Positions 1 to 64,000 of a stretch of DNA of 64,000 nt are shown here, in pieces. The first letter of the stretch is position 1. Every line of letters starts with the position of its first letter. The notes beneath the pieces were generated by a model. The model was given only the letters and a program-made list of their open reading frames with translations. It had not been told where the DNA came from and made no database searches. The translations under genes and the position numbers were made by a program. This DNA is from Candidatus Binatia bacterium (lineage in GTDB: Bacteria; Desulfobacterota; Binatia; UBA12015): NCBI GenBank assembly GCA_029248525.1, contig JAQWJE010000008.1, forward strand, positions 186,001 through 250,000. Direction: 5' to 3'.

Positions 1-192
1 GCAATCGGCGAGATCTGCGAGCTGAGAGGGTTCGCGAAGCAAGCAACTCAGGGCAAAGATAGTTCCATCGACCGTGATTGGCGTACCCGGGATGGCTGTC
101 GGGGTGGGCTGGGGCGTGGGCGTAGTGGCCCGGCTTTGCGTCATTGGCCAAAGCATCACGAGCAGGGCCGGGACAAGCAAGCGCAACAGCAT
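1..192 (-). CDS. Secreted protein of unknown function, N-terminal fragment
   Basis: The frame starts with ATG at 192 and stays open to the window edge, so only the first 64 residues are seen. They begin with a typical Sec signal peptide: Arg at position 4, a leucine/valine-rich core to about residue 17, then Ser-Arg-Ala as a possible cleavage site. A linker rich in Thr and Pro (residues 23-38) follows, and then the start of a folded region with one Cys (residue 50). The gene is divergent from cobA-hemD with 71 bases between them. I do not recognise the family; the protein is probably periplasmic, outer-surface or secreted. Confidence 0.6.
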   Translation of the reverse strand, partial: MLLRLLVPALLVMLWPMTQSRATTPTPQPTPTAIPGTPITVDGTIFALSCLLREPSQLADLADC

Positions 193-263
193 AGAGCTAA
201 ATCTCTTATCAGGAACTGGGAACTTCTGCCCGCTTGCGAGCCTGGTTCGGCAGGAGAGCTTCG

Positions 264-1781
264 ATGAGTTCGGGGTTGGTCTATCTGGTAGGTGCGGGGC
301 CGGGGGCTCCGGGTCTGCTGACATTGCGCGGGCGTGAGTGTCTGGAGCAAGCGGATGTGGTCCTCTACGACTATCTGGCCAACCCGGAGCTCCTCGCTCA
401 TGCCCCACCGGAGGCGGAAAGGATCTTCGCCGGCAAACATGGGCAGGGTCCGCATGTTCTTGAGCAGGCGGATATCAACCGACTCCTGATTGACAGGGCA
501 AGCGAGGGGCTTTGCGTTGTCCGTCTCAAGGGGGGCGATCCCATGGTTTTCGGACGAGGCGCGGAGGAGGCCGAGATTCTTCGTGAGGCGGGGATTCGAT
601 TTGAGATCGTGCCGGGCGTGACTTCCGCACTCGCCGTGCCGAGTCTGGCCGGAATTCCTGTGACCCATCGTGATTGGGTTTCCGGGGTCACGATCCTCAC
701 GGGGCATGATGCCGCGGATAAAAAAGAAACGCAGATTCATTGGGAGGCCGTTGCCCAAGCGGGGAATACGATCGTCATCCTCATGGGGTTGACGCAGATG
801 CGCCGTAATCTCTCGGCCCTCCAGGCGGCAGGACTGGCACCGGAGACCCCAGCTGCGGCAATCCAGTGGGGGGGGAGTCCTGCCCAGAAAACTCTGGTTG
901 GAACTCTTGAGGATCTTGCCGACCAGGTGGCCAGTCTGAATCTGAGGCCTCCGGTGACTGTGGTGATTGGCGAAGTGGTTCGTTTGCGGAGCTCGGTGGA
1001 ATGGTTCGAGCGGCGACCGCTCTTCGGGCGTCGGATCGTCGTGACACGACCAAAGCATCAAGCGCCCCGGTTGGCCGGTTTGCTGGCCGAGCAGGGTGCT
1101 GAAGTTCTGGAGTGTCCCACAATCGAAATCCTTCCGCTGGACGCCACGCCCTTGCGCGAGGAAATTCAACGCCTCGATTCTTATGACGTTCTGATTTTCA
1201 CGAGCACAAACGGCGTCGATCAATTCTTCCGGATCTTGAAGGAGGAGAGGTTGGATGCCCGCAGTCTGGCGGGGCTGCGTCTTGTGGCGATCGGCCCCCA
1301 GACCGCGCGCAGCCTTGCCGACCGGCAATTGCTTGTGGATGTGCTGCCCTCCGAGTTTCGCGCCGAGGGTATTCTTGAGGCTTTCGCGCAGGATTCTCTA
1401 GAGGGGTGCCGGGTTTTGTTGCCCCGTGCCGAAGGGGCACGATCGATTCTTCCCGAGACCTTGCGCGAGCGTGGCGCCAACGTGAAGGAGATCCTGACCT
1501 ATCGAAGCGTGGCACCGCAAGATGGTGTTGCGGCCTGGGACAAGATTGTCGCGGAAGGTCTGCCGGATTGCATCACTTTCACGAGCTCGAGCACCTTTAC
1601 CAGTTTTCTGGGCATTCTCGATCAATCCCGAGAGGGCCGATCCGTTCTGGACAAGATCAAGCTCGCCTCCATCGGTCCGATTACCGCTCGGACGATTCGT
1701 GATGCCGGTTGGGCTGCCGATATCGAAGCAAACCCGTTTACGATTCCCGACCTGGCTGCGGCCATTACCGCGAAGCTCTAG
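264..1781 (+). CDS. cobA-hemD: Fused uroporphyrinogen-III C-methyltransferase / uroporphyrinogen-III synthase (CobA-HemD)
   Basis: This is a 505-residue two-domain cytosolic enzyme. Residues 1-245 are a SUMT (CobA) methyltransferase, with the SAM-binding GAGPGAPG near residues 10-17 and the family signature VRLKGGDPMVFGRG near 86-99. It methylates uroporphyrinogen III toward precorrin-2 (siroheme, B12). Residues from about 252 are HemD, starting GRRIVVTRP, which closes hydroxymethylbilane to uroporphyrinogen III. The ATG at 264 follows a CAGGAGAG site; an upstream in-frame start at 234 has none. hemB follows after 12 bases, so this is a tetrapyrrole operon. The fusion is known in several anaerobes and deltaproteobacteria. 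A run of eight G (868-875) lies inside it without breaking the frame. Confidence 0.95.
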   Translation: MSSGLVYLVGAGPGAPGLLTLRGRECLEQADVVLYDYLANPELLAHAPPEAERIFAGKHGQGPHVLEQADINRLLIDRASEGLCVVRLKGGDPMVFGRGAEEAEILREAGIRFEIVPGVTSALAVPSLAGIPVTHRDWVSGVTILTGHDAADKKETQIHWEAVAQAGNTIVILMGLTQMRRNLSALQAAGLAPETPAAAIQWGGSPAQKTLVGTLEDLADQVASLNLRPPVTVVIGEVVRLRSSVEWFERRPLFGRRIVVTRPKHQAPRLAGLLAEQGAEVLECPTIEILPLDATPLREEIQRLDSYDVLIFTSTNGVDQFFRILKEERLDARSLAGLRLVAIGPQTARSLADRQLLVDVLPSEFRAEGILEAFAQDSLEGCRVLLPRAEGARSILPETLRERGANVKEILTYRSVAPQDGVAAWDKIVAEGLPDCITFTSSSTFTSFLGILDQSREGRSVLDKIKLASIGPITARTIRDAGWAADIEANPFTIPDLAAAITAKL

Positions 1782-1793
1782 GAGATTTTGACA

Positions 1794-2774
1794 ATGAGCA
1801 TGTATCCCCTTGTTCGACCTCGTCGCTTGCGCCGCACGGCACGGATTCGCCAACTGGTGCGCGAAACACGTCTGGAAGCGTCTCAGCTCGTATTGCCGCT
1901 CTTTGTGGTGCCGGGGACCGGGGTTTCGCGTCCGGTACCGTCCATGCCCGGTGTTTCCCAATGGTCGGTGGACCGCGTCGCCGAAGAGGCCGGCAGGGCC
2001 TTCGACGCTGGCGTTCGGAGCGTGATTCTCTTCGGTATTCCGGAGGAAAAAGATGCGCAGGGGAGTGATGCGTGGCGAGACGACGGTATTGTTCAACAAG
2101 CTCTCGCTGAATTGCGAAAGAAGCTGCCGGAGTTGCTTCTGATCACTGACGTTTGTCTTTGCGAATATACCGACCACGGACATTGCGGGGTGCTTCAGGG
2201 CGAAGAGGTTTTGAACGATCCGACACTGGACCTCTTGGCAAGAGAAGCTGTTTCGCATGCCCGTGCGGGCGCGGATATTGTGGCTCCTTCGGATATGATG
2301 GATGGTCGTGTCGCGGCGATTCGAGATGCCCTTGATGATCATGGATTCGAGGACCTTCCGATCCTCTCCTACGCGGTGAAATATGCCTCGGGTTTTTATG
2401 GTCCGTTTCGCGACGCTGCTGATTCGGCGCCGAGTGTCGGTGATCGACGTGGGTATCAAATGGACCCGGCCAACCGACGCGAAGCTCAGCGAGAGTTGGC
2501 TCTCGATCTGGAAGAAGGTGCGGATATGGTGATGGTCAAACCTGCTGGACCGAACCTCGATATTCTCGCGGATGTCCGGGCTTCTTGTGATGTGCCGGTT
2601 GCCGCTTATCAAGTCAGTGGTGAATACGCGATGATCAAGGCCGCAGCGGAACGCGGGTGGTTGGACGAGGCTCGTGTGCGCGAGGAGAGCCTTGTGGCGA
2701 TCCGTCGAGCGGGTGCCGATCTGATTTTGACTTATTTTGCGATCGATCAGGCTTTGGCTCTGCGGGAGGGCTGA
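1794..2774 (+). CDS. hemB: Delta-aminolevulinic acid dehydratase (porphobilinogen synthase)
   Basis: HemB condenses two 5-aminolevulinate molecules to porphobilinogen. The 326-residue length is normal. The zinc-binding cysteines are present at about 121, 123 and 131 in [11 protein letters not shown], so this is the zinc type rather than the magnesium-only type. The two active-site lysines are visible in SYAVKYASG (about 196) and MVMVKPAGP (about 249, the Schiff-base lysine). ATG 1794 follows AGGAGATTTTGACA; the frame could also open at TTG 1788, which is less likely. It lies between cobA-hemD and a glyoxalase-fold gene, all on the plus strand with gaps of 12 and 2 bases. Confidence 0.97.
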
Positions 2775-2776
2775 GG

Positions 2777-3232
2777 GTGAGTCTGGCGTTGCATGCGGTG
2801 TCGCATATCGGTCTTTGCGTCTCGGACCTCGAAGTATCTCTCTGTTTTTACCGGGATCTTCTTGGCTTCCGCGAAAGAGATCGGCTGGAGGTCCAGGGGG
2901 ATCTCGCGAGTCGCTTGCTGCAGTTGGCGGATGTCGATCTTGTCGCGGTTTATCTCGAGCGTGACGGCCTGACCCTTGAATTACTTCACTATCGTAACCC
3001 TGAAAGTGTGGCGGGTGAACGCGCGCGGCCGATGCATCAGCACGGGTTCACGCATCTTTCGTTGCAGGCCGAGGATCCGAGCGCTGTGCTTGGGGGGTTT
3101 CGCGACGCCGGAGTCGAGGTTCTCGAGTCGACGATTGTGAAGGTCGGAGACGTTGTCGTGGCGTTTTTGTTGCGCGATCCAGACGGCCAGACGCTGGAAA
3201 TCACGGCGGCGCGCAAGCCAGCGCGAGATTAG
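2777..3232 (+). CDS. Glyoxalase/VOC-superfamily metalloenzyme
   Basis: A 151-residue protein of the vicinal-oxygen-chelate fold, made of two beta-alpha-beta-beta-beta modules. Candidate metal ligands are in the expected places: His in VSHIGLCVSD, Glu in LTLELLHY, His in HGFTHLSL and Glu in QTLEITA. The module start HIGLCVSDLEVSLCFYRD is typical of lactoylglutathione lyase and methylmalonyl-CoA epimerase relatives; the substrate cannot be assigned from sequence. The GTG at 2777 follows GGAGGGCTGAGG, two bases after the hemB stop, so it is probably co-transcribed with hemB. Its 3' end overlaps the convergent gene at 3229 by four bases. Confidence 0.85.
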   Translation: MSLALHAVSHIGLCVSDLEVSLCFYRDLLGFRERDRLEVQGDLASRLLQLADVDLVAVYLERDGLTLELLHYRNPESVAGERARPMHQHGFTHLSLQAEDPSAVLGGFRDAGVEVLESTIVKVGDVVVAFLLRDPDGQTLEITAARKPARD

Positions 3233-3789
3233 AAGCCGAAACGGTCCAACCAGGTTTCGTCAGCTCCGCCGAGCCCGAATTCGACGGGAAGCTTGGTGGG
3301 TGAATCCTGGTCACTGCCGATTCGCAATCGCCTCGGCATTTGCCGACCGTCGACCTTGATGTCGACGATCAGCGATTGGAAGTCGCCGGCAAGAATGACG
3401 TCCAGTCCATTGAGGCTGGTCTCCGAGGTTCCATCGAAATCGATCCGACTGGGGCGCTGCTGGCGAATACGAAGCTTCTCGGATAGCGGCGCGGTGTCCT
3501 TGAAGACGCCTCGGCCGGTCGCGATCAGCGACCCCGAAATTTCGTGGGTCTCATTGTCGGGGACAAAGCGCAGATGGATTCTGCCTCCCTCGCTCCAGAG
3601 CCGGACATAAATCTGTTCGGCCGGCACAGTGATTTTCGGTGCACCATAAAGCAGTCCGAAAGGCAGACGGTCGAGCCGTCCGAAACTATGGGTCGGGAGG
3701 GCCAGAAGGATTGCCAGAATCGTCGCAAGGCTGTGTCGAAATGCTGGTCGACGCCCCTCGAAGGGGAGATGCCTGCTCTTTCGCGCCAT
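3229..3789 (-). CDS. Exported protein of unknown function
   Basis: The 186-residue product has a basic N-terminus (MARKSRHLPFEGRR) followed by a hydrophobic segment at about residues 21-35, consistent with a signal peptide or membrane anchor. The rest is beta-rich with alternating polar and hydrophobic residues (for example SLIVDIKVDGRQMPRRLRIG). I recognise no domain. The start is 11 bases downstream of the stop of the upstream lipoprotein gene at 3801, so the two are probably one transcript. Conservation has not been checked; the reading is supported by the signal-like N-terminus and the tight operon spacing. Confidence 0.6.
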   Translation of the reverse strand: MARKSRHLPFEGRRPAFRHSLATILAILLALPTHSFGRLDRLPFGLLYGAPKITVPAEQIYVRLWSEGGRIHLRFVPDNETHEISGSLIATGRGVFKDTAPLSEKLRIRQQRPSRIDFDGTSETSLNGLDVILAGDFQSLIVDIKVDGRQMPRRLRIGSDQDSPTKLPVEFGLGGADETWLDRFGF

Positions 3790-3800
3790 CAGGGTCGTTT

Positions 3801-4250
3801 TCAGTCTTCGCTTGGCGGCAGAGCGCCGTTTTCAATCCAGATTTCGATCATGGCAATTTGGTCGGGTGACAGGAGCGGTGCGCCCAGAGGCATGACGAGG
3901 CCTTCGCCGTCGGCGAGGTCGCCATTTACCTTGTTCACAAGATAACTGGCGCTGACGTCTTCGGGGGAGACGAGCAGGTAGCCGCGTTCCGCCGCGGCGG
4001 CGTTGGCCGGCACAATATTCACGAGCGCGTCGTAGGATTCCGCTGCGGTAAGGGAGAGACCGCCAGCGCGGGTTCCGGAGGAGTGGCAGGAAGAGGAAAT
4101 GCAACTGGGTGTGAATATTTCGGCTTGGATTGCCACATATTCCCCACTGGGTCCGACCCCGGGTTCAGGTCCCTCACCGGCACACCCCAGCAGGCCGATT
4201 GTCAGCAGAAAGCCGATGGCGCTGGCAATAATTCCATTGAAAACGGGCAT
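3801..4250 (-). CDS. Lipoprotein with cytochrome-c-like CX4CH domain
   Basis: A 149-residue lipoprotein: signal peptide ending in the lipobox LLGC (Cys at about 23), a short Gly/Pro/Glu linker, then one domain. The motif CISSSCH is a CX4CH pair rather than the usual CX2CH heme site. The rest follows a pattern I associate with small secreted proteins of delta-type bacteria: SYLVNKV in the middle, a conserved MP (VMPLGAPL), and a C-terminal helix ending WIENGALPP. Heme binding is possible but unproven because of the wider spacing. It probably sits in the periplasm anchored to a membrane. It heads a two-gene minus-strand unit with the exported protein at 3229-3789. Confidence 0.75.
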   Translation of the reverse strand: MPVFNGIIASAIGFLLTIGLLGCAGEGPEPGVGPSGEYVAIQAEIFTPSCISSSCHSSGTRAGGLSLTAAESYDALVNIVPANAAAAERGYLLVSPEDVSASYLVNKVNGDLADGEGLVMPLGAPLLSPDQIAMIEIWIENGALPPSED

Positions 4251-4424
4251 TTTCTTTCCTTTCTTGTTCGTTGAGCGGTTCGCTTGCGATTCGCCTCTCG
4301 GCGGATTTCCCCCAAGCAGATGGACCTATAGCGCAAATCCGGACAGCTTGCCGGTTGCAGGCTGCTGCAGTAGGATTTGCTCTGGAGTCTGCGATTTCTC
4401 TGTTGCAGCGATCCCGGAAATTCT

Positions 4425-5195
4425 ATGAAATTACATCAGGCCCTATTCGGGTTCCTGTTGTGTTGTTCCTGTTCCACAGCGGAGGAGGCCTCACTGCAGG
4501 AGCTTCCTCTTCCGGTCGAGGTCGTTCCCGCGGTCGTGGTCGAGGTGCCCTCTCTGCCGATCCTGAGCCATCCGGTGCAGAAGCGGGTGGCCTACGCGAA
4601 CCGCACGGTAGGCGCTCTCCGGGACCATCCCGCTGTCGTGGCCCAGGCACACGATCTCGCGCGCGATAGTTGGACTGTCCGCGTCGGCCTGCGGCGGGCG
4701 GATGCTTTCTTTGCGATGATCGAGGAGCAGCTCGTTCATCATAACGTGCCCCGCGAATTGGCATTCGTACCCATGGTCGAAAGCGTATTCCATCCCGAAG
4801 CGCGCGGGCGGAGAGCCGTCGGTTTGTGGCAATTCACCAAGGCAACGGCGCAGGCCTATGGTTTGCGGGTGGACGGCCAGCTGGATGAACGCCGAGACCC
4901 GGTCAAATCCACAGCAGCCGCAATCCAGTACCTCCGACATTTGCATGATCGCTTCGGTTCGTGGGAGTTGGCTCTCGCTGCGTATAACGCCGGCCCTTCT
5001 AGAGTTCGTCGGGCGATGAGGGCTCGCCCGGGCGCAAGCTTTTGGGAACTCTCGGAGGCCAAGCTTCTGCCACCGGTGACCCGGCGCTATGTTCCGAAGG
5101 TGATCGGCAGTGCTCTTCTGGCCGACGATCCCGAACGTTTCGGTCTGCGCCTGCCTGAGGGTCTGGCCGCGGTCGCGTTTTCCCGCACCAGTTGA
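4425..5195 (+). CDS. Lipoprotein lytic murein transglycosylase (SLT family, MltD-like)
   Basis: A 256-residue protein with an N-terminal lipoprotein-type signal (MKLHQALFGFLLCCSC). A catalytic SLT domain spans about residues 85-215. The catalytic Glu is in VPMVESVFHPEA, followed by GLWQFTKATAQAYGL and ALAAYNAGPSRVRRA, the three signatures of family 1 lytic transglycosylases. It cleaves the MurNAc-GlcNAc bond of peptidoglycan to anhydro-muropeptides in the periplasm. No LysM repeats are present, so it is shorter than E. coli MltD. ATG 4425 is preferred over an upstream in-frame start at 4377 because it opens the signal peptide. The 174-base gap to the divergent lipoprotein gene presumably holds both promoters; I saw no clear boxes. 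Confidence 0.9.
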   Translation: MKLHQALFGFLLCCSCSTAEEASLQELPLPVEVVPAVVVEVPSLPILSHPVQKRVAYANRTVGALRDHPAVVAQAHDLARDSWTVRVGLRRADAFFAMIEEQLVHHNVPRELAFVPMVESVFHPEARGRRAVGLWQFTKATAQAYGLRVDGQLDERRDPVKSTAAAIQYLRHLHDRFGSWELALAAYNAGPSRVRRAMRARPGASFWELSEAKLLPPVTRRYVPKVIGSALLADDPERFGLRLPEGLAAVAFSRTS

Positions 5196-5212
5196 TCCCT
5201 GAACCGCTGCCT

Positions 5213-5479
5213 CTAATGGAGCGTCTCGATTTGACTGTCGATCACGCCAAGGACAGTCAGGGCGTCGTCCCGCTCGTCAAAATCGTATAGAATCGAGTAG
5301 CCTTCGATCGGGAGGGAGAGGCAGCCGCCTCTGCCTTCCAGGATCGATGATCCATAGGGCAAAGGGTTGTCAGCAAGATCGAGAATGGCGTCGCCGATCT
5401 CCTGTAGCGAGGGTCCAAAGATCTGTTCCATCTCGCGGTATGCACTATAGGTGACGCTCAGCTTCATACGGGTCCGCAT
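5213..5479 (-). CDS. RelE/ParE-like toxin-fold protein, no visible antitoxin
   Basis: An 88-residue protein with RelE/ParE-superfamily layout: MKLSVTYSAYREMEQIF (beta strand and first helix), a second helix around IGDAILDLADNP, then strands GCLSLPIEGYSILYDFDE and TVLGVID. Typical members are mRNA-interferase or gyrase-targeting toxins paired with a small antitoxin. No antitoxin frame is found on either side: upstream lie about 100 bases and then hisC on the other strand. The start could also be the second Met (5467). It may be a solitary toxin, a housekeeping relative or a remnant. Confidence 0.65.
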   Translation of the reverse strand: MRTRMKLSVTYSAYREMEQIFGPSLQEIGDAILDLADNPLPYGSSILEGRGGCLSLPIEGYSILYDFDERDDALTVLGVIDSQIETLH

Positions 5480-5585
5480 TCGTTGTTCTGGTTCATCTGT
5501 CCGGTTCTGTATGCCAAAGTCGATCGGAGTTCGGAGCCAGGTTCTTTAGCGAGGGAAGACGATTGTTGTTATCGTGGAGGAAAGA

Positions 5586-6644
5586 ATGACACGCACAGCA
5601 GATGGCCCGGCAGCCGCGCGGTTGGTCCGCCCCGCAGTGGCCGAAATGGGCGGTTACAAGCCGGGTGAGCAGTCCAACTCGCCTGACGTCGTAAAACTCA
5701 ATACGAATGAGAATCCCTATGCGGCTTCTCCACGAGTGATCGAAGCGATTCGTGCCGCCGCGAGTGATTTACGGCTCTACCCGGACCCGTCGGCACTTTC
5801 CCTGCGGAAGGCTGCAGGCTCGGTATGGGGTGTGGATCCGCATGGAGTTGTGGTGGGCAATGGATCCGACGAACTCCTGACGGTTTTGTTTCGTGCGATT
5901 CTCGATGCGGGCGACCGGGTGGCGTATCCGGTTTCGACATATTCCCTATACGATACTCTTGCGGAACTTCAGGGCGTCGAGGCCCTCGGCGTGCCTTATG
6001 GGCCGAACTGGGAATTTCCCCGCGCCGCCCTCGAGAAATGCGACGCGAGACTTTTCTTGATTTGTCGTCCGAACGCACCGTCAGGGACCTTGCCGTCCAT
6101 CGCGGATGTCCGGAGTCTTCTGGCGTCGCGACCGGATGCGGTGGTGGTCGTGGATGAGGCCTACGCCGATTTTGCAGCCGAGAACGCAATTGGTCTGGTC
6201 GGCTCCTATCCAAACCTGGTGGTTCTGCGCACCTTGTCGAAATCCTATTCTCTGTGCGGCCTTCGTGTCGGCTTTGCCCTGACGACAGCCGACCTGGCTG
6301 CGCAGTTACACAAGGTCCGGGATTCTTACAATCTGAGCGCCGTCGCTCAGGCCGGAGGTGAGGCGGCCTTGCTGGACCAGGAGCATTTCGCGATCAATCG
6401 AGGCAAGATTCTGCAAAGTCGGACGCGCTTGGTCGACGAACTGCGCGAGCGGGGGTACCAGGTTGCCGACTCGCATACGAATTTCGTTCTGGCTACCAAG
6501 CCCGGCGTTCCGCAGAAGCAAGTTTTTGAGGACCTTCGCGACAAGGGGGTCCTGGTGCGCTGGTTTCCCGTTCTGCCCGATTCCATTCGCGTCACGGTGG
6601 GGACGGATACGGAGATCGATCGCTTCTTCCTCGCGCTTGGTTAG
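5586..6644 (+). CDS. hisC: Histidinol-phosphate aminotransferase
   Basis: A 352-residue fold-type I PLP aminotransferase. The N-terminal substrate loop KLNTNENPY is diagnostic of HisC. YPDPSA and GNGSDELL match the cofactor and phosphate region, VVVDEAYADF carries the PLP-ring Asp, and TLSKSYSLCGLRVGFAL holds the Schiff-base Lys (about 219) and the phosphate-binding Arg. It converts imidazole-acetol phosphate and glutamate to histidinol phosphate. ATG 5586 lies directly behind GGAGGAAAG; the GTG at 5574 would overlap that site. No other his genes are in the window. The 3' end overlaps the convergent DUF4340 gene by four bases. Confidence 0.93.
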   Translation: MTRTADGPAAARLVRPAVAEMGGYKPGEQSNSPDVVKLNTNENPYAASPRVIEAIRAAASDLRLYPDPSALSLRKAAGSVWGVDPHGVVVGNGSDELLTVLFRAILDAGDRVAYPVSTYSLYDTLAELQGVEALGVPYGPNWEFPRAALEKCDARLFLICRPNAPSGTLPSIADVRSLLASRPDAVVVVDEAYADFAAENAIGLVGSYPNLVVLRTLSKSYSLCGLRVGFALTTADLAAQLHKVRDSYNLSAVAQAGGEAALLDQEHFAINRGKILQSRTRLVDELRERGYQVADSHTNFVLATKPGVPQKQVFEDLRDKGVLVRWFPVLPDSIRVTVGTDTEIDRFFLALG

Positions 6645-7951
6645 CGAAAATCTGCGACACTTTTTTCAAGCGCTCGCCGTTGCTCGGATGTGATCGTATA
6701 GACCAGCGCCGAGCCTTCGCGGTTGATCACCTCCGCTTCGCCGAATGAGGCGATGAGGAAACGGGCGAGCGTCTCACCATCTTTCCCCGAAAAAGTGACG
6801 ACGATGTCCGGCTGATCCAGTCCGAAGTGCTCGGCGCCGCCAGCCGTGCTTAAAGTTTGTGCTCCGGCCAGAGCGAGCGTCATGGCGAGGTAGCTCTCCA
6901 CGCGAATGGTCTCTGCGCGCGCTTTATTGGCCAGCCATTGGTCGCCACGACGCTCGAGCAGGATGTCGGGTTCGGAGCGCTGACTCAGCGTGAGCTTCTC
7001 GATATCGACTGGCGACAAACGGATCAGTGATTTGTCACGGATTGTCTCCGGGGTGAGGTCGATTGCCGCCACTTCGGACCTTGGCACCGAGTAGAGAGTG
7101 GGGAATTGGTCCGTTCGTATCCATATCTCATCATCGCCGGCGCGCAGGTTTGGACCCCCGACCCAGATACGGTGCGTTCGCCCCGCGCTCTTCCATACGA
7201 TCTCGAGAGGGGCCGGGGCGAATCCGTAGGCGGCGAGGTCTGCCGCGGCGGGTTCATCGAAAAAGCTTTTGGCTTCAAGGCCACGGACCGCCCTGATCCA
7301 GAGCTTCACGGAGGAGGTGCTCGCTTTTGCGCTATATGGCTTCAGCATCTGCCAGTCCTGCCCTGTCGCGCGCAGCACGATCTCCGGGAGACCGGTGCGA
7401 CGTAGCTGGATTTCGGTCGGGTCGAGTGCCTCGGTGAAGACCTGTCGACGACGTAGGTCCTCGAAGCCTCGGTTGGCGGCGAAGGGAATATCGCTCGAGG
7501 CGACGAGCGTTTCGGAGCCATCGCCGCGCTGCAGATAAGCGCGCTCTCCGAGTGGCGTTTTCCGGCCCAGGCGAATGGAGGCGAGTTCCTGGTGGATCGT
7601 AGCCAATCGAAGGGTTGCCAGCGGTGGGTCCAGCCCGAAGGCGGCCTCGTTCTCGTCCGCCAGTTCGATCGGGCGTAACTCACCCGGGTTCGCGAGGGTT
7701 TCAAGCAGCACCTCGACTCGTGCCGTATCCGCGAATGCGTCGATCGGTTCGACGATTTTCCAGATAGATGCCTCCTTGCGCAAAAGAAGGGACTCCCCCG
7801 GTCTTTCGATGCGGATGGAGGTCACGGCGCTTGGAGGGACCTGCAGCAATGTGTCGGTTCCGGAAACAGCGATGTCGCGTTGGTCCAGGATCAGGGCGAG
7901 GCCGACCAGAAGAGTCGCCAGCGCCAGCAATCCTGTGGTTCGTGGACGCAT
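6641..7951 (-). CDS. DUF4340 membrane-anchored accessory protein of the Gld-like ABC exporter
   Basis: A 436-residue protein: one N-terminal membrane segment (GLLALATLLVGLALIL), then repeated beta-rich DUF4340 modules outside the cytoplasm. Repeats of the form SIRIERPG, TLRLATIH and EIQLRRTG, followed by short helices, mark the family. DUF4340 proteins regularly follow GldF/GldG-type transporter genes; their biochemical role is unknown. The ATG at 7951 sits one base after the stop of the GldG-like gene, so the two are translationally coupled. A longer frame reaches 8257 but overlaps the upstream gene and lacks the membrane start. It is the last gene of the four-gene exporter unit. Confidence 0.85.
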   Translation of the reverse strand: MRPRTTGLLALATLLVGLALILDQRDIAVSGTDTLLQVPPSAVTSIRIERPGESLLLRKEASIWKIVEPIDAFADTARVEVLLETLANPGELRPIELADENEAAFGLDPPLATLRLATIHQELASIRLGRKTPLGERAYLQRGDGSETLVASSDIPFAANRGFEDLRRRQVFTEALDPTEIQLRRTGLPEIVLRATGQDWQMLKPYSAKASTSSVKLWIRAVRGLEAKSFFDEPAAADLAAYGFAPAPLEIVWKSAGRTHRIWVGGPNLRAGDDEIWIRTDQFPTLYSVPRSEVAAIDLTPETIRDKSLIRLSPVDIEKLTLSQRSEPDILLERRGDQWLANKARAETIRVESYLAMTLALAGAQTLSTAGGAEHFGLDQPDIVVTFSGKDGETLARFLIASFGEAEVINREGSALVYTITSEQRRALEKSVADFR

Positions 7952-7952
7952 A

Positions 7953-9494
7953 TCAGAAGCGGGATCGTCGCCACCAAACCGCGAGGCCGATGAGCAGGAC
8001 GATTTCCGGAAATACCAACACGGAGAGATAGAAGATGGTTGTCGCTTCGGCTTCGGTGAAACGAACCCGCGAGGAGCGAATCGTCTTGCTGCGAATCGAT
8101 ACGAGATCGTCTTCGGCGGCCAGCCACGAAACCGCATTGAGGAAAAGGTCTCGATTGTAGACTTGCCCAAGATTCTGATTGTTGGCGAGCCGTGCGGATC
8201 CAAAAACCACCAGTCTCGTTTCGCCGCTGCCTCGTCCCATTTCTTCGAGCTTGGCACTCACCGCTACTGCGACGCTGATGGGTCCCGCCCGATCGCCTTC
8301 CGCGGGGGACAACGACGCATCGTTCTCGCGGAAGACACCCTCCAGGTCGGCTTCCGCCCAGCTTGTCGCCGAGGTTCGGGCCAGCGTGGCACTGGTCAGG
8401 CCCTCGCGCGGTGCTCCGGTTTGGATGCTTCTCGTGAAGGGAAAGAGCGTGCGTTCCCGCAGCGCCAATGTGATGGGATGGGCTCCGTAAATCGATACGA
8501 TGGGGTTGAGTCCGAGGGTGGGGCCCTCGAATAGGCGGACCACTTCGTCCACGACGATGTCGTCGCCGATGTTCACGCCCCACCGCGCGAGAAGCGGTGC
8601 CAACTGATTGCCGCTTTTCGGCGGCAGCAGAAAGATCATGGCCCCTCCAGCATCCAGAAAATCACCGATGGCACGGAGGACAGCCGAGCTGAACGGCCGA
8701 CGGGGGTCAGCAATCCCGACGATTTGGCAATCCTCGGGCACTCGTCCCGTCTCGAGCAGTGGGAGCGATCGCACCAGAAAATTCTCATTTTCGAGAGCGC
8801 GGGCTGCCTCGGCATATCCATCGGGTGCGGATGCCTCGTGCAGTGAAGGTTCTCCCTCTCCTTCGAGAAAGCAGATCGTACGCTGTTGGTTTCGGGTGAT
8901 CTTGATGATCGCATTGGTCAGCGATTCTTCGGTGGGATCGAGGACGGTGAGGAAGCGCTTGCGATAGCTGATACGGACGGCCCCGTAAGCCTCGATGCCG
9001 GCTTCTTCCGTCCGCGCCGGTTCGCGGTCGGGGTCGATCATTTCAATCGATATCGTGGACTTGCCTCCCTGAAAGCTTTCCAGAAGAAACCGGGTATCCG
9101 GACTCTGCCCGCCTTCGACGTAGGCTTCAAAACTCAAGGGGGAATCGAGACGGTCGAGGACTTGTGCGGCTTGCGGGGAGAGGCTGAAACGGCCGGCTTC
9201 GGTCAGATCAAGACGGTACTCGTGGCGTATCGCGAGGATATTGAGCATCACGAGAAGGCTCAGAAACAGGACGGTGGAGATGAGGAAATTGGTGCCGCGT
9301 TGGGTGCGCCGCGCCGTCAGGAGAGACCGCAAATCGCGAAAGCGGAGAACGAACCAGGCGGCTAGACAGGATGCGCCCAGAAGGAGATGGATCGTGCTGT
9401 AGGCCTCGAGGACGCCGTAGCCGATATAGGACACGAAACCGAAGAATGTGAGTACGACGCCGATCAATCCGAGCAGGTTGGCAAAGGAATGCAT
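7953..9494 (-). CDS. GldG-like auxiliary component of ABC exporter
   Basis: A 513-residue protein with three to four N-terminal membrane segments (residues about 7-30, 35-50, 75-95), a large extracytoplasmic region with the family segment RYDLTEAGRFSLSPQ-like (here YRLDLTEAGRFSLSPQAAQV), and a C-terminal membrane segment before WWRRSRF. This is the GldG/ABC-type uncharacterised transport family, found with GldA/GldF homologues. In Bacteroidetes GldAFG is needed for gliding; in most other phyla the cargo is unknown. ATG 9494 follows a GGAG site 14 bases after the permease stop. It presumably forms the periplasmic part of the exporter with the DUF4340 protein. Confidence 0.85.
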   Translation of the reverse strand: MHSFANLLGLIGVVLTFFGFVSYIGYGVLEAYSTIHLLLGASCLAAWFVLRFRDLRSLLTARRTQRGTNFLISTVLFLSLLVMLNILAIRHEYRLDLTEAGRFSLSPQAAQVLDRLDSPLSFEAYVEGGQSPDTRFLLESFQGGKSTISIEMIDPDREPARTEEAGIEAYGAVRISYRKRFLTVLDPTEESLTNAIIKITRNQQRTICFLEGEGEPSLHEASAPDGYAEAARALENENFLVRSLPLLETGRVPEDCQIVGIADPRRPFSSAVLRAIGDFLDAGGAMIFLLPPKSGNQLAPLLARWGVNIGDDIVVDEVVRLFEGPTLGLNPIVSIYGAHPITLALRERTLFPFTRSIQTGAPREGLTSATLARTSATSWAEADLEGVFRENDASLSPAEGDRAGPISVAVAVSAKLEEMGRGSGETRLVVFGSARLANNQNLGQVYNRDLFLNAVSWLAAEDDLVSIRSKTIRSSRVRFTEAEATTIFYLSVLVFPEIVLLIGLAVWWRRSRF

Positions 9495-9508
9495 TAAATT
9501 CGCTCCGC

Positions 9509-10282
9509 TCAACGCCAACGCAGGGACTCGACGGAGCGCTGGGCCAGAAAGAGCCATCCCGCGATCATCGAGAGAAAGTAGACAAGGTCATTGGTGCTCA
9601 GGACGCCACGAACCAGAGCATCGAAATGAGCGGTGATGGACAGGTATTCGAGAGCCTTGGCGAGCCCTGGCGAGGCGTCTTCGGCCGGCCATGCAATCAT
9701 GAAGAGCAGCAGCATGATCACCAGTCCGGTGACGGCCGCAATGATCTGGTTCTCCGTCAGGCTGCTTGCAAAAATACCGATGGCGACAAAGACAAGGCTC
9801 ATCAGCCAGAGACCGAAATAGCCGAGCATCATCACCGCGACTTCCGGATTCCCGAATTGGGCGAGGATCCAGCCGTATGCGAGGGCGCTTCCGACAACGA
9901 GGCTGACAAACGTTGCCAAGCCGAGGAATTTTCCCAGCACGAGTTGGCCGGTGGTGATGGGTGAAGTGAGGAGTAGTTCCATGGTGCCCGCTCGGCGCTC
10001 CTCAGCGATGGAGCGCATGGTCATCATCGGCACCAGGATCACGAGGATTACGGCCAGGTTGTGGAGCAGGGGCCCTACCACGAACTCGTTCAGGTTGAGA
10101 CCCGCCTCGGATCCTCCGGCCTGTGTGCTGGAATAGAGGGAAAGGAGCATGCTGAAGCGGCCCAGAAGATTATAAAAAAACCAACCTCCCAACAGCAGGA
10201 AACCGGCAAGAACGACGTATGCGACCGGGGAATGGAAGATCCCGCGCAACTCGCGACCGGCGATGGTGCAAACCGTTCTCAT
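9509..10282 (-). CDS. ABC-2 type permease (GldF-like)
   Basis: A 257-residue integral membrane protein with about six membrane segments. It begins with the usual amphipathic lead-in RELRGIFHSPVAYVV, and a central loop carries MRSIAEERRAGTMELLLTSP, the coupling-loop signature of ABC-2 permeases. It would form the channel energised by the ATPase encoded just upstream. Its ATG overlaps the ATPase stop (ATGA), so the two are translationally coupled. An extracytoplasmic loop after the first segment (LYSSTQAGGSEAG) is longer than in drug exporters and is seen in Gld-type members. Confidence 0.9.
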   Translation of the reverse strand: MRTVCTIAGRELRGIFHSPVAYVVLAGFLLLGGWFFYNLLGRFSMLLSLYSSTQAGGSEAGLNLNEFVVGPLLHNLAVILVILVPMMTMRSIAEERRAGTMELLLTSPITTGQLVLGKFLGLATFVSLVVGSALAYGWILAQFGNPEVAVMMLGYFGLWLMSLVFVAIGIFASSLTENQIIAAVTGLVIMLLLFMIAWPAEDASPGLAKALEYLSITAHFDALVRGVLSTNDLVYFLSMIAGWLFLAQRSVESLRWR

Positions 10283-11007
10283 GTGACCGGACGCTCGGCA
10301 TGGTCGAGACGGATCGCCTCGAGAAAAGCTTGCTCGAGAGAGCCCTCGCCCTGAATTTCCGCCATCGTTGCTTCCCGGGTGAGACGGCCTTCGTTGATGA
10401 TCACAATCTTTTCACAAGTCTCGGCGACCTCGGGCAGGATATGCGTCGACAAGATTACGGTATGGTCCCCGGCGAGGCTCCGAATCAGCTCCCGGATTTC
10501 GATGATTTGTCCTGGATCCAGGCCGACGGTGGGTTCGTCCAGAATCAGCACCTCGGGTTCGTGCACAATTGCCTGGGCGAGGCCGACACGCTGTCGGTAG
10601 CCTTTCGACAGATGACCAAGGATGCGGTGGCGGACGTCAACGAGGTTGGTCTTCTCGAGAGCCTGATTGCAGGCCGCACGGAGCCGGGATCGAGGCATTC
10701 CCTTGAGCCGTGCCACGAAAAGCAGATAGCTGTCCACGGTCATTTCCGGATAAAGGGGAGGCGTTTCCGGCAGGTAGCCGATCCTGCGACGGACTTCGTC
10801 AGGCGCGTCCTGTACGTCAAAGCCCGCTATCGACGCCGTGCCGGAGGAGGGCGGCAGGAAACCGGTGAGCATCCTCATCGTGGTGGTTTTCCCCGCGCCA
10901 TTCGGTCCGAGAAAGCCGACGATCTGGCCCGCGGCTGCAGAAAAAGAAATGCCCCGCACGGCTTGGTGGTCGGCGAACTCTTTCGTCAGTTCCTGCACTT
11001 CGATCAT
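10279..11007 (-). CDS. ABC transporter ATPase (GldA-like)
   Basis: A 242-residue ATP-binding subunit with every motif present: Walker A GPNGAGKTTT, Q-loop region GYLPETPPLY, signature LSKGYRQR, Walker B VLILDEP, the D-loop after it, and the switch His in ILSTHIL. The signature with KGYRQR and the YLPE Q-loop are typical of GldA/NatA-type exporters. ATG 11007 gives MIEVQELTKEF, the standard family start; a GTG at 11016 is an alternative. It is the first gene of the exporter unit ATPase - permease - GldG-like - DUF4340 and is divergent from polA. Confidence 0.92.
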   Translation of the reverse strand: MIEVQELTKEFADHQAVRGISFSAAAGQIVGFLGPNGAGKTTTMRMLTGFLPPSSGTASIAGFDVQDAPDEVRRRIGYLPETPPLYPEMTVDSYLLFVARLKGMPRSRLRAACNQALEKTNLVDVRHRILGHLSKGYRQRVGLAQAIVHEPEVLILDEPTVGLDPGQIIEIRELIRSLAGDHTVILSTHILPEVAETCEKIVIINEGRLTREATMAEIQGEGSLEQAFLEAIRLDHAERPVT

Positions 11008-11107
11008 GATTGGCACCCGCCGGGCGTGTTTTATGCCGGGCTTGCTCTGCGGTCAACATCAGAGAGTGTCCCTCGACAAGCCAAAGCCTCGTTGGTACCT
11101 CTTGCAG

Positions 11108-13690
11108 GTGGCTTCCAAGGAACAGGTTTGTCTCGTGGATGGTACGAATATGTTCTTTCGAGCCTTTCACGCGCTGCCGCCGCTCACAAACCGTAGCGGC
11201 CTCCCGACAGGTGCAGTCTATGGTTTCACGTCGATGCTGGCGAAGTTGCTGCGGGACGGCCCCGATACGCGCATTATTGTAGTCGTCGATGCTCGGGGTA
11301 AAACCTTTCGCTCCGAAATTGACCCCCAATACAAGGCGAATCGCTCCCCGACGCCTGCGGATCTGGTCACGCAGATTCCCTGGATCAAAAAAATGGTCCC
11401 GGCACTGGGCCTGCCTCTGGTCGAGGTGTCCGGCGTCGAGGCCGATGATGTCATCGGGACGCTGGCGACTCAGGCTCGGGAACAGGGCTGCGCTGTCGAT
11501 ATCGTCACCAGCGACAAGGATATGATGCAACTGGTGGGCGGCGGTGTCCAGTTGGTCGACACCATGCAGAATCGCGTGAGTCGAGAACCCGAGGTCGAAA
11601 AGAAATTCGGAGTTCCGCCCGCGCAAGTAATCGACGTGCAAGGCCTGATGGGGGATGCGGTCGACAATATTCCTGGCGTCAAGGGCATCGGAGAGAAGAC
11701 CGCGCGCCGGTTGATCGAGCACTTTGGTTCCCTGGAAAAACTCTACGATGATCTGGACGGGATTGCCGAACTCGGGTTGCGCGGAGCGGCAGGGATTCGC
11801 AAGAAGCTCGAGGCGGGCAAGGAAGATGCCTGGCGCAGCCGACTGCTGGCAACCATCCGGCAGGATGTCGAGGTTGTTCTGGGGGACTTCCAGCGCGAAG
11901 AGCCAGATCTCGAGGCGCTGGCCAAGCTTTCCGCAGAACTGGAGTTCGATAAAATCCTTGCCGATATTCTGGGGCCCGAGCGTGAGCCGGTCGCGGCGGT
12001 TGCTGTCGATTTGGTGTCGCCGGATACTTTGCTCGGGCTGCTGGCCGGCCCCGAAGATGGCGCTCTTTGCCTCCTTTCCGATGATGATGGAGAAGCCTGC
12101 GGCTGGTCGAGCCTCGAGAAGACGGTCGTCTGCGATTCGATTCCCGCGACTCTGGGTGCGGTCATCAACGCCACGGGGGCCGGGGCCTGCTATGTCGATG
12201 GCTGGGGTAACTTATGCCATCGTCTGGGCCTTGCGGCGGCTGGTACGACCGTGATCAAGCGCGAGATTCACGATCTGCGCATTGCTTCCTATGTTCTCGA
12301 ACCGTCGCGCCGTGGCCATACCCTGGAAGCGCTTTTGCGGGACCGGCAGGGTCTCTCTCTCCCCGATCCCGAGTCCACCATCCGAAGCGACCGGGTGGGT
12401 TTGATGGCTCGGAAAGCGCTCGAGCTGGGCCGTGTCCTGATCGCAGAAGTCGAATCCGCCGGTCTTGACGATCTTTATCGGGACATGGAGATGCCGCTGG
12501 TGCCGATCCTTGCGGCTATGGAGGCGCGTGGAATCGGCGTATCGATTGCGGCGCTCGAGGCGGCCGGCGCCGAGTTTTCCGAAAAGGTAAAGCTCCTCGA
12601 GGGGGAGATCTACGCGATCGCCGGCGAGGAGTTCAACATCGGCTCCACCAAGCAACTCCGGCAGATACTTTTCGAGAAATTGGCGTTGCCGACCAAGGGG
12701 GTGAAAAAGGGCAAGACGGGTCTGTCGGTAGATGCGGATGTTTTGGCCCGGTTGGCGCAGGAAAGTCCGATTGCGGAGAAAATCGTCCTCCACCGAACCC
12801 TGTCCAAACTCAATTCGACCTATGTGACGGGGCTCCTTTCGCTGGTCGATCGGACCAGCGGACGCGTTCATACTCATTTCAATCAGACGGTCGCCGCGAC
12901 CGGTCGACTGTCCTCAAGTGATCCGAATTTGCAGAACATTCCCGTGCGAACGGAAGAGGGCCGACGGATTCGTCAATCCTTTGTGGCTCGGGACGGCTGG
13001 ATCTTTCTGGCCGCCGACTATTCGCAGATCGAATTGCGGGTGTTGGCTCATCTCACCGCGGATCCGGTTCTGGTCGAGGCTTTTCGCGCGGGCGAGGATA
13101 TCCATCGGCGCACCGCAGCCGAGGTGTATGAGGTGGACCCGGTCTTTGTCAGTGCCGATATGCGGCGCCAGGCGAAGGTGATTAATTTCGGGATCTTGTA
13201 CGGGATGGGTCCGCAGCGCCTCTCGCGCGAGTTGGGGATTCCCCGAGCCGAGGCCACCGGCATAATTGAGCGCTATTTCCAGCGTTACTCGGAGGTTCAG
13301 GCGTTCGCCGATCGTGTGCTCGAAGAGGGGCGCGAACGCGGCTACGTGGAAACCATGCTCGGTCGGCGCCGACATTTGCCCGAGCTGGCCTCAAAACAGC
13401 CTGGTTTACGTCAGGCGGCGGAGAGGATGGCTTGGAACAGCCCGATTCAGGGCACGGCGGCCGATATCATCAAATTATCGATGCTCACCGTAGAAAAGCG
13501 CCTTGCGAGCGAGGATTTGCGGGCGGATATGCTGCTCCAAGTCCACGATGAGCTCTTTTTCGAGGTCCTGGAGGCTGATGCCGAGCGACTCGGAACTGTC
13601 GTTCGCGAGGAAATGGAACAGGTTGTGCCCCTTGCTGTGCCTCTTGTCACGGATCTGAAAATGGGCCGAAATTGGTCGGAAATGTCATGA
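11108..13690 (+). CDS. polA: DNA polymerase I
   Basis: An 860-residue three-part enzyme for Okazaki fragment processing and repair. Residues 1-290 are the 5'-3' flap nuclease (LVDGTNMFFRAFHAL, EADDVIGTLA, TSDKDMMQL, GDAVDNIPGVKGIGEKTA). Residues about 300-480 are the 3'-5' exonuclease-like fold, but its first D-x-E motif is missing (ALCLLSDDDGEA instead), so proofreading is probably lost. The polymerase has motif A DYSQIELRVLAHLT (about 636), motif B RRQAKVINFGILYG (about 686) and motif C QVHDELFFEV (about 811). The start is uncertain: GTG 11108 gives VASKEQVCLVDG, which fits the family, but the ribosome site is weak. Confidence 0.95.
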   Translation: MASKEQVCLVDGTNMFFRAFHALPPLTNRSGLPTGAVYGFTSMLAKLLRDGPDTRIIVVVDARGKTFRSEIDPQYKANRSPTPADLVTQIPWIKKMVPALGLPLVEVSGVEADDVIGTLATQAREQGCAVDIVTSDKDMMQLVGGGVQLVDTMQNRVSREPEVEKKFGVPPAQVIDVQGLMGDAVDNIPGVKGIGEKTARRLIEHFGSLEKLYDDLDGIAELGLRGAAGIRKKLEAGKEDAWRSRLLATIRQDVEVVLGDFQREEPDLEALAKLSAELEFDKILADILGPEREPVAAVAVDLVSPDTLLGLLAGPEDGALCLLSDDDGEACGWSSLEKTVVCDSIPATLGAVINATGAGACYVDGWGNLCHRLGLAAAGTTVIKREIHDLRIASYVLEPSRRGHTLEALLRDRQGLSLPDPESTIRSDRVGLMARKALELGRVLIAEVESAGLDDLYRDMEMPLVPILAAMEARGIGVSIAALEAAGAEFSEKVKLLEGEIYAIAGEEFNIGSTKQLRQILFEKLALPTKGVKKGKTGLSVDADVLARLAQESPIAEKIVLHRTLSKLNSTYVTGLLSLVDRTSGRVHTHFNQTVAATGRLSSSDPNLQNIPVRTEEGRRIRQSFVARDGWIFLAADYSQIELRVLAHLTADPVLVEAFRAGEDIHRRTAAEVYEVDPVFVSADMRRQAKVINFGILYGMGPQRLSRELGIPRAEATGIIERYFQRYSEVQAFADRVLEEGRERGYVETMLGRRRHLPELASKQPGLRQAAERMAWNSPIQGTAADIIKLSMLTVEKRLASEDLRADMLLQVHDELFFEVLEADAERLGTVVREEMEQVVPLAVPLVTDLKMGRNWSEMS

Positions 13691-13715
13691 ATTTTTGTTC
13701 ATGGAGTAACGTCTA

Positions 13716-14303
13716 GTGGTGGCAGAACGACAGGATCAAGCTCTGGCGGAAAGCGCCGCACAGGGCGACAAGGATGCCTTCCGGCAGTTGGTCGAGAAGT
13801 ACCAGCGCCGGGTTCTCGCGGTCGTGACAGGAATGCTGCACGACCCCGAGGCGGCTCTTGAGGTGACGCAGGAAGCCTTTATCAAGGCCTACAAATCCTT
13901 GCCCCGATTCCGGGGACAGGCAAGTTTCTATACCTGGATTTATCGAATCGCGGTGAATCTGGCGATTGATTACCAGAGAAAAGAGTGGCGAAAGCCGATC
14001 GTAGACACCCATAGGCGAAATTCCGAGGAAGGACCCGGCGAGGACGCGGTTGACCGCGCTCAGGACGATGATCCGGCCGTGGATCCTTTTGAGGCAACGA
14101 AAGACGCCGAATTAAGAGTACGTTTACGTGAAGCAGTCGCTGAGTTGACCCCGGATCACCGAGCAGTGATACTTCTTAGAGAATTGGAGGGGCTGTCGTA
14201 TGACGAGATCAGCCAGATCATGCATTGTTCCAAAGGCACTGTGATGAGCCGCCTCCATTATGCTCGCAAGAAGCTCCAGACCCTGTTGAAGGACTTCGAA
14301 TGA
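13716..14303 (+). CDS. ECF-type RNA polymerase sigma factor (RpoE-like)
   Basis: A 195-residue sigma-70 family protein with region 2 and region 4 only. Region 2 runs from about DAFRQLVEKYQRRVLAV to SFYTWIYRIAVNLAIDYQR, with the -10 recognition part RGQASFYTWIYRIA. Region 4 holds the helix-turn-helix LSYDEISQIMHCSKGTVMSR. The linker between them is acidic and long (EGPGEDAVDRAQDDDP). GTG 13716 follows GGAGTAAC. Its stop overlaps the ATG of a zinc-type anti-sigma factor, so the pair is coupled and the sigma is probably held inactive until a signal arrives. Confidence 0.92.
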   Translation: MVAERQDQALAESAAQGDKDAFRQLVEKYQRRVLAVVTGMLHDPEAALEVTQEAFIKAYKSLPRFRGQASFYTWIYRIAVNLAIDYQRKEWRKPIVDTHRRNSEEGPGEDAVDRAQDDDPAVDPFEATKDAELRVRLREAVAELTPDHRAVILLRELEGLSYDEISQIMHCSKGTVMSRLHYARKKLQTLLKDFE

Positions 14304-15058
14304 ATTGTCTAGAAACCGCAAGCCTACTTGAGACATTCCATGACGGCGAGTTGCACGGTCGTGAGATGCGGGAAGTCGCCCTGCACGTGGCACAGTGCGC
14401 CGATTGCGAAGATCAATTAGCCGTCTGGGACAGGGTCCATACGCTTCTCAACGAGAGCACACCGGCCCCATCGGGAGATCTGGCGGCACTTTGGCAGGGC
14501 GTCGAGGAGGGCATCGACGAGATGTCACGAGCGGATTCGGGTTGGTCCGGCTTCCGAATTGCGGCCGCCTCTACGGATATTCGGAATCTCTGGGCTGAAA
14601 AGGAGACCTCCGTCGGTGGTCGCCTTGGCGCTTCGGCAGATGAGGCCGAGTCGATCTGGCTTCGACCCCAGGAGTCGGCGCCAGCATCAGGCAGCGCATT
14701 TCTGCGCGGAGGAATGGCCTTGGCGGCCTCTCTCTTCCTGGCGATCTTCCTCCTCGGAGATGAGGAACCGGCCTTGGTTGGAACGTCCGAACCGACAGGC
14801 GCCGTAGCCCGGAGCTTGCCGCCCAAAACCGACGCCTTGTTGCAGACCGCCTCAACCTCGAGCTTCCGTAACGGCAAGAGTGGGCCTTCCGGGGCAGTGG
14901 TCTTGGGAGGGACAGGCGGATCGGCAACAGCCCCGGCGCAGCAGGTCCAGATCCGGTCCCTCAAGCAATTCGGTGGCGAGATGGCGATGTGGGCTGAGCC
15001 GGCGGGCGAAACAGCCGTGATCTGGGTTGGCGAATCGGCGCCGCAGGCGCGTCGATGA
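14300..15058 (+). CDS. Membrane-spanning zinc-binding anti-sigma factor
   Basis: The 252-residue product starts with a zinc-binding anti-sigma domain: the HX3CX2C motif is in ALHVAQCADCEDQL (residues about 28-36). A linker follows, then one membrane segment (GGMALAASLFLAIFLLG, about 136-152) and a low-complexity periplasmic tail rich in Gly, Ser and Ala. The zinc fold should bind the sigma factor encoded just before; release could be redox-driven or by proteolysis of the membrane segment. The ATG overlaps the sigma stop by three bases, and the stop overlaps the next gene by four. This start removes 25 residues from the longest frame, which would overlap the sigma gene. Confidence 0.85.
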   Translation: MNCLETASLLETFHDGELHGREMREVALHVAQCADCEDQLAVWDRVHTLLNESTPAPSGDLAALWQGVEEGIDEMSRADSGWSGFRIAAASTDIRNLWAEKETSVGGRLGASADEAESIWLRPQESAPASGSAFLRGGMALAASLFLAIFLLGDEEPALVGTSEPTGAVARSLPPKTDALLQTASTSSFRNGKSGPSGAVVLGGTGGSATAPAQQVQIRSLKQFGGEMAMWAEPAGETAVIWVGESAPQARR

Positions 15059-15651
15059 GTAACCCTCCCGGGGCAGCTTCTGCCCTGATTGCAACATCCC
15101 TGTTGGTGCTCGGGGTCGCGGCGCATGCCGGTTCGGCTCCTGAGGCTTCTTCGGTGCGCGTCGAGGTGGGAACCGTTCTGGCGAGCAATCAGATCAAACG
15201 GATTGATCAGCGACTCGCGGGGCAGGGCATGCAGGCTCGGCTGACCCGCCTTTTTCAGTATCAATCCTATGAACTGGTCAGTCAGGAATCACAGGAGTTG
15301 CCCGTTGGCCGGCCGTCGACTTTCCTGCTTCCTGCCGGGCTGGAGTTGCGGGTCCAGGCCGAGCGGATCGCTGCTGCCTCGGGCCGTGTCGAGCTTCGTG
15401 TTGAGCTCCTCGAAAAAGAAGTCATGATGGTGGACACAGCCCTGACGCTCGGCCAAAAAGGTCGAGTTGTGTTGGGCGGGCGCAATCACCAAGGGGGCGT
15501 CCTGCTGGTCTGGATCGGGGCCCATAGGGGCATGCCGAACGGGGCCGGCATCAAGCAGGGCCAAGGAACAAAGCAAATTGAAAGCGCCCCGCGGCAGCAG
15601 ACCTTGCCCTCCGGGCAGGCCCTGCTGCCGGCAACCGCGGCGACGAAGTAG
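15055..15651 (+). CDS. Exported protein of unknown function in sigma/anti-sigma operon
   Basis: A 198-residue protein with an N-terminal hydrophobic segment (ALIATSLLVLGVAAHAGSA, cleavable after AHA). The mature part is rich in beta-forming stretches (GLELRVQAERIAAASGRVELRVELLEK) and ends in a Gln/Pro/Ala-rich tail. The stretch LPVGRPSTFLLPAGLELRVQ suggests a periplasmic beta-sandwich, but I recognise no family. Its ATGA overlap with the anti-sigma gene makes it part of the sigma operon, so it may be a sensor or a product of the response. Confidence 0.7.
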   Translation: MSNPPGAASALIATSLLVLGVAAHAGSAPEASSVRVEVGTVLASNQIKRIDQRLAGQGMQARLTRLFQYQSYELVSQESQELPVGRPSTFLLPAGLELRVQAERIAAASGRVELRVELLEKEVMMVDTALTLGQKGRVVLGGRNHQGGVLLVWIGAHRGMPNGAGIKQGQGTKQIESAPRQQTLPSGQALLPATAATK

Positions 15652-15662
15652 AAAGGCTGATT

Positions 15663-15995
15663 ATGTTTCCGGAGATGGAGTGGGACAGCATTCTCGCTGG
15701 TGTGGATCAATTCTGGAGTGATTTCCGTGACCAGTTTCTCGATGATGGCGTTCTCTCGAGTTCGGCCATTCAGGGCGTGGCTGATTTCACCAAACCGGTA
15801 GGCCCGATGGGCGACTCCGGTTTTCTGGCACCGCTGATCGGGGTGGCAGGGTTGCTGGCAGGGCTGTTGCTGACGGGAGTTGCGCTTGGTGCGCTGGGTG
15901 CATTGCTGGGAGCACTACTGGCTCTGGGTTTTCTATTGGTGCGCGTTTACGGGATTTCTTTTGAGATGAGCCCATTTCCGATGCCGGGGGCCTGA
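15663..15995 (+). CDS. Small membrane protein of unknown function
   Basis: A 110-residue protein whose N-terminal half is polar and acidic (MFPEMEWDSILAGVDQFW) and whose C-terminal half is a Gly/Leu/Ala-rich membrane hairpin (about residues 55-95) with repeated GALGALLGALLALG packing motifs. It lies 11 bases after the exported protein and is the last gene before a strong terminator, so it belongs to the sigma operon. Function unknown; the glycine-zipper hairpin suggests an oligomeric membrane assembly. Confidence 0.65.
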   Translation: MFPEMEWDSILAGVDQFWSDFRDQFLDDGVLSSSAIQGVADFTKPVGPMGDSGFLAPLIGVAGLLAGLLLTGVALGALGALLGALLALGFLLVRVYGISFEMSPFPMPGA

Positions 15996-16047
15996 TCTCT
16001 TCCGAAGACCCACGGGCGCATTACCAGGTGCGCGGCCGTGATTGGGC

Positions 16048-16081
16048 AAAAAAAAGCCCTCGCCAAGGCGAGGGCTTTTTT
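16048..16081. terminator. Bidirectional rho-independent terminator
   Basis: A perfect nine-pair stem GCCCTCGCC / GGCGAGGGC (16056-16064 and 16067-16075) with an AA loop. It is flanked by an A run on the left and a T run on the right, so it can stop transcription on both strands. It lies between the convergent sigma operon (plus) and sat (minus). Confidence 0.93.
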
Positions 16082-16096
16082 GTTCACCTGAAAGTT

Positions 16097-17353
16097 TCAG
16101 GAGCTCATTCTTGCTCCGAGAATCTTGGAGGTCGACTCCCGCATGATGCGCGGATCGACAGGCTTGCCGGCCTGAAGAGCGGCGCGGACGTCCTTGCCGG
16201 AAATCGATACAGGTTTCTCGTCGGAGTGGTTTTCGGTCAGATCAACGCGGCCCATCGACTCGTAGTACGCGGCGAAGCCGACATTGAGGGGGCTGATCTC
16301 CAATTTCCCGCCGAGATCGTTGAAGATTTCCTGAGCATCGAAGTCGCCCCAGATCGCTGATCCGTCGGCGAAAGGTGCGTCGGCGTGCTTGCGACCGATC
16401 ACGATATCGGTGAACCCGAAGTTCTGTCGGTAGATGCCGTGCATGACGGCCTCCTTGGGGCCACCGTAGAACATCTTGATGTCGAGGCCGAGCAGGATGA
16501 CGCGATCGGAACAGGCTTCGCCGCGGGGTCCCCAAAGGTCGGGATCCGAGTCGCCTTCGCCGATGGAGCGGTTGCTCAGAAGGGCCTCATACGTCTGCAT
16601 CCGGACATCCGCGGGGACGTCGTCACCTTTGGTCTCCCCGATCAGGGGGTTCAGGCAGGCACCGGCGTCGTGGCCGTCACGAATCAGCGTTTGGAGACCG
16701 TGCACCAAAGCGTATTCGTGTGCGCGGTGGAGAGGGTTGCGTGTCTGGAAGGCAACGACCCGTTTCCAACCCTTCTCCGCGAGGAGTGCACGAACTTCGA
16801 GCGGTGTGAGCACATATTTTCCGAACGCCGGATCCTTGGGCTGCGGAAGCACCTCGATCGTCCCACCCAGTAGATGGGTTTTATCGGCATCCCCCTCCAG
16901 TGCCATTTTGGCTCCGGGATGATCGCTGCGGTCGGTCCCGTATACGGCCTGTAGATAGCGTGGCTTGTCCCAGGCGTAGATGCTCGAAATCGCGAGCCGA
17001 GCGACGGTTTCTCCGGCGCTATTGGTCAGAGCAACGCTCTGTCCTTCCTTCAGCTTGCCGCCGAGCTCTGCCGTGACCGGCAGCGCCAAAGGGATCGTCC
17101 AAGCGTAGTCTGCGCCTTCGGACTCGATACTCGCCTTGTCGAGGACGCGATTCCAGGTCGCCTCGTCCATGGGACCTGTCAGGGGCGTCAGGGCCCCGTC
17201 GCCGAAACGATAGACCGTCGAGAGGTCGGCGTCGGAGACGGGGACCTTCTCGAGGGATGCTGTCTCTGCCAAAAAGCCTTCGACTTTATCGGCGGGGACC
17301 GTGCAAGATACGAGTTCGGAGAGGCCACCGTGCGGCGGGATCAAATCGGGCAT
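16097..17353 (-). CDS. sat: Sulfate adenylyltransferase (ATP sulfurylase)
   Basis: A 418-residue homomeric-type ATP sulfurylase. The N-terminal PUA-like domain covers about residues 1-170, followed by the catalytic domain with [12 protein letters not shown] (the QxRN and HxxH nucleotide motifs), [17 protein letters not shown] and [12 protein letters not shown]. It makes adenosine phosphosulfate from sulfate and ATP (or the reverse in sulfur oxidisers). No APS reductase or kinase genes are nearby, but the cysO-cysM cluster lies just upstream on the same strand, which points to an assimilatory role. The gap to that cluster is 157 bases, so it may have its own promoter. AAAGGAAAA is the likely ribosome site. 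Confidence 0.95.
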
Positions 17354-17510
17354 GGACGTTTTTCCTTTATTCTTCGGGGGTGATTAGCCGCAGGCGCTGC
17401 CTCTGCAGAAGAGACACGGACCGGTCAGCTCACCTGTGGGTAGGCGAAAATGAACCTTTGTTCTTTAGCTAGGGGGCGCTGTGCGGGCAACATCAGGAAA
17501 TCCCGGGAGG

Positions 17511-18116
17511 TTACGGGCACTCGCAAGGCTTCTTCGGTTGGAACGGAGCGGTTTCAAAAATGCTCCCGCCGCGCACCAGTGTTTGCCGCGCAGGTGGTTC
17601 TGTTTCGCCGATTTCGGCTATCCATCGGATGGCTGTCAGCGCGGCCAGACTGCCAGCGATGGCAGCGGCTGCCGGATCGAGGGTGTCCGAAGTTTCGCGC
17701 GGAAAACACGCCGGGCAGGCTGCGAGGGAGCTTTCTGCGGGCAATCGCGTCAAATGCGTGTCGCCGCGACGGTCCTGGTCGACGAGGATATAACCGAGGC
17801 GGGGGAGGTTCGGCGGGTTATCTGCGGCGGTCAAAATCACCACATCGGGAGAGGTGTCGGGTGCCGTCGCGTGGACGAGAGTGTCTTCATTCCGTTGGCC
17901 GAGTTCACCGAAGAGCAGGGGTTCGAGTAGTGCCGGCGCAATATGAAGGTGGCCGATTCCGGCGCCGGCGAGGTAGGTAGCGGCGGTTCGTGCGGCGATC
18001 CCGCTCCCGTCAATGAGCATCGAAGCCGCGAGAAGCCTCTCCTGCGATGCGCCGCTGAAATCCCGCAGAATGATTTGTCGGCTATAAGCCTCGATCTGGC
18101 GATAGCTGAGACTCAC
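17511..18116 (-). CDS. Degenerate E1-like (ThiF/MoeB-fold) protein
   Basis: A 201-residue protein that starts like ThiF/MoeB (YRQIEAYSRQIILRDF) but has lost key parts. The nucleotide loop is GSGIAARTAA instead of GxGGLG, the Arg/Asn nucleotide contacts after the usual TDN are missing, and no catalytic Cys region is visible. The zinc cysteines remain in part: CPACF near the middle and a C-terminal CEC. The C-terminal crossover helix (AAAAIAGSLAALTAIRWI) is kept. The GTG at 18116 overlaps the cysM stop as GTGA, so it is coupled to that gene. It may be a scaffold or non-catalytic partner of the MoeB encoded at 19399-20079. Confidence 0.75.
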   Translation of the reverse strand: MSLSYRQIEAYSRQIILRDFSGASQERLLAASMLIDGSGIAARTAATYLAGAGIGHLHIAPALLEPLLFGELGQRNEDTLVHATAPDTSPDVVILTAADNPPNLPRLGYILVDQDRRGDTHLTRLPAESSLAACPACFPRETSDTLDPAAAAIAGSLAALTAIRWIAEIGETEPPARQTLVRGGSIFETAPFQPKKPCECP

Positions 18117-19081
18117 GCGCGTTTGGGGATGTCGTCCCAGCCCGCCCAAAGGTTGGTGCTGAGGTATTTGTCGCCGAAGTCGCAGAAGATCGTCACGATA
18201 TCACCATGGTCCATGGTTTTGGCCAGTTCGAGAGCAGCCCAGGCCGCGGCCCCGGAGCTTTGCCCGACCAACAAGCCCTCTTCTCGACCGAGTCGGTAGA
18301 CCATATCGTAGGCTTCGTCGGTGGGTGCAGGAATCTTCCCGTCCAATGCCTCCTCGTGATAAATCCCCGGAACGATCGACGATGCCATATGTTTCAGACC
18401 CTCCAGCCCGTGAAAGGCGTCATCTGGTTCGATGGCGAGGATTTGAATGTCAGGGTTTTTTTCCTTGAGGAAGCGTCCGGTCCCCATAACGGTACCGCTG
18501 GTCCCGATGGTCGCGCAAAAATGAGTGACGCGCCCTTCGGTTTGCTCCCAGATTTCGGGGCCGGTGGTTTCATAATGCGCCAGTGGGTTCACCGGATTGA
18601 AATATTGATCCGGCTTGAAATAGCGCTCCGGGTTTTTCGCAAGAATTTCCCGACAGAGTCGGATCGCACCGTCAGATCCTTCCATGGGATCGCTCTCAAT
18701 CGGAGTCGCGCCGTAGGCTTCGATGATCTGACGTCGTTCGCGGCTCACGTTGGCGGGCAGGACGAGTTCGACAGGAAGCCCGAGTGCCGCTCCATACAAG
18801 GCCAGGGCGATGCCCGTATTCCCCGAAGTGGAGTCGAGGATCGTCTTGCCCGGGCGAAGTTCTCCCGAGGCAATTCCCGCCTGCAGCATATGCACGGCGG
18901 GGCGATCCTTGACCGAGCCCCCGGGGTTGAAGCCCTCGAGCTTGGCCCAGATCCGGACATCCGGGGGCAGGTCACGGGTGATTTGTCGCAGACGCAGGAG
19001 GGGCGTTCGCCCCACCAGGTCGATTACGGATTGGCCCCGTTGGCCAGCCGGATGTGTGGGCGGGTTCTTAATCCCTGCCAC
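18113..19081 (-). CDS. cysM: PLP-dependent cysteine synthase, CysM-like
   Basis: A 322-residue fold-type II PLP enzyme of the O-acetylserine sulfhydrylase family. The Schiff-base Lys is in NPGGSVKDRPA, the substrate loop is STSGNTGIALA, and the phosphate loop is IGTSGTVMGTG. It joins a sulfur donor with an activated serine to make cysteine. Next to a ThiS/CysO-type carrier and a MoeB activator it most resembles mycobacterial CysM, which takes sulfur from a thiocarboxylated carrier rather than free sulfide; this is an inference from context. GTG 19081 overlaps the carrier gene by 14 bases; the longer frame upstream is a shadow of that gene. It could also be an ordinary CysK or a cystathionine beta-synthase relative. 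Confidence 0.85.
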   Translation of the reverse strand: MAGIKNPPTHPAGQRGQSVIDLVGRTPLLRLRQITRDLPPDVRIWAKLEGFNPGGSVKDRPAVHMLQAGIASGELRPGKTILDSTSGNTGIALALYGAALGLPVELVLPANVSRERRQIIEAYGATPIESDPMEGSDGAIRLCREILAKNPERYFKPDQYFNPVNPLAHYETTGPEIWEQTEGRVTHFCATIGTSGTVMGTGRFLKEKNPDIQILAIEPDDAFHGLEGLKHMASSIVPGIYHEEALDGKIPAPTDEAYDMVYRLGREEGLLVGQSSGAAAWAALELAKTMDHGDIVTIFCDFGDKYLSTNLWAGWDDIPKRA

Positions 19082-19349
19082 CGGCGATCGCCGGCACAAT
19101 GGCGAGGTCGTCCCCGTCCTTGAGCGGCGTATCGAGTTGCTGCAGGAAGCGAATGTCTTCGCCATTGACGTAGAGATTCACAAATCGGCGCACCTTTCCC
19201 TGCTCATCGCAGAGGCGCTCCTGCAATCCGGAGTGGCGTGATTCCAGATCGGCGAGTACTTCGCCAACGTTGGCACCCTCTCCTGGGACGGATTCAGCTC
19301 CGGCGGTGAATTTCCGCAGGGGTGTAGGTATTTTGACGGTTACGGGCAT
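19068..19349 (-). CDS. cysO: Ubiquitin-fold sulfur carrier (CysO/MoaD/ThiS-like) with GG-plus-two tail
   Basis: A 93-residue beta-grasp protein starting MPVTVKIPTPLRKFTAG, the usual CysO/MoaD start, with NLYVNGEDIRFLQQLDTPL in the body. Carriers of this family end in Gly-Gly, which is adenylated by an E1 and turned into a thiocarboxylate. Here the tail is IAGGRD: the GG is followed by Arg-Asp, so the protein as encoded cannot be activated until two residues are removed. The sequence up to the stop (GGT GGC AGG GAT TAA) is unambiguous. ATG 19349 follows AGAGGAGG. It lies between moeB and cysM. CysO is favoured over MoaD by the cysM partner. Confidence 0.85.
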   Translation of the reverse strand: MPVTVKIPTPLRKFTAGAESVPGEGANVGEVLADLESRHSGLQERLCDEQGKVRRFVNLYVNGEDIRFLQQLDTPLKDGDDLAIVPAIAGGRD

Positions 19350-19398
19350 TTCGAGAAAACCTCCTCTTTCATCTCGGATAATCGCGGTGCGAAGCGGT

Positions 19399-20079
19399 TT
19401 ACGCAAGTTTGCCGCACGCCGGGCATTCCGGGCGGCGTCTAGTGTTCAGCGATCGCCAGCGCTGGGTTCGTCCGTCGAGAATCGCCAATCGCCCGGCGAG
19501 AGCAGGGCTTTCGCCCCGCATCAGGGCAATCGCCTCGCGGGCTGCGGCAAGGCCGATAGCCCCGACGACAGGTCCGAGGATGCCATCCTGCTCGCAGTTG
19601 GGCGTCTCGGCTCCCCCGATTTCGTCGGCGAGATCGCCGAACAGGCAGGCAAGACAGGCGGATTGGCCCGGGAGAATTGTGGTCAGTTGGCCATCCCAAC
19701 CCGAGGCCCCGGCATGGATCAGCGGCGTCCGATCAGCGCAGCACCATTGATTGAGAAATCTTTTGGACCCCAGATTGTCGGTGCCGTCGATCACGACGTC
19801 CGCTCCCGCAAGTAGATTCGCAGCATTGGCGGTAGAAAGACGTTCCTCGCGGAACTCGACGCTAAGGCCGGGAAGTCGGTCCTGGATATGTCGAGCCGCG
19901 ACTTCCGCCTTCCGCTGGCCGATATCCATCTCCCCGAACAGGGGTTGTCGGGGCAGGTTGGAAAGGTCGACGCAGTCATCGTCAAGGAGGCGGAGGTTGC
20001 AGTCGCCGAAGCTACCCAGAAGCGCTGCGGCAGGCGCGCCCAAACCACCGATCCCCACGATGGCGCAGGTCTTCGGCAT
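19399..20079 (-). CDS. moeB: MoeB/ThiF-type sulfur-carrier adenylyltransferase
   Basis: A 226-residue E1-like enzyme that activates the C-terminus of a ubiquitin-fold carrier. It has GIGGLGAPAA (nucleotide loop), RQPLFGEMDIGQRKAEVA, DGTDN followed by RFLNQWC, and two zinc Cys pairs (CLACLFG and CPACGKL). The C-terminal rhodanese domain of some MoeZ proteins is absent. It lies 49 bases before the carrier gene and overlaps the bamD stop by one base (TGATG), so it is transcribed with bamD. It lacks about 25 N-terminal residues of typical MoeB (the YxRQ helix), which is oddly the part kept in the degenerate homologue at 17511. Confidence 0.88.
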   Translation of the reverse strand: MPKTCAIVGIGGLGAPAAALLGSFGDCNLRLLDDDCVDLSNLPRQPLFGEMDIGQRKAEVAARHIQDRLPGLSVEFREERLSTANAANLLAGADVVIDGTDNLGSKRFLNQWCCADRTPLIHAGASGWDGQLTTILPGQSACLACLFGDLADEIGGAETPNCEQDGILGPVVGAIGLAAAREAIALMRGESPALAGRLAILDGRTQRWRSLNTRRRPECPACGKLA

Positions 20080-20888
20080 CAGTCGTCTGTGCGAGCGGTC
20101 GCAGGCTGGGTTTTGAATTGCTCGAGGTGCAACCGCAGAAGTTTCAGGGCAGGGCCTGCATAGAGCGGGCGCTGTTCGTCCTCGGGAATGGACGCATTGG
20201 CCTTGAGTTCGGCCATCGCATTGTCGGAGAGGGTGTCGAGAGTTTGATCTTTTTCTTCCTCGGCCAGCGTTTGCAGGAGCGCGATGGCACTCTCCGTGAC
20301 GGCCGTGTCGGGGAAGCGAATCACGACTTCGCCGGCGCGCGTTGTCGCCGCGCGGTACTGGTCGTTCTCGGCATAATACTCGGCGACATAGAGCTCGCGC
20401 TGCGCGAGATGCTCTCGCGTTTCTGCCAGCTGTTCTCTTGCCCGATCCGCGTGCGCGGTATCCGGGAAGCGCAGGGCGAGGTTGCGGTATCGTTCATGCG
20501 CATTCTGGGCCGACGCGAGGTCGCGATCGACAGTATCCATTTGCAGGCGATAGGCCTCTCCGATTCGATATTCGATCAGAGCCTGATCCGCGCTGGTTGG
20601 ATGCATATGCTGGAAATGTCCGTAAGTTGCGATGGCTTCGGGATAGAGTCCGTCCTCGAAATAGGCATCAGCGACCCGCCTTTCGACTTCCTCCGCACGC
20701 GGATCCAGTGGGTAGTGGTCGAGGAAGAAGCGATATTCTCGAATCGCAGACTCGTAGCTTTCGCTGTCGTGCGCCATGGTTCCGCGCGCGTAGACCTCGT
20801 CGGCCGCAGGGACACGCACCCTTTTGCTGTTGCAGGCAGTGGCCATGGCCAAAAGAACCAGGATTCCGACGATGCTCCGAGCTGACAT
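20079..20888 (-). CDS. bamD: Outer-membrane assembly lipoprotein BamD-like
   Basis: A 269-residue lipoprotein: signal ending in the lipobox ATAC (Cys at about 19), then five TPR-like helical pairs. ADEVYARGTMAHDSESYESAI, YFEDGLYPEAIATYGHFQ and AYRLQMDTVDRDLASAQ match the BamD/ComL family. It is part of the BAM complex that folds outer-membrane beta-barrels, attached to the inner leaflet of the outer membrane. ATG 20888 is the signal-peptide start; a much longer open frame upstream (to 21920) is antisense to fabF. It heads the bamD-moeB-cysO-cysM unit. A TTGACG-17-TACCAT promoter ends almost at the start codon. Confidence 0.88.
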   Translation of the reverse strand: MSARSIVGILVLLAMATACNSKRVRVPAADEVYARGTMAHDSESYESAIREYRFFLDHYPLDPRAEEVERRVADAYFEDGLYPEAIATYGHFQHMHPTSADQALIEYRIGEAYRLQMDTVDRDLASAQNAHERYRNLALRFPDTAHADRAREQLAETREHLAQRELYVAEYYAENDQYRAATTRAGEVVIRFPDTAVTESAIALLQTLAEEEKDQTLDTLSDNAMAELKANASIPEDEQRPLYAGPALKLLRLHLEQFKTQPATARTDD

Positions 20889-20894
20889 AATCGG

Positions 20895-20923
20895 ATGGTA
20901 GAGGCCTGCCGCCGACGCGTCAA
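20895..20923 (-). promoter_or_regulatory. Candidate sigma-70 promoter of bamD
   Basis: Minus-strand -35 TTGACG (20923-20918), a 17-base spacer, and -10 TACCAT (20900-20895). Transcription would begin about at the bamD ATG, giving a leaderless or near-leaderless message; no Shine-Dalgarno is seen before that ATG. It faces away from the fabF promoter across 36 bases. Confidence 0.45.
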
Positions 20924-20959
20924 CGTCCGCGGCCGATTGGAAGCCGATTTGCGGCCGGC

Positions 20960-20989
20960 TTGACACATCTTTGTGGGCTTCCATACCTA
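20960..20989 (+). promoter_or_regulatory. Candidate sigma-70 promoter of fabF operon
   Basis: A perfect -35 TTGACA (20960-20965), an 18-base spacer, and a weak -10 TACCTA (20984-20989). The start site would be only a few bases before ATG 21000, so the leader is very short. The same TACC-type -10 occurs in the divergent bamD promoter. Confidence 0.45.
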
Positions 20990-20999
20990 TTGGGGTAGA

Positions 21000-22259
21000 A
21001 TGCGTACTGATCGACTCGAAAGGCGGCGAGTGGCCGTGACCGGCTTGGGTCTGGTAAGCCCCCTGGGTTGCGACGTGGAGTCCTGCTGGGAGGCGGTCTG
21101 CCAAGGGCGCTCCGGCATCACGCGCATCACCCGCTTCGACCCCTCGGAGCACGCCAGCCAGATCGCCGGCGAGGTCAAGGGTTTTGATGCAGATGAGTTC
21201 GTCGGCAAGAAAGACCGTAAAAAAATGGATGCCTTCATCCAGTACGGCCTGGGAGCGGCCACTCGCGCGATGGAGGACTCGGGTCTGACGATCGACGATG
21301 CCAACGCAGAACGCGTCGGCGTCATCGTGGGTGTCGGCATTGGAGGCCTCCAGACGATTGAGGAGACGCACCTCAACTATATGCAGAATGGCCTCAAGCG
21401 CCTGTCCCCGTTCTTTATTCCGAAACTGATCGGTAATTTGGCTCCGGCGCAGATCTCGATGCGATTTGGCGCCAAGGGAGTGAACTACGCTGCGACCAGT
21501 GCGTGCACCTCGGGTGCTCACGGGGTGGGTGAAGCGTTTCGGGCGATTCGGGATGGTTATCTCGATGCTGCCATCGCCGGAGGCGCCGAGGCAGGAGTGA
21601 CCCCGTTGGGCGTCGGCGGCTTTGCGGTGATGCGCGCTCTCTCGACGCGGAACGACGACCCCGAGGGCGCGAGCCGTCCCTTTGACCACGGGCGGGATGG
21701 CTTCGTGATCGGGGAGGGCGCGGGGATCCTGATCCTTGAGGAGTGGGAGGCGGCCTGCGCCCGTGGTGCCCGTATCCATGCCGAGATGATCGGCTATGGT
21801 GCGAATGCGGACGCTTATCATATCACGAAACCAGCGCCTTCCGGTGCCCTTCGTTGCATGGCTCTCTGTTTGGAGGATGCTGGATTGGTGCCAGAGGATG
21901 TGGACTATATCAACGCACATGGGACATCGACTCCGGTGAACGATGCCAATGAAACGGCGGCAATTCGCGAGCTTTTCGGTGCCGGAGCCGACAAATTGCC
22001 AGTGAGTTCAACGAAGTCGATGACGGGCCATCTGTTGGGTGCGGCCGGGGGTGTGGAAGCCGTGCTGACTTCGCTGACAATTCGCGAGGGAATTCTGCCG
22101 CCGACGATCAATCAGACGACGCCAGATCCGGATTGTGATCTCGACTATGTGCCGAATGTGGCCCGGCGCGCACAACCAGAGATCGCGCTTTCCAACTCTT
22201 TTGGTTTCGGCGGTACAAACGCCACTCTTGCCTTCCGCAAAGTTTCGAGTTCCGAGTGA
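21000..22259 (+). CDS. fabF: Beta-ketoacyl-ACP synthase II
   Basis: A 419-residue condensing enzyme of fatty-acid elongation. The Cys-His-His triad is visible: Cys in [15 protein letters not shown], His in [14 protein letters not shown], and His in [15 protein letters not shown]. The N-terminus [13 protein letters not shown] and the C-terminus [12 protein letters not shown] are standard. No acpP or fabG is adjacent, which is unusual, so it may instead serve a specialised lipid pathway; length and motifs favour FabF. Start ATG 21000 is preferred over 20973 because the promoter lies between. The stop overlaps the next gene (GTGA). Confidence 0.93.
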
Positions 22260-23233
22260 GTCAGACGGCACTCTTCTCCCGTCGACTGTTATTCGTCGTC
22301 GGTAAGGGCGGCGTGGGGCGAACCACAGTCGCGCTCTCGCTCGCGCTTGCGGCCGCGCGCGTGGGCAAAAAAGTTCTTCTCATCGAACTCGAAGGCGCTC
22401 GCTCTCTGGAGCGTGCATTCCATGCGCTGCGTGATGCTCCAGACTCCCCTCCCGAGCTCGAACGTATTTCGCTCGAGGTGGTTGATGGCCAAAGCTCCCT
22501 GGAAGAATATCTGGCGCTCGTCGTTCCGGTAAGGCGACTGCTCGATACGATCTTCAAGAGCGCTATCTATCAATATTTCGTTGCCGCCGCGCCGGGGCTC
22601 AAGGAGTTGATGGCGATCGGCAAAATCTGGTTCGAAGCGGAGCGCAAGGAGCGGGATGGTTCGGGCCCCGACCTCGTGATCGTGGATGCCCCCGCGACCG
22701 GACATGGAATTCAGTATCTTTCGATGCCGCAGGCGGCAGCCGAGACTTTCACGGTGGGACTCGTGCATCGTGAGGCCGAGAGAGTCGCCGGCCTTCTGCG
22801 GAACGGTTCGCGCACGGGAGCAGTGCTGGTGACCTTGCCCGAGGAGATGCCGGCGAACGAAGCTGTGGAGATGGCGGCCGCGCTGGAGGATATCGGGATG
22901 TCGCTTTCCCTGATGGTCGTGAATCAGTACCACGAACCGCCATGCGAACCGCCGGAGCTTGCCGCATTGGAAGCAGGTCTTCTTTCTGGAGACGTGGATC
23001 CCGCGATCCGCGAGGACCTGATGCAAACTCTGGACGCGGCTCGTGCCGAGGTGGAATGGGCTGCTTTGAACGAGGCTCAGGTGATCCGTCTCGAGCAACA
23101 ATTGGGTGCGCGCATGGCTCTCCTGCCCTATCTTTTCTGTGAGGAGTTTTCCTCGGAGCAGGTCGGGCAAGTGGCCGATAATCTCACGGCGGAGTTGGCA
23201 GTGGCGCCGGCGCCTTCTCGGGAGGATTCTTGA
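22256..23233 (+). CDS. ArsA/GET3-like ATPase, first of a pair
   Basis: A 325-residue SIMIBI-class ATPase with a deviant Walker [10 protein letters not shown] (residues 16-24), the DAPATGHG switch motif (in [16 protein letters not shown]) and a helical region that may be the client or membrane-protein site. The second Lys-Thr of the P-loop reads Arg-Thr, so ATP hydrolysis may be weaker than in its partner. Tandem pairs of this type occur in actinobacteria (Rv3679-Rv3680) and delta-type bacteria; those are related to the tail-anchored protein factor GET3, not to arsenite pumping. GTG 22256 overlaps the fabF stop; the stop overlaps the second ATPase by one base. Confidence 0.85.
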
Positions 23234-24396
23234 TGAGCACAGCCTCCGGTCTCGATCAGTTGGTGGAAAACCATCGCATCATCGTGTGTGCAGGCTCGGG
23301 CGGTGTGGGCAAGACGACGACCGCCGCGAGTATCGCACTTCGGGGTGCTCTACAGGGCAGGCGGGCGATCGTTCTGACCATCGACCCTGCGCGTCGTCTT
23401 GCAGATTCGCTTGGTGTCGGCCCGATCGGGAATACCCCAGGTCAGGTGCCCCCCGGAGTTCTGGGTCCCTCGGTCTCGGGGTCTCTGGCGGCCATGATGC
23501 TGGACCAGCAGGGAAGTTGGGATGAACTCGTGGCTCGGCACTCGCCCCGCCCGGAAGTGGAAGAGAAGATTCTTGCGAATCCCTTCTACCAACAGCTTTC
23601 GAAGAGCTTTGCCGGGTCCCAGGAGTATATGGCTGTGGAACAGTTGGGGGCTCTCGAGGCGAGCGGTGAATACGATTTGATCGTGGTCGATACGCCGCCA
23701 ACCCAGCATGCACTCGACTTTCTCGATGCGCCCGACAAATTGCTCGCATTTCTCGACAAGCAAGTGGTGAAGTGGTTTCTCCCGGGAGTCACTTCTGGAT
23801 GGACGGTCTTCCAGTCGATGAATCGAAGTGTCCGGTTTGTGCTTGACAAGATCGAGGATGTGACTGGTGTGGCCGTGCTCTCGCAAGTGAGCGAGTTTTT
23901 CGCCGGCATGGGAGAACTCTTTGATGGATTCGAGGCTCGGGTGGAACGGGTCACGGCATTGCTGCGGGCCTCGGAAACAGCATTCGTATTGGTCGCTGGT
24001 CCCGGCGAGCAAGTCCTCGGGCAAGCCGAGTACCTTCAGGGCCGCATGGCCGAAAAAGGCATGCCGCTAAAAGGCGTCGTGATGAACCGAGTTCACGAAC
24101 TCCCGGGGGTTACGGACAGACAGCGGCTGTTTGCCGGCGTCGAGGAGGCTCTCGAATCGATGGCCCGCAAGGATGGATTGCCCAATCCGACGGCGCTGGC
24201 CGGGACGATCACCGGGACCGCGCGGGATTATGTGGCCCGGGCCAGGGGGGATGCCTTGCGAATCGAATTGTTTCGCGCAGGCTTGCCGGCCGAATTACCT
24301 GTGGCGCAGATTCCTGATTTGTCGAAGGATATCCACGATATTCACGGTCTTCGCTCCCTGCATCCCTATCTCTTCCCGGACCCTGCTGCGGCTTGA
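23233..24396 (+). CDS. ArsA/GET3-like ATPase, second of a pair
   Basis: A 387-residue partner with a canonical deviant Walker A GSGGVGKTTT (residues 21-30), LTIDPARRLADSLG (switch I type), and VVDTPPTQHALDFLDAP (switch II). The C-terminal half has the helical subdomain with GVVMNRVHELP and AQIPDLSKDIHDIHGL. Both ATPases are probably cytosolic and act as a heterodimer. ATG 23233 follows GGAGGATTCTTG and overlaps the previous stop by one base. Unlike the first ATPase its P-loop is complete, suggesting one catalytic and one regulatory subunit. Confidence 0.88.
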   Translation: MSTASGLDQLVENHRIIVCAGSGGVGKTTTAASIALRGALQGRRAIVLTIDPARRLADSLGVGPIGNTPGQVPPGVLGPSVSGSLAAMMLDQQGSWDELVARHSPRPEVEEKILANPFYQQLSKSFAGSQEYMAVEQLGALEASGEYDLIVVDTPPTQHALDFLDAPDKLLAFLDKQVVKWFLPGVTSGWTVFQSMNRSVRFVLDKIEDVTGVAVLSQVSEFFAGMGELFDGFEARVERVTALLRASETAFVLVAGPGEQVLGQAEYLQGRMAEKGMPLKGVVMNRVHELPGVTDRQRLFAGVEEALESMARKDGLPNPTALAGTITGTARDYVARARGDALRIELFRAGLPAELPVAQIPDLSKDIHDIHGLRSLHPYLFPDPAAA

Positions 24397-24447
24397 TCGC
24401 GGAGGCATCGCTTTCCGACGGGCCGGCCCCATGCTAGCGCTGGCGCC

Positions 24448-25257
24448 ATGACTACGGGCGGAAGGGCTTTGGTTACGGGGGCGAGTCGAGGCATTGGGCG
24501 CGCTGTGGCAATCGAACTTTCGAATCGAGGATTCGAGGTCTTTGCGGGCGTGCGACGGATGGAGGATGGCGCAGCGCTGCAGCGAGATTGTCCGGCCCTG
24601 CACCCTGTCTTGCTGGACGTGACCAAACTCGAGGATTTTGAACCGCCAGGGGGTTTACGTGTTCTCGTGAATAATGCGGGGGCCGATGATGAGCATCTTC
24701 CGCTCGAGCACGACTCGATCGACGCGTGGCGACGTATTTTCGATACAAACGTCTTTGGTCTGGCGGCATTGACGCAGGCCGTGATCCCGGAACTGCGCCG
24801 CAGCGGTGGCGGGGTGATCGCCAATATTACCTCCGTCTCCTTGCTCGCTCCGGTGCCCTTCTACGCATTATATCGCTCCAGCAAGGCTGCTGTATCGGCT
24901 CTTGGCGAGTCGTTGCGCTGCGAACTCGCACCCTTCGGGATTCGCTTGTTGGAGGTGCTCCCCGGTCCGATCGATACCGATATGCTGGCCGCGTCGGGAA
25001 AGGAGCCCCAAGCGACCTCTTTTGCTGCCTACAGGGCGGCAGCGGAGCTTGGGCACGCCGGACGTGGAGCCGTGGAGGAGTTGAAGACGCCGGCCCCGGA
25101 GGCGGCCAGCCGAATCGTCGATGCCATTCTCGATGAGAGAGCACCGCTGAAGGTTGGTTGCGATCCTCTCAGCGAAGAAATGCTGAAGGCCTGGCGGGCC
25201 GGCACGGAAGAGGATTATCAGCGCTCTTATTTCCCGATGTTCGTACCGGACTTCTAG
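24448..25257 (+). CDS. Short-chain dehydrogenase/reductase
   Basis: A 269-residue classical SDR with TGASRGIG (NAD(P) loop, residues 10-17), NNAG, and the catalytic Ser and YxxxK in NITSVSLLAPVPFYALYRSSK. The Arg after the loop (VRRMED) favours NADPH. Substrate unknown; the C-terminal part (DERAPLKVGCDPLSEEML) resembles SDRs acting on hydrophobic substrates. It lies 51 bases after the ATPase pair and could be co-transcribed. It ends 13 bases from the convergent LapA-LapB gene. Confidence 0.85.
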   Translation: MTTGGRALVTGASRGIGRAVAIELSNRGFEVFAGVRRMEDGAALQRDCPALHPVLLDVTKLEDFEPPGGLRVLVNNAGADDEHLPLEHDSIDAWRRIFDTNVFGLAALTQAVIPELRRSGGGVIANITSVSLLAPVPFYALYRSSKAAVSALGESLRCELAPFGIRLLEVLPGPIDTDMLAASGKEPQATSFAAYRAAAELGHAGRGAVEELKTPAPEAASRIVDAILDERAPLKVGCDPLSEEMLKAWRAGTEEDYQRSYFPMFVPDF

Positions 25258-25270
25258 GTAGATCTTGATT

Positions 25271-26605
25271 CTATTGCGCGGGCTCGGCAAGTTCGGTGGT
25301 GCCGACACGCCATTCGAGTTCTCCCCAAACTCCGCAAGCGCAGCTGTCTGACCAGGACTCGGCGGGTCTTTTACAGGCGCGACATTCGTAAGAGAATGGG
25401 TGGTGGGTGCCCTCTGCAGCCCGTCGAAAAAGTGTCGCAGCCTCGCGGTCGAGTTCACGCGCGGAGGCGAGCTCTGCTGCGAGAAGGTCTCTTTCGGGCG
25501 AAAGGCAGGTTTCGGTGTCGATCGTTGCCGTCAGCGAAAGCTCCTGAAGTTCCGTGGACATCGCCTCGTAGTCCTCGGCGGCAAGGAGTCCACGCGCAAG
25601 GGCCAGACGCGGGGCGGCAAGTCTGTTGCCGCGGAGCAGGGCGCGCAGGGGCGCGAGTGCCTTTTCGGGTTCACCGTTGGCTGTGTGGAGGGCCAGCAGT
25701 CGTTCGAGGAGCACGCCGCGAACTTCTTTTTTGAGAGAGCCTCGGTAGAGGCGGTCAGCGCCCTTGCGGTCGCCGGCTTCCTTGAGGAGGCGCGCCAGTT
25801 CCAGCAGAGGAGGCAGAAACTCGGGCGCGTCCTTGACCATCCGTCGCAACTGGGTCAGCGCCGAAGCGGCATCAGGTTCTTTCAAGGCAGCCCGATAGCG
25901 CAGCGAGAGCCATAAGGCCCGAGCGGCGGCCTGACGAGAGGGCTCACGCTCCTGTGCGAGGCATTTGCCGGCAACGGTAGCGGCTTCTGCATACTTGCCT
26001 TCTGTAGCCAGAGCATTCGAAAATTCGGCGAGCAGGCGAGGGCTTTCGGGTTGTTCCTGAACGGCCTCACGGAAAGCTGCGATCGCGGCACCTGAATTTC
26101 CTGTTCGCAGGGCGAGTCGACCGATGCGCGAGAGCAATCGAATCTCGCTGCCCTGATGCGCGGCCCGGATGCCCTCGAGGATTTCGAGTGCCGCCGCCCA
26201 TTCTTCGCGTTCCTCGTGGGATCGCGCAAGAGCGAGGGCCGCCTGCAGGTCATCGGGGCGTCGGCGTACGGCCTGTCCGAGAACTTTGGCTGCGCCGCGA
26301 ATGTCCCCCGACCACAATCGTTGGGTACCTTCGTCGCGGAGTTGGTCCGCCTCCTGATGTCGCCGATCCCGTCGCTTGGTTCCCACTCGTCGGAGAGCTT
26401 GACCGGCACTGCGGAGCGACAGACCGGCGAGGACCGCGCTCGCGCCCAGAGCGATCGCGCCGAGGATGTGGAGGGCCATGGGAAAGACCAAATGGTGGCC
26501 ATCAGCGAGGTGGAGGGTGGTTTCCTGTCCATTCCAATAGAACAGCCAGCCCACGGCGCTTCCAACCAAGGCAATCAGCAGGGCGATTCCGATGGCGCGT
26601 AACAT
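25271..26605 (-). CDS. lapAB: LapA-LapB fusion: membrane TPR protein with C-terminal rubredoxin-like zinc site
   Basis: A 444-residue protein. Residues 1-75 look like LapA (DUF1049): membrane segment, the short WNGQETTLHL strand, a second membrane segment after FPMALHILG, then a basic exit. Residues about 85-400 are TPR repeats as in LapB/YciM. The C-terminus carries YECRACKRP and SDSCACGVWGELEW, the LapB rubredoxin-type zinc site, though the second pair is CxC instead of CX2C. In E. coli LapA and LapB are separate genes, and LapB brings LpxC to FtsH for degradation. The gene is last in the rplU-rpmA-obgE-proB-nadD-rsfS unit, directly after the rsfS stop. Confidence 0.75.
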   Translation of the reverse strand: MLRAIGIALLIALVGSAVGWLFYWNGQETTLHLADGHHLVFPMALHILGAIALGASAVLAGLSLRSAGQALRRVGTKRRDRRHQEADQLRDEGTQRLWSGDIRGAAKVLGQAVRRRPDDLQAALALARSHEEREEWAAALEILEGIRAAHQGSEIRLLSRIGRLALRTGNSGAAIAAFREAVQEQPESPRLLAEFSNALATEGKYAEAATVAGKCLAQEREPSRQAAARALWLSLRYRAALKEPDAASALTQLRRMVKDAPEFLPPLLELARLLKEAGDRKGADRLYRGSLKKEVRGVLLERLLALHTANGEPEKALAPLRALLRGNRLAAPRLALARGLLAAEDYEAMSTELQELSLTATIDTETCLSPERDLLAAELASARELDREAATLFRRAAEGTHHPFSYECRACKRPAESWSDSCACGVWGELEWRVGTTELAEPAQ

Positions 26606-27034
26606 TCAGATCTCGTTGAACCGCGGGCCTTCGGGCAGAGTCGGTCTTGTTTCGAGGAGCTCCGGTGGCAGGGGGCGCTCCGTCGCGCGAGCCCAGAGAC
26701 GCTCCAGGCCGTAAGTCTCTCGGGTCGGGCCGTAGAAGACGTGGACCAGAAAATCGCCGTAGTCGAGCAAGATCCAGTGCCCGGTTCGCGTGCCCTCAAC
26801 CGAGATCGGATAAAGACCTTCGTGGCGCAATGCCTCGCCGATGCTGTCCGCGATTGCTCGGGCCTGAGTGTCGGAGCGACCTGATACGATCAGAAAGTAG
26901 TCGGCCATCTGGCTGTGCTCACGCAGGTCCAGAACCAGGGGGTCGATCCCTTTCTTTTCGAGAGCCGCTTCGCTGGCGATGAGGATGCGTTCCCAGATCG
27001 TGTCGAGGTCTTCGGTTGTTTCTTCGCTACTCAA
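26606..27034 (-). CDS. rsfS: Ribosomal silencing factor RsfS
   Basis: A 142-residue RsfS/Iojap protein. Family motifs are MADYFLIVSGRSDTQARAIA, HEGLYPISVEGTRTGHWILLDYG and VHVFYGPTRETYGLERLW. It binds ribosomal protein uL14 and blocks subunit joining in starvation. The likely start is TTG 27034, overlapping the nadD stop by a few bases and preceded by GGAGACACC; no ATG lies nearby, and the longest frame would run deep into nadD. nadD-rsfS is a classic adjacent pair. Confidence 0.9.
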   Translation of the reverse strand: MSSEETTEDLDTIWERILIASEAALEKKGIDPLVLDLREHSQMADYFLIVSGRSDTQARAIADSIGEALRHEGLYPISVEGTRTGHWILLDYGDFLVHVFYGPTRETYGLERLWARATERPLPPELLETRPTLPEGPRFNEI

Positions 27035-27722
27035 GAGAGGTGTCTCCGGCAGGCTGGGGCGTGCGGTAGAGCCCCTGCTTTTCGAGGTAGTCGAGGGAGG
27101 GGTCCGGTAGAAGAAACCTGCCGGATCCGCCCGCGGCAATCGCCTCGCGAATCGCTGAGGCTGAGATATCGATGGGCGTCACCGGGATAAATTCCAGTTT
27201 CCGTCCGCTTTCGTGAGTATAGCACCGGCTGTCTTTCTGATAGCAGAATTCCCGGCTTACAGCCACGGGAAGCTTTTCGAAGGCAGGTTCATTTTGTCCC
27301 TGCGCGACGACATCGGGGGGGCGCGATGTGATCACCAGATCGACCTCCGCGAGGATTTTACGGAAATCTTTCCACGTAGGCAGATCGCAAAAACTGTCGA
27401 ATCCGAGAATCAGAGCATGTCGAGTATCCGGATACCGTTTCTGCAGCTCGTACAGGGTATCGATCGTGTAGGAAGTCCCGCCCCTCTCCAATTCGAGCGA
27501 ATCGATCTGGAGCCCGGCTTCGCCTGCGACAGCAGCCTCGAGCATGGCCAGTCGATGAACGGCCGGTGCGATGCCGGCCGCTTTTTTGTGAGGGGGGTTA
27601 CTCGCGGGCACCAGCTTCACGCAGGTGAGGCGAGCCCGTTCGCGAACTTCCAGCGCGCAGCGAAGGTGCCCGAAATGAATCGGATTGAAGCTTCCACCGT
27701 ATATGCCGACGCGGGACTCCAT
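27027..27722 (-). CDS. nadD: Nicotinate-nucleotide adenylyltransferase
   Basis: A 231-residue NadD that makes nicotinate adenine dinucleotide in NAD synthesis. The nucleotidyltransferase motif GGSFNPIHFGHL is at residues 9-20 and the second motif reads DISASAIREAI. LGFDSFCDLPTWKDF is the family substrate region. It lies 10 bases downstream of proB and overlaps rsfS. Confidence 0.94.
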   Translation of the reverse strand: MESRVGIYGGSFNPIHFGHLRCALEVRERARLTCVKLVPASNPPHKKAAGIAPAVHRLAMLEAAVAGEAGLQIDSLELERGGTSYTIDTLYELQKRYPDTRHALILGFDSFCDLPTWKDFRKILAEVDLVITSRPPDVVAQGQNEPAFEKLPVAVSREFCYQKDSRCYTHESGRKLEFIPVTPIDISASAIREAIAAGGSGRFLLPDPSLDYLEKQGLYRTPQPAGDTSLE

Positions 27723-27732
27723 TAATTCATGC

Positions 27733-28887
27733 CTACTCGAGACTGTTCAGCAACACGAGGTCGTTGCGATGCACGATGGAAGATCCCATCTTGTAGCCGA
27801 GGATGCCCTCGACCTCTCCGCTTTGCTTGCCCAGAATCGAAGCCATTTCCCTGGAGGTGTAAGAGGCCAGCCCGCGTGCGAATTCGTGTCCCTGCGGATC
27901 GAACAGGCTGACGCAGTCGCCGGCTTCAAAGCGCCCTTCAAGCGCGGTCAACCCGGAAGGGAGAAGACTGCGCCCCTCCTCGGAGACGGCGATGACGGCG
28001 CCCTTGTCGAGGTGGAGGCTGCCCCGCGGCTTTACCGAGAAGGCAATCCAATGTTCCCGTCGACCCAGTCGATCGCCGACGGGCAGGATCAAAGTCCCCT
28101 CATCGCAGGTAGGGTCGATGGCTCGCTCCAAAGCTCCGGTCACGCGACCATCGGTAATGATGGTGGGTATTCCTGCAGTGGCGGCTTTGCGTGCGGCACG
28201 CAATTTGGATTCCATTCCGCCGGTGGCGACGGAGGAACCGCGCCCTCTGGCGCGGGCGAGGAGCGGGGCATCGATCCGCGCGATGAGCGGAATCCGCTCT
28301 GCGTCCTGTTCTCGCGCCGGGTTGGCCGTATACATACCGCCGACATCGCTGAGAATGATGAGGAGGTCGGCTCGGACAAGGCTGGCGACCATCGACGACA
28401 GGTGGTCGTTGTCGCCAAACTTCAATTCGTCGATCGAAACGGTGTCGTTCTCGTTCACGATCGGCAGAATCTTGTGTTGCTGCAGGGTTTCGACTGCATG
28501 CGCCGCATTCATGTAGCGATGTCGGCTTGCGAGATCATCGGCGTCCAGAAGGATCTGTGCGACCTGAATGCCGTATTCGGAAAAAACTTCCTCGTAGGCA
28601 CTCATCAGGTGTATCTGGCCCACCGCTGCCGCGGCTTGTCGCTCGGGGATGGTAGGGTGCTCGCCGATGGGCAGACGAGAGCGGCCCGCTGCGATGGCTC
28701 CGGACGAGACCAGGGTGACGGCTACGCCGCGTGCGTGAATCGCCGCCAATTCCCGCGCCAGAGTTTCGATCTGGGTTGTGCGAAGTCCGTCGGGGTCGGT
28801 AAGCAGGGACGAGCCTATTTTGACGACGACGCGCTGCAGTCCTGCGACCAGCGGGCGCTTGGCTTCTAGCTGAGACTCAATCGTCAT
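27733..28887 (-). CDS. proB: Glutamate 5-kinase
   Basis: A 384-residue enzyme for the first step of proline synthesis. The amino-acid kinase domain has VVVKIGSSLLTD, VSSGAIAAGRSRLP, the glutamate-site NENDTVS and GTGGMESKL-like ATGGMESKLRAA. The C-terminal PUA domain from about residue 285 (LHLDKGAVIAVSEEGRSLLPSG) is present, so it is the full-length type. ATG 28887 overlaps the obgE stop. proA is not in this window. The obgE-proB-nadD order is common in delta-type and Gram-positive bacteria. Confidence 0.94.
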   Translation of the reverse strand: MTIESQLEAKRPLVAGLQRVVVKIGSSLLTDPDGLRTTQIETLARELAAIHARGVAVTLVSSGAIAAGRSRLPIGEHPTIPERQAAAAVGQIHLMSAYEEVFSEYGIQVAQILLDADDLASRHRYMNAAHAVETLQQHKILPIVNENDTVSIDELKFGDNDHLSSMVASLVRADLLIILSDVGGMYTANPAREQDAERIPLIARIDAPLLARARGRGSSVATGGMESKLRAARKAATAGIPTIITDGRVTGALERAIDPTCDEGTLILPVGDRLGRREHWIAFSVKPRGSLHLDKGAVIAVSEEGRSLLPSGLTALEGRFEAGDCVSLFDPQGHEFARGLASYTSREMASILGKQSGEVEGILGYKMGSSIVHRNDLVLLNSLE

Positions 28888-29908
28888 CGGGCTCTTCCGC
28901 TTCGGCCTGCAGCCGCCGCAGTTCCGCGGCGATCCGGCCAACCAATTCGGAAAGACCTTCTCCCGTCGCGGTGGAGATGGCAAGGAGCTCTTTTCCACGA
29001 TCTTCGAGATGGCTGCGGAGAGCCTCGAAGTTCTCCCGGGCTTCGGGAAGATCGATCTTGTTCGCTACCAGAATCCTCGGTTTTTCGGCCATCGAGACCT
29101 CGGCGTTTGCGAGTTCCTCGTCGATGGTCGCGATGTCGACCAGAGGATCACGTTGGTCAGGACAGGAAAGATCGACCAAATGAATCAGGGTACCGGTTCG
29201 CGAAAGGTGTCTGAGGAAGCGTGTACCAAGGCCGACGCCCTTATGAGCACCTTCAATAATACCCGGCACGTCGGCGATGACAAAAGAGGCGCCCTCGTCG
29301 ATCCGGACAACTCCGAGATGGGGTTGCAGGGTTGTGAAGGGGTAGTCCGCGATTTTCGGCCGAGCAGCAGAAAGTCGTGCGACGAGAGAGGATTTGCCCG
29401 CATTCGGGAAACCGACAACACCGACATCGGCGAGCAGGCGAAGCTCCAGCGCCAATCGGCGTTCTTCGCCCGGCTCTCCGGGTGTCGCGATCCGTGGAGC
29501 CTGTCGGGTCGAGGAGCGGAAATGAATGTTTCCCAGGCCTCCCTTGCCCCCTTTGGCTACAGCGACCCTTTGTCCGTCCTGCTTGAGGTCGGCGAGTGTT
29601 TCGCCGGTATCCGCATCACGCACCAGAGTCCCGACGGGGACCCGGATGGTCTGATGTTCACCGCCGTGACCGTATTGGTCCTTGCCCCGACCGTGCTCAC
29701 CGCGGTCCGCGCGAATATGGGGGCGGTACCGGAAGTCGAGCAGGGTGGTCAGTCGCGTGGTTGCTTCGACGAAAATATGTCCGCCGTTGCCGCCATCGCC
29801 TCCGGAGGGACCGCCGCGCGGGACAAATTTCTCCCGCCGAAAAGCCACGCATCCGTCTCCGCCGGAACCGGCCGTGACGGAAATCTCCGCCTCATCGACG
29901 AATTTCAT
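28877..29908 (-). CDS. obgE: GTPase Obg
   Basis: A 343-residue Obg GTPase for late ribosome assembly. The N-terminal glycine-rich Obg fold covers about residues 1-158 (AGSGGDGCVAFRREKFVPRGGP), then the G domain: G1 GFPNAGKSS, G2 with YPFTTL, G3 DVPGI, G4 NKID, and G5 STATGEGL. An acidic tail (EAEEPDDD) ends it. Normal length, with no C-terminal OCT domain. Confidence 0.95.
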   Translation of the reverse strand: MKFVDEAEISVTAGSGGDGCVAFRREKFVPRGGPSGGDGGNGGHIFVEATTRLTTLLDFRYRPHIRADRGEHGRGKDQYGHGGEHQTIRVPVGTLVRDADTGETLADLKQDGQRVAVAKGGKGGLGNIHFRSSTRQAPRIATPGEPGEERRLALELRLLADVGVVGFPNAGKSSLVARLSAARPKIADYPFTTLQPHLGVVRIDEGASFVIADVPGIIEGAHKGVGLGTRFLRHLSRTGTLIHLVDLSCPDQRDPLVDIATIDEELANAEVSMAEKPRILVANKIDLPEARENFEALRSHLEDRGKELLAISTATGEGLSELVGRIAAELRRLQAEAEEPDDD

Positions 29909-29969
29909 CAGTGGCTCCGTGGTGGCGAGCGCCAGGCCCGCCGCTCAACTCCCTATCACGGGAGAGTTC

Positions 29970-30230
29970 TCAACCTTCGGCAGGCAGAATGCTGACGCGT
30001 TTTTTGTCGCGCCCGACGCGCTCGAAGTGGACAGTGCCATCGACTTTCGCAAAAATGGTGTAGTCCCGGCCCATGCCGACGTTCTTGCCCGGATGGATTC
30101 GGGTGCCAAGTTGGCGGACGATGATCGCACCCGCGCGTGCCGGCTGACCCGCGAAGAGCTTGACGCCGCGACGTTGTCCGTTGGAGTCACGCCCGTTGCG
30201 TGTGCTGCCCTGTCCCTTTTTATGCGCCAT
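29970..30230 (-). CDS. rpmA: Large ribosomal subunit protein bL27
   Basis: An 86-residue bL27. It starts directly with [16 protein letters not shown], so the N-terminus reaching the peptidyl-transferase centre is already exposed and needs no protease, unlike Firmicutes. RPAG-type motif [19 protein letters not shown] is typical. It lies 10 bases after rplU. Confidence 0.96.
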
Positions 30231-30240
30231 GAGTGAGCTC

Positions 30241-30552
30241 CTATGCGACCGAGTCGATGCGAACCGCAGTATAAGGCTGGCGGTGGCCGTTCAGTTTCTT
30301 GAAGGTTTTTCGTCGTTTCTTGTGGAAGACGAGGATTTTCTTGGCCTTGTCCTGTTCGACGATCTTGCCGGCTACCTTGGCGTCTTCGACGAGCGGAGCG
30401 CCGATCGACAATCCATCATCGGTGGAACGCAGCAGAACCTCGGGGAATTCGATGTCCGAACCGATCTCTCCCGGGAGTTTTTCGACACGGATGGTTTCTC
30501 CGGGTTCGACCTTGTATTGTTTGCCGCCAGTGCGGATGATTGCGTAAGCCAT
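30241..30552 (-). CDS. rplU: Large ribosomal subunit protein bL21
   Basis: A 103-residue bL21 with the family start [18 protein letters not shown] and the RNA-binding tail [21 protein letters not shown] 30552 has AAGGAAATTGGTGG upstream. It is the first gene of the seven-gene minus-strand operon that ends in the LapA-LapB fusion. Confidence 0.96.
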
Positions 30553-30873
30553 TATTCCACCAATTTCCTTCGGAAAACCGAGCTTCCATGGGTTAGCGAA
30601 CACCCGTGGCCGCGTCAACGGAGGCAGGGATCCCGGTTTGGGCCGAATCGGGCCGCCTTCGGCACCCGCATGGCTGCCCGTTGTCGCTGAAAAACCTCGG
30701 TTTCCGGCGAGATTCCGTCAGCTGGCCCGGGAATTTATACCCTGCTGGCCTATGGCGCGAAGGTATCCGTCGATGTAACAACCCGGAGGGACTGGCTCAC
30801 GTTCGGAGAGGTTCGTCGTCGCGGGCATCGAAAAGCGTTCGCTGGGTCCTCCGATGAGAGTTATGGATCGTAT
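30553..30873. other. Intergenic region between rplU and the thioredoxin-fold gene
   Basis: This 321-base divergent spacer should hold the promoter of the ribosomal-protein operon and that of the gene at 30874. On the minus strand there is a TATAAA box (in GGGTATAAATTCC) but only a poor -35 upstream. I did not recognise a bL21 autoregulatory leader, a riboswitch or a terminator. Confidence 0.5.
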
Positions 30874-31218
30874 ATGGCGAAAGAAAGTTCAGTTTTACGG
30901 GCTTTTTTTCATCTCCGGGTGGCGTTGAGAGCGATGCGAGCGTTTGGCAGAAAGACCGCAGCTGCGGGAGAGAGGGTCCCGCGGGTCGTTCTCTACGGGA
31001 GGCAGGACTGCTGCTTGTGTGACGACGCTCTTCGGGAGCTGGAGCTGGCCCACGCCTCGGCAACCTTTTCACTCGAAAAGGTCGACGTCGATACCGACCC
31101 TGCATTGGCCGAGAAGTACGGCCACGAGGTCCCCGTCGTGGAGATCGAGGGACGGAAGGCCTTCAAATACGAGGTTTCTCGGCGGAAGTTCCTGCAACTC
31201 CTGCGGCGTTTGTCATGA
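30874..31218 (+). CDS. Glutaredoxin-like (DUF836/thioredoxin-fold) protein
   Basis: A 114-residue protein: a basic 35-residue N-terminal extension, then a thioredoxin fold starting VVLYGRQDCCLCDDAL. The redox motif is CCLC (a CxxC reading C-C-L-C), as in DUF836 and glutaredoxin-like proteins. cis-Pro is in YGHEVPVVEIEG. The fold is complete but small. It is translationally coupled to plsX (ATGA). The extension might be an overlong start; an internal Met gives a shorter protein. Confidence 0.8.
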   Translation: MAKESSVLRAFFHLRVALRAMRAFGRKTAAAGERVPRVVLYGRQDCCLCDDALRELELAHASATFSLEKVDVDTDPALAEKYGHEVPVVEIEGRKAFKYEVSRRKFLQLLRRLS

Positions 31219-32216
31219 GGGCACGGGTTGCTCTCGACGCGATGGGAGGGGACTTCGGACCTGAAGCTGCGGTTCGCGCCGCCTGCGCCTTGTCTCTGGA
31301 AACGGATATCGAGACGATTCTCGTGGGCGATGAAACGGATTTGCAGCAACTGCTTGACCGGGAACCCTACGATCCTGCGCGAGTGACGGTCCGGCATGCC
31401 GCCTCGTGGGTCAGCCCCGAGGAAGACCCCCTTCGAGCCATGCGTCGCAAGAAGAACTCCATGGCTCTCGCGGGCAGCATGGTCGGCGAGGGGGAAGCCG
31501 ATGCGCTGGTCACGGCGGGAAGCCGGGAAGCCTGTCTGTTGACCCTGCAGAAATATTTCAGACGTTTGCCCGGAATCGTTCCGGGATTCGGATTCGTCTT
31601 TGCCGGGAGCCATAAGCGTCGGTCCGAGAATGCTTTGGCACTGTTGGTCGATGTGGGCGCCAACGATCATTGCCGTCCGCGCGACTTGATGGCTTTCGCT
31701 GCGATGGGCGCGGCCTACGTTCGAGCTGTGGCCTCGTTAGAGAGGCCGCGGGTGGGCATATTGGCAAGTCCTCCGGGGGCCAAATCTTCTGAATCGCTGC
31801 CAGAGACGCTGCTGGCGACGCTCGTGGCCGCCGAGGATTTCGAATTTGTCGGCGTCGTGGAAGAGCCCGATTTATTCGGCGGCCTGGTGGACGTTGCCGT
31901 ATGCGAGGGGCGCACGGGCCGGTCTGTCATGCGTGGAATTGAGGATCGCGCGGCAGAGGCCCCGCCGGGGAGCGATAGCCGGACGCGCGCCCTCTGGCGT
32001 CATCGTCCGTGGGCTCGGGATGATGGGAAGCCTCAGGCACTTGTGGAGCGTATAAATTATGGCGGATCGCCAGCGCTCGGATTTTCACAGGTCTGCATCC
32101 ACGCACACCGCCAATCGCAGACGCCGGCCTTGCGAAATGCTGTTGTTCAGGCGGCACTCCTTGTTCGGGGGCAGTTTCCGGCATCGGCGCGGCAGGCTGT
32201 GGCGGCGCTGCGATGA
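31215..32216 (+). CDS. Divergent PlsX-like phosphate acyltransferase
   Basis: A 333-residue homologue of PlsX, which makes acyl phosphate from acyl-ACP for phospholipid synthesis. The start VALDAMGGDFGPEAAV and the core LLVDVGANDHCRPRDLMAFAAMGAAYVRAV are clear family marks, as is EFVGVVEEPDLFGGLVDVAVCEG. However the substrate loop that normally reads GNTGA is GSREA, and the C-terminal SHGSSNA-type motif reads HAHRQSQTPALRNA. It may be an altered or paralogous enzyme. There is no rpmF before it and no fabH after it, the usual partners. It overlaps both neighbours by four bases. Confidence 0.8.
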   Translation: MRARVALDAMGGDFGPEAAVRAACALSLETDIETILVGDETDLQQLLDREPYDPARVTVRHAASWVSPEEDPLRAMRRKKNSMALAGSMVGEGEADALVTAGSREACLLTLQKYFRRLPGIVPGFGFVFAGSHKRRSENALALLVDVGANDHCRPRDLMAFAAMGAAYVRAVASLERPRVGILASPPGAKSSESLPETLLATLVAAEDFEFVGVVEEPDLFGGLVDVAVCEGRTGRSVMRGIEDRAAEAPPGSDSRTRALWRHRPWARDDGKPQALVERINYGGSPALGFSQVCIHAHRQSQTPALRNAVVQAALLVRGQFPASARQAVAALR

Positions 32217-33253
32217 GTTTGCCCGCGAGTCTTTCCGACGCGACGCATGACAGTCGCTCACCCGCCCGGGTCGCCTTTCGACTGGACCTCGACAAGACCT
32301 ACCTGGCGACTCGCTTTGAAAGTTTGCGAGGGCTTCTTCGGATTCCCTTTGAGGAGGCCGCGGACAAGAAGCACCTTCCAGGTGTGCCGGAGTTGGTCCA
32401 GGCTCTGCGGCGGGTTGCCGAAGCGCAGGCTCTGGGCCCGCAGGTATTTTTTCTCTCGGCCAGTCCTCCGCAATTGGAGAATGTGATCCGGGAAAAGTTG
32501 GCCAACGATGGTGTTGCCTTCGACGGCATCATCTTCAAGGACCAATTACGCAATCTGGTTCGGGGACATTGGCGGAGCTTGCGCGAGCAGGTCGGCTACA
32601 AGCTGGTGGAGTTGCTCGAGAGTCGAGCCGCTGGAGACCGTCCCCCCCACGAGGTTCTTTTCGGCGACGATTGGGAAAGTGATCCGGTGATCTACTCTCT
32701 CTATGCCGACATTCTCAACGGGAGACTGGATGCTTCGGCATTGGGCCGCTCTCTGGATCGTTTGAGCGTCGGCCGTCGGCAGCGTGAGCGCATCCTCGCG
32801 GCGGTCGAGTCTCTGGGGATCGAGCCCGAGAGCCCGGAAGTCGTCGAGCGAATCTACATTCGGTTGGAAAAGCGCACACCACCTTCGGCCTTCCATGTCT
32901 TTGGTTCCCGTCTCGTGCCGACGTTCAATTATCTTCAGACGGCCGCGGTTCTCTTCGAAAACAACCGGATGGACCTGGCGGGCGTGTCCGCTGTTGCCTC
33001 CGCGTTGCGCGAGGCGACCGGAGTCGGGGAGGATAGTTTGCGAACTTCGCTTGATGACCTCGCTCGCCGAGGCTGTCTTGGGTTGGGGTCGAGAAGTCGC
33101 CTGCTGCGCCATCTCGAGAAAGAGGGGCTTTCGCGCCGAACCCCGCATGAAAAGCAGATCCGCGAGCGCCTGCGCGCGACGAGGGAACGGTGGCGTCGCA
33201 TCCCGGAGCGCCGATTCGACCCGGTAGATTACGATAAACTTCTGGGGGAGTAG
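32213..33253 (+). CDS. HAD-like phosphatase, DUF2183/App1-type
   Basis: A 346-residue protein whose first half is HAD-like: DxD-type nucleophile motif LDLDKTYL (residues 24-31), motif II FFLSASPPQLENVI, a Lys in IIFKDQLRN and acidic motif FGDDWESDPVIYSLYADI. This resembles DUF2183, whose yeast member App1 is a phosphatidate phosphatase. The second half is helical and charged, without a recognised domain. It overlaps the plsX-like gene by four bases; together they could act on acyl phosphate and phosphatidate. The substrate is an inference. Confidence 0.7.
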   Translation: MSLPASLSDATHDSRSPARVAFRLDLDKTYLATRFESLRGLLRIPFEEAADKKHLPGVPELVQALRRVAEAQALGPQVFFLSASPPQLENVIREKLANDGVAFDGIIFKDQLRNLVRGHWRSLREQVGYKLVELLESRAAGDRPPHEVLFGDDWESDPVIYSLYADILNGRLDASALGRSLDRLSVGRRQRERILAAVESLGIEPESPEVVERIYIRLEKRTPPSAFHVFGSRLVPTFNYLQTAAVLFENNRMDLAGVSAVASALREATGVGEDSLRTSLDDLARRGCLGLGSRSRLLRHLEKEGLSRRTPHEKQIRERLRATRERWRRIPERRFDPVDYDKLLGE

Positions 33254-33277
33254 AAAGCTTGCAGCGAGAGTCCGGTT

Positions 33278-34432
33278 TCAGGCCGTGACCCGGGCGGGGG
33301 CCGCTGCCGCCAGAAGTTGTACGGCTTCCGTATCCCCGAGTTGTTGGCGGAGGGCGTCGACCGTCGACTGCAGATTGACGAGCTTTGCCTGATTCGCCAT
33401 TGCGCGAAACCGGACCTGATTTTCTTCGACGAAACGATTGATGACCTCGAGGGAAACCCATTCCAGTCCCGAGAAATCAATCGTCACGTGTACGAAGCCG
33501 GACTGCAGAGCTTCACCTACGCGCTCGAGCAGCTTTCGGGCTCCGCGCAGGTCGAGTGTGCCGGCGACGGCGACGTCGAGGGTTCGGAGAGTCGAATCGC
33601 TGGCCGCGCGGACCTCCAACCAGGCTTTGGGTGGCTGTTGTTGCAGATCGGGCGCGACAGGCAACATGGCCTGACGGCGCGAGGTTTTGCGTCGCCGGTT
33701 CAAAGCGCAGAGGATCTGCATCGTGGTGGTATAATGCCCGCGAGTTTCGAGCGGAGTTTCCTTTCGCTGTCGATAGCCAGCCGCCATTGTCTCGCGTGTC
33801 TTTCCGGAAGGCCAAAGGGACCTTCGCCAGATCTCCCGGTGCCGAACGAGCTTGTTATGCAACCAGTCCATCCCGTTCTGGCGATTCTCGGCAGTCATCA
33901 AGGACGATACATTCTTCTCATTCTGGTGGAGGCGGGGAATGGCGACCAGGGCTTGGCGGAGGAACTGCATGGTCCTCTCGAATACGCCCTCATCATCCCC
34001 GGCTACCCCGAGCTCCAGGTCCATGATGGTGGCCATGCCGAGACCGCGGGCGCGCCGCAAGCTCATGATCAAGGCTTGTTGCTCATCTGTCGACGCCTGG
34101 AGGCCGTTGCCGAGTGCGCTCCTCAGAAAGCCTTCCCGTCGCAGCTCGATCCCGACGCAACCGGCCCGGGCGGCCTCGTCGATGAGCCCTTTATGAAAGA
34201 CGGCCTCCAACTGCAGCGGGAGGATCAGGTTTCGTGCCGGGCCTTTGAGGGCATGAATCACTTTCAGCGCGAAAGTGGCATCGAGAGGGCCTGCCGTGTC
34301 GATGCGGCAAGTACCCGGTCCTGCGAACTCGCCGATTTCTCGCGCGATTTCATGGGCCGAACGGTCTTCGCCGGATTCGGTTTTTCGCGGAATTTGGCAG
34401 CAATTCTCGGGGTCAAACAGGTCGGAGGCCAT
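33278..34432 (-). CDS. Radical-SAM-like barrel without Fe-S cysteines, fused to a STAS domain
   Basis: A 384-residue protein. Residues about 55-150 follow the second half of a B12-binding radical-SAM barrel: [20 protein letters not shown], then [23 protein letters not shown], then [15 protein letters not shown]. The CX3CX2C cluster motif and a cobalamin domain are absent. Residues about 185-255 ([12 protein letters not shown]) resemble the tail found after such barrels. The C-terminal 110 residues are a STAS domain ([21 protein letters not shown]). STAS domains act in signalling and transport regulation. ATG 34432 is preferred; the longer frame runs into yebC. Single gene on the minus strand; function unknown. 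Confidence 0.65.
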
Positions 34433-34573
34433 GGCTGGAGTGTATGGTGGGCGCTTCCGGCAAGCAACGTCCGCGTACGTGTTTCTCGCTCGGATGCAGA
34501 AAACCATCCGAGCGGGGCCTTCCGGATGGAATTTCTCGCCTTCGTTGTTAGGGTTCGCGGGGGAGTATCGAAC

Positions 34574-35320
34574 ATGTCGGGACATTCAAAGTGGAGTACA
34601 ATCAAGCACAAGAAGGCTGCCAAGGACGCGAAGCGTGGCAAGATCTTCACCAAGCTGATTCGTGAAATCACGGTCGCTGCGCGGATGGGGAACAGCGGGG
34701 ATCCGAACTTCAATCCTCGCCTGCGCACAGCAATTGGCGCCGCAAAGTCCGCCAGTATGCCGGCCGATAATATTGATCGGGCCATCAAGAAGGGTACGGG
34801 GGATCTCGAGGGCGCAACCTATGAGGACGTGACTTACGAAGGTTATGGCCCGGGTGGCGTCGCGATTCTGGTGAATTGCCTGACGGATAACCGCAATCGA
34901 ACCGTCTCGTCTGTTCGCATGACCTTCAACAAAAATGGCGGCAATATGGGCGAATCGGGTTGTGTGAACTGGATGTTCCACAAAAAGGGTTTGGTCATGG
35001 TCGAGGCGGATTCCGCCGAGGAAGAGCGGGTCATGGAGGTGGCACTGGAGGCCGGAGCGGAAGATGTGGCCGCGATGGGCGAAGGGTTCGAGGTCACAAC
35101 CGAACCCGAAGGATTCGCCGATGTTCGTGATGCTCTCGAGACCAGCGGATTTTCCATCGTCAGCGCGGAAGTGGCCAATGTGCCGGAGAATACGCAGGCG
35201 ATCGCCGGCGCAGAGGCGACCAAGCTGCTCAAGCTTCTCGACGCGCTCGAAGACGATGACGATGTCCAAACGGTTTCGGCCAATGCGGATATCGCCGAGG
35301 AAAGTCTGGCGAATGCCTGA
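34574..35320 (+). CDS. yebC: YebC/PmpR family DNA-binding regulatory protein
   Basis: A 248-residue YebC-type protein, with the universal start [18 protein letters not shown] and [36 protein letters not shown] and [12 protein letters not shown] complete the signature. Members act as transcription regulators and, in some bacteria, help ribosomes at proline stretches. The downstream P450 starts inside the last three codons. RuvABC genes, frequent yebC neighbours, lie about 7 kb away. Confidence 0.95.
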
Positions 35321-36587
35321 GGGGCCCGGCAACGGGAATCGAATCACGGACGGTCGAGAGTTGGTCGATCCGGTTTCCTACGCGGAGAACGGCACGCCGC
35401 ACGATCTCTGGACGCGCCTGCGGCAGGAGTCTCCGGTGCATCGCTGCACACCGGCGGGGTTCGAACCCTTCTGGGCGATCACCAAGCATGCCGATATATC
35501 CGCGATTTCCAAACAGCCCGCGCTTTTTTCCAACGAGCCGGGTGTCGTCGTTCTGGGGGATCATCAATTGAAGGCTCGGGCTGACGGAAACGGCCTTGGC
35601 GCGATGAAAACGATCATCGAAATGGACCCGCCCGATCATGTGGCTTATCGCAAAGTCACCAGCGCCTGGTTCACGCCGCGCTCGATTACTCGACTGGACG
35701 CGGCGATCGAGGAAAGTGCGCGCAGGATTTTCGACGATCTTGCGGGAACGGGCGGCGAGGGCGTTTGCGATTGGGCGACAGAGGTTGCGGTGCGGCACCC
35801 GCTGACGATTCTCTCGACGGTTCTCGGTCTGACGCCCGAGGAAGAGCCGAAGGTCCTCGAACTGACGAATCAGCTGTTTGCGGCGGACGACCCCGATCTG
35901 CGTCGCGAAGGCGATGATTATGACGAGCGAGTGGTTGCTTTGGGGACGGAGATTTACGCTCTCTTCGAGAGGATTATCGAGGACCGCCGCGCGCATCCCA
36001 CTGACGATTTGGCCACGGTGATTGCGAATGCCGAGATTGATGGAAAACAGATGGGGCCGCTCGAGACGTTCGGCTACTACCTGATTATTTTCACCGCGGG
36101 TCACGATACGACCAAAAATGCGATTGCCGGGATGATGCAGGAATTGCTCAAGAACCCCGAGGAATTGGCCAAGCTTCGCGCGCATCCGGAGTGGATCGAC
36201 TCGGCGGTCGAGGAAATCGTCCGCTGGACCGCACCTGTGAACTATATGAAGCGGACGGCCCTCGCAGATACCGAGGTGCGGGGGCAGAAAATTGCCAAAG
36301 GCGATTTCCTTGCCATGTTCTACGCCTCGGCCAACCGGGACGAGGAGGTCTTCGCGGACCCCTTCGCGTTTCGGGTGGACCGGAACCCCAATCCGCACCT
36401 CGGGTTCGGGATCGGCGAGCATTTCTGTCTCGGCGCACATATGGCGAAGCGATCGTTGCGAGCCTTGGTCGCCGAGATGGCCAATCGCCTCGAGTCGGTG
36501 CAGGCGACGGGCGAGGCAAGCCAGATTCACTCCAGCTTTGTCGTGGGGCTCAAGAAGTTACCCGTTTCCTACCGGATCACGCCTTAG
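35313..36587 (+). CDS. Cytochrome P450 monooxygenase
   Basis: A 424-residue class I bacterial P450. The I-helix oxygen motif is [14 protein letters not shown] (Thr at about 266), the ExxR is EEIVRW, and the heme-binding loop is [17 protein letters not shown] with the Cys ligand at about 371. [20 protein letters not shown] and [16 protein letters not shown] are typical of CYP families acting on terpenes, steroids and alkyl compounds (CYP125/142/123-like). No ferredoxin is adjacent. The substrate cannot be named. It overlaps the end of yebC and may be co-transcribed. Confidence 0.92.
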
Positions 36588-36600
36588 TCTCGGCGATGCC

Positions 36601-37470
36601 TCAGTCCTCCGGTGGGAGCGCGAGGATCGCGGCCGCACTGCGCGCGGTGAGTTCGGCGGCCGGCATCTTGAGCCCGGCAGCGTGACCGACCTCGAGGGCA
36701 AGGCCAAGGTCCTTTTCCAGCAACTTGGCGGCTCCGGCGAATCGCTCCGCCAGAAAATCATTGCCCGGGTCGGCTTCGAGAGCATTGCGGCCTGCCAGCA
36801 TCAGCACGGCGCTGTCGTTGAGGATCCAGCCGAGGACTTCCTGAATTTTCTCGTCGGCGACGCCCTGACTCCGGGTCAGGTTCTGTGCCTCGGTGAGTGC
36901 CTGCCAGAAGCAATATTGCACGAGATTGTTGCCGAGCTTGGCCGTAGTCCCCGCCCCGAGCGGACCACAATGGATGATGTCCTGCCCCGAGGCGGCGAGG
37001 AAGGGACGCACGCGCTCGAAGTCCTGCTCACTTCCGCCGACCATATATCGGAGAGTTCCCGCAGCAGCTCCATGGGGGCCGCCGGTCATCTGGGCGTCGA
37101 CCAGCGTGACGCTTTTGGCCGCCGCCGTTTCGGCCAGTCGTTTGGTGGTCTCGGGATGGATGGTGCCGTGCAGGGCGATAATGGTTCCGGGCCGGGCTGT
37201 TTCGAGAAGACCACCGGGTCCGGCCACGACAGATTCGGTCTGCGCGTCGTCAAGGACGCAGACACCGATGATCTCGGCATGGCTGGCAACATCCGCTGCG
37301 CTGTCGGCGGCGTGGGCGCCCGCTTCGACAAGCGGCGCCATGGCGTCGGTCGAAATGTCGTGGACCCACGTTTCGAATCCGGCTTCGGGCAGGCGGGCGG
37401 CCATGGGGGCACCGATAAAGCCGAGGCCGATAAATCCAACTCGAAGCGCCTTTTCCTGTGTTTCACTCAT
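36601..37470 (-). CDS. NAD(P)-dependent beta-hydroxyacid dehydrogenase (HIBADH family)
   Basis: A 289-residue protein with FIGLGFIGAPMAARL (NAD(P) loop), the substrate-binding DAQMTGGPHGAAAGTL and the catalytic Lys in GPLGAGTTAKLGNNL. Close relatives are 3-hydroxyisobutyrate, tartronate-semialdehyde and imine reductases; the Gly-Gly-Pro at the substrate loop replaces the usual SGG. The substrate is not determinable here. It is coupled by ATGA to the upstream lipoprotein at 37467-38060. Confidence 0.85.
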   Translation of the reverse strand: MSETQEKALRVGFIGLGFIGAPMAARLPEAGFETWVHDISTDAMAPLVEAGAHAADSAADVASHAEIIGVCVLDDAQTESVVAGPGGLLETARPGTIIALHGTIHPETTKRLAETAAAKSVTLVDAQMTGGPHGAAAGTLRYMVGGSEQDFERVRPFLAASGQDIIHCGPLGAGTTAKLGNNLVQYCFWQALTEAQNLTRSQGVADEKIQEVLGWILNDSAVLMLAGRNALEADPGNDFLAERFAGAAKLLEKDLGLALEVGHAAGLKMPAAELTARSAAAILALPPED

Positions 37471-38060
37471 GGGTTCGTTTCCTTGTCTGCCGCAGTCGGC
37501 GTGTTTTCGTAAAATTTCTTGAGGCCTCGAGCGACCCCATCGTTGGTGGTCTGGATCAAGTTCCTCAGGGCGATCTGGTGCAGGAACTCCAGGGTGGGTC
37601 CGCCATCCAATGTGTAGGATAATTGGCAGATCAGTTCGCTTTGGTCGCCGGGGTGGTCGCTGAGTCGATAGAGGAAAGTGGCTTCCTTGAAAATGATCGG
37701 GCTTGCCTCGCCGTTGTGCAGCCGCAGGGTATAGCCTTGGCCGTCGTTCCAGTGAGTGACCGTTTCATCCATGCCGCCGAGCGCTTGTTCGACATGGCGG
37801 CTCGCGCCTTCGCCTCGTCTGGCGACTGTGGTGATGCGGGTCGTGGTGACGCCGGGCACGTAGCGATGGGCCTGGTCGAACTTTTCCAGCTGACGCCAGG
37901 CTTCCTGTTGGCTCATTTTCAGGATCACGCGGCTCTGGGCAACGTGTCTCGGGGGCATGGCGGTCGCAGGGTTGCAGGCGAGGGTGGCGAGGCAGGCGAT
38001 CGCCGCCAGAATCGGAAGCGGCCGAAGGAGAATTCGCTGGTTGGTATCCTTGTCTCGCAT
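37467..38060 (-). CDS. Lipoprotein with SRPBCC (START-like) domain
   Basis: A 197-residue protein with an N-terminal lipoprotein signal (lipobox LATLAC, Cys at about 29), followed by a START/SRPBCC-type hydrophobic-pocket domain: MSQQEAWRQLEKFDQAHRYVPGV at its start, a central antiparallel sheet, and the long C-terminal helix LRNLIQTTNDGVARGLKKFYEN. Such domains bind lipids, sterols or aromatic ligands; a periplasmic lipid-anchored version is less common. It is divergent from the CYP51-ferredoxin gene with 56 bases between and coupled to the dehydrogenase. Confidence 0.75.
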   Translation of the reverse strand: MRDKDTNQRILLRPLPILAAIACLATLACNPATAMPPRHVAQSRVILKMSQQEAWRQLEKFDQAHRYVPGVTTTRITTVARRGEGASRHVEQALGGMDETVTHWNDGQGYTLRLHNGEASPIIFKEATFLYRLSDHPGDQSELICQLSYTLDGGPTLEFLHQIALRNLIQTTNDGVARGLKKFYENTPTAADKETNP

Positions 38061-38116
38061 GATTCGTGCTGGTGAGGGACGCGCCCCCGCTGGAGTCCTG
38101 ACGTTAGGCAAGGTAC

Positions 38117-39730
38117 TTGTCTATCTCCGTGAAGCAAGAAGAGACAAATACTCCCCCGGTTCTTTCCGGCGCCTGGCCCTTTCTGGGGCACCTGCTGGCT
38201 TTTCGGCAAGCGCCGATTGCGACCATGCAACGAGTTTCCGATTCGTGTGGCGAGATCGGCACGATGATCCTCGGGCCACAAAAGGTCGCGTTGCTTTCGG
38301 GGGAGAAGGCCCATGAGGCTTTCTTCCGCGCACCCGATGAGCAATTCGATCAAGCGCAGGCCTACCCGTTCATGAAACCGATTTTTGGGGCGGGCGTCGT
38401 CTTTGATGCCGAGAACCCCGAACAGCGTCGTCAGGCGATGAAGAATCAGGCGCTTCGAGATACGCAGATGCGGGGGCACGCCGAGGGGATCGCCGCGGAG
38501 ACAGAGAAGATGTGTGCTCGTCTCGGCAGTGAAGGCGAAATCGATCTGCTCTCTTTCTTCTCGGAACTGACGATTTATACATCCACAGCTTGTCTGATCG
38601 GGCGAGAATTTCGAGATGAAATTACCGGCGAATTCGCAGAACTCTTCCACGAATTGGAGCGAGGCACGGACACGCTGGCCTATGTCAGTCCCTACCTGCC
38701 GCTGAGCAGCTTTCGGCGTCGGGATCGGGCCCGCGCGGCTCTTGTTGCACGGATCGAGGCGATCATTGAGGGGCGCCGCCGGGAGGGCCGTCGGACAAAG
38801 GATCTGGTCGGTGTTCTGACCAGTCTCGTCGACGAGGCCGGAGTCTCTCGCTACTCGGCGGATCAAATCACCGGGATGTTCATTTCCCTGATGTTCGCCG
38901 GGCACCATACGACCTCGGGCACGGCGGCCTGGACCCTGATCGAACTTTTGCGGAACCCCGAGACGCAAGCCAGCGTGAACGACGAGTTGGACACACTTTT
39001 CTCCAACGGTGGCGAGGTCAGCTATCATGCCCTGCGCGAGATTCCGGTTCTGGAGGCTTCGATCACCGAGGCTCTCCGACTGCATCCCCCGCTGATTCTG
39101 TTGATGCGGAAGGTGACCGAGGAGTTTCAGTACGGAGGCTTTCGCGTGCCTGCAGGCTGGAACGCAGCCGTCTCTCCGGCTGTTTCGAATCGTATGGCCA
39201 GCAGTTTTCCGGAGCCCGACCGATTTGATGCCTCGCGCCATCTTGGCTCGAGCCCGCAGAGCCGTCGCATCTTTTCCTATCTATCCTTTGGGGGAGGGCG
39301 CCACCGCTGCGTGGGGGCCGCGTTCGCGTTGATGCAACTCAAGGCGATTTTCAGCGTTCTGTTGCGAGAGTTCGAATTCGAACTGGCCCAGCCCTCGGAG
39401 CATTACCAGAATGACGAGACTCGGATGGTCGTACAGATCCAGCAACCCTGCCGCGTGCGGTACCGACGTCGCGTTGCCCGCGACGTTCAGGACGTAGCTT
39501 CGGTCGGTTCCGGGGGCGAGGCTGCCGGGGCGGCCCGGATCCATGTGGACCGCGATCTATGCCAGGGGCACGGTGTTTGCGCCTCGGAATGTCCCGAGCT
39601 CTTCGCCGTCGACCCCGAGGAACTGAAGGTCGTTCTGCGTAGCGAAGAGGTTCCCGAGGAGCTTCGGGAACGAGCGGAGCGTGCGGTTCGTTATTGCCCA
39701 ACCCGCGCGCTCTCGATCACTTCGGACTAG
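38117..39730 (+). CDS. cyp51: Sterol 14-alpha-demethylase (CYP51) fused to a ferredoxin
   Basis: A 537-residue fusion. Residues about 10-450 match bacterial CYP51 closely: YPFMKPIFGAGVVFD, I-helix MFAGHHTTSGTAAWTLIEL, LEASITEALRLHPPLILLMR, and the heme loop FGGGRHRCVGAAFALMQLKA followed by IFSVLLREFEFELAQP. Residues about 473-537 are a ferredoxin of 3Fe-4S type, with CQGHGVCASEC and a distal CPTRAL. It would remove the 14-alpha methyl group of lanosterol-type sterols; the ferredoxin supplies electrons. A CYP51-ferredoxin fusion is known in Methylococcus capsulatus. The start is uncertain (TTG 38117 or GTG 38129). No oxidosqualene cyclase gene is in the window. Confidence 0.93.
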   Translation: MSISVKQEETNTPPVLSGAWPFLGHLLAFRQAPIATMQRVSDSCGEIGTMILGPQKVALLSGEKAHEAFFRAPDEQFDQAQAYPFMKPIFGAGVVFDAENPEQRRQAMKNQALRDTQMRGHAEGIAAETEKMCARLGSEGEIDLLSFFSELTIYTSTACLIGREFRDEITGEFAELFHELERGTDTLAYVSPYLPLSSFRRRDRARAALVARIEAIIEGRRREGRRTKDLVGVLTSLVDEAGVSRYSADQITGMFISLMFAGHHTTSGTAAWTLIELLRNPETQASVNDELDTLFSNGGEVSYHALREIPVLEASITEALRLHPPLILLMRKVTEEFQYGGFRVPAGWNAAVSPAVSNRMASSFPEPDRFDASRHLGSSPQSRRIFSYLSFGGGRHRCVGAAFALMQLKAIFSVLLREFEFELAQPSEHYQNDETRMVVQIQQPCRVRYRRRVARDVQDVASVGSGGEAAGAARIHVDRDLCQGHGVCASECPELFAVDPEELKVVLRSEEVPEELRERAERAVRYCPTRALSITSD

Positions 39731-39732
39731 AG

Positions 39733-41337
39733 CTATTTTTTCGGGCGAAATCCGACGGCTTTCGCGTCCCAGGTTTCCCCGGTAACGCCGCGCTCTCGCA
39801 GCTTGTACTTTTGCACGCGGCTGGTGGGTGTCATGGGCAGAGCCTCGAGGAATTCGATGTAACGAGGCACGAAAAAGTAGGGCGCGTTTGCGTTGATGAA
39901 CTCGGCCAGCTCCAGCGGTTCGAGCGTGGTTCCGGGTTTGAGGACCACGCAGATTTTCAGCTCGGATTCCGATTCGAGCTCGGCGCTCGGGACGCCATGC
40001 GCCGCAGAGGCGATGATATTCGGATGTGCGTTGGCGGCCGCCTCGACGTGGAATGAGGAGATGTTTCGGCCCTTGAAGCGGATATAATCGGCCGAGCGAT
40101 CGACGAAGAAATAATCGCCGTCCTCGTCTTGGCGAGCGAGATCGCCGGTGTGGTACCAGAGGTTTCGAAAAGCCTCGGCGGTGGCTTCCGCGTTGGCAAA
40201 ATAACCATTGAAGAACACAAAGGGTTCGCGTGTGCGGATCGCGATTTCACCGACGTCGCCCTGAGGCACTTCATTATCGTATTCGTCCAGCAGTCGGACC
40301 TCCATCAGAGGGTGCGGCTCGCCGAGGGCATTGGCTTTCCATTGCGTGCCGGGGGTGCGTCTGAGGATCGGCATCGCCTCGCTCTGGCCGTAGGCCTGAA
40401 TGATGGTCTCGATACCGAAGCGTTCGCGGAAAGGTGCTTCGATCGCGTCGGGCATGGGCACCATGAGAGCTGCGCGCAGCGGGTTGTCGCTGTCGTTCGG
40501 ACGCGCCTCGGCCTGCCACAGGAAAATATGCATCGCTCCCAGCGTAATCGTGACGGTCGCCCCAAAATGGCGGAGCCGATCCCAGAAGTTGCCGGCGGAG
40601 AATGTGGGGTCCATTGCGCACGGGATGCCGCCTGCAAGAGCAAGGAAGATATTCCCGACCCATGCGGCTGATTGGTACATGGGGAGACAATTATAGGCAG
40701 CGTCGCCGGGTCGGAGTTCGAGCTGATCAAGGGTGGACTCGGCGCCATAGATCCAGACGTTATGGCTTTGCATGACGCCCTTGGCGCGACCGGTTGTTCC
40801 CGAAGTGAATAGAATCGCGGCCGTCTGCCCGAGGTGTCTCTCGCGATCGTCGGGTTCGATCGGCTCGGCAGAAAAAAGTTCCTCCATCGAGATGCGAGGC
40901 AGATCAAGGGTTCCGGGGTCGTCGCCTTGAACCACAAGAAATTCGAAGGGCAGGTTCTGCAGCTCGGCGAGCTTGGGCAGGAGATTGCCGTCGACCACGA
41001 GGATTGTGGCGCGACTGTCGACAAGGCTCTGCTCCAACCAGAGTCCTTTATAATCGGTGTTGGTCGGCACCCAGATGCCGCCGAGCTTGTTGAGCCCGAG
41101 AGCGGCGACCGCGAAGTCGGGGCAGCTCCCCATCAGAAACGCGACGGTGTCTCCGGCGTCGATGCCCTTTTCTCGAAAGCGGGTCGCGGCAGCGCAGGCT
41201 CGGCGGTTTGCTTCCGCGAAACTCAGCCGCTGGCCATCCGATACGAGAAAGTCGGCGTCAGGGATTTGTTCGGCCTGGCGGCGGAGCATGCGGCCGAGCA
41301 GGCGTTCTTCGGGTTTTTTCAGGTCAAGTCTGTTCAC
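39733..41337 (-). CDS. AMP-dependent acyl-CoA synthetase/ligase
   Basis: A 534-residue ANL-superfamily enzyme. Motif A5-type phosphate loop is LFTSGTTGRAKGVMQSH (about residue 174); QAYGQSEA marks the acyl-adenylate site; WYHTGDLARQDEDGDYFF and RFKGRNIS are the hinge region; the C-terminal catalytic Lys would be in SRVQKYKLRE. It activates a carboxylic acid, probably a fatty, aromatic or steroid side-chain acid, to acyl-CoA via acyl-AMP. GTG 41337 fits the family start; the longer frame overlaps the next divergent gene. Two bases separate it from the convergent CYP51 gene. Confidence 0.9.
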   Translation of the reverse strand: MNRLDLKKPEERLLGRMLRRQAEQIPDADFLVSDGQRLSFAEANRRACAAATRFREKGIDAGDTVAFLMGSCPDFAVAALGLNKLGGIWVPTNTDYKGLWLEQSLVDSRATILVVDGNLLPKLAELQNLPFEFLVVQGDDPGTLDLPRISMEELFSAEPIEPDDRERHLGQTAAILFTSGTTGRAKGVMQSHNVWIYGAESTLDQLELRPGDAAYNCLPMYQSAAWVGNIFLALAGGIPCAMDPTFSAGNFWDRLRHFGATVTITLGAMHIFLWQAEARPNDSDNPLRAALMVPMPDAIEAPFRERFGIETIIQAYGQSEAMPILRRTPGTQWKANALGEPHPLMEVRLLDEYDNEVPQGDVGEIAIRTREPFVFFNGYFANAEATAEAFRNLWYHTGDLARQDEDGDYFFVDRSADYIRFKGRNISSFHVEAAANAHPNIIASAAHGVPSAELESESELKICVVLKPGTTLEPLELAEFINANAPYFFVPRYIEFLEALPMTPTSRVQKYKLRERGVTGETWDAKAVGFRPKK

Positions 41338-41386
41338 AGGCGCCGATTTATATCCTAAGACCGGGGAAGGAAAGGAATTTGATCCA

Positions 41387-41953
41387 ATGGCAGAATTCTC
41401 AAGAGATGAACTCGAAGAAATGGTGAGCCGTTTCGTGGCGGGAAACCTGGAGGCCGGACGCACCGGGGATTGGAGTGCGATGCCACAATTCTACACCGAA
41501 GAAGCCATCTACTCCTGGGGCAATGGCCCCAAATATGAATTCGTCGCGCGCGGGCGACAGGAGATTGCCGACTACGCCTACGGGAGCGAGATGGAAGGTC
41601 TCGAGACCTGGCATTACCCGTACGTTCGCACGTTGGTCGATGAGAAAAAGGGCGAGTTCATGGGCTTCTGGCGCCAATTGGCCCCTGTCGAAGGCCCGGA
41701 CGGAACGCCCTACGAGATCGGCGGGACGGGCGGTTCCTGGTTTCGCTATGCCGGCAATTTCCAATGGTGCTGGCAGCGGGATTTCTTCGATACGGCCTGC
41801 TCGGGGGCTACATTTCAGCAGATGTGGAAAGACGGCGTTCTGACCCCTGCAATGCAGGCTCGTTTGAAAAAGGGAAGTCGGATGCCCGGCTGGGTCAAGG
41901 CCGGCAGTTTCGATTGGTACGCCACATTGGCCGACCGGGAAGACGAAAACTAA
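41387..41953 (+). CDS. NTF2/SnoaL-fold protein
   Basis: A 188-residue protein of the cone-shaped NTF2-like fold: first helix LEEMVSRFVAGNLEAGRTGDWSAM, then YTEEAIYSWGNGP, then repeated strands around EFVARGRQEI and FMGFWRQLAPVEG. Members include steroid isomerases, cyclases and small dehydratases, as well as non-enzymatic binding proteins. Asp/His residues are seen in TGDWSAM and ETWHYPY, but the active site cannot be assigned. ATG 41387 follows GGAAGGAAAGGAATTTGATCC, a strong ribosome site. It is divergent from the ligase. Confidence 0.75.
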   Translation: MAEFSRDELEEMVSRFVAGNLEAGRTGDWSAMPQFYTEEAIYSWGNGPKYEFVARGRQEIADYAYGSEMEGLETWHYPYVRTLVDEKKGEFMGFWRQLAPVEGPDGTPYEIGGTGGSWFRYAGNFQWCWQRDFFDTACSGATFQQMWKDGVLTPAMQARLKKGSRMPGWVKAGSFDWYATLADREDEN

Positions 41954-42045
41954 CGAAAAATATAGACTTTTCTGCATATCGCCGGTCGGCGTCGCTTGAC
42001 CACGCAGCGGTTTCGCAGGACAACACCAGCAGGGGGTTGTAGCTG

Positions 42046-42606
42046 TTGCGGGTATTAGGGATCGATCCGGGTTCAAGAATCACGGGTTTTGGCGTAGTCG
42101 AAGAAGAGGGACGTGATCTTCGCACCCTCGCATTCGGCGTGGTCAAGCCGGGGGCTGGGGATTTGGGCGCGCGGTTGGCGACTCTGGTCGCCGGCATAGC
42201 GGAAGTCGCCGACGTCTGGGCTCCCGAAATCATCGCTCTCGAGAGAGCTTTTGTGGGCAAGAGTATGTCGAGCGCCCTGCGCCTCGGCGAGGTTCGCGGC
42301 GCGCTGCTCGCCTTTGCGGGGTCGCGAGGGATTCCGGTCCTCGATTATCCGCCGGCGACGGTCAAACTGACCGTCGCCGGGGTCGGTAATGCGAGCAAGG
42401 CATCGGTGGCTTCGGCTGTCGAAGGCACGCTGGGAGGAACTCACCCGGCCGGCGACGCAACCGATGCTCTTGCGGTCGCCCTCTGTCATCTCCGGCACGG
42501 CCGCTTTTCGGGACAAGTGGTCGAGGTCGGGCCTCGCCGTGGCCGAATCACGCAGGCAGCCTCCCGATTGCCTGCAGGGGCGCGCTTTGTGCGTGTCTCG
42601 CGCTAG
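42046..42606 (+). CDS. ruvC: Crossover junction endodeoxyribonuclease RuvC
   Basis: A 186-residue Holliday-junction resolvase. The four catalytic acids are visible: Asp in LGIDPGSRITG, Glu in ALERAFVGK and the two Asp in GDATDALAVAL. YPPATVKLTVAGVGNASK is the DNA-binding region. The start codon is probably TTG at 42046 after AGGGGG; no ATG is near. It is the first of ruvC-ruvA-ruvB-ntrY. Confidence 0.95.
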   Translation: MRVLGIDPGSRITGFGVVEEEGRDLRTLAFGVVKPGAGDLGARLATLVAGIAEVADVWAPEIIALERAFVGKSMSSALRLGEVRGALLAFAGSRGIPVLDYPPATVKLTVAGVGNASKASVASAVEGTLGGTHPAGDATDALAVALCHLRHGRFSGQVVEVGPRRGRITQAASRLPAGARFVRVSR

Positions 42607-42615
42607 GGGCTCGCA

Positions 42616-43209
42616 ATGATCGGGGGACTCAGGGGGAAGGTCGCGCGCAAGGAACCCGGTCGGTTGCTGGTCGACGTCGGCGGCGTTCTCTACGAGGTGA
42701 GCATTTCCCTGCAGGCTTTCGCGGTCCTGCCGGAATCCGGCGAAGCGATCGAGATCGAAATCATCACCCATGTGCGTGAAGATGCGCTACAACTTTTCGG
42801 GTTTTTTGATGCTGTGGAGAAGGTTCTCTTCGAATGGCTGCGGAGCGTGAGCGGCGTCGGTCCTCGTCTTGCGATGAATATCCTCTCCGGGATGCCGGCG
42901 GCCGAAATTCTGGAAGCTCTCCGCGAGGCTGACGCGGGTCGACTGGTGAAAATACCCGGAGTCGGAAAAAAGGTATCGGAGAGACTGGTTGTTGAACTGC
43001 GCGACCGCGCAATCTCCAGCGATTTCGGCCGTGAAGCCTCCGGCGATCCGGTGGTCTCGGAGGAAGGCCGCGGCACGACGGAAGCCCTGTCGGCCCTGGT
43101 GAACCTCGGCTACAAGAAGCCGGAGGCCGAGCGAGTCTTGAAGATGATTCCCGAAGGGCTTTCCCTGGAAGAGACTTTGCGCCAGGCGTTACGCGGGTTT
43201 GCGAAATGA
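42616..43209 (+). CDS. ruvA: Holliday junction DNA helicase subunit RuvA
   Basis: A 197-residue RuvA: N-terminal OB-fold ([27 protein letters not shown]), two helix-hairpin-helix motifs ([10 protein letters not shown] and [13 protein letters not shown]), and C-terminal RuvB-contact domain ([19 protein letters not shown]). It holds the junction open as tetramers. It overlaps ruvB by four bases. Confidence 0.96.
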
Positions 43210-44270
43210 GTGATCCGTCGAACTCCTCGGATCCATCGAATGCGTCGGAGGCTCGTGGCCTTGATCCAGAGGCTGGAGTCGAGGAAGTTTCATTCGAGTC
43301 CTCACTGAGGCCGGAGAGACTGGTCGATTATATCGGCCAGGACCCCGTCTGCGAGCGACTCGGCGTCGCCATCGAGGCCGCTCGGGGCCGCGGCGAACCG
43401 TTGGACCATATCCTGCTTTCGGGTCCACCGGGCCTGGGCAAGACCTCACTGGCGCAAATCGTTGCTCGAGAGATGGGGGTTTCGTGTCGTCGAACGCAGG
43501 GGCCGGCTATCGAACGCGGTGGCGATCTCGCGGCACTCCTGTCTGACCTGCAGGCGGGGGATGTTCTCTTCATTGACGAGATCCATGGTTTGCCTCGAAA
43601 GGTGGAGGAGATCCTCTACCCGGCAATGGAGGATTTCGAACTGGATCTGATCGTGGGGCAGGGGCCTGCGGCGCGCAGCATGCGGCTTGCTCTGCAGCCA
43701 TTTACGCTCGTGGGCGCAACCACGCGGGCAGGGATGTTGAACGCTCCGCTGAGGGATCGCTTCGGCTCCGGCTTCCGTCTCGAGTTCTACGATACCGAAT
43801 CTCTCGCGCGCATCGTCAAGCGTTCAGCCGCAATTTTGCAACTAGAGTTGGCCGAGGACGCGGCACGTGAGGTCGCACGCCGTTCCCGAGGGACACCCCG
43901 GATTGCCAACCGCCATTTAAAATGGGTCCGGGACTTTTCGCAAGTTCATCACCCCGGGGAACCCGTTACGAAGTCGATTGCCGGCGACGCTCTTTCGCTG
44001 CACCAAGTGGATGCGGCCGGTCTGGATACCATGGACCACGCCATTCTCCGCGCAATCGTCGAACGCTTCGAGGGAGGGCCCGTGGGCGTCGAGAGCCTGG
44101 CGGCAATGCTCGCGGAAGCCCGCGAGACAATCGAGTACGTATACGAGCCCTACCTGGTGCAGTCCGGCTATCTGGCGCGAACGCCACGGGGGCGTGTGGC
44201 GACCGAGCAGACCTGGGCCCTGGTGGCGCCGGGCCGTCGTCCACCCAAACCGGAAGGGGCTCTCTTTTGA
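43206..44270 (+). CDS. ruvB: Holliday junction DNA helicase motor RuvB
   Basis: A 354-residue AAA+ motor. Walker [14 protein letters not shown], Walker [10 protein letters not shown], sensor 1 LVGATTRAG, arginine finger in PLRDRFGSG, and C-terminal winged helix (RTPRGRVAT). It has a short Asn/Ser/Asp-rich N-terminal extension. The last codons contain the TTG start of the histidine kinase, so kinase translation is coupled to ruvB. Confidence 0.96.
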
Positions 44271-46519
44271 CACCGGATCCCGACGGGGGTGATGGGGGCG
44301 GCCGTCCCTGGCGCAAGCGCGAAGCCACGTTGCTCGTGGCGGCGCTTCTCGCAGCGTTCTTTGCCCTGATCTACGAGACCCGTCTACCACCCTTCACCTC
44401 GAGCCAGACACTATCGCAGAATGTTGTTTTCTTCCTGCTGATCAATCTGAATATTGCGTTGATCCTGCTGGTGATATTTCTGCTGGGGCGGAATATCGTC
44501 AAGCTCGTCGTCGAGCGTCGCCAACGAGTCCTCGGTTCACACCTCCGCACGAGAATCGTGTTGAGCTTCGTGACGGTCGCGATCGCGCCGGCCATTCTTC
44601 TTTTCATCGTGGCTCTCGGATTTATTCGTAGTTCGATCGAGAGCTGGTTTTCGGTTCAGGTCGAGAGTGCCCTCGAAGCCTCGATCGATATGGCGGACAC
44701 CTATTACCGGGAGTCGATGGCGACGTCGGTTCACGAAGCACGTTGGATTGCCAGTGATCTGCAGGAGAGCGGGGGCATGGATTCCGTAACGTCGGATTGG
44801 CTCTCGGAGCGCGAAAGCGAAGTGCAGGCCGCATCGATTCGGATCTACAAGTCCGACGGCGACCTCTTCAACAAAGCGCAGACAGCAGGTCTCTCCGCTT
44901 CTCTGGCGGTGCCGCCCGACGGGATCTTCATCACAAATGCCCTTGGCGGCGTGGAGTCGACCGAAGTGGTCGAGCAAGGGGGTGCGACAGTATTGCGCGC
45001 CGCTGCTGATTTTCGCGATGCCGAGGGGATCGTTGCGGGTCTGGTTGTCGTGGATACGATCTTGCCTCGCAGCGTCGTGCGCCGGCGCGCGGAGATCGAG
45101 CAGAGTTATCGGCAGTACAAGCAATTGAGCCTGATGCGCCGGCCATTGGTGAATAACTATATTCTCACTCTGGTTCTGGTTTCGCTGGTGGTCGTTTTCG
45201 GAGGTACCTGGCTCGGCTTCGCCATCGCTCGCAGCATCACCGGACCCATCCAACGTCTGGCGGCCGGGACGCAGCGGGTCGCCGAGGGGCATCTGGATGC
45301 GAGCATCGAGATGGAATCGGGTACCGACGAGATTGCGACATTGGTCGGGTCATTTAATCAGATGACCGCAAATTTACGGGGAACCCACTCGGCACTCGCG
45401 GAACGCCGGCGCGCCCTCGAGACGATTCTCGGCAATATTACGGGGGGCGTCGTTTCGATCGACCGGCAGGCCCGGATCGAGACCGTGAACGAAGCGGCCC
45501 GCGTGATGTTGGGCATCGGCGAGGAAGCTGTCGGCATGCCGTTTCGCGAATGGTTTGCCAGCCCTCGGTTTGGCGCTGTGCGAGAGATTCTTTCGGAACT
45601 GGACAAGCGCTCGCAGAAGGGGGAATGGGACAAACTTCCGCCGCAGCGCCTTTCCATCGAGCACGATGGGGGAGCGGTTCAGGTGATCGCCACCGGTGTG
45701 GTCCTCAAGTCCGAGGAGGACGAATCGATTGGCGCTTTGCTGTTTTTCGAGGATGTAACCGAAATTCTCAAAGCGCAGCGAATGGAGGCCTGGCGCGAAG
45801 TCGCGCGCCGGATCGCTCACGAAATCAAAAACCCCCTGACGCCGATACAACTGTCCGCGCAGCGATTGCGGAAGCGCTATGGTGCCGAATTGAATAGCTC
45901 GGTTTTCGACGAGTGTACCCGCACGATCATCGACGAGGTCGGCGTGCTGAAGAATCTGGTGAGCGAGTTTTCCAATTTCGCGCGGATGCCGGCCGGACCC
46001 CATTTGCCAACGGACCTGGGACAATTGCTGGAGGATTCATTAGTTTTATTCCGTGAGGGGCACCGTCGAGTTCAATTCCATCTGGCGGTCGAGGAGAACC
46101 TTCCGTCTCTGGACCTCGATCGCGACGGTATCCGTCGCGTGATCACGAATATCGTGGACAATGCGGTCGCGGCCTTGCCTCTGGCAGCGGCACCGGTCGG
46201 CGAAGCTCCAGTTGCTCCCGAAAGCTTCGCCGAGGGGAATGTCTGGCTTTCGGCAAGGCTCGACGTGGCTCAGGAAGAGGTGCGCATCGAAATCGCAGAC
46301 GATGGTATGGGGATGACTCAAGAGGTGAAGGCCCGCCTTTTCGAGCCTTATTTCTCTACAAAGGCTCAGGGTACGGGCTTGGGGCTCGCCATTGTCCAGA
46401 CGGTTTTGGCAGACCATCGGGCGTATATCCGTGTCCGAGATAACCAACCGTGCGGCAGTCGATTTGTGATCGAGATGCCGGTGCGTTCGGCTGCGGGAAG
46501 CCCGGTTGTCGAATCTTGA
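44267..46519 (+). CDS. ntrY: NtrY-type membrane sensor histidine kinase
   Basis: A 750-residue kinase. Residues 15-125 have three membrane segments with a short loop ([57 protein letters not shown]), then a periplasmic domain to about 290, a fourth segment, HAMP (about 310-365), PAS (about 380-500), the H-box [20 protein letters not shown] (His at about 516) and an ATPase domain with [11 protein letters not shown] and GTGLGLAI. This is the NtrY layout. NtrY normally phosphorylates NtrX, a sigma-54 activator. Here the next gene has an NtrX-like receiver joined to LpxC. TTG 44267 overlaps the ruvB stop; no ATG lies near. Confidence 0.9.
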
Positions 46520-46564
46520 TGGTTTCGGGAAATTTCATGCGAGGTCAGGTAAGAGGAAACTGCC

Positions 46565-47812
46565 ATGGGTAAAAAGATTCTGGTCGTTGATGATGAAGAA
46601 AAGATCCGTTTGAGTCTCCGCGGAGTCCTGTCGGATGAAGGATATGCCGTTGTCGAGGCCGGCGATGGTCGCCGAGCCCTCGAGTTGCTGGATGCTGATA
46701 TGCCCGATCTGGTAATCCTTGACGTTTGGCTTCCGGAGGTTGATGGATTGACCCTGCTGGAAACTGTGAAGGGTGACCACCCGGACCTGCCGGTCATTAT
46801 CATCTGCGGCCATGCGAATATTGAAGCGGCCGTGCGCGCGACACGCCTGGGCGCCGCTGATTTCATTGAAAAGCCGTTCTCCATCGATGCACTTCTCGCA
46901 TCGATTACCCGCGCGCTTGGGGAACCGACCGGCCAGGCTGCGACCGGGCCGGAGTGGGGGGGGGCCGTCGTCTCGCACGATGCGGAGTTGGTTCTGCCTC
47001 AGAAGACCATCGCGCGCAGCGTGACGGCCTCGGGGGTCGGACTCCATACGGGGATGCGGACAGGTGTGATCCTGCATCCGGTGGCGGCAGGCAGCGGCAT
47101 TCTCTTCCAGAGTATGGCAAGCGAGAAATCCGTGCCTGCCCACGTCGATTTTGCCGACTCGACGGGTTATGCAACGACTCTTTTTCGGAGCGGGTTTGGC
47201 GCCAAGACCGTCGAGCATCTTTTGGCGGCTTTGCAGAGCTATGGTGTCACCAACCTGATGGTGAAAATGGAAGGAGAGGTGCCCGTCCTCGATGGTTCAG
47301 CGCTGGCCTTCTGTGATCTCCTCGAAGATGCCGGCATCGTCGAACAGGGTGGGCCCGGCGTGGAGCCTTATATCGTCAAGGAAAAACATGAAGTATCGCT
47401 CGATGGCAACACGATCGTGGTCGAACCTCATGATGGCTTGTTGGTGGACTATACCCTCGACTACCCGGACCCCGTCGGTGTGCAGCATTATGTCTATGAA
47501 TTCGACGGAGCAGAGTCCTTCAAGGCCGAGATCGCACCTGCCCGGACGTTCGGGTTTGTGAATGAGTTCAGCAAATTGGTCGAGCACGGATTGGCCTATG
47601 GCGGCCGACTGGATAACTGTGTGTTGATCGGCGAAGACGGCGTCATCAACGGAGAACTTCGTTTCCCGGACGAGTTCGTGCGTCACAAGATTCTGGATGT
47701 GATCGGAGACTTTTCCCTGCTGGGGCAACCTCTGCGCGGGAAGATTACCGCGCGTGCGACAGGGCATCGTCATAACGTTGCGATGGTGCGCGAACTGCTG
47801 CAGGCGGCCTGA
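46565..47812 (+). CDS. lpxC: Fusion of NtrX-type receiver domain and LpxC deacetylase
   Basis: One 415-residue frame. Residues 1-118 are a receiver: acidic pocket D9/D10, phospho-acceptor D53 (VILDVWLP), K103 in IEKPF; the stretch GHANIEAAVRATRLGAADF is NtrX-like. The switch Ser/Thr is Cys81. Residues about 119-145 are a linker. Residues 146-415 are LpxC, which deacetylates UDP-3-O-acyl-GlcNAc, the committed lipid A step. All key residues are present: E217 and H218 (TVEHLLAAL), H374 and D378 (RHKILDVIGDF), and H401. GLHTG and DGSA are also kept. AAGAGGAAACTGCC precedes the ATG, 45 bases after ntrY. The AAA+ and DNA-binding domains of NtrX are absent. Confidence 0.92.
   Translation: MGKKILVVDDEEKIRLSLRGVLSDEGYAVVEAGDGRRALELLDADMPDLVILDVWLPEVDGLTLLETVKGDHPDLPVIIICGHANIEAAVRATRLGAADFIEKPFSIDALLASITRALGEPTGQAATGPEWGGAVVSHDAELVLPQKTIARSVTASGVGLHTGMRTGVILHPVAAGSGILFQSMASEKSVPAHVDFADSTGYATTLFRSGFGAKTVEHLLAALQSYGVTNLMVKMEGEVPVLDGSALAFCDLLEDAGIVEQGGPGVEPYIVKEKHEVSLDGNTIVVEPHDGLLVDYTLDYPDPVGVQHYVYEFDGAESFKAEIAPARTFGFVNEFSKLVEHGLAYGGRLDNCVLIGEDGVINGELRFPDEFVRHKILDVIGDFSLLGQPLRGKITARATGHRHNVAMVRELLQAA
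46956..46964 (+). repeat. G9 homopolymer in the receiver-LpxC linker
   Basis: Nine consecutive G lie within the linker codons (TGG GGG GGG GCC) between receiver and LpxC. One extra or missing base would end the frame before the LpxC catalytic residues (a shifted frame stops within 25 to 120 codons). It may be a slipping site, or a place where sequencing errors are likely. A G8 run also occurs in cobA-hemD at 868-875. Confidence 0.9.
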
Positions 47813-47846
47813 GTCGGGCCTCCTTTCGAGTTGAATCCGCGCCTCG

Positions 47847-48740
47847 TTACTGAATCCGCGGGTTCCCCAGTGTTCCCCTGATATCATAGAAGGTCTCGCC
47901 GTTTTTTCGTTTCGGCAGGAGTCTCGGGAGAACACGCAATCCGGAGGGTGCATCCGGATCGATGGTGAGTTCAAATCGGAGGTCGAGCATGCTCCGCTTC
48001 CAGGAGCGGTTGAGCTTTATCTTTCCGGTTGCGCGGATCGATACCTCGTTCCCGCTTGCCACGAAGTTGCGCACCTGGAGCGTGTCGCCCGCCGCCTCGA
48101 CGGATAGATCCAGAGTTTCGAACGTGAGGTCCGGTACCTTGAATCCGCGCGCCATCAGGTCGCGGAGCGCGAGGTCTCGGACGGCCAGGATCAAGGTTCC
48201 ATCGACGGTGCGCCCCTGGTCGGTTCCTTCAGCGTCAAGTTCAAGCGCGGCCGAACCATAAATCTTTCCGTTTGCCGGCAAGAGCCCACGGGTGCCATCC
48301 TCGAGGTTCAGGCCGGAGCCGGCCGCCGTGATCGCAAAATCATCGGGGTCGCCCGCTAACCGGGCCGCGAGTTCCCCGCCCCAGATATCCAGTTCCAGAT
48401 CAAGCGCATTGCGTCGCCCGGGCACGAGCAGGCTGATGATTGAGGGCGTCGCCTGAAGTCCGGCGACTCGGAGTTCAAAGGCTTCATCACGATCGGGTAC
48501 GACCCGCAAATCCTCGACGTGGTAGCCGAAAAGGGGTCGGAACTGGAGCGTCCTGAAGTCTACCGTCGTGTCGGACCCGGCGGTCGCGCGGTCGAGGCTC
48601 TGACGGATCAGTGTTTCATGAGGGAAGGTGACGATGATTGCGACCAGGAAAACGCAAACCGTAAAGCCTGTGTAGAGGAGTGGCAGACGTCTCTGCCTGG
48701 CACGACTCTGCAGGGACTTCAGGAGAGAACCGACAGTCAT
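47847..48740 (-). CDS. gspN: Type II secretion protein GspN
   Basis: A 297-residue inner-membrane protein: one N-terminal membrane segment (TGFTVCVFLVAIIVTFP), then a beta-rich periplasmic domain with repeated layout such as FELRVAGLQATPSIISLL and DLELDIWGGELAARL, as in GspN. The C-terminal LLPKRKNGETFYDIRGTLGNP is the family tail. The exact role in the T2SS is unclear. It is the last gene of the gsp operon and overlaps gspM by four bases. Confidence 0.85.
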   Translation of the reverse strand: MTVGSLLKSLQSRARQRRLPLLYTGFTVCVFLVAIIVTFPHETLIRQSLDRATAGSDTTVDFRTLQFRPLFGYHVEDLRVVPDRDEAFELRVAGLQATPSIISLLVPGRRNALDLELDIWGGELAARLAGDPDDFAITAAGSGLNLEDGTRGLLPANGKIYGSAALELDAEGTDQGRTVDGTLILAVRDLALRDLMARGFKVPDLTFETLDLSVEAAGDTLQVRNFVASGNEVSIRATGKIKLNRSWKRSMLDLRFELTIDPDAPSGLRVLPRLLPKRKNGETFYDIRGTLGNPRIQ

Positions 48741-49303
48741 CGTGGCTGCAGTCGTACGACAATAATCGTCGCGTCCAATAGCGTGGGGTCCTTATATTGG
48801 CGTTTGAAGCTCGTGCGAGCCACCGTCATGCCGCCGCCACGAACCTCGATTGCGTGCAGCAGGCGAACCAATCGTTGCGCGGAGATCCCGGATAGCTTCA
48901 TATCCACAGATTCTTCGCGAAAGTCTGCGTCGACTTCTCGGGTTGTGGGATTCATCGCAGTGATCTGTTCGCGCCCGACCACAGGAACGCTCACGGATTC
49001 CAGCTGGGAAAAAAGCGATCCGCGGTTTCCGCGGCCGGCTTTCTTCTGCAGTCTGGAGACCTTTTTCTCGAGGGTCTTGTAGCGGCTGGTCAATTCCTCG
49101 AGAGCGAGGCTGTCTCGTTGGGCGATCTTCAGATCACGATCCAGTCGCACAATCGAATTGGTCACGGGTTCATAGACGCCGAGCCAGAGGAGAAGAAAGA
49201 GACTCAGCGCACTCGCGCCGTAGAGAAGGTAGCGCTCGCGAGGTACGAGCCGATCGTGCCAGTCGCGCAGCTGGTCGAGATAGGGGCCGAGGCGCTCGCG
49301 CAT
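48737..49303 (-). CDS. gspM: Type II secretion protein GspM
   Basis: A 188-residue inner-membrane protein: short cytoplasmic N-terminus, one membrane segment (YLLYGASALSLFLLLWLGVYEP), a coiled stretch rich in Leu/Arg/Lys (LDRDLKIAQRDSLALEELTSRYKTLEKK), then a ferredoxin-like periplasmic domain. It pairs with GspL. It overlaps gspL by one base and gspN by four. Confidence 0.85.
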   Translation of the reverse strand: MRERLGPYLDQLRDWHDRLVPRERYLLYGASALSLFLLLWLGVYEPVTNSIVRLDRDLKIAQRDSLALEELTSRYKTLEKKVSRLQKKAGRGNRGSLFSQLESVSVPVVGREQITAMNPTTREVDADFREESVDMKLSGISAQRLVRLLHAIEVRGGGMTVARTSFKRQYKDPTLLDATIIVVRLQPR

Positions 49304-50664
49304 CAGGATGCTCCCTCGGTCTCGAGGGTCGCTCGAAATTCGATCCGTCCATCGACGCCGGCCTTCACGTCCTGGACATTGGCCGCTGTGAATTCGGGCA
49401 ACGAGCCCAGCGCGCTCGAGACAATATCGACAGACTCAAAAGTGTCGGTTCGTCCGCGGAATCGTACTCCGGTGGAATCGAGGGTCAGGTCGGCAACTTC
49501 GAGAGGGACCTCGGCGGGAATTGCGGCATGGATTGCGAGCAACTGGTCGAGCGTCGGAGCGCCCGCATTTCCGCCGCCCAGGAGGGCGCTTTTTTTCTCG
49601 AGTTGATCGAGTGCCGCTCGGACCCGACGTACTTCGGTGCCACGAGGGGCCTTTGGTGCGATGGTTCTTGTTTGACTATCGATCCGGGCGCGCAGCTGGT
49701 CGAGTTCGGCACTCCGCTCGGCGAACATCAGTACCCAGGTGCCGAGAACAATCACGGCCGCTGCTGCCGCAATCCAGCCAGTCCTGCGGAGTTGGCGATG
49801 CGCTTCCTCGCTCGGTGCGTGGTAAGCAAAGGCGCCGCTGCGGAAGTTGAGCCACTGCTGGGTCGGCTGGGTGGCCGCTCGCGCGAGAGCCGCCGCCCGC
49901 AGGGCCTCGTCCGGAACGTTGCGCAGCCATTCGGGCCCCTCGTCGCGTAGCGAATTTCGAGGGGGCGTCTCGGGCAGCACGACCTCCTGGGCCAGCCCGG
50001 GGTCGCCGGTGACGATGATTTGCGCGGGGAGTTCATTTCCGTAGGCTGCGGCGGCCCATCGGACCTCTTCGAGGATAGCCGCGGGTTCCTCGCTGCCGAT
50101 CCCGTGGAGTTTCGCGATCTGGCCGTTCTCGGAGAAAGCCAGACCGCCATCGTCGCGCAGGTCCACCAGGAGTGTGGTCCGCGAGTCTTGGTTCATCAGG
50201 TCCGCGGTTGCCAGCGTTCCGAGGGTGACCAACGCCGGATCGATCCCGGAGTTTTCGAGAAACTCCAGATGAGCGGCGATATCCTCATTGCGACAAACAG
50301 CGGCCAGAACCGTGGCACTATGCGCGGCCTCGCCGAGGACTCGCCACGCCACGACGCTGGTTTCTATATCCAGCGGGACTTCTGACTCGAGTTCAAAGGG
50401 GATTGTGGCTTGAAGCTTTGAGGTTTCCTTGAAGGGTAGGTGCAATATGCGATGGCTGACCATCGCGGCTGGTAGCGTCGTGGCGATCGCATCCGGCGTC
50501 GCCGGGCATTCCCGGGCGAGGCTTTGCCTGAGTTCGTCGGCCGCTACCGTTTCGGCAGCAAATTCGACCGTCCACGATTTGCGGAACTCGACGGTTTTTC
50601 CCGAGCGGGCAAGCAGCGCACAGACGGCGCCCTCCGCTCCCATATCGATGCCAAGAGTAATCAC
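49303..50664 (-). CDS. gspL: Type II secretion protein GspL (PilM/actin-like cytoplasmic domain)
   Basis: A 453-residue bitopic protein. The cytoplasmic part (about 1-270) has an actin-like/PilM start ITLGIDMGAEGAVCALL and LLVDLRDDGGLAFSENG. One membrane segment follows (WIAAAAAVIVLGTWVLMFAE), then a coiled stretch and a ferredoxin-like periplasmic domain. It ties the secretion ATPase to the inner-membrane platform. Start GTG 50664. A 37-base gap separates it from gspK. Confidence 0.88.
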   Translation of the reverse strand: MITLGIDMGAEGAVCALLARSGKTVEFRKSWTVEFAAETVAADELRQSLARECPATPDAIATTLPAAMVSHRILHLPFKETSKLQATIPFELESEVPLDIETSVVAWRVLGEAAHSATVLAAVCRNEDIAAHLEFLENSGIDPALVTLGTLATADLMNQDSRTTLLVDLRDDGGLAFSENGQIAKLHGIGSEEPAAILEEVRWAAAAYGNELPAQIIVTGDPGLAQEVVLPETPPRNSLRDEGPEWLRNVPDEALRAAALARAATQPTQQWLNFRSGAFAYHAPSEEAHRQLRRTGWIAAAAAVIVLGTWVLMFAERSAELDQLRARIDSQTRTIAPKAPRGTEVRRVRAALDQLEKKSALLGGGNAGAPTLDQLLAIHAAIPAEVPLEVADLTLDSTGVRFRGRTDTFESVDIVSSALGSLPEFTAANVQDVKAGVDGRIEFRATLETEGAS

Positions 50665-50701
50665 TGTTTAAAACGTACCGGATTCCGCGCAAAGTCCCAA
50701 T

Positions 50702-51604
50702 TCATCGACTTCGCTCCGACCAATAGAGCCTTTCGAGACGGTCTCCTTGTCTTCGGGCGACCGTTTCCAGACTCTCGATCGTCGAACCGACGCGGCCTGT
50801 GGCAAAAAGCCGAAAATACTCGCTGCGCTGGCCGTATTTAATGGGAATTCCATCCTTCCGGTTCTCGGCAGGGCAGAGATCATCGAGCGGAAGATCCTTT
50901 CCGAACCCTTGCAAGGGCATGGGATAATTTTCATCGACTTCGCAACCCGCAGCGGCAAGTACCCGGGCACTTGCGGTGTCGGCATTGATACCCTGATGGC
51001 CGTCTCGTCCGTCGCTACGCCGATAGGCGGTCAGAAAGGGGCGCAGGCTGTCGATCGTCTTTTCGTCGAAGCCCTGAATCAGGCGAAGTTCCTCGAGGCT
51101 GCGCAAGGGCCCGCCATGCGGCTGGCACGGAAATGGAAGCGCGCACGTGCCTGCCGCGAGACTCGCTTCGCCGGGCCCCGCGTCGGCATCCACCCAGACA
51201 GCGACGCTGTCGAGAAGAGCCACATCGAGTTCGAGGCTTTCAAACAGCTTCTCGAGAGCTCTTCGGTGGGGGCGATCCGCGATCTGGTTGAGGTTCAATT
51301 TGCCTTCCTCGTCCTCCACGCGGATCGAGACGTCGCCGGCGCCGAGCGGGAGAACCACCAGCGAGAGCGGTAAAAGCGAAAGGCGCGTTGTGGGCTCCCT
51401 GGTGCGAAGCATCTGGCCGAGGTAGGCGCTTCCACCTTCTTCGGCGGCCCGAGCCAGCAGCCTTGCCGCAGAGGAGTCTCCGGCGTTGCGTGCCAGGTGA
51501 CTATGCAGCATGGCTGCATCGGTGGCTTCGAGGACGATCAAGGTCAGAAGGGCCACGGAAAGCAGCGCCGAGACGAGAGCGATCCCGCGTTCATTACTCT
51601 TCAT
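50702..51604 (-). CDS. gspK: Type II secretion minor pseudopilin GspK
   Basis: A 300-residue large minor pseudopilin. The N-terminal region ERGIALVSALLSVALLTLIV is cut by prepilin peptidase after the first Gly; like other GspK it lacks Glu5. The domain includes EDEEGKLNLNQIADRP and LRSLEELRLIQGFDEKTI, family landmarks. It caps the pseudopilus with GspI and GspJ. It overlaps gspJ by four bases. Confidence 0.9.
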   Translation of the reverse strand: MKSNERGIALVSALLSVALLTLIVLEATDAAMLHSHLARNAGDSSAARLLARAAEEGGSAYLGQMLRTREPTTRLSLLPLSLVVLPLGAGDVSIRVEDEEGKLNLNQIADRPHRRALEKLFESLELDVALLDSVAVWVDADAGPGEASLAAGTCALPFPCQPHGGPLRSLEELRLIQGFDEKTIDSLRPFLTAYRRSDGRDGHQGINADTASARVLAAAGCEVDENYPMPLQGFGKDLPLDDLCPAENRKDGIPIKYGQRSEYFRLFATGRVGSTIESLETVARRQGDRLERLYWSERSR

Positions 51605-52242
51605 CGGCGAGGCCCCATCGGCAATCGCACGGTCAGTCGGTAGGGTTCGGGGCTGCCGTTGGTTTCATCCAGCGTGAGGGTCAGGCGCACCGCGCGCGGG
51701 AGCGGGCTGCGGGTCCCCTCCGCACTCCATGTGCGCGTCCATTCGCTGGATCGGCCAGGGAGCACCTCGACCCGGAATCCCCGGACTCCTTCCAGGATTA
51801 CAGCTGATACCGGCTCCACACCTTCGGCGGCGACAGAGGGCAATTGTTCCTTGACCAGAACTTGGCGGCCCGGCGCCCAGGGGTCGTCCTCCAATCGGTA
51901 CCGGAGGTAGGAGACAGGGTCCGTGAGGTCGCCACGCAGGCGTCTGGCTGCAGTGCTCGCGAAGCGGAACTCGCTTGAGGGCAGGTCGAAGCTGCGGTCG
52001 AGAACTGCGAAATTGCCACGCGCATCGGGTGGTGCAACGGCCCCGGTGATCTCCTCGGCGAGCCGCTCCAACGTGGTGCGCGCGGCCGCCGTCGCCTCGA
52101 TGGTCTGCTCCGCGATATCGCGTGAGGCGATTGTTTGTTGGAAGGGACCAACTTGCGCCGCAAAGATGATGCCGATGATGGCCACCGAAACCAGAAGCTC
52201 GAGCAGGGTGAAGCCTTCTTCGTGCCGCTGCAGCAAATTCAT
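51601..52242 (-). CDS. gspJ: Type II secretion minor pseudopilin GspJ
   Basis: A 213-residue minor pseudopilin with prepilin signal EEGFTLLELLVSVAIIGIIF (cleavage after Gly, Glu5 present). The globular domain has SSEFRFASTAARRLRGDLTDPVSYLRYRLE. It forms the pseudopilus tip with GspI and GspK. ATG 52242 overlaps the gspI stop. Confidence 0.9.
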   Translation of the reverse strand: MNLLQRHEEGFTLLELLVSVAIIGIIFAAQVGPFQQTIASRDIAEQTIEATAAARTTLERLAEEITGAVAPPDARGNFAVLDRSFDLPSSEFRFASTAARRLRGDLTDPVSYLRYRLEDDPWAPGRQVLVKEQLPSVAAEGVEPVSAVILEGVRGFRVEVLPGRSSEWTRTWSAEGTRSPLPRAVRLTLTLDETNGSPEPYRLTVRLPMGPRR

Positions 52243-52628
52243 CGGACATTCCTCGAAACGAAGAGCGTCAATTCGCTCGCCGATTCCTCACCGCGAGGTG
52301 GCACGACCCGGATGGTGATCTCACGCGTCCCCGGCAGCATCCATTCCCGGACCTGCCGCTCCCAGGTGAAACCGGCGGCCTCCCCGGATAGTTTGCTGGC
52401 GAAGTCGCCCTGCGTGGTTCCGAGATCGGGATAGCCTTCGAGTTCAGCCTCGGCTGCGAGCGTCTCGGCCAGAAGCAGAGAGCGGCTAAAGGCGTTTTCA
52501 CGCGCCATGGTTTCCAAATTCCGCACATGAAGGCCGAGCAGGGCTGTGAACGCGGTTGCAATGACCGCGAGCGCGACCATGACCTCCAGCAGGGTGAAGC
52601 CGCTCTGGCGTGAGGAGGGTCGAATCAA
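52239..52628 (-). CDS. gspI: Type II secretion minor pseudopilin GspI
   Basis: A 129-residue minor pseudopilin with prepilin signal SGFTLLEVMVALAVIATAF and the family helix LHVRNLETMARENAFSRSLLLAETL. The start codon appears to be TTG 52628, overlapping the gspH stop as TTGA. Length is normal for GspI. Confidence 0.9.
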   Translation of the reverse strand: MIRPSSRQSGFTLLEVMVALAVIATAFTALLGLHVRNLETMARENAFSRSLLLAETLAAEAELEGYPDLGTTQGDFASKLSGEAAGFTWERQVREWMLPGTREITIRVVPPRGEESASELTLFVSRNVR

Positions 52629-53137
52629 CGGGCGCGGCCCTCCGGCGGTGCGTCGACGATTCTTGGTCGCGTTCGCGCAGGTTCGATCAAGACCAGAACG
52701 GCACGGCCGCTGTCATCGGAGACCTCGAGAGTTCCGGGATCAGCGAATCCGTCCGCGGCAAATACGAGGCTGGACATCCCTGCGGCCGTGGGCCGAACGC
52801 CGGGTCCGAGCAGGCGGAGCTGCAGGTTTTCCGGGATCGTCAGAGGCTGGTAGAGCCGCCCCTCACCGGGCAGGAAGGCCCACCCTTCATCGGTAGAAAT
52901 CCCTTCCTCCATGCGAAGCGTTTGTGTTGCCGGATCAAACACCATGCGCACCCATAGGTTGCGTCGCGCGGCATCTTCCCTCAAGTAGCGGACCCGGTGC
53001 GCGATCCTTCGGGTGATATTGTCGAGTTCGGCTCCCCCGATCACGTCGAGCCGCGGCACGATCAAGGTCGCGAGAAGCCCGATCAATGCCAGAACCAGCG
53101 ACAGTTCCAGCAGGGTGAATCCGCGTTCCTGCTTCAC
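52625..53137 (-). CDS. gspH: Type II secretion minor pseudopilin GspH
   Basis: A 170-residue pseudopilin with prepilin signal ERGFTLLELSLVLALIGLL, followed by a helix and a beta-rich domain. RYLREDAARRNLWVRMVFDPA and the FAADGFADPG loop are typical of GspH. Start GTG 53137 overlaps the gspG stop. Confidence 0.88.
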   Translation of the reverse strand: MKQERGFTLLELSLVLALIGLLATLIVPRLDVIGGAELDNITRRIAHRVRYLREDAARRNLWVRMVFDPATQTLRMEEGISTDEGWAFLPGEGRLYQPLTIPENLQLRLLGPGVRPTAAGMSSLVFAADGFADPGTLEVSDDSGRAVLVLIEPARTRPRIVDAPPEGRAR

Positions 53138-53559
53138 CCAAGGTCTCGAGAATCGATATCCGCATCCGGACCGTCTCCGCCCTCGGCCGCATCGGCGCCG
53201 AACGAGAGAAGGAGATAGTCTCGCCCGTCACTCTCATAAATGAAAGCCATGTCCCATGGGTCCATTGGCAGGTTGTCCAGATACGCTCGCCACCGACGCG
53301 GCGCAGGCCCGCTCGTCGGCTGGATCACGAGAGCTTCCAGTCCCTGCTCGGTCGTCGGAAATTGGCCGTTGTCGAGTTTGTAGAGAGAGAGAGATTGTTC
53401 CAGAGAACGAATGTCGGCCGCGGCCTTGGTGGCGCGGGCGTCATCGGTTCGACCGAGAATTCTCGGGGCGACCAGCGTGACCAGCAATCCCATGATGAAG
53501 ACGACAACCATGATCTCGATCAGGGAGAATCCATCTTGCTTGCGAAGTATTTTCTTCAT
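53134..53559 (-). CDS. gspG: Type II secretion major pseudopilin GspG
   Basis: A 141-residue major pseudopilin: prepilin signal QDGFSLIEIMVVVFIMGLL, conserved NGQFPTTEQGLEALV, YLDNLPMDPWDMAF and the C-terminal Asp/Gly-rich loop (GADAAEGGDGPDADI) that binds calcium in homologues. It forms the pseudopilus shaft that pushes substrates out. A nine-base gap follows gspF. Confidence 0.94.
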   Translation of the reverse strand: MKKILRKQDGFSLIEIMVVVFIMGLLVTLVAPRILGRTDDARATKAAADIRSLEQSLSLYKLDNGQFPTTEQGLEALVIQPTSGPAPRRWRAYLDNLPMDPWDMAFIYESDGRDYLLLSFGADAAEGGDGPDADIDSRDLG

Positions 53560-53568
53560 GATTTTATT

Positions 53569-54774
53569 TTACCCGACTAGAGAATTAATTTCGAAGATGG
53601 GGAGCAGCACGGCCAGGACGATGAACAGGACGAGCCCTCCCATGATGACCATCATGGCCGGTTCGAGGACGCTTGTCAGGGCGCTCAGTGCGCTCTCGAC
53701 CTCTTGTTCATAGGCATCCGCTACGCGAATCAACATAGGTTCCAGCTCACCGGAGCGCTCGCCCACAGCGATCATGCGAATCAGCAAAGGGGGGAAAAGG
53801 CCGGAGGCTTGCAGGAGATCTCCCAGACTTTCGCCCTCGCGCACGCCGATGCGGGCCTCTTCGACGGCCGCACCAAGGGCGGTATTGCCCGATGTATTAC
53901 TAGCGAGTTCGAGGGCTTCGAGCAGAGGAATCCCGCCCGCAAGCAGCGTCGCCAGGGTGCGAGAGAAGCGCCCGACCGCGATCTGTGTGAACAGCGGCCC
54001 GATCACCGGGAGGGTGAGAAGCTTGCGGTCGAACCAGAGACGCCCCTCGGGTCGTCGGATCGCCGCGAGTGCCCCGAGGATTGCGATGACCAGAAGAATC
54101 GCGATCAGCCACCACCAATCTGCAAGGATGTGAGAGATCGAGAGCAGAAAACGCGTGGGCCATGGGAGGGCTTCCTGTTTGTCGGCGAAGATTTTCGTGA
54201 CCTTCGGTACCACGAAGCTCAGCAGGAAGAAGACGATCGCCCCGGAAATTGAAAACATCAGGATGGGGTAGGTGAGGGCATTCCGAACGCGCGATTGCAG
54301 TTGGACTTGCGTCTCGGTGTATTGAGCGAGGCGCTCGAGGACCAGATCGATCGCACCGGCGGCCTCGCCGGCTCGAATCATGCCGATAAAAATGGGCGGG
54401 AAGGTCGCTGGATGCTCGGCCATCGCATCGGCGATCGAGCTGCCCTGAGTCACCGCGTCGCGGATTTGACGCATGATTTTTTCGACCCCGGGCTTGTCGG
54501 TCTGCTCGCCGACCGCCGAGAGCGCCTCCACGGCGGGGATGCCTGCCGCAAATAGCGTGGCCAGTTGTCGTGCGACGATCGCAAGTTCCTGCTGGGAGAT
54601 CCGGGCATCTCCCGTGCGACGGCGCTGCTCGGGGGATGCCTCTTCGTGGACTTCGGTCGGGAAAATGCCCTGTCCGCGAAGGGCAAATCGCGCTCCTTTT
54701 GCTGAATCGGCCTCGAGGATGCCGCGAACCTTGGCCCCGTCATCGTTCAATCCTTGGTAGGCAAATACCGGCAT
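53569..54774 (-). CDS. gspF: Type II secretion platform protein GspF
   Basis: A 401-residue polytopic membrane protein with two cytoplasmic domains. The family marks are MPVFAYQGLNDDGAKVRGIL at the start, LATLFAAGIPAVEALSAVG and its repeat LATLLAGGIPLLEALELAS, and IRVADAYEQEVESALSALTS. It is the inner-membrane platform driven by ATPase GspE. It is the first gene of the operon seen here; gspC, gspD and gspE are not in the window. Confidence 0.93.
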   Translation of the reverse strand: MPVFAYQGLNDDGAKVRGILEADSAKGARFALRGQGIFPTEVHEEASPEQRRRTGDARISQQELAIVARQLATLFAAGIPAVEALSAVGEQTDKPGVEKIMRQIRDAVTQGSSIADAMAEHPATFPPIFIGMIRAGEAAGAIDLVLERLAQYTETQVQLQSRVRNALTYPILMFSISGAIVFFLLSFVVPKVTKIFADKQEALPWPTRFLLSISHILADWWWLIAILLVIAILGALAAIRRPEGRLWFDRKLLTLPVIGPLFTQIAVGRFSRTLATLLAGGIPLLEALELASNTSGNTALGAAVEEARIGVREGESLGDLLQASGLFPPLLIRMIAVGERSGELEPMLIRVADAYEQEVESALSALTSVLEPAMMVIMGGLVLFIVLAVLLPIFEINSLVG

Positions 54775-54833
54775 CTTCGTTTCACGCTACCTGTTTCTTG
54801 TCTCAGGGTCGATTTCCATGAAAGACTGTATGG

Positions 54834-55295
54834 ATGATGAATTTCAATGGTTCCCTCAGTGGTATTCTTCTCTTGTTGATCCCGGCGATGGCGCTCTTTT
54901 CCTGCGCTGGAAAGAGGCCTGCGGATCTCGGAGCGATCGATGGTCGTCTACGCGCTTGCCCCTCGAGCCCGAACTGTGTCTGCAGTGAGGATAGCGACGA
55001 TCAGCATGGAATTGCTCCTCTGACCTATACCGGGGATCCGGCCGCAGCCTTTGCGAGGGCTCGGGCGGCGGCGCTGAGCTTGCCGCGAACCGAGCTGATC
55101 AATGAGACAGCGGACTACATGCATTTCGAGTCGACGACCCCTCTGATGGGATACGTGGATGATCTCGAACTCCAGCTGGAGCCGGCGCAAAACCAAATTG
55201 CGATCCGCTCGGCGTCCCGCCTCGGCTACGGAGATATGGGTGTCAATCGCAAGCGCGTTGAGGAATTGCGGGCGGCCTACACGAAGGGCGGCTGA
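54834..55295 (+). CDS. DUF1499 lipoprotein
   Basis: A 153-residue lipoprotein with lipobox ALFSC (Cys at about 24). The DUF1499 signature CPSSPNCVCSEDSD is followed by HGIAPLTYTGDP, and later FESTTPLMGYVDDLEL and SASRLGYGDMGVNRKRVE. The function of the family is unknown. The start may be either of two adjacent Met codons at 54834 and 54837. It is divergent from gspF, with a 59-base gap. Confidence 0.88.
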   Translation: MMNFNGSLSGILLLLIPAMALFSCAGKRPADLGAIDGRLRACPSSPNCVCSEDSDDQHGIAPLTYTGDPAAAFARARAAALSLPRTELINETADYMHFESTTPLMGYVDDLELQLEPAQNQIAIRSASRLGYGDMGVNRKRVEELRAAYTKGG

Positions 55296-55433
55296 AGAGT
55301 CCGGCGTTTCGTGGCGCTCCAGCGAGTCTCGGGAGGAGCCGGTGGGCCCCTCCCGACGTCCGATCGGAAGGAAAGCCTCCCGATGGCCCGCGCCGGCGTT
55401 GACCCCAGGGTAGCCCGCATGGCAGGCAATGGA

Positions 55434-56384
55434 ATGCGCAAAAATATCCTTTCGCTTCTGATCCTTTCCTTCGTCGGCCTCGGTCTGGCGGGATGTGGCG
55501 GCAGTTCCAATGCCGGGGATGCTCCCTCGGGGGAAATTTCCTGGACGGAAGTGGAGGCGAACGGATTGACTTTCCGCGCGCGCGTCGCGGGCCCGGAGTC
55601 CGGCGAGTTGGTGATCCTTCTCCATGGGTTTCCGTCCACCTCGGCGCAATGGGTGGAGCAGATCCGAGCCCTGGGTGAGGCGGGCTATCGGGTAGTCGCG
55701 CCTGATCAGCGCGGGTATTCGCCGGAGGCGCGGCCGACGGCTCCGGGAAGCTATGTCCTCCCGAACCTGAGTGCGGATGTTCTCGCCATGGCCGACGCCC
55801 TCGGACACGATCAGTTTCATCTGGTGGGCCACGATTGGGGGGCCGCCGTCAGCTGGTTTGTCGGAATTGTTTTCCCCGAAAGATTGTACTCGCTGACCGC
55901 CATCTCGGTGCCGCACCTCGACGCATTCGCCTTGACCCGAAACGACCCATCTTCATGCCAGTTTCAGGCCTCCTCCTATATGGACTTTTTTGTCCAACCC
56001 GATTCGCAGGAAGTGATGCTGGCGAATGATGCCGCCATCCTTCGGGGCATCTGGACTTCCTCCTCGGAGGAGGCTGTCGCTGAGTATCTCGCGCTCTTCC
56101 GTGAGCCGGATGCGCTGAAACTGGCTCTGGACTGGTACCGGCAGAATGATTTATCCGGCGGCGTCGGGGGGCGGATCGGAAATGTGACGGTGCCCACGAT
56201 GTATGTCTGGAGCACCGAGGATACGGCTCTATGCCGGGATCCGGCCTACCTGACCGGGGACTATGTGGACGGCCCTTATCAATTTTCCATCATCGAGGGC
56301 GTCGATCACTGGGTAACCGAGGCTGCTGCGGAGGAGGTCTCCGAACTCCTGCTCGCGCATCTGGACGAATACTCGGCGGATTGA
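55434..56384 (+). CDS. Lipoprotein alpha/beta hydrolase, epoxide hydrolase/dehalogenase-like
   Basis: A 316-residue lipoprotein (lipobox LAGC, Cys at about 20) with an alpha/beta hydrolase core. The oxyanion motif is LLHGFPSTSAQW, the nucleophile elbow GHDWGAAVSW has Asp, as in epoxide hydrolases and haloalkane dehalogenases, and the acid and His are in WSTEDTAL and GVDHWV. A lid region separates them. Location at the membrane face is unusual for this family. ATG 55434 starts the signal; an upstream frame from 55311 is longer but lacks support. Confidence 0.85.
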   Translation: MRKNILSLLILSFVGLGLAGCGGSSNAGDAPSGEISWTEVEANGLTFRARVAGPESGELVILLHGFPSTSAQWVEQIRALGEAGYRVVAPDQRGYSPEARPTAPGSYVLPNLSADVLAMADALGHDQFHLVGHDWGAAVSWFVGIVFPERLYSLTAISVPHLDAFALTRNDPSSCQFQASSYMDFFVQPDSQEVMLANDAAILRGIWTSSSEEAVAEYLALFREPDALKLALDWYRQNDLSGGVGGRIGNVTVPTMYVWSTEDTALCRDPAYLTGDYVDGPYQFSIIEGVDHWVTEAAAEEVSELLLAHLDEYSAD

Positions 56385-56457
56385 GCAGACTCGCTGGCGG
56401 GGCCCGGCCCGTATCGGCGGGAACGCCCGGGAACTTTTATGCAGCCGGCCCGCTGTT

Positions 56458-56709
56458 TCAGCTGTCGGCGTTTTGCCCGTCTTCGATGGGCTTCCAGTGG
56501 AAAAATCCGTAGATCATCGTCTGCACGAAATGATTGCCCATGGATCCACCCGCACGAACCATCACGTCTCGTTTGACGACGAATTCGGCCAAATGAGTGA
56601 CGGCAAGGATGGCGATCAGCCACCAGGCACCGGTGGCGATCCCGCCGCTACCGAGAAGGATGGCCAGAGCGCAGCCGATGTAAAGAATCCACACTGAGTT
56701 CTTGTTCAT
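56458..56709 (-). CDS. Small membrane protein, DUF1145-like
   Basis: An 83-residue protein with two membrane segments (WILYIGCALAILLGSGGI and WWLIAILAVTHLAEFVV) and a C-terminal TMIYGFFHWKPI. The layout, with HLAEF and the final FHWKPI, resembles the DUF1145 family; function unknown. ATG 56709 is preferred over 56721. It stands alone between the hydrolase and the B12-type gene. Confidence 0.65.
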   Translation of the reverse strand: MNKNSVWILYIGCALAILLGSGGIATGAWWLIAILAVTHLAEFVVKRDVMVRAGGSMGNHFVQTMIYGFFHWKPIEDGQNADS

Positions 56710-56749
56710 GGCGGGGAGCATAGACTGTTGTGAGACAAATCTGAAATGC

Positions 56750-57682
56750 TCAGGAATTTTGGTCCGGCATCACCGGAACCAATCGACCCGCAAGCAGCGG
56801 GCTTTCCATTTCTTCTCGGAATAAAGCGCCCAGGATTTCGGCACCATCGACCAAACGGGGCGCGGGTCGGCTGAAGTAGCCGTTTGCATCGGCGGCGAAA
56901 AATTTCCCGTTCCGGAGCGCACGGATTTGTCGCGTGTCCGGATTCTCGAGAAGTTTCGTCGCGACTTCGCGGTTCTGGTTCATATTATAGCCGCAAGCAA
57001 TGGAGACGATCAGGTCCGGATCGGCGTCCGCGATCTCGGCGAGCGTCACGGGACGACTCGCTGCACCGGCTTCGCCCAAAACGGGGAGGCCTCCGGCGGC
57101 GAGGATCTGCTCGGGGACCCAATGGCCGGCCGTCCATGGCGGCTCGGGCCACTCCAGCAGGAAGGCGCGTGGGGCGACCTCCGGTTGCGCAATACTCCCC
57201 CAGCGGCGCGCCAGTTGCTGGCGCAAGGCGGTGGCTTCGGTCGATTTCCCGATCGCATCCCCGACGGTCGTCAGATCCTCGCAAACACCGGCAAAATTTT
57301 GGGCCTCCAGAGAAATGACGGGAGCGGAGCATGCCTCGCCAAGTGGCAGCAGGGAGAGGCTTTTTTGGATGGTATCGGGCGTTACGGCGCAGACCGAGCA
57401 GAGGCCCTGCGTGAGAATCAGATCGGGCTTGAGCGCGGCGAGTCGTGGGCCGTCGACGAGATAAAGAGGGCGTTCCTCCAGTTTGGCCTTCGCCACCGCC
57501 GTATCGATCTCCGCCGGACTGAGGCCGGAGGCGAGAATGCTGGAAGTGAGTTGCGGGCGTGACTGGACGGATACGGGATAGTCACATTCGTGACTAACCC
57601 CGACCAGACAATCTTCCGCTCCAAGAGAAGCGATCAGTTCGGTCGCGGACGGAAGCAGGCTGACGATACGAAGGGGATGCAT
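56750..57682 (-). CDS. Cobalamin-binding protein (BtuF-like), without a signal peptide
   Basis: A 310-residue periplasmic-binding-fold protein of the BtuF type: IVSLLPSATELIASLGAEDCLVG, THECDYP-like SHECDYP, PDLILTQGLCSVCAV, and GYNMNQ. Unlike transported BtuF it begins MHPLRIVSLL with no signal peptide, so it would be cytoplasmic. Such signal-less versions occur widely and may bind corrinoids in the cell. No BtuCD transporter genes are adjacent. Confidence 0.8.
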   Translation of the reverse strand: MHPLRIVSLLPSATELIASLGAEDCLVGVSHECDYPVSVQSRPQLTSSILASGLSPAEIDTAVAKAKLEERPLYLVDGPRLAALKPDLILTQGLCSVCAVTPDTIQKSLSLLPLGEACSAPVISLEAQNFAGVCEDLTTVGDAIGKSTEATALRQQLARRWGSIAQPEVAPRAFLLEWPEPPWTAGHWVPEQILAAGGLPVLGEAGAASRPVTLAEIADADPDLIVSIACGYNMNQNREVATKLLENPDTRQIRALRNGKFFAADANGYFSRPAPRLVDGAEILGALFREEMESPLLAGRLVPVMPDQNS

Positions 57683-57735
57683 CTTCGAAGCGTATCACTT
57701 CCCGGGTTCCTTCGCTCCTCCGGTTTGCCCGCCGA

Positions 57736-58392
57736 TCAATCCTTGGGGGTGCACTCCGAGAGAGAATCTACCAGTTCATCGCGGAATTTCTTGTACTCGC
57801 GGCTGACCTCCTTGAGCCAGGCCTGTCGCTCGGTGTTCGGATCGATCTTCTCGACTTGGGCTGCCATTACGGAAATCATGCGTGTTGCCTGCGCCTGCAG
57901 AAACAGGAAGCGAATATCGAACGCGCCGTCGGGAAAGAGCATTTCGTGCTCCCCAGCCTCGCTGGCCGCGTCCTGGATCGCATCGCCAATGGGGCTTGGC
58001 GGTGGCTTGCGAGTCGCCTGAGGTGCGAGTTCCCGGAGCCTCTTCAGTTCCTTGCTGCGAATCGCGGATGCTTTGCTGATCCGGGTCAGCAGGTCTTCGG
58101 TGGCCTTTGCCGGGCTTTGAAAGGTCGCTTGTCGCACCATCAAAAGCCATTTCAGCATGCTCTCGCCCGAGAGTGTCGTGTCGAGAAGAGAATACCCGAT
58201 GAGAAGATCATTTGAGGTTTCGGGCTTGGCTTCGCCTGAAGTCTCCGCGATGCTGGTCGGTGCTCCGAGCAGGCAGAGGAGGAGGGCGCCCACCGTGAGG
58301 GCCATCTGGCAAGACCGGCCCGGCCGGTTGGCCCGCGGCGAAGTGTCTGCATATAGTTTGGTGTCGGGATTCCGGTCAGCGCATCTATTCAT
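57736..58392 (-). CDS. Exported helical protein of unknown function
   Basis: A 218-residue protein. A hydrophobic segment (LTVGALLLCLLGAPTSIA, about residues 32-49) ends like a signal peptide after SIA. The mature part is mostly helical and charged (LTRISKASAIRSKELKRLREL, then TRMISVMAAQVEKIDPNTERQAW). The real start may be the internal Met at 58305, which would give a compact signal peptide; the longer start adds a basic 29-residue lead. I recognise no family. Confidence 0.6.
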   Translation of the reverse strand: MNRCADRNPDTKLYADTSPRANRPGRSCQMALTVGALLLCLLGAPTSIAETSGEAKPETSNDLLIGYSLLDTTLSGESMLKWLLMVRQATFQSPAKATEDLLTRISKASAIRSKELKRLRELAPQATRKPPPSPIGDAIQDAASEAGEHEMLFPDGAFDIRFLFLQAQATRMISVMAAQVEKIDPNTERQAWLKEVSREYKKFRDELVDSLSECTPKD

Positions 58393-58436
58393 CGTGGTCC
58401 CAGCCTAGACCGAGCAAGGGACACTGGACAAATCGA

Positions 58437-59942
58437 ATGTCGAACGAAGACGAAAAAAAATACGACAAACAAGTTCGCCGGATGGTGAGTCGTTGGGCGG
58501 GAGCGCCGGGCAAGGGGGCGCCCGCGCGCAGCGAGGGCGAAGTGCTACACCGTCAGGATATACCCCTCCCGCCGACCATCGGTTCTGTTTCTGTCCAGGA
58601 GGCGCCGCGCGAGATTCCTGTGCAAGCCAGTTGCGATGTGCTGGTCGTGGGCGCCGGCCCCGCCGGGCTCTCCGCGGCCCTGAGCGCTCGTCGTGCGGGT
58701 GCTGACGTGATGCTGATGGAGCGTTTCGGTTGTTTCGGTGGCGTGATCACGACTGTCGGCATGGAGACGCTTGCCTGGTACCGGTACGAAGGCACTGTCG
58801 ATACCGAGGGGATCGGTATCGAGTTTGAGCGTCGTGCGGCTGCGATGGGCGGTACGATCCAGTGGCCTTATAACGACAGCGAATGTCTCGACGCGGATTT
58901 TTTCAAGTTGGTGGCCGACGAACTGATTCGGGAGAGCGGTGTGCGTCCGCTCCTGCATACCTACGCGGTGGAAGCGATCGTCGAGAATGGCGTGATCCGC
59001 GGGGTGGTCACGGAATCGAAATCAGGGCGTCAGGCGATTTTGGCTCGCCGGGTGATTGACTGCACGGGGGACGCGGATATCGCCCATTTCGCCGGAGCAG
59101 AATACCGAAAGACGCCCCGGGACCAGATGATGGGTCTGACAACGGTATTCGGCTGCGCAGGCGTTGAGCGCGAGCGCTTTCTCGAATGGGCCGATCAAAA
59201 TCAGGCAACGTTCGCGGATTGGGGGCGGACCTGGGACCAGGAAACCACAGGAAAGGAAGACGACCTGCCGACTCCTTATCTCGAGGACAGCTTTGCGCAG
59301 GCTCGCCAGATGGGCGTGATTCCGGCAGATACGAAAACCCTTGGAGGCTCCTGGTCGGCGCTCTCCATGGCGGGCGAGGCGACCAACCTGAATCTCGTTC
59401 ATCTCAAGGGGTATGATTGCACGGATGCCGAGGACCTGACGCGCGCCGAAATGGATGGCCGCCAGCAGGCAATGCATGCTCTCACGGCCTTGCAGCACAC
59501 CGTGCCGGGGTTCGAGAAGGCGAAGCTGCGAACCTTTTCGATGACGATCGGTTGCCGCGACTCGCGCAAGATTATTGGCCGCCATAACCTGCTCGGCGAA
59601 GAGTGCCGAAGCGAGGCGCGTTTTGCGGATTCGATCGGTATTTTCCCGGAATTTCTGGACGGCTATAGCGTGCTGATCCTGCCGACCACCGGGCGCTATT
59701 TTCAGGTGCCGTATGGTTGCATGGTCCCTCAGGGCGTCGATAACCTTCTCGTTGCGGGACGCTGTGTGGCAGGGGATAAACTCAGCCACGCAGCGATGCG
59801 GAATATGATGGCGTGCACGGTGACCGGTCAGGGTGCCGGTGTGGCGGCGGCGGTTTCGCTTGCCCGGGAGGAGTCGACGCGGGATGTGAACCTGCAGGCG
59901 TTGCAGGGAGAACTCCGCCGCCAAGGTGTGCGTCTCGATTGA
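58437..59942 (+). CDS. FAD-dependent oxidoreductase (FAD_oxidored/GidA-like fold)
   Basis: A 501-residue flavoprotein. The FAD-binding start is DVLVVGAGPAGLSAALSARRAG after an unusual charged 65-residue N-terminal extension (KKYDKQVRRMVSRWAG). The second marks are RRVIDCTGDADIAHFAGAEY and the C-terminal NLLVAGRCVAGDKLSHAAMRN. This group is annotated in many genomes but rarely characterised; relatives include fumarate-reductase-like and tricarballylate-type enzymes. The substrate is unknown. An SDR follows 40 bases later on the same strand. Confidence 0.85.
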   Translation: MSNEDEKKYDKQVRRMVSRWAGAPGKGAPARSEGEVLHRQDIPLPPTIGSVSVQEAPREIPVQASCDVLVVGAGPAGLSAALSARRAGADVMLMERFGCFGGVITTVGMETLAWYRYEGTVDTEGIGIEFERRAAAMGGTIQWPYNDSECLDADFFKLVADELIRESGVRPLLHTYAVEAIVENGVIRGVVTESKSGRQAILARRVIDCTGDADIAHFAGAEYRKTPRDQMMGLTTVFGCAGVERERFLEWADQNQATFADWGRTWDQETTGKEDDLPTPYLEDSFAQARQMGVIPADTKTLGGSWSALSMAGEATNLNLVHLKGYDCTDAEDLTRAEMDGRQQAMHALTALQHTVPGFEKAKLRTFSMTIGCRDSRKIIGRHNLLGEECRSEARFADSIGIFPEFLDGYSVLILPTTGRYFQVPYGCMVPQGVDNLLVAGRCVAGDKLSHAAMRNMMACTVTGQGAGVAAAVSLAREESTRDVNLQALQGELRRQGVRLD

Positions 59943-59982
59943 GGGATGCGGCAAGTCTCGACCAACTATTATAGGAGAGCTC

Positions 59983-60855
59983 ATGGAACAACTCGAAGGT
60001 AGAACGGCTGTCATCACGGGTGCGGCGAGCGGAATTGGCAAGGCACTAGCCTCGACCCTTGCCGGGCGCGGCATGAAATTGGTTCTGGCAGATATCGAGG
60101 AGGCGCCTTTGATGGCAGCGGCCGAAGCCTTGAAAGCTGGCGGTGCGGAGGTCGTGGCGGTGCCGACCGATGTGCAATCGGCCGCATCGGTGGATGCGCT
60201 TGGCGCATCGGCAAAGAATGCCTTCGGCAAGGTTCACGTCGTTTGCAATAATGCCGGCGTTTTCGCTGGCGGTCTTTGCTGGGACCAACCTGTGGCTGAC
60301 TACGAGTGGGTGATGGGCGTCAACAGCATGGGAGTGGTCCATGGGGTTCGGACCTTTGTGCCCTTGATTCTCGAGCACGGCGAAGAGGGTCATATCGTGA
60401 ATACGGCATCCATGGCGGCGGTGACGGCGGCTCCGTTCTCGGCTCTCTATACGATGAGCAAACATGCGGTTCTGGCCTTCAGTGAATGCCTTTTTCAGGA
60501 GTTGGAGGCGACACACCCGCAGGTTGGCGTCAGTTGTCTCTGCCCGGAGGCCATCATGACCGGGATCGGGCAGTCGGGGCGGAACCGGCCCGCGAACCAG
60601 GCCGGGGATAGCAGCCCCAAGCCCGAAGCAGAGATGGTCGAGGAGGCCTTGCGCGCAACAGTTACCGCCGGACTCTCGCCTCAGGTGATGGCCGACCGGG
60701 TCCTGGCCGGGATCCTCGAGAAGCGATTCTATCTCCTCGGCGGCGGGGATTGGCTTGCGGCAATGGAGTCTCGCATGGCCAATTTGCGAGAGGGGCTGAA
60801 TCCGGGCTTCTCCACGCCGGAGGCTCTCCCGGGTTCGGAGAAGATGGAGAACTGA
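59983..60855 (+). CDS. Short-chain dehydrogenase/reductase, 3-oxoacyl/steroid-type
   Basis: A 290-residue classical SDR with TGAASGIG (residues about 12-19), CNNAGVFAGG, and the catalytic YxxxK in SALYTMSKHAV (Y at about 146). A long C-terminal region with EALRATVTAGLSPQVMAD and GGDWLAAMESRM is common in SDRs from steroid and terpenoid degradation. ATG 59983 follows ATAGGAGAGCTC. Co-transcribed with the FAD oxidoreductase. Confidence 0.87.
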   Translation: MEQLEGRTAVITGAASGIGKALASTLAGRGMKLVLADIEEAPLMAAAEALKAGGAEVVAVPTDVQSAASVDALGASAKNAFGKVHVVCNNAGVFAGGLCWDQPVADYEWVMGVNSMGVVHGVRTFVPLILEHGEEGHIVNTASMAAVTAAPFSALYTMSKHAVLAFSECLFQELEATHPQVGVSCLCPEAIMTGIGQSGRNRPANQAGDSSPKPEAEMVEEALRATVTAGLSPQVMADRVLAGILEKRFYLLGGGDWLAAMESRMANLREGLNPGFSTPEALPGSEKMEN

Positions 60856-60892
60856 GGTGCCTGCTGTCTGCTCGGCGGGGGCGGGGCGGCAG

Positions 60893-61684
60893 CTATTCGC
60901 CGGTGAATACCGGTTTTCGTTTTTCCATAAACGCCGTCATGCCCTCGATCTGATCCTGCGTCTTGCCACATCGCAGGACCGCGCGACGTTCCGCATCGAG
61001 AGCCGTCTCCAGCGGGGCTTCGCCAGCGCCGACAATGCATTCGATTGCACCCGCGACAGCCACAGGCGGCATCGCGGCGAGTTCGAGAGCGAGAGCATGG
61101 GCTGCTGCGTGCAGATTCTCCAAAGGATGAACTTCTTGAACCAATCCGATCCGATGCGCTTCGATGCCGTCGATTTTCTTGACGCGCAGGATCAGGTCGA
61201 GCGCGTGGTCGCGCCCGACGCATCGGGTGAGACGAGCCGTCCCGCCCCATGCGGGAAGCGAGCCCAGATCGAGTTCGGGGAGCCCGATCTTGGCGCCGGT
61301 CTCGGCCGCCAGGCGAAAGTGGCATGCCAGCGGTAATTCCAGACCACCACCCAGGCAATAGCCGAAGAGGGTCGCAATCGAAGGTTTGCCGAGATTTTCG
61401 ATCCGATGCAGAACGCGGCGGCGTTGGTCGAGGATGGCCTGAAAGCCTCCGCGTTCGGCAGCCTGAAACTGCAATTGCTTCAGGTCCATGCCGACCGAAA
61501 AGTTCTCGGTACCCCCCGCAGTGAAAACCAGCGCTCGGATGCTCGGATCTGTGGCGGCTTCTTCTACCGCGGCCTCCACTTCGTCCATATAGGCGAAGGT
61601 CATGCGGTTGATAGGCGGATCATTATTGATCAGCGTCAAAACGCCCTGATCGCGCTTCAGAATCAATGCGGGTCGGTCGGTCAT
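60893..61684 (-). CDS. Enoyl-CoA hydratase/isomerase (crotonase)
   Basis: A 263-residue crotonase. The oxyanion-hole loops are GTENFSVGMDLKQL and FGYCLGGGLELPLACH, and the catalytic Glu region reads IGLPELDLGSLPAWGGTARL. It acts on an acyl-CoA; the reaction (hydration, isomerisation or thioester cleavage) cannot be fixed. It shares the minus strand with the DapB-like gene and the MFS gene, consistent with a small degradation unit. Confidence 0.9.
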   Translation of the reverse strand: MTDRPALILKRDQGVLTLINNDPPINRMTFAYMDEVEAAVEEAATDPSIRALVFTAGGTENFSVGMDLKQLQFQAAERGGFQAILDQRRRVLHRIENLGKPSIATLFGYCLGGGLELPLACHFRLAAETGAKIGLPELDLGSLPAWGGTARLTRCVGRDHALDLILRVKKIDGIEAHRIGLVQEVHPLENLHAAAHALALELAAMPPVAVAGAIECIVGAGEAPLETALDAERRAVLRCGKTQDQIEGMTAFMEKRKPVFTGE

Positions 61685-61714
61685 GCCGGGTGCTCCGGGA
61701 CTGGCTGGCCTATT

Positions 61715-62773
61715 TCAGGATTGCTTGGCGCGCCCGGCCATCAGCGGCAGGTCGAGATACGATTGGATTCCGGCATCGGCGGCGCAGACGTAGGGAATCG
61801 CGCTCACACAATGGTTGGCTGTCGCCACCATGCCCGGGTTCCGTTTCTGGAGCTCCTCGATGTTGATTTCGCCGACGGGATGGATGCCGTGCATCTGGAC
61901 GGTCAGAGGCGGGTCGCCGAGAATCTCGAGTTCGTAGCGTTCGCCACCGTCTCCGATGTCCCAGCCTTCGCCGATATTTTCGTGACCCATATACCAGTTC
62001 ACAATCGCCTGAATGACAGGTTTGCCGTCGACGAGACCTTCCCAGCAAAGTCGTTGGGCGGCGAGCCGTCCGGGTTCGATAATGCCGATCGGACATTCGA
62101 TCGGGGCGGTCGCCGGAAAGACCTCGACCGTGGCCCGTTTCTTCTCGTCGAGCGAGAACTGCAACTCGTCCGCGATCATGTCGATCGACTGGTTGAAGCC
62201 TCCGCTCATGATATCGAGCAGTGCGTTTTCCTTGGCTTCCTCAAGCGGTTTTCCGAAGTTCATCCAATCACGCAGCACATCCGGCGCTCCGTAGGTGCGG
62301 CAGTCCGAGAATTCCTCGGCGCGAACCGAGGTGATTTGCTGCGAGAACGACGACAGCAGCAAGGGGAGCCTTTCGGTCATGCCGCCCGGGTGGATGCCGG
62401 TGCCGTGGAGGGTTGCCTTGCCGCGGGCGCAAGCCTCCTTGATGCCCGTGGCGCCGATTCGCTTGGGATAGAACCAGTTCAGGGGCGTCACGACGTTGAT
62501 GCCGGCGCTCAGAAGACGTTCGACCTCGTCATTGTTGGCAAAGAGGGGTGCGTAGAGGACGCAATCCGGTTTGAGTGCGAGGATATCGTCCATGGCGTTC
62601 GTGGCCTTGACGCCGACCGGGTCGATCCCGGCGAGTGTTCCGGCGTCCATACCGGCTTTGTCCCCGGAATGAACCCAGACGCCGACCAGTTCCAGATCCG
62701 GGTGGGCGGTGATGCCCTCGATCGCCGCTCGCCCAAGATTGCCTGTCGCCCATTGCACAACTCTGTATGTCAT
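61715..62773 (-). CDS. DapB-like oxidoreductase (dihydrodipicolinate-reductase N-terminal fold)
   Basis: A 352-residue protein with an NAD(P) start VVQWATGNLGRAAIEGI and a Rossmann fold to about 110 (YAPLFANNDEVERLLSAGINVVTPL). The rest contains HGTGIHPGGMTERLPLLL, characteristic of a DapB-related group abundant in mycobacteria and in degraders of complex lipids. Members include 2,4-diaminopentanoate dehydrogenase; the substrate here is unknown. It sits between the crotonase and the MFS transporter. Confidence 0.85.
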   Translation of the reverse strand: MTYRVVQWATGNLGRAAIEGITAHPDLELVGVWVHSGDKAGMDAGTLAGIDPVGVKATNAMDDILALKPDCVLYAPLFANNDEVERLLSAGINVVTPLNWFYPKRIGATGIKEACARGKATLHGTGIHPGGMTERLPLLLSSFSQQITSVRAEEFSDCRTYGAPDVLRDWMNFGKPLEEAKENALLDIMSGGFNQSIDMIADELQFSLDEKKRATVEVFPATAPIECPIGIIEPGRLAAQRLCWEGLVDGKPVIQAIVNWYMGHENIGEGWDIGDGGERYELEILGDPPLTVQMHGIHPVGEINIEELQKRNPGMVATANHCVSAIPYVCAADAGIQSYLDLPLMAGRAKQS

Positions 62774-62817
62774 GGAGGGAAGATCTATCAGACGTTCGGC
62801 CGAACGCGAACTGAATT

Positions 62818-64000
62818 TCAGCTTTGCTCGACAGGACTCGGAGCCCGGGTTCGGACCGCCGCCAAGGCCAGCACGGAGGTGATATTGAGGCAGGCGAAGG
62901 CGAAAAAGATCCGCTCATAGCTCCCGAGAATATCATAGGTCCAACCGGCTGCGGCGGGACCGACGGCCGCGCCCGGGACAAGCGCGAGCAGAGCAACACC
63001 GTAGATCCCGGCGAGGTGGCGCGAGCCGAATCTTCGCCCGATCAGAAGAGGCACCACCACATCTTCGGCTGCTGTTGTGGCCCCGTGCAAGAGGAGAAAG
63101 ATCGGGATCGCCAGATAGGCATCGGGTGTGAGTATTAAAAAAGAGGCGATTGCCATCAGAATGAAATTGCCGAGCACGGCGGTTTTCGCGCCAATCCGGT
63201 CGGCGATCTGCCCGGCGCCAAGTTTGCCCGCGATCCCGATCCCGACCATCAGGCTGTAGGAGGCCGTCGCCAAACCTTCCGAATAGCCAGCATCACTCAG
63301 GTAGGCGACCAGCTGTGTGTTGACGCCGAGGCGGTAGAGATAGAATACGAAGATCGCCCAGAAAATCAGCCAGAAGTCTCGGGTCCGCAGGGCCGCCGAG
63401 ATGGCCGGGGCCTCCGGCGGATGTTCTTCCGACGAGGCTTCGTCCGGCGTTGCCGTCGTCCGATTTTGGACAAAGAAAAATGCGGGAATCACCAGCGTCC
63501 AGGCCAGAGCTCCGATGGTGAAATAACCCGATCGCCATCCCGCATAGGCCGCAATGGCGGTGGCGAGAACCGGACCGATCGCGCCGCCGATATTCGACCC
63601 GATATAGACAAAGGAGAGGGCGGTGCCGCGACGTTTTTCGAATCGTGAACTGATCGCGGCCGCGGTGGGCAGATCGCCGAGGCAGGCGACCGCAATCCCT
63701 GCGACGATCGCGATCGCATAGAATTGCCAGATCACCTGCATGCCACTGGCCGCGAGCAGGGCGAGGCTCATCAGGACCCCACCGGTCAGCAGGACGCCGC
63801 GGGGTTTTTTATCCGACAGTCTGCCGACGATCGGGCCGACCAGGGCTACGGAGGTGGCCAGAATCGGTTGAGCCACCGAGTAGGCGGTTCGCGACCAGCC
63901 GAGGTCCTCGGTGATCGGCTTCAGGAAAATAGGGAAGACATAGGCCCCAAAGCCCATGCCGATCTGGCAGGCCATGCAGGAGAGCACCAGTGTGAGATCC
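62818..64000 (-). CDS. MFS transporter, monocarboxylate-type, cut at the window edge
   Basis: The frame is open to the window edge, so the start is missing; 394 residues are visible. About eleven to twelve membrane segments are seen, with the MFS motif after the second segment (GRLSDKKPRGVLLTGG) and a repeat in the second half (GAGQIADRIGAKTAVLGNF). VFPIFLKPITEDLGWSRTAYS is typical of the oxalate/formate and monocarboxylate branch. It would import or export an organic acid. The acidic central loop (DEASSEEHPPE) separates the halves. Confidence 0.88.
   Translation of the reverse strand, partial: DLTLVLSCMACQIGMGFGAYVFPIFLKPITEDLGWSRTAYSVAQPILATSVALVGPIVGRLSDKKPRGVLLTGGVLMSLALLAASGMQVIWQFYAIAIVAGIAVACLGDLPTAAAISSRFEKRRGTALSFVYIGSNIGGAIGPVLATAIAAYAGWRSGYFTIGALAWTLVIPAFFFVQNRTTATPDEASSEEHPPEAPAISAALRTRDFWLIFWAIFVFYLYRLGVNTQLVAYLSDAGYSEGLATASYSLMVGIGIAGKLGAGQIADRIGAKTAVLGNFILMAIASFLILTPDAYLAIPIFLLLHGATTAAEDVVVPLLIGRRFGSRHLAGIYGVALLALVPGAAVGPAAAGWTYDILGSYERIFFAFACLNITSVLALAAVRTRAPSPVEQS

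Follow-up and report, generated by a model that had tools for sequence, protein, structure and literature searches.

An NtrX-type receiver joined to LpxC beside an NtrY-type kinase: a candidate route from signal to lipid A synthesis

LpxC catalyses the committed and tightly balanced step of lipid A synthesis, provides the outer membrane with its lipid A anchor and is a target for antibiotics. In the DNA analysed here, a 64,000-nucleotide stretch from a Candidatus Binatia bacterium (the window), the LpxC enzyme is preceded, in the same reading frame, by a response-regulator receiver domain, and the locus thus raises the question of where this receiver came from and what it does on an enzyme of envelope synthesis. 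The sequence-only reading that drew attention to the gene knew of no characterised example. Likewise, no description of a REC-LpxC fusion was found in the open-access literature; domain-architecture databases may list the pair without comment.

The fusion gene and its domains

The fusion gene (46565..47812, + strand) is, as had been claimed, a single open frame that runs uninterrupted from the receiver into LpxC, with an ATG at 46565, a TGA ending at 47812 and a product of 415 amino acids. Residues 5-114 (46577..46906, +) match the Pfam model Response_reg (PF00072) with 105 bits, against a cut-off of 30.2, and the acidic pair D9/D10, the phospho-acceptor D53 (codon 46721-46723, +) and K103 named in the sequence-only reading are all present. 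Among all response-regulator models, NtrX (NF051870) scores highest, with 129.8 bits across the model's first 119 positions, followed by ntrC with 98.6 bits, and Brucella NtrX (4d6x, 5m7n) is the best solved relative of the receiver by sequence, in agreement with the NtrX-like pattern first noticed. Assignment of the whole protein as an NtrX was rejected; a Pfam scan of the window protein has no AAA+ and no DNA-binding (Fis-type HTH) domain, and 129.8 bits compares with a whole-protein cut-off of 600. From its sequence, the protein is best regarded as derived from NtrX yet not itself an NtrX.

The LpxC deacetylase domain (residues 146-413; 47000..47803, +) matches PF03331 over the full model (1-268 of 268) with 271.9 bits, against a cut-off of 27, and TIGR00325 (lpxC) with 234.8 bits, over the cut-off of 187.25; Foldseek places the domain on 4oze with a target TM-score of 0.95. 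The zinc ligands H218, H374 and D378 and the catalytic E217 and H401, as originally listed, are all in place. There is no long C-terminal tail on this LpxC, and nearly all relatives have 2-22 residues beyond the domain. Both domains are not found together in one solved chain among the matches listed. They are separated by a variable linker (residues 115-145, 31 residues; 46907..46999, +) with low identity and low pLDDT. At the end of strand 4, where receivers conserve a Ser/Thr, the window protein has Cys (C81; 46805-46807), a feature on which the sequence-only reading was silent. This position is Ser in 75 and Cys in 10 of 85 loci from the class Binatia; the set also contains exactly 10 loci of the family to which the window belongs. 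C81 could change the lifetime of the phosphate or render the switch redox-sensitive.

AlphaFold2 models of the window protein and of a relative from the Acidobacteriota have pTM values of 0.88 and 0.90, respectively, the latter from an alignment without any sequence from the class. The linker is disordered or weak in both models, with a pLDDT below 50 at residues 124-130 and 134-138 of the window protein. By our estimate, the pTM would be roughly 0.7 for an enzyme of 270 residues whose receiver is free to take any position and, as both values are above this, a defined packing of the receiver on LpxC is predicted. The confident models thus suggest a fixed arrangement of the two domains and say nothing on an effect on activity. 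Mean-field DCA of receiver against LpxC (130 sequences, Neff 93) gave scattered inter-domain pairs and no clear interface.

Receivers in RssB-type adaptors act by controlling proteolysis, and the receiver could similarly set the amount of LpxC, with phosphorylation exposing or hiding a site for a protease or an adaptor. LpxC in E. coli is under proteolytic control and, as the window LpxC has no long C-terminal tail and its genome no match to LapB, another degradation signal could be needed; the linker is also predicted to be unstructured. The high pTM suggests, however, a packed receiver rather than a mere tether, and no protease or adaptor gene adjoins the kinase and fusion genes in the window. 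We consider control of LpxC amount unlikely, although it is, together with membrane docking (below), one of the two main rivals to control of the enzyme itself.

The upstream kinase and conservation across the class

Directly upstream of the fusion is a gene (44267..46519, +) that the sequence-only reading had not recognised. It encodes an NtrY-type membrane histidine kinase with NtrY_N, HAMP, PAS, HisKA and HATPase domains and, in its translation, the H-box HEIKNP. The kinase gene is preceded by ruvC-ruvA-ruvB, and its likely start is a TTG overlapping the stop codon of ruvB. Downstream, and convergent with the fusion gene, are type II secretion genes (M, L, K and J-like; 48737-52242, -). Scanning 44200-47950 for consensus promoters gave no match. 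The NtrY-type kinase is probably the cognate kinase of the fused receiver, and a receiver N-terminal to an intact enzyme, with the gene of a partner kinase adjacent, is the architecture of an enzyme-output response regulator.

The genome from which the window is derived, with a completeness of 98.9%, has one lpxC, the fused one, and one NtrY_N protein, the kinase encoded upstream of it. No NtrX scores above the model cut-off in this genome (best 396 versus 600 bits), and other sigma-54-type regulators are also encoded. LpxB is present and the lipid A pathway therefore runs on, with the product of the sole lpxC as its putative deacetylase. A second, normal lpxC doing the job, named at the outset as an observation that would refute the proposal, was ruled out for this genome and, apart from one doubtful case, for the class.

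Homologues of lpxC were found in 140 of 148 genomes of the class, in single copy in 139 of the 140, and every locus long enough to tell encodes REC-LpxC, bar the doubtful second copy of G129. This unfused lpxC lies on a 3.1 kb contig (G129:C171) of a genome in which the fusion is present too; in the LpxC tree, the unfused copy clusters with Nitrospira LpxC, and it may be contamination. In one other class member (G104:C100), an in-frame TGA interrupts the LpxC part, either through an assembly error or in a broken gene. Wherever there is enough upstream sequence (82 of 82 class loci), NtrY is directly upstream of REC-LpxC, ending no more than ~150 bases from the receiver, with the H-box kept in 81. 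An NtrY_N scan of 118 class genomes identified exactly one such protein in 106, and it adjoins lpxC in all 98 genomes with both genes on one contig; for the remaining 8 of the 106, no lpxC was found or the two genes are on different contigs. The receiver residues D9, D10, D53 and K103 and the LpxC residues E217, H218, H374, D378 and H401 are invariant wherever covered in 85 class loci and 13 loci from outside the class. Set against the window protein, identity averages 59.5% in the receiver, 55.5% in LpxC and 14.7% in the linker, whose length ranges from 29 to 47 residues within the class. By this measure, conservation of the receiver is no weaker than that of the essential enzyme.

Most of the genomes involved are metagenome assemblies and, taken with the in-frame TGA in the G104 relative, this could be seen as a sign that the fusion is an assembly artefact. 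The same junction recurs, however, in about 85 class loci, several of them on genomes of a single contig, and also in the isolate Desulfopila sp. IMCC35006, and an artefact was therefore rejected. A genuine but idle receiver would not be expected to be conserved as well as the enzyme that it precedes, with its acceptor Asp invariant. That the junction is false or the receiver idle is, in our judgement, extremely unlikely.

A single origin and a route from NtrX

Fused forms are present in many families of the window's phylum, and also in Acidobacteriota (Thermoanaerobaculia and Holophagae), in records named Nitrospirota, and in Desulfopila and Desulfoprunum. In a tree of 108 LpxC domains, one branch with an SH-aLRT of 100 splits the 79 fused from the 29 unfused sequences, a result to be read with the quick method, the long branches and the choice of unfused sequences in mind. 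Fused receivers similarly cluster together, and with NtrX-like ones, in a receiver tree with too few columns for fine branching and so used for this grouping only. One origin of fused LpxC, with later spread, is the simplest reading of these sequences. The search of relatives, proposed with the original observation, and the LpxC tree revealed an old, class-wide fusion with surviving intermediates, none of which the sequence-only reading had seen.

Outside the class, 38 of the 47 fused loci with enough upstream sequence have no adjacent kinase gene. This bears on the second of the main rivals, in which the receiver is a docking module that holds LpxC at the membrane-bound NtrY, or makes it dimerise, with phosphorylation releasing or recruiting the enzyme. 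The membrane kinase NtrY is directly upstream in all testable class loci, and a 2025 review (PMC12444477) notes that Ght has been proposed to localise LpxC in Neisseria. Most fused genes outside the class have, however, kept the phosphorylation site with no NtrY adjacent, and docking as the main role of the receiver seems to us quite improbable.

Some outside sequences, L039, L041, L042 (the Desulfopila isolate) and L046, and also L207, carry a fused LpxC that has diverged and sits on a long branch. In the genomes of the first four, a normal LpxC coexists elsewhere, and the diverged fused copy may have a different or new role. Four outside sequences, L039, L041 and L042 among them, have Leu at the His161 position. 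A few other genomes also have a normal LpxC beside the fused one.

The sequences are consistent with three stages by which NtrX became the receiver of REC-LpxC, and all three are represented in living forms. In the first, the genes are separate; the order lpxC-(DUF4390)-ntrY-ntrX, all on one strand, occurs in 9 of the 20 genomes with unfused genes that were sampled from the phylum, as well as in Acidobacteriota and others. The loci with such an unfused lpxC cluster are L235, L236, L239, L241, L242, L244-L247, L045, L048, L050, L051, L073 and L080, and its conservation makes it likely that lipid A synthesis and NtrYX are functionally linked far more widely than through the fusion. In L045/L229, a stand-alone receiver gene is directly upstream of an unfused lpxC and, in L062, this position is occupied by a gene for a dCache hybrid kinase-receiver.

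In the second stage, a whole NtrX (REC, AAA+ and an HTH remnant) precedes LpxC in proteins of 700-760 amino acids, found in L218-L228 from families f18, f20, f50, f64, f70 and f88 of the phylum; in several of these loci, NtrY is the gene immediately upstream. NtrX is the best regulator model for these REC-AAA-LpxC proteins and several match it nearly end to end; residues 1-436 of L218 align with model positions 4-451 of 452, and residues 7-457 of L223 with positions 3-452. Their receivers (101-111 bits) and LpxC domains (266-288 bits) are undecayed, whereas Sigma54_activat (AAA+) scores 41-106 bits, versus 213-252 in separate NtrX proteins, and HTH_8 at most 19.9 bits (cut-off 22), versus 30-48 in four of the five separate NtrX scanned. 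Every REC-AAA-LpxC protein lacks both GAFTGA and the Walker B Glu. As some separate NtrX have also lost GAFTGA (two of six, L045 and L080) or any HTH_8 match (L045), these losses are by themselves less telling; the Walker B Glu is kept in all six separate NtrX, and its loss is more telling. In L217 (G248:C47), the receiver and AAA-LpxC are two adjoining ORFs, resulting from a split gene or an assembly frameshift.

In the third stage, represented by the window protein, the AAA+ and HTH are both gone, and the linker is in the position that they occupy in the REC-AAA-LpxC relatives. On the LpxC tree, the AAA+ domain may have been lost once or several times. A later gain of AAA+-HTH by a REC-LpxC is conceivable in formal terms, but such an insertion would need to recreate the domain order of NtrX. 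The proposal that an NtrX output was swapped for an enzyme, made from the window protein alone, is supported by both the whole-NtrX-LpxC proteins and the unfused lpxC-ntrY-ntrX clusters. The parts that act on DNA decayed selectively, with the receiver and the enzyme left intact, and no other observation speaks as strongly for a present action of the phosphorylation signal on LpxC.

The same pattern of decay bears on a flow of information in the opposite direction, in which LpxC or its ligand would alter phosphorylation of the receiver. The fusion would then serve NtrY as a sink for phosphate or as a sensor that reports lipid A precursor, and NtrY would act on other regulators. The other sigma-54-type regulators of the genome are possibly within reach of NtrY. 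The sole lpxC has, however, kept its full active site, and it was the AAA+/HTH output that decayed in the intermediates and not LpxC. We regard such a reverse flow, with NtrY acting elsewhere, as very unlikely.

Control of LpxC and comparison with known systems

Modulation of LpxC by its phosphorylated receiver is the reading that we prefer. The NtrY-type kinase would sense an envelope or redox signal and autophosphorylate on the His of its HEIKNP box, the phosphate would pass to D53 of the LpxC-joined receiver, and the phosphorylated receiver would then modulate LpxC. Historically, lpxC and ntrYX would have been neighbours, NtrX would have become fused to LpxC, and its AAA+ ATPase and DNA-binding parts would have decayed and been lost, leaving the LpxC enzyme as the only output. 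This scheme as a whole, control by NtrY through D53 and descent from NtrX, we consider probable. What is established is the architecture, the single copy, the linkage to the kinase, the conserved phosphorylation machinery, the grouping in one clade and the existence of extant forms that correspond to each step; the signal, the phosphotransfer, the effect on LpxC and its direction we infer. The rarity of an adjacent kinase outside the class, Cys81, the lack of a DCA interface and the diverged branch with L039, L041, L042 and L046 all count against it. As to direction, loss of NtrYX in R. sphaeroides raises the lpxC transcript 8.8-fold and about doubles LPS, an effect that is transcriptional and thought to be indirect (PMC7240162). 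Because of this observation, a phosphorylated state that restrains LpxC is, by analogy with Alphaproteobacteria, in which NtrYX lowers lpxC expression, the slightly better guess.

Taken more broadly, we lean by a little towards the view that, in this class and in members of other groups, NtrY has the receiver-LpxC as its sole output, that flux into lipid A would there be controlled post-translationally, replacing proteolytic control by FtsH/LapB or transcriptional control by NtrX, and that all steps of the route are extant. The presence of the fusion beside its presumed kinase throughout the sampled class suggests that outer-membrane synthesis may be under direct signal control, and not only under control through gene expression or protein breakdown. 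REC-LpxC also offers a way to test which signal NtrY senses and how NtrYX came to affect the envelope, and its relatives form an unusually complete record, with each stage alive, of a transcription factor becoming the regulatory domain of an enzyme.

With LpxC from Aquifex, Pseudomonas and E. coli, the fused protein shares the same complete domain, zinc site and fold (Foldseek target TM-scores of up to 0.95 to solved LpxC, with 35% identity). It differs from unfused LpxC in having an N-terminal receiver and in forming a separate clade. The CheB methylesterase and the PleD diguanylate cyclase similarly have an N-terminal receiver, a C-terminal enzyme and a partner kinase, but their outputs are enzymes of adaptation and signalling, whereas here the output is the committed enzyme of an essential biosynthesis. 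No response regulator with a committed biosynthetic enzyme as output was found in the open-access literature. Regulation of LpxC, as covered in the 2025 review of lipid A regulation (PMC12444477), is by FtsH/LapB proteolysis, Lon, activation through binding of MurA, Ght, and transcription through NtrYX and ChvGI; its passages on this subject do not mention a receiver fused to LpxC. Control through a phospho-receiver within the enzyme itself would follow a principle other than proteolysis, protein partners and transcription. The NtrY-NtrX systems of Brucella, Rhodobacter and Caulobacter have the same NtrX-type receiver, an NtrY-type kinase upstream and a link to lpxC; the fused protein, in contrast, has no AAA+ or DNA-binding domain and has the LpxC enzyme as its output. 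A two-component link to lpxC is also provided by D. vulgaris DVU2934, a DNA-binding regulator with lpxC as its single mapped target (PMC3333781), but DVU2934 controls a separate lpxC via DNA, with no fusion. Enzyme-output response regulators are thus already known, and LpxC as the output is the new element.
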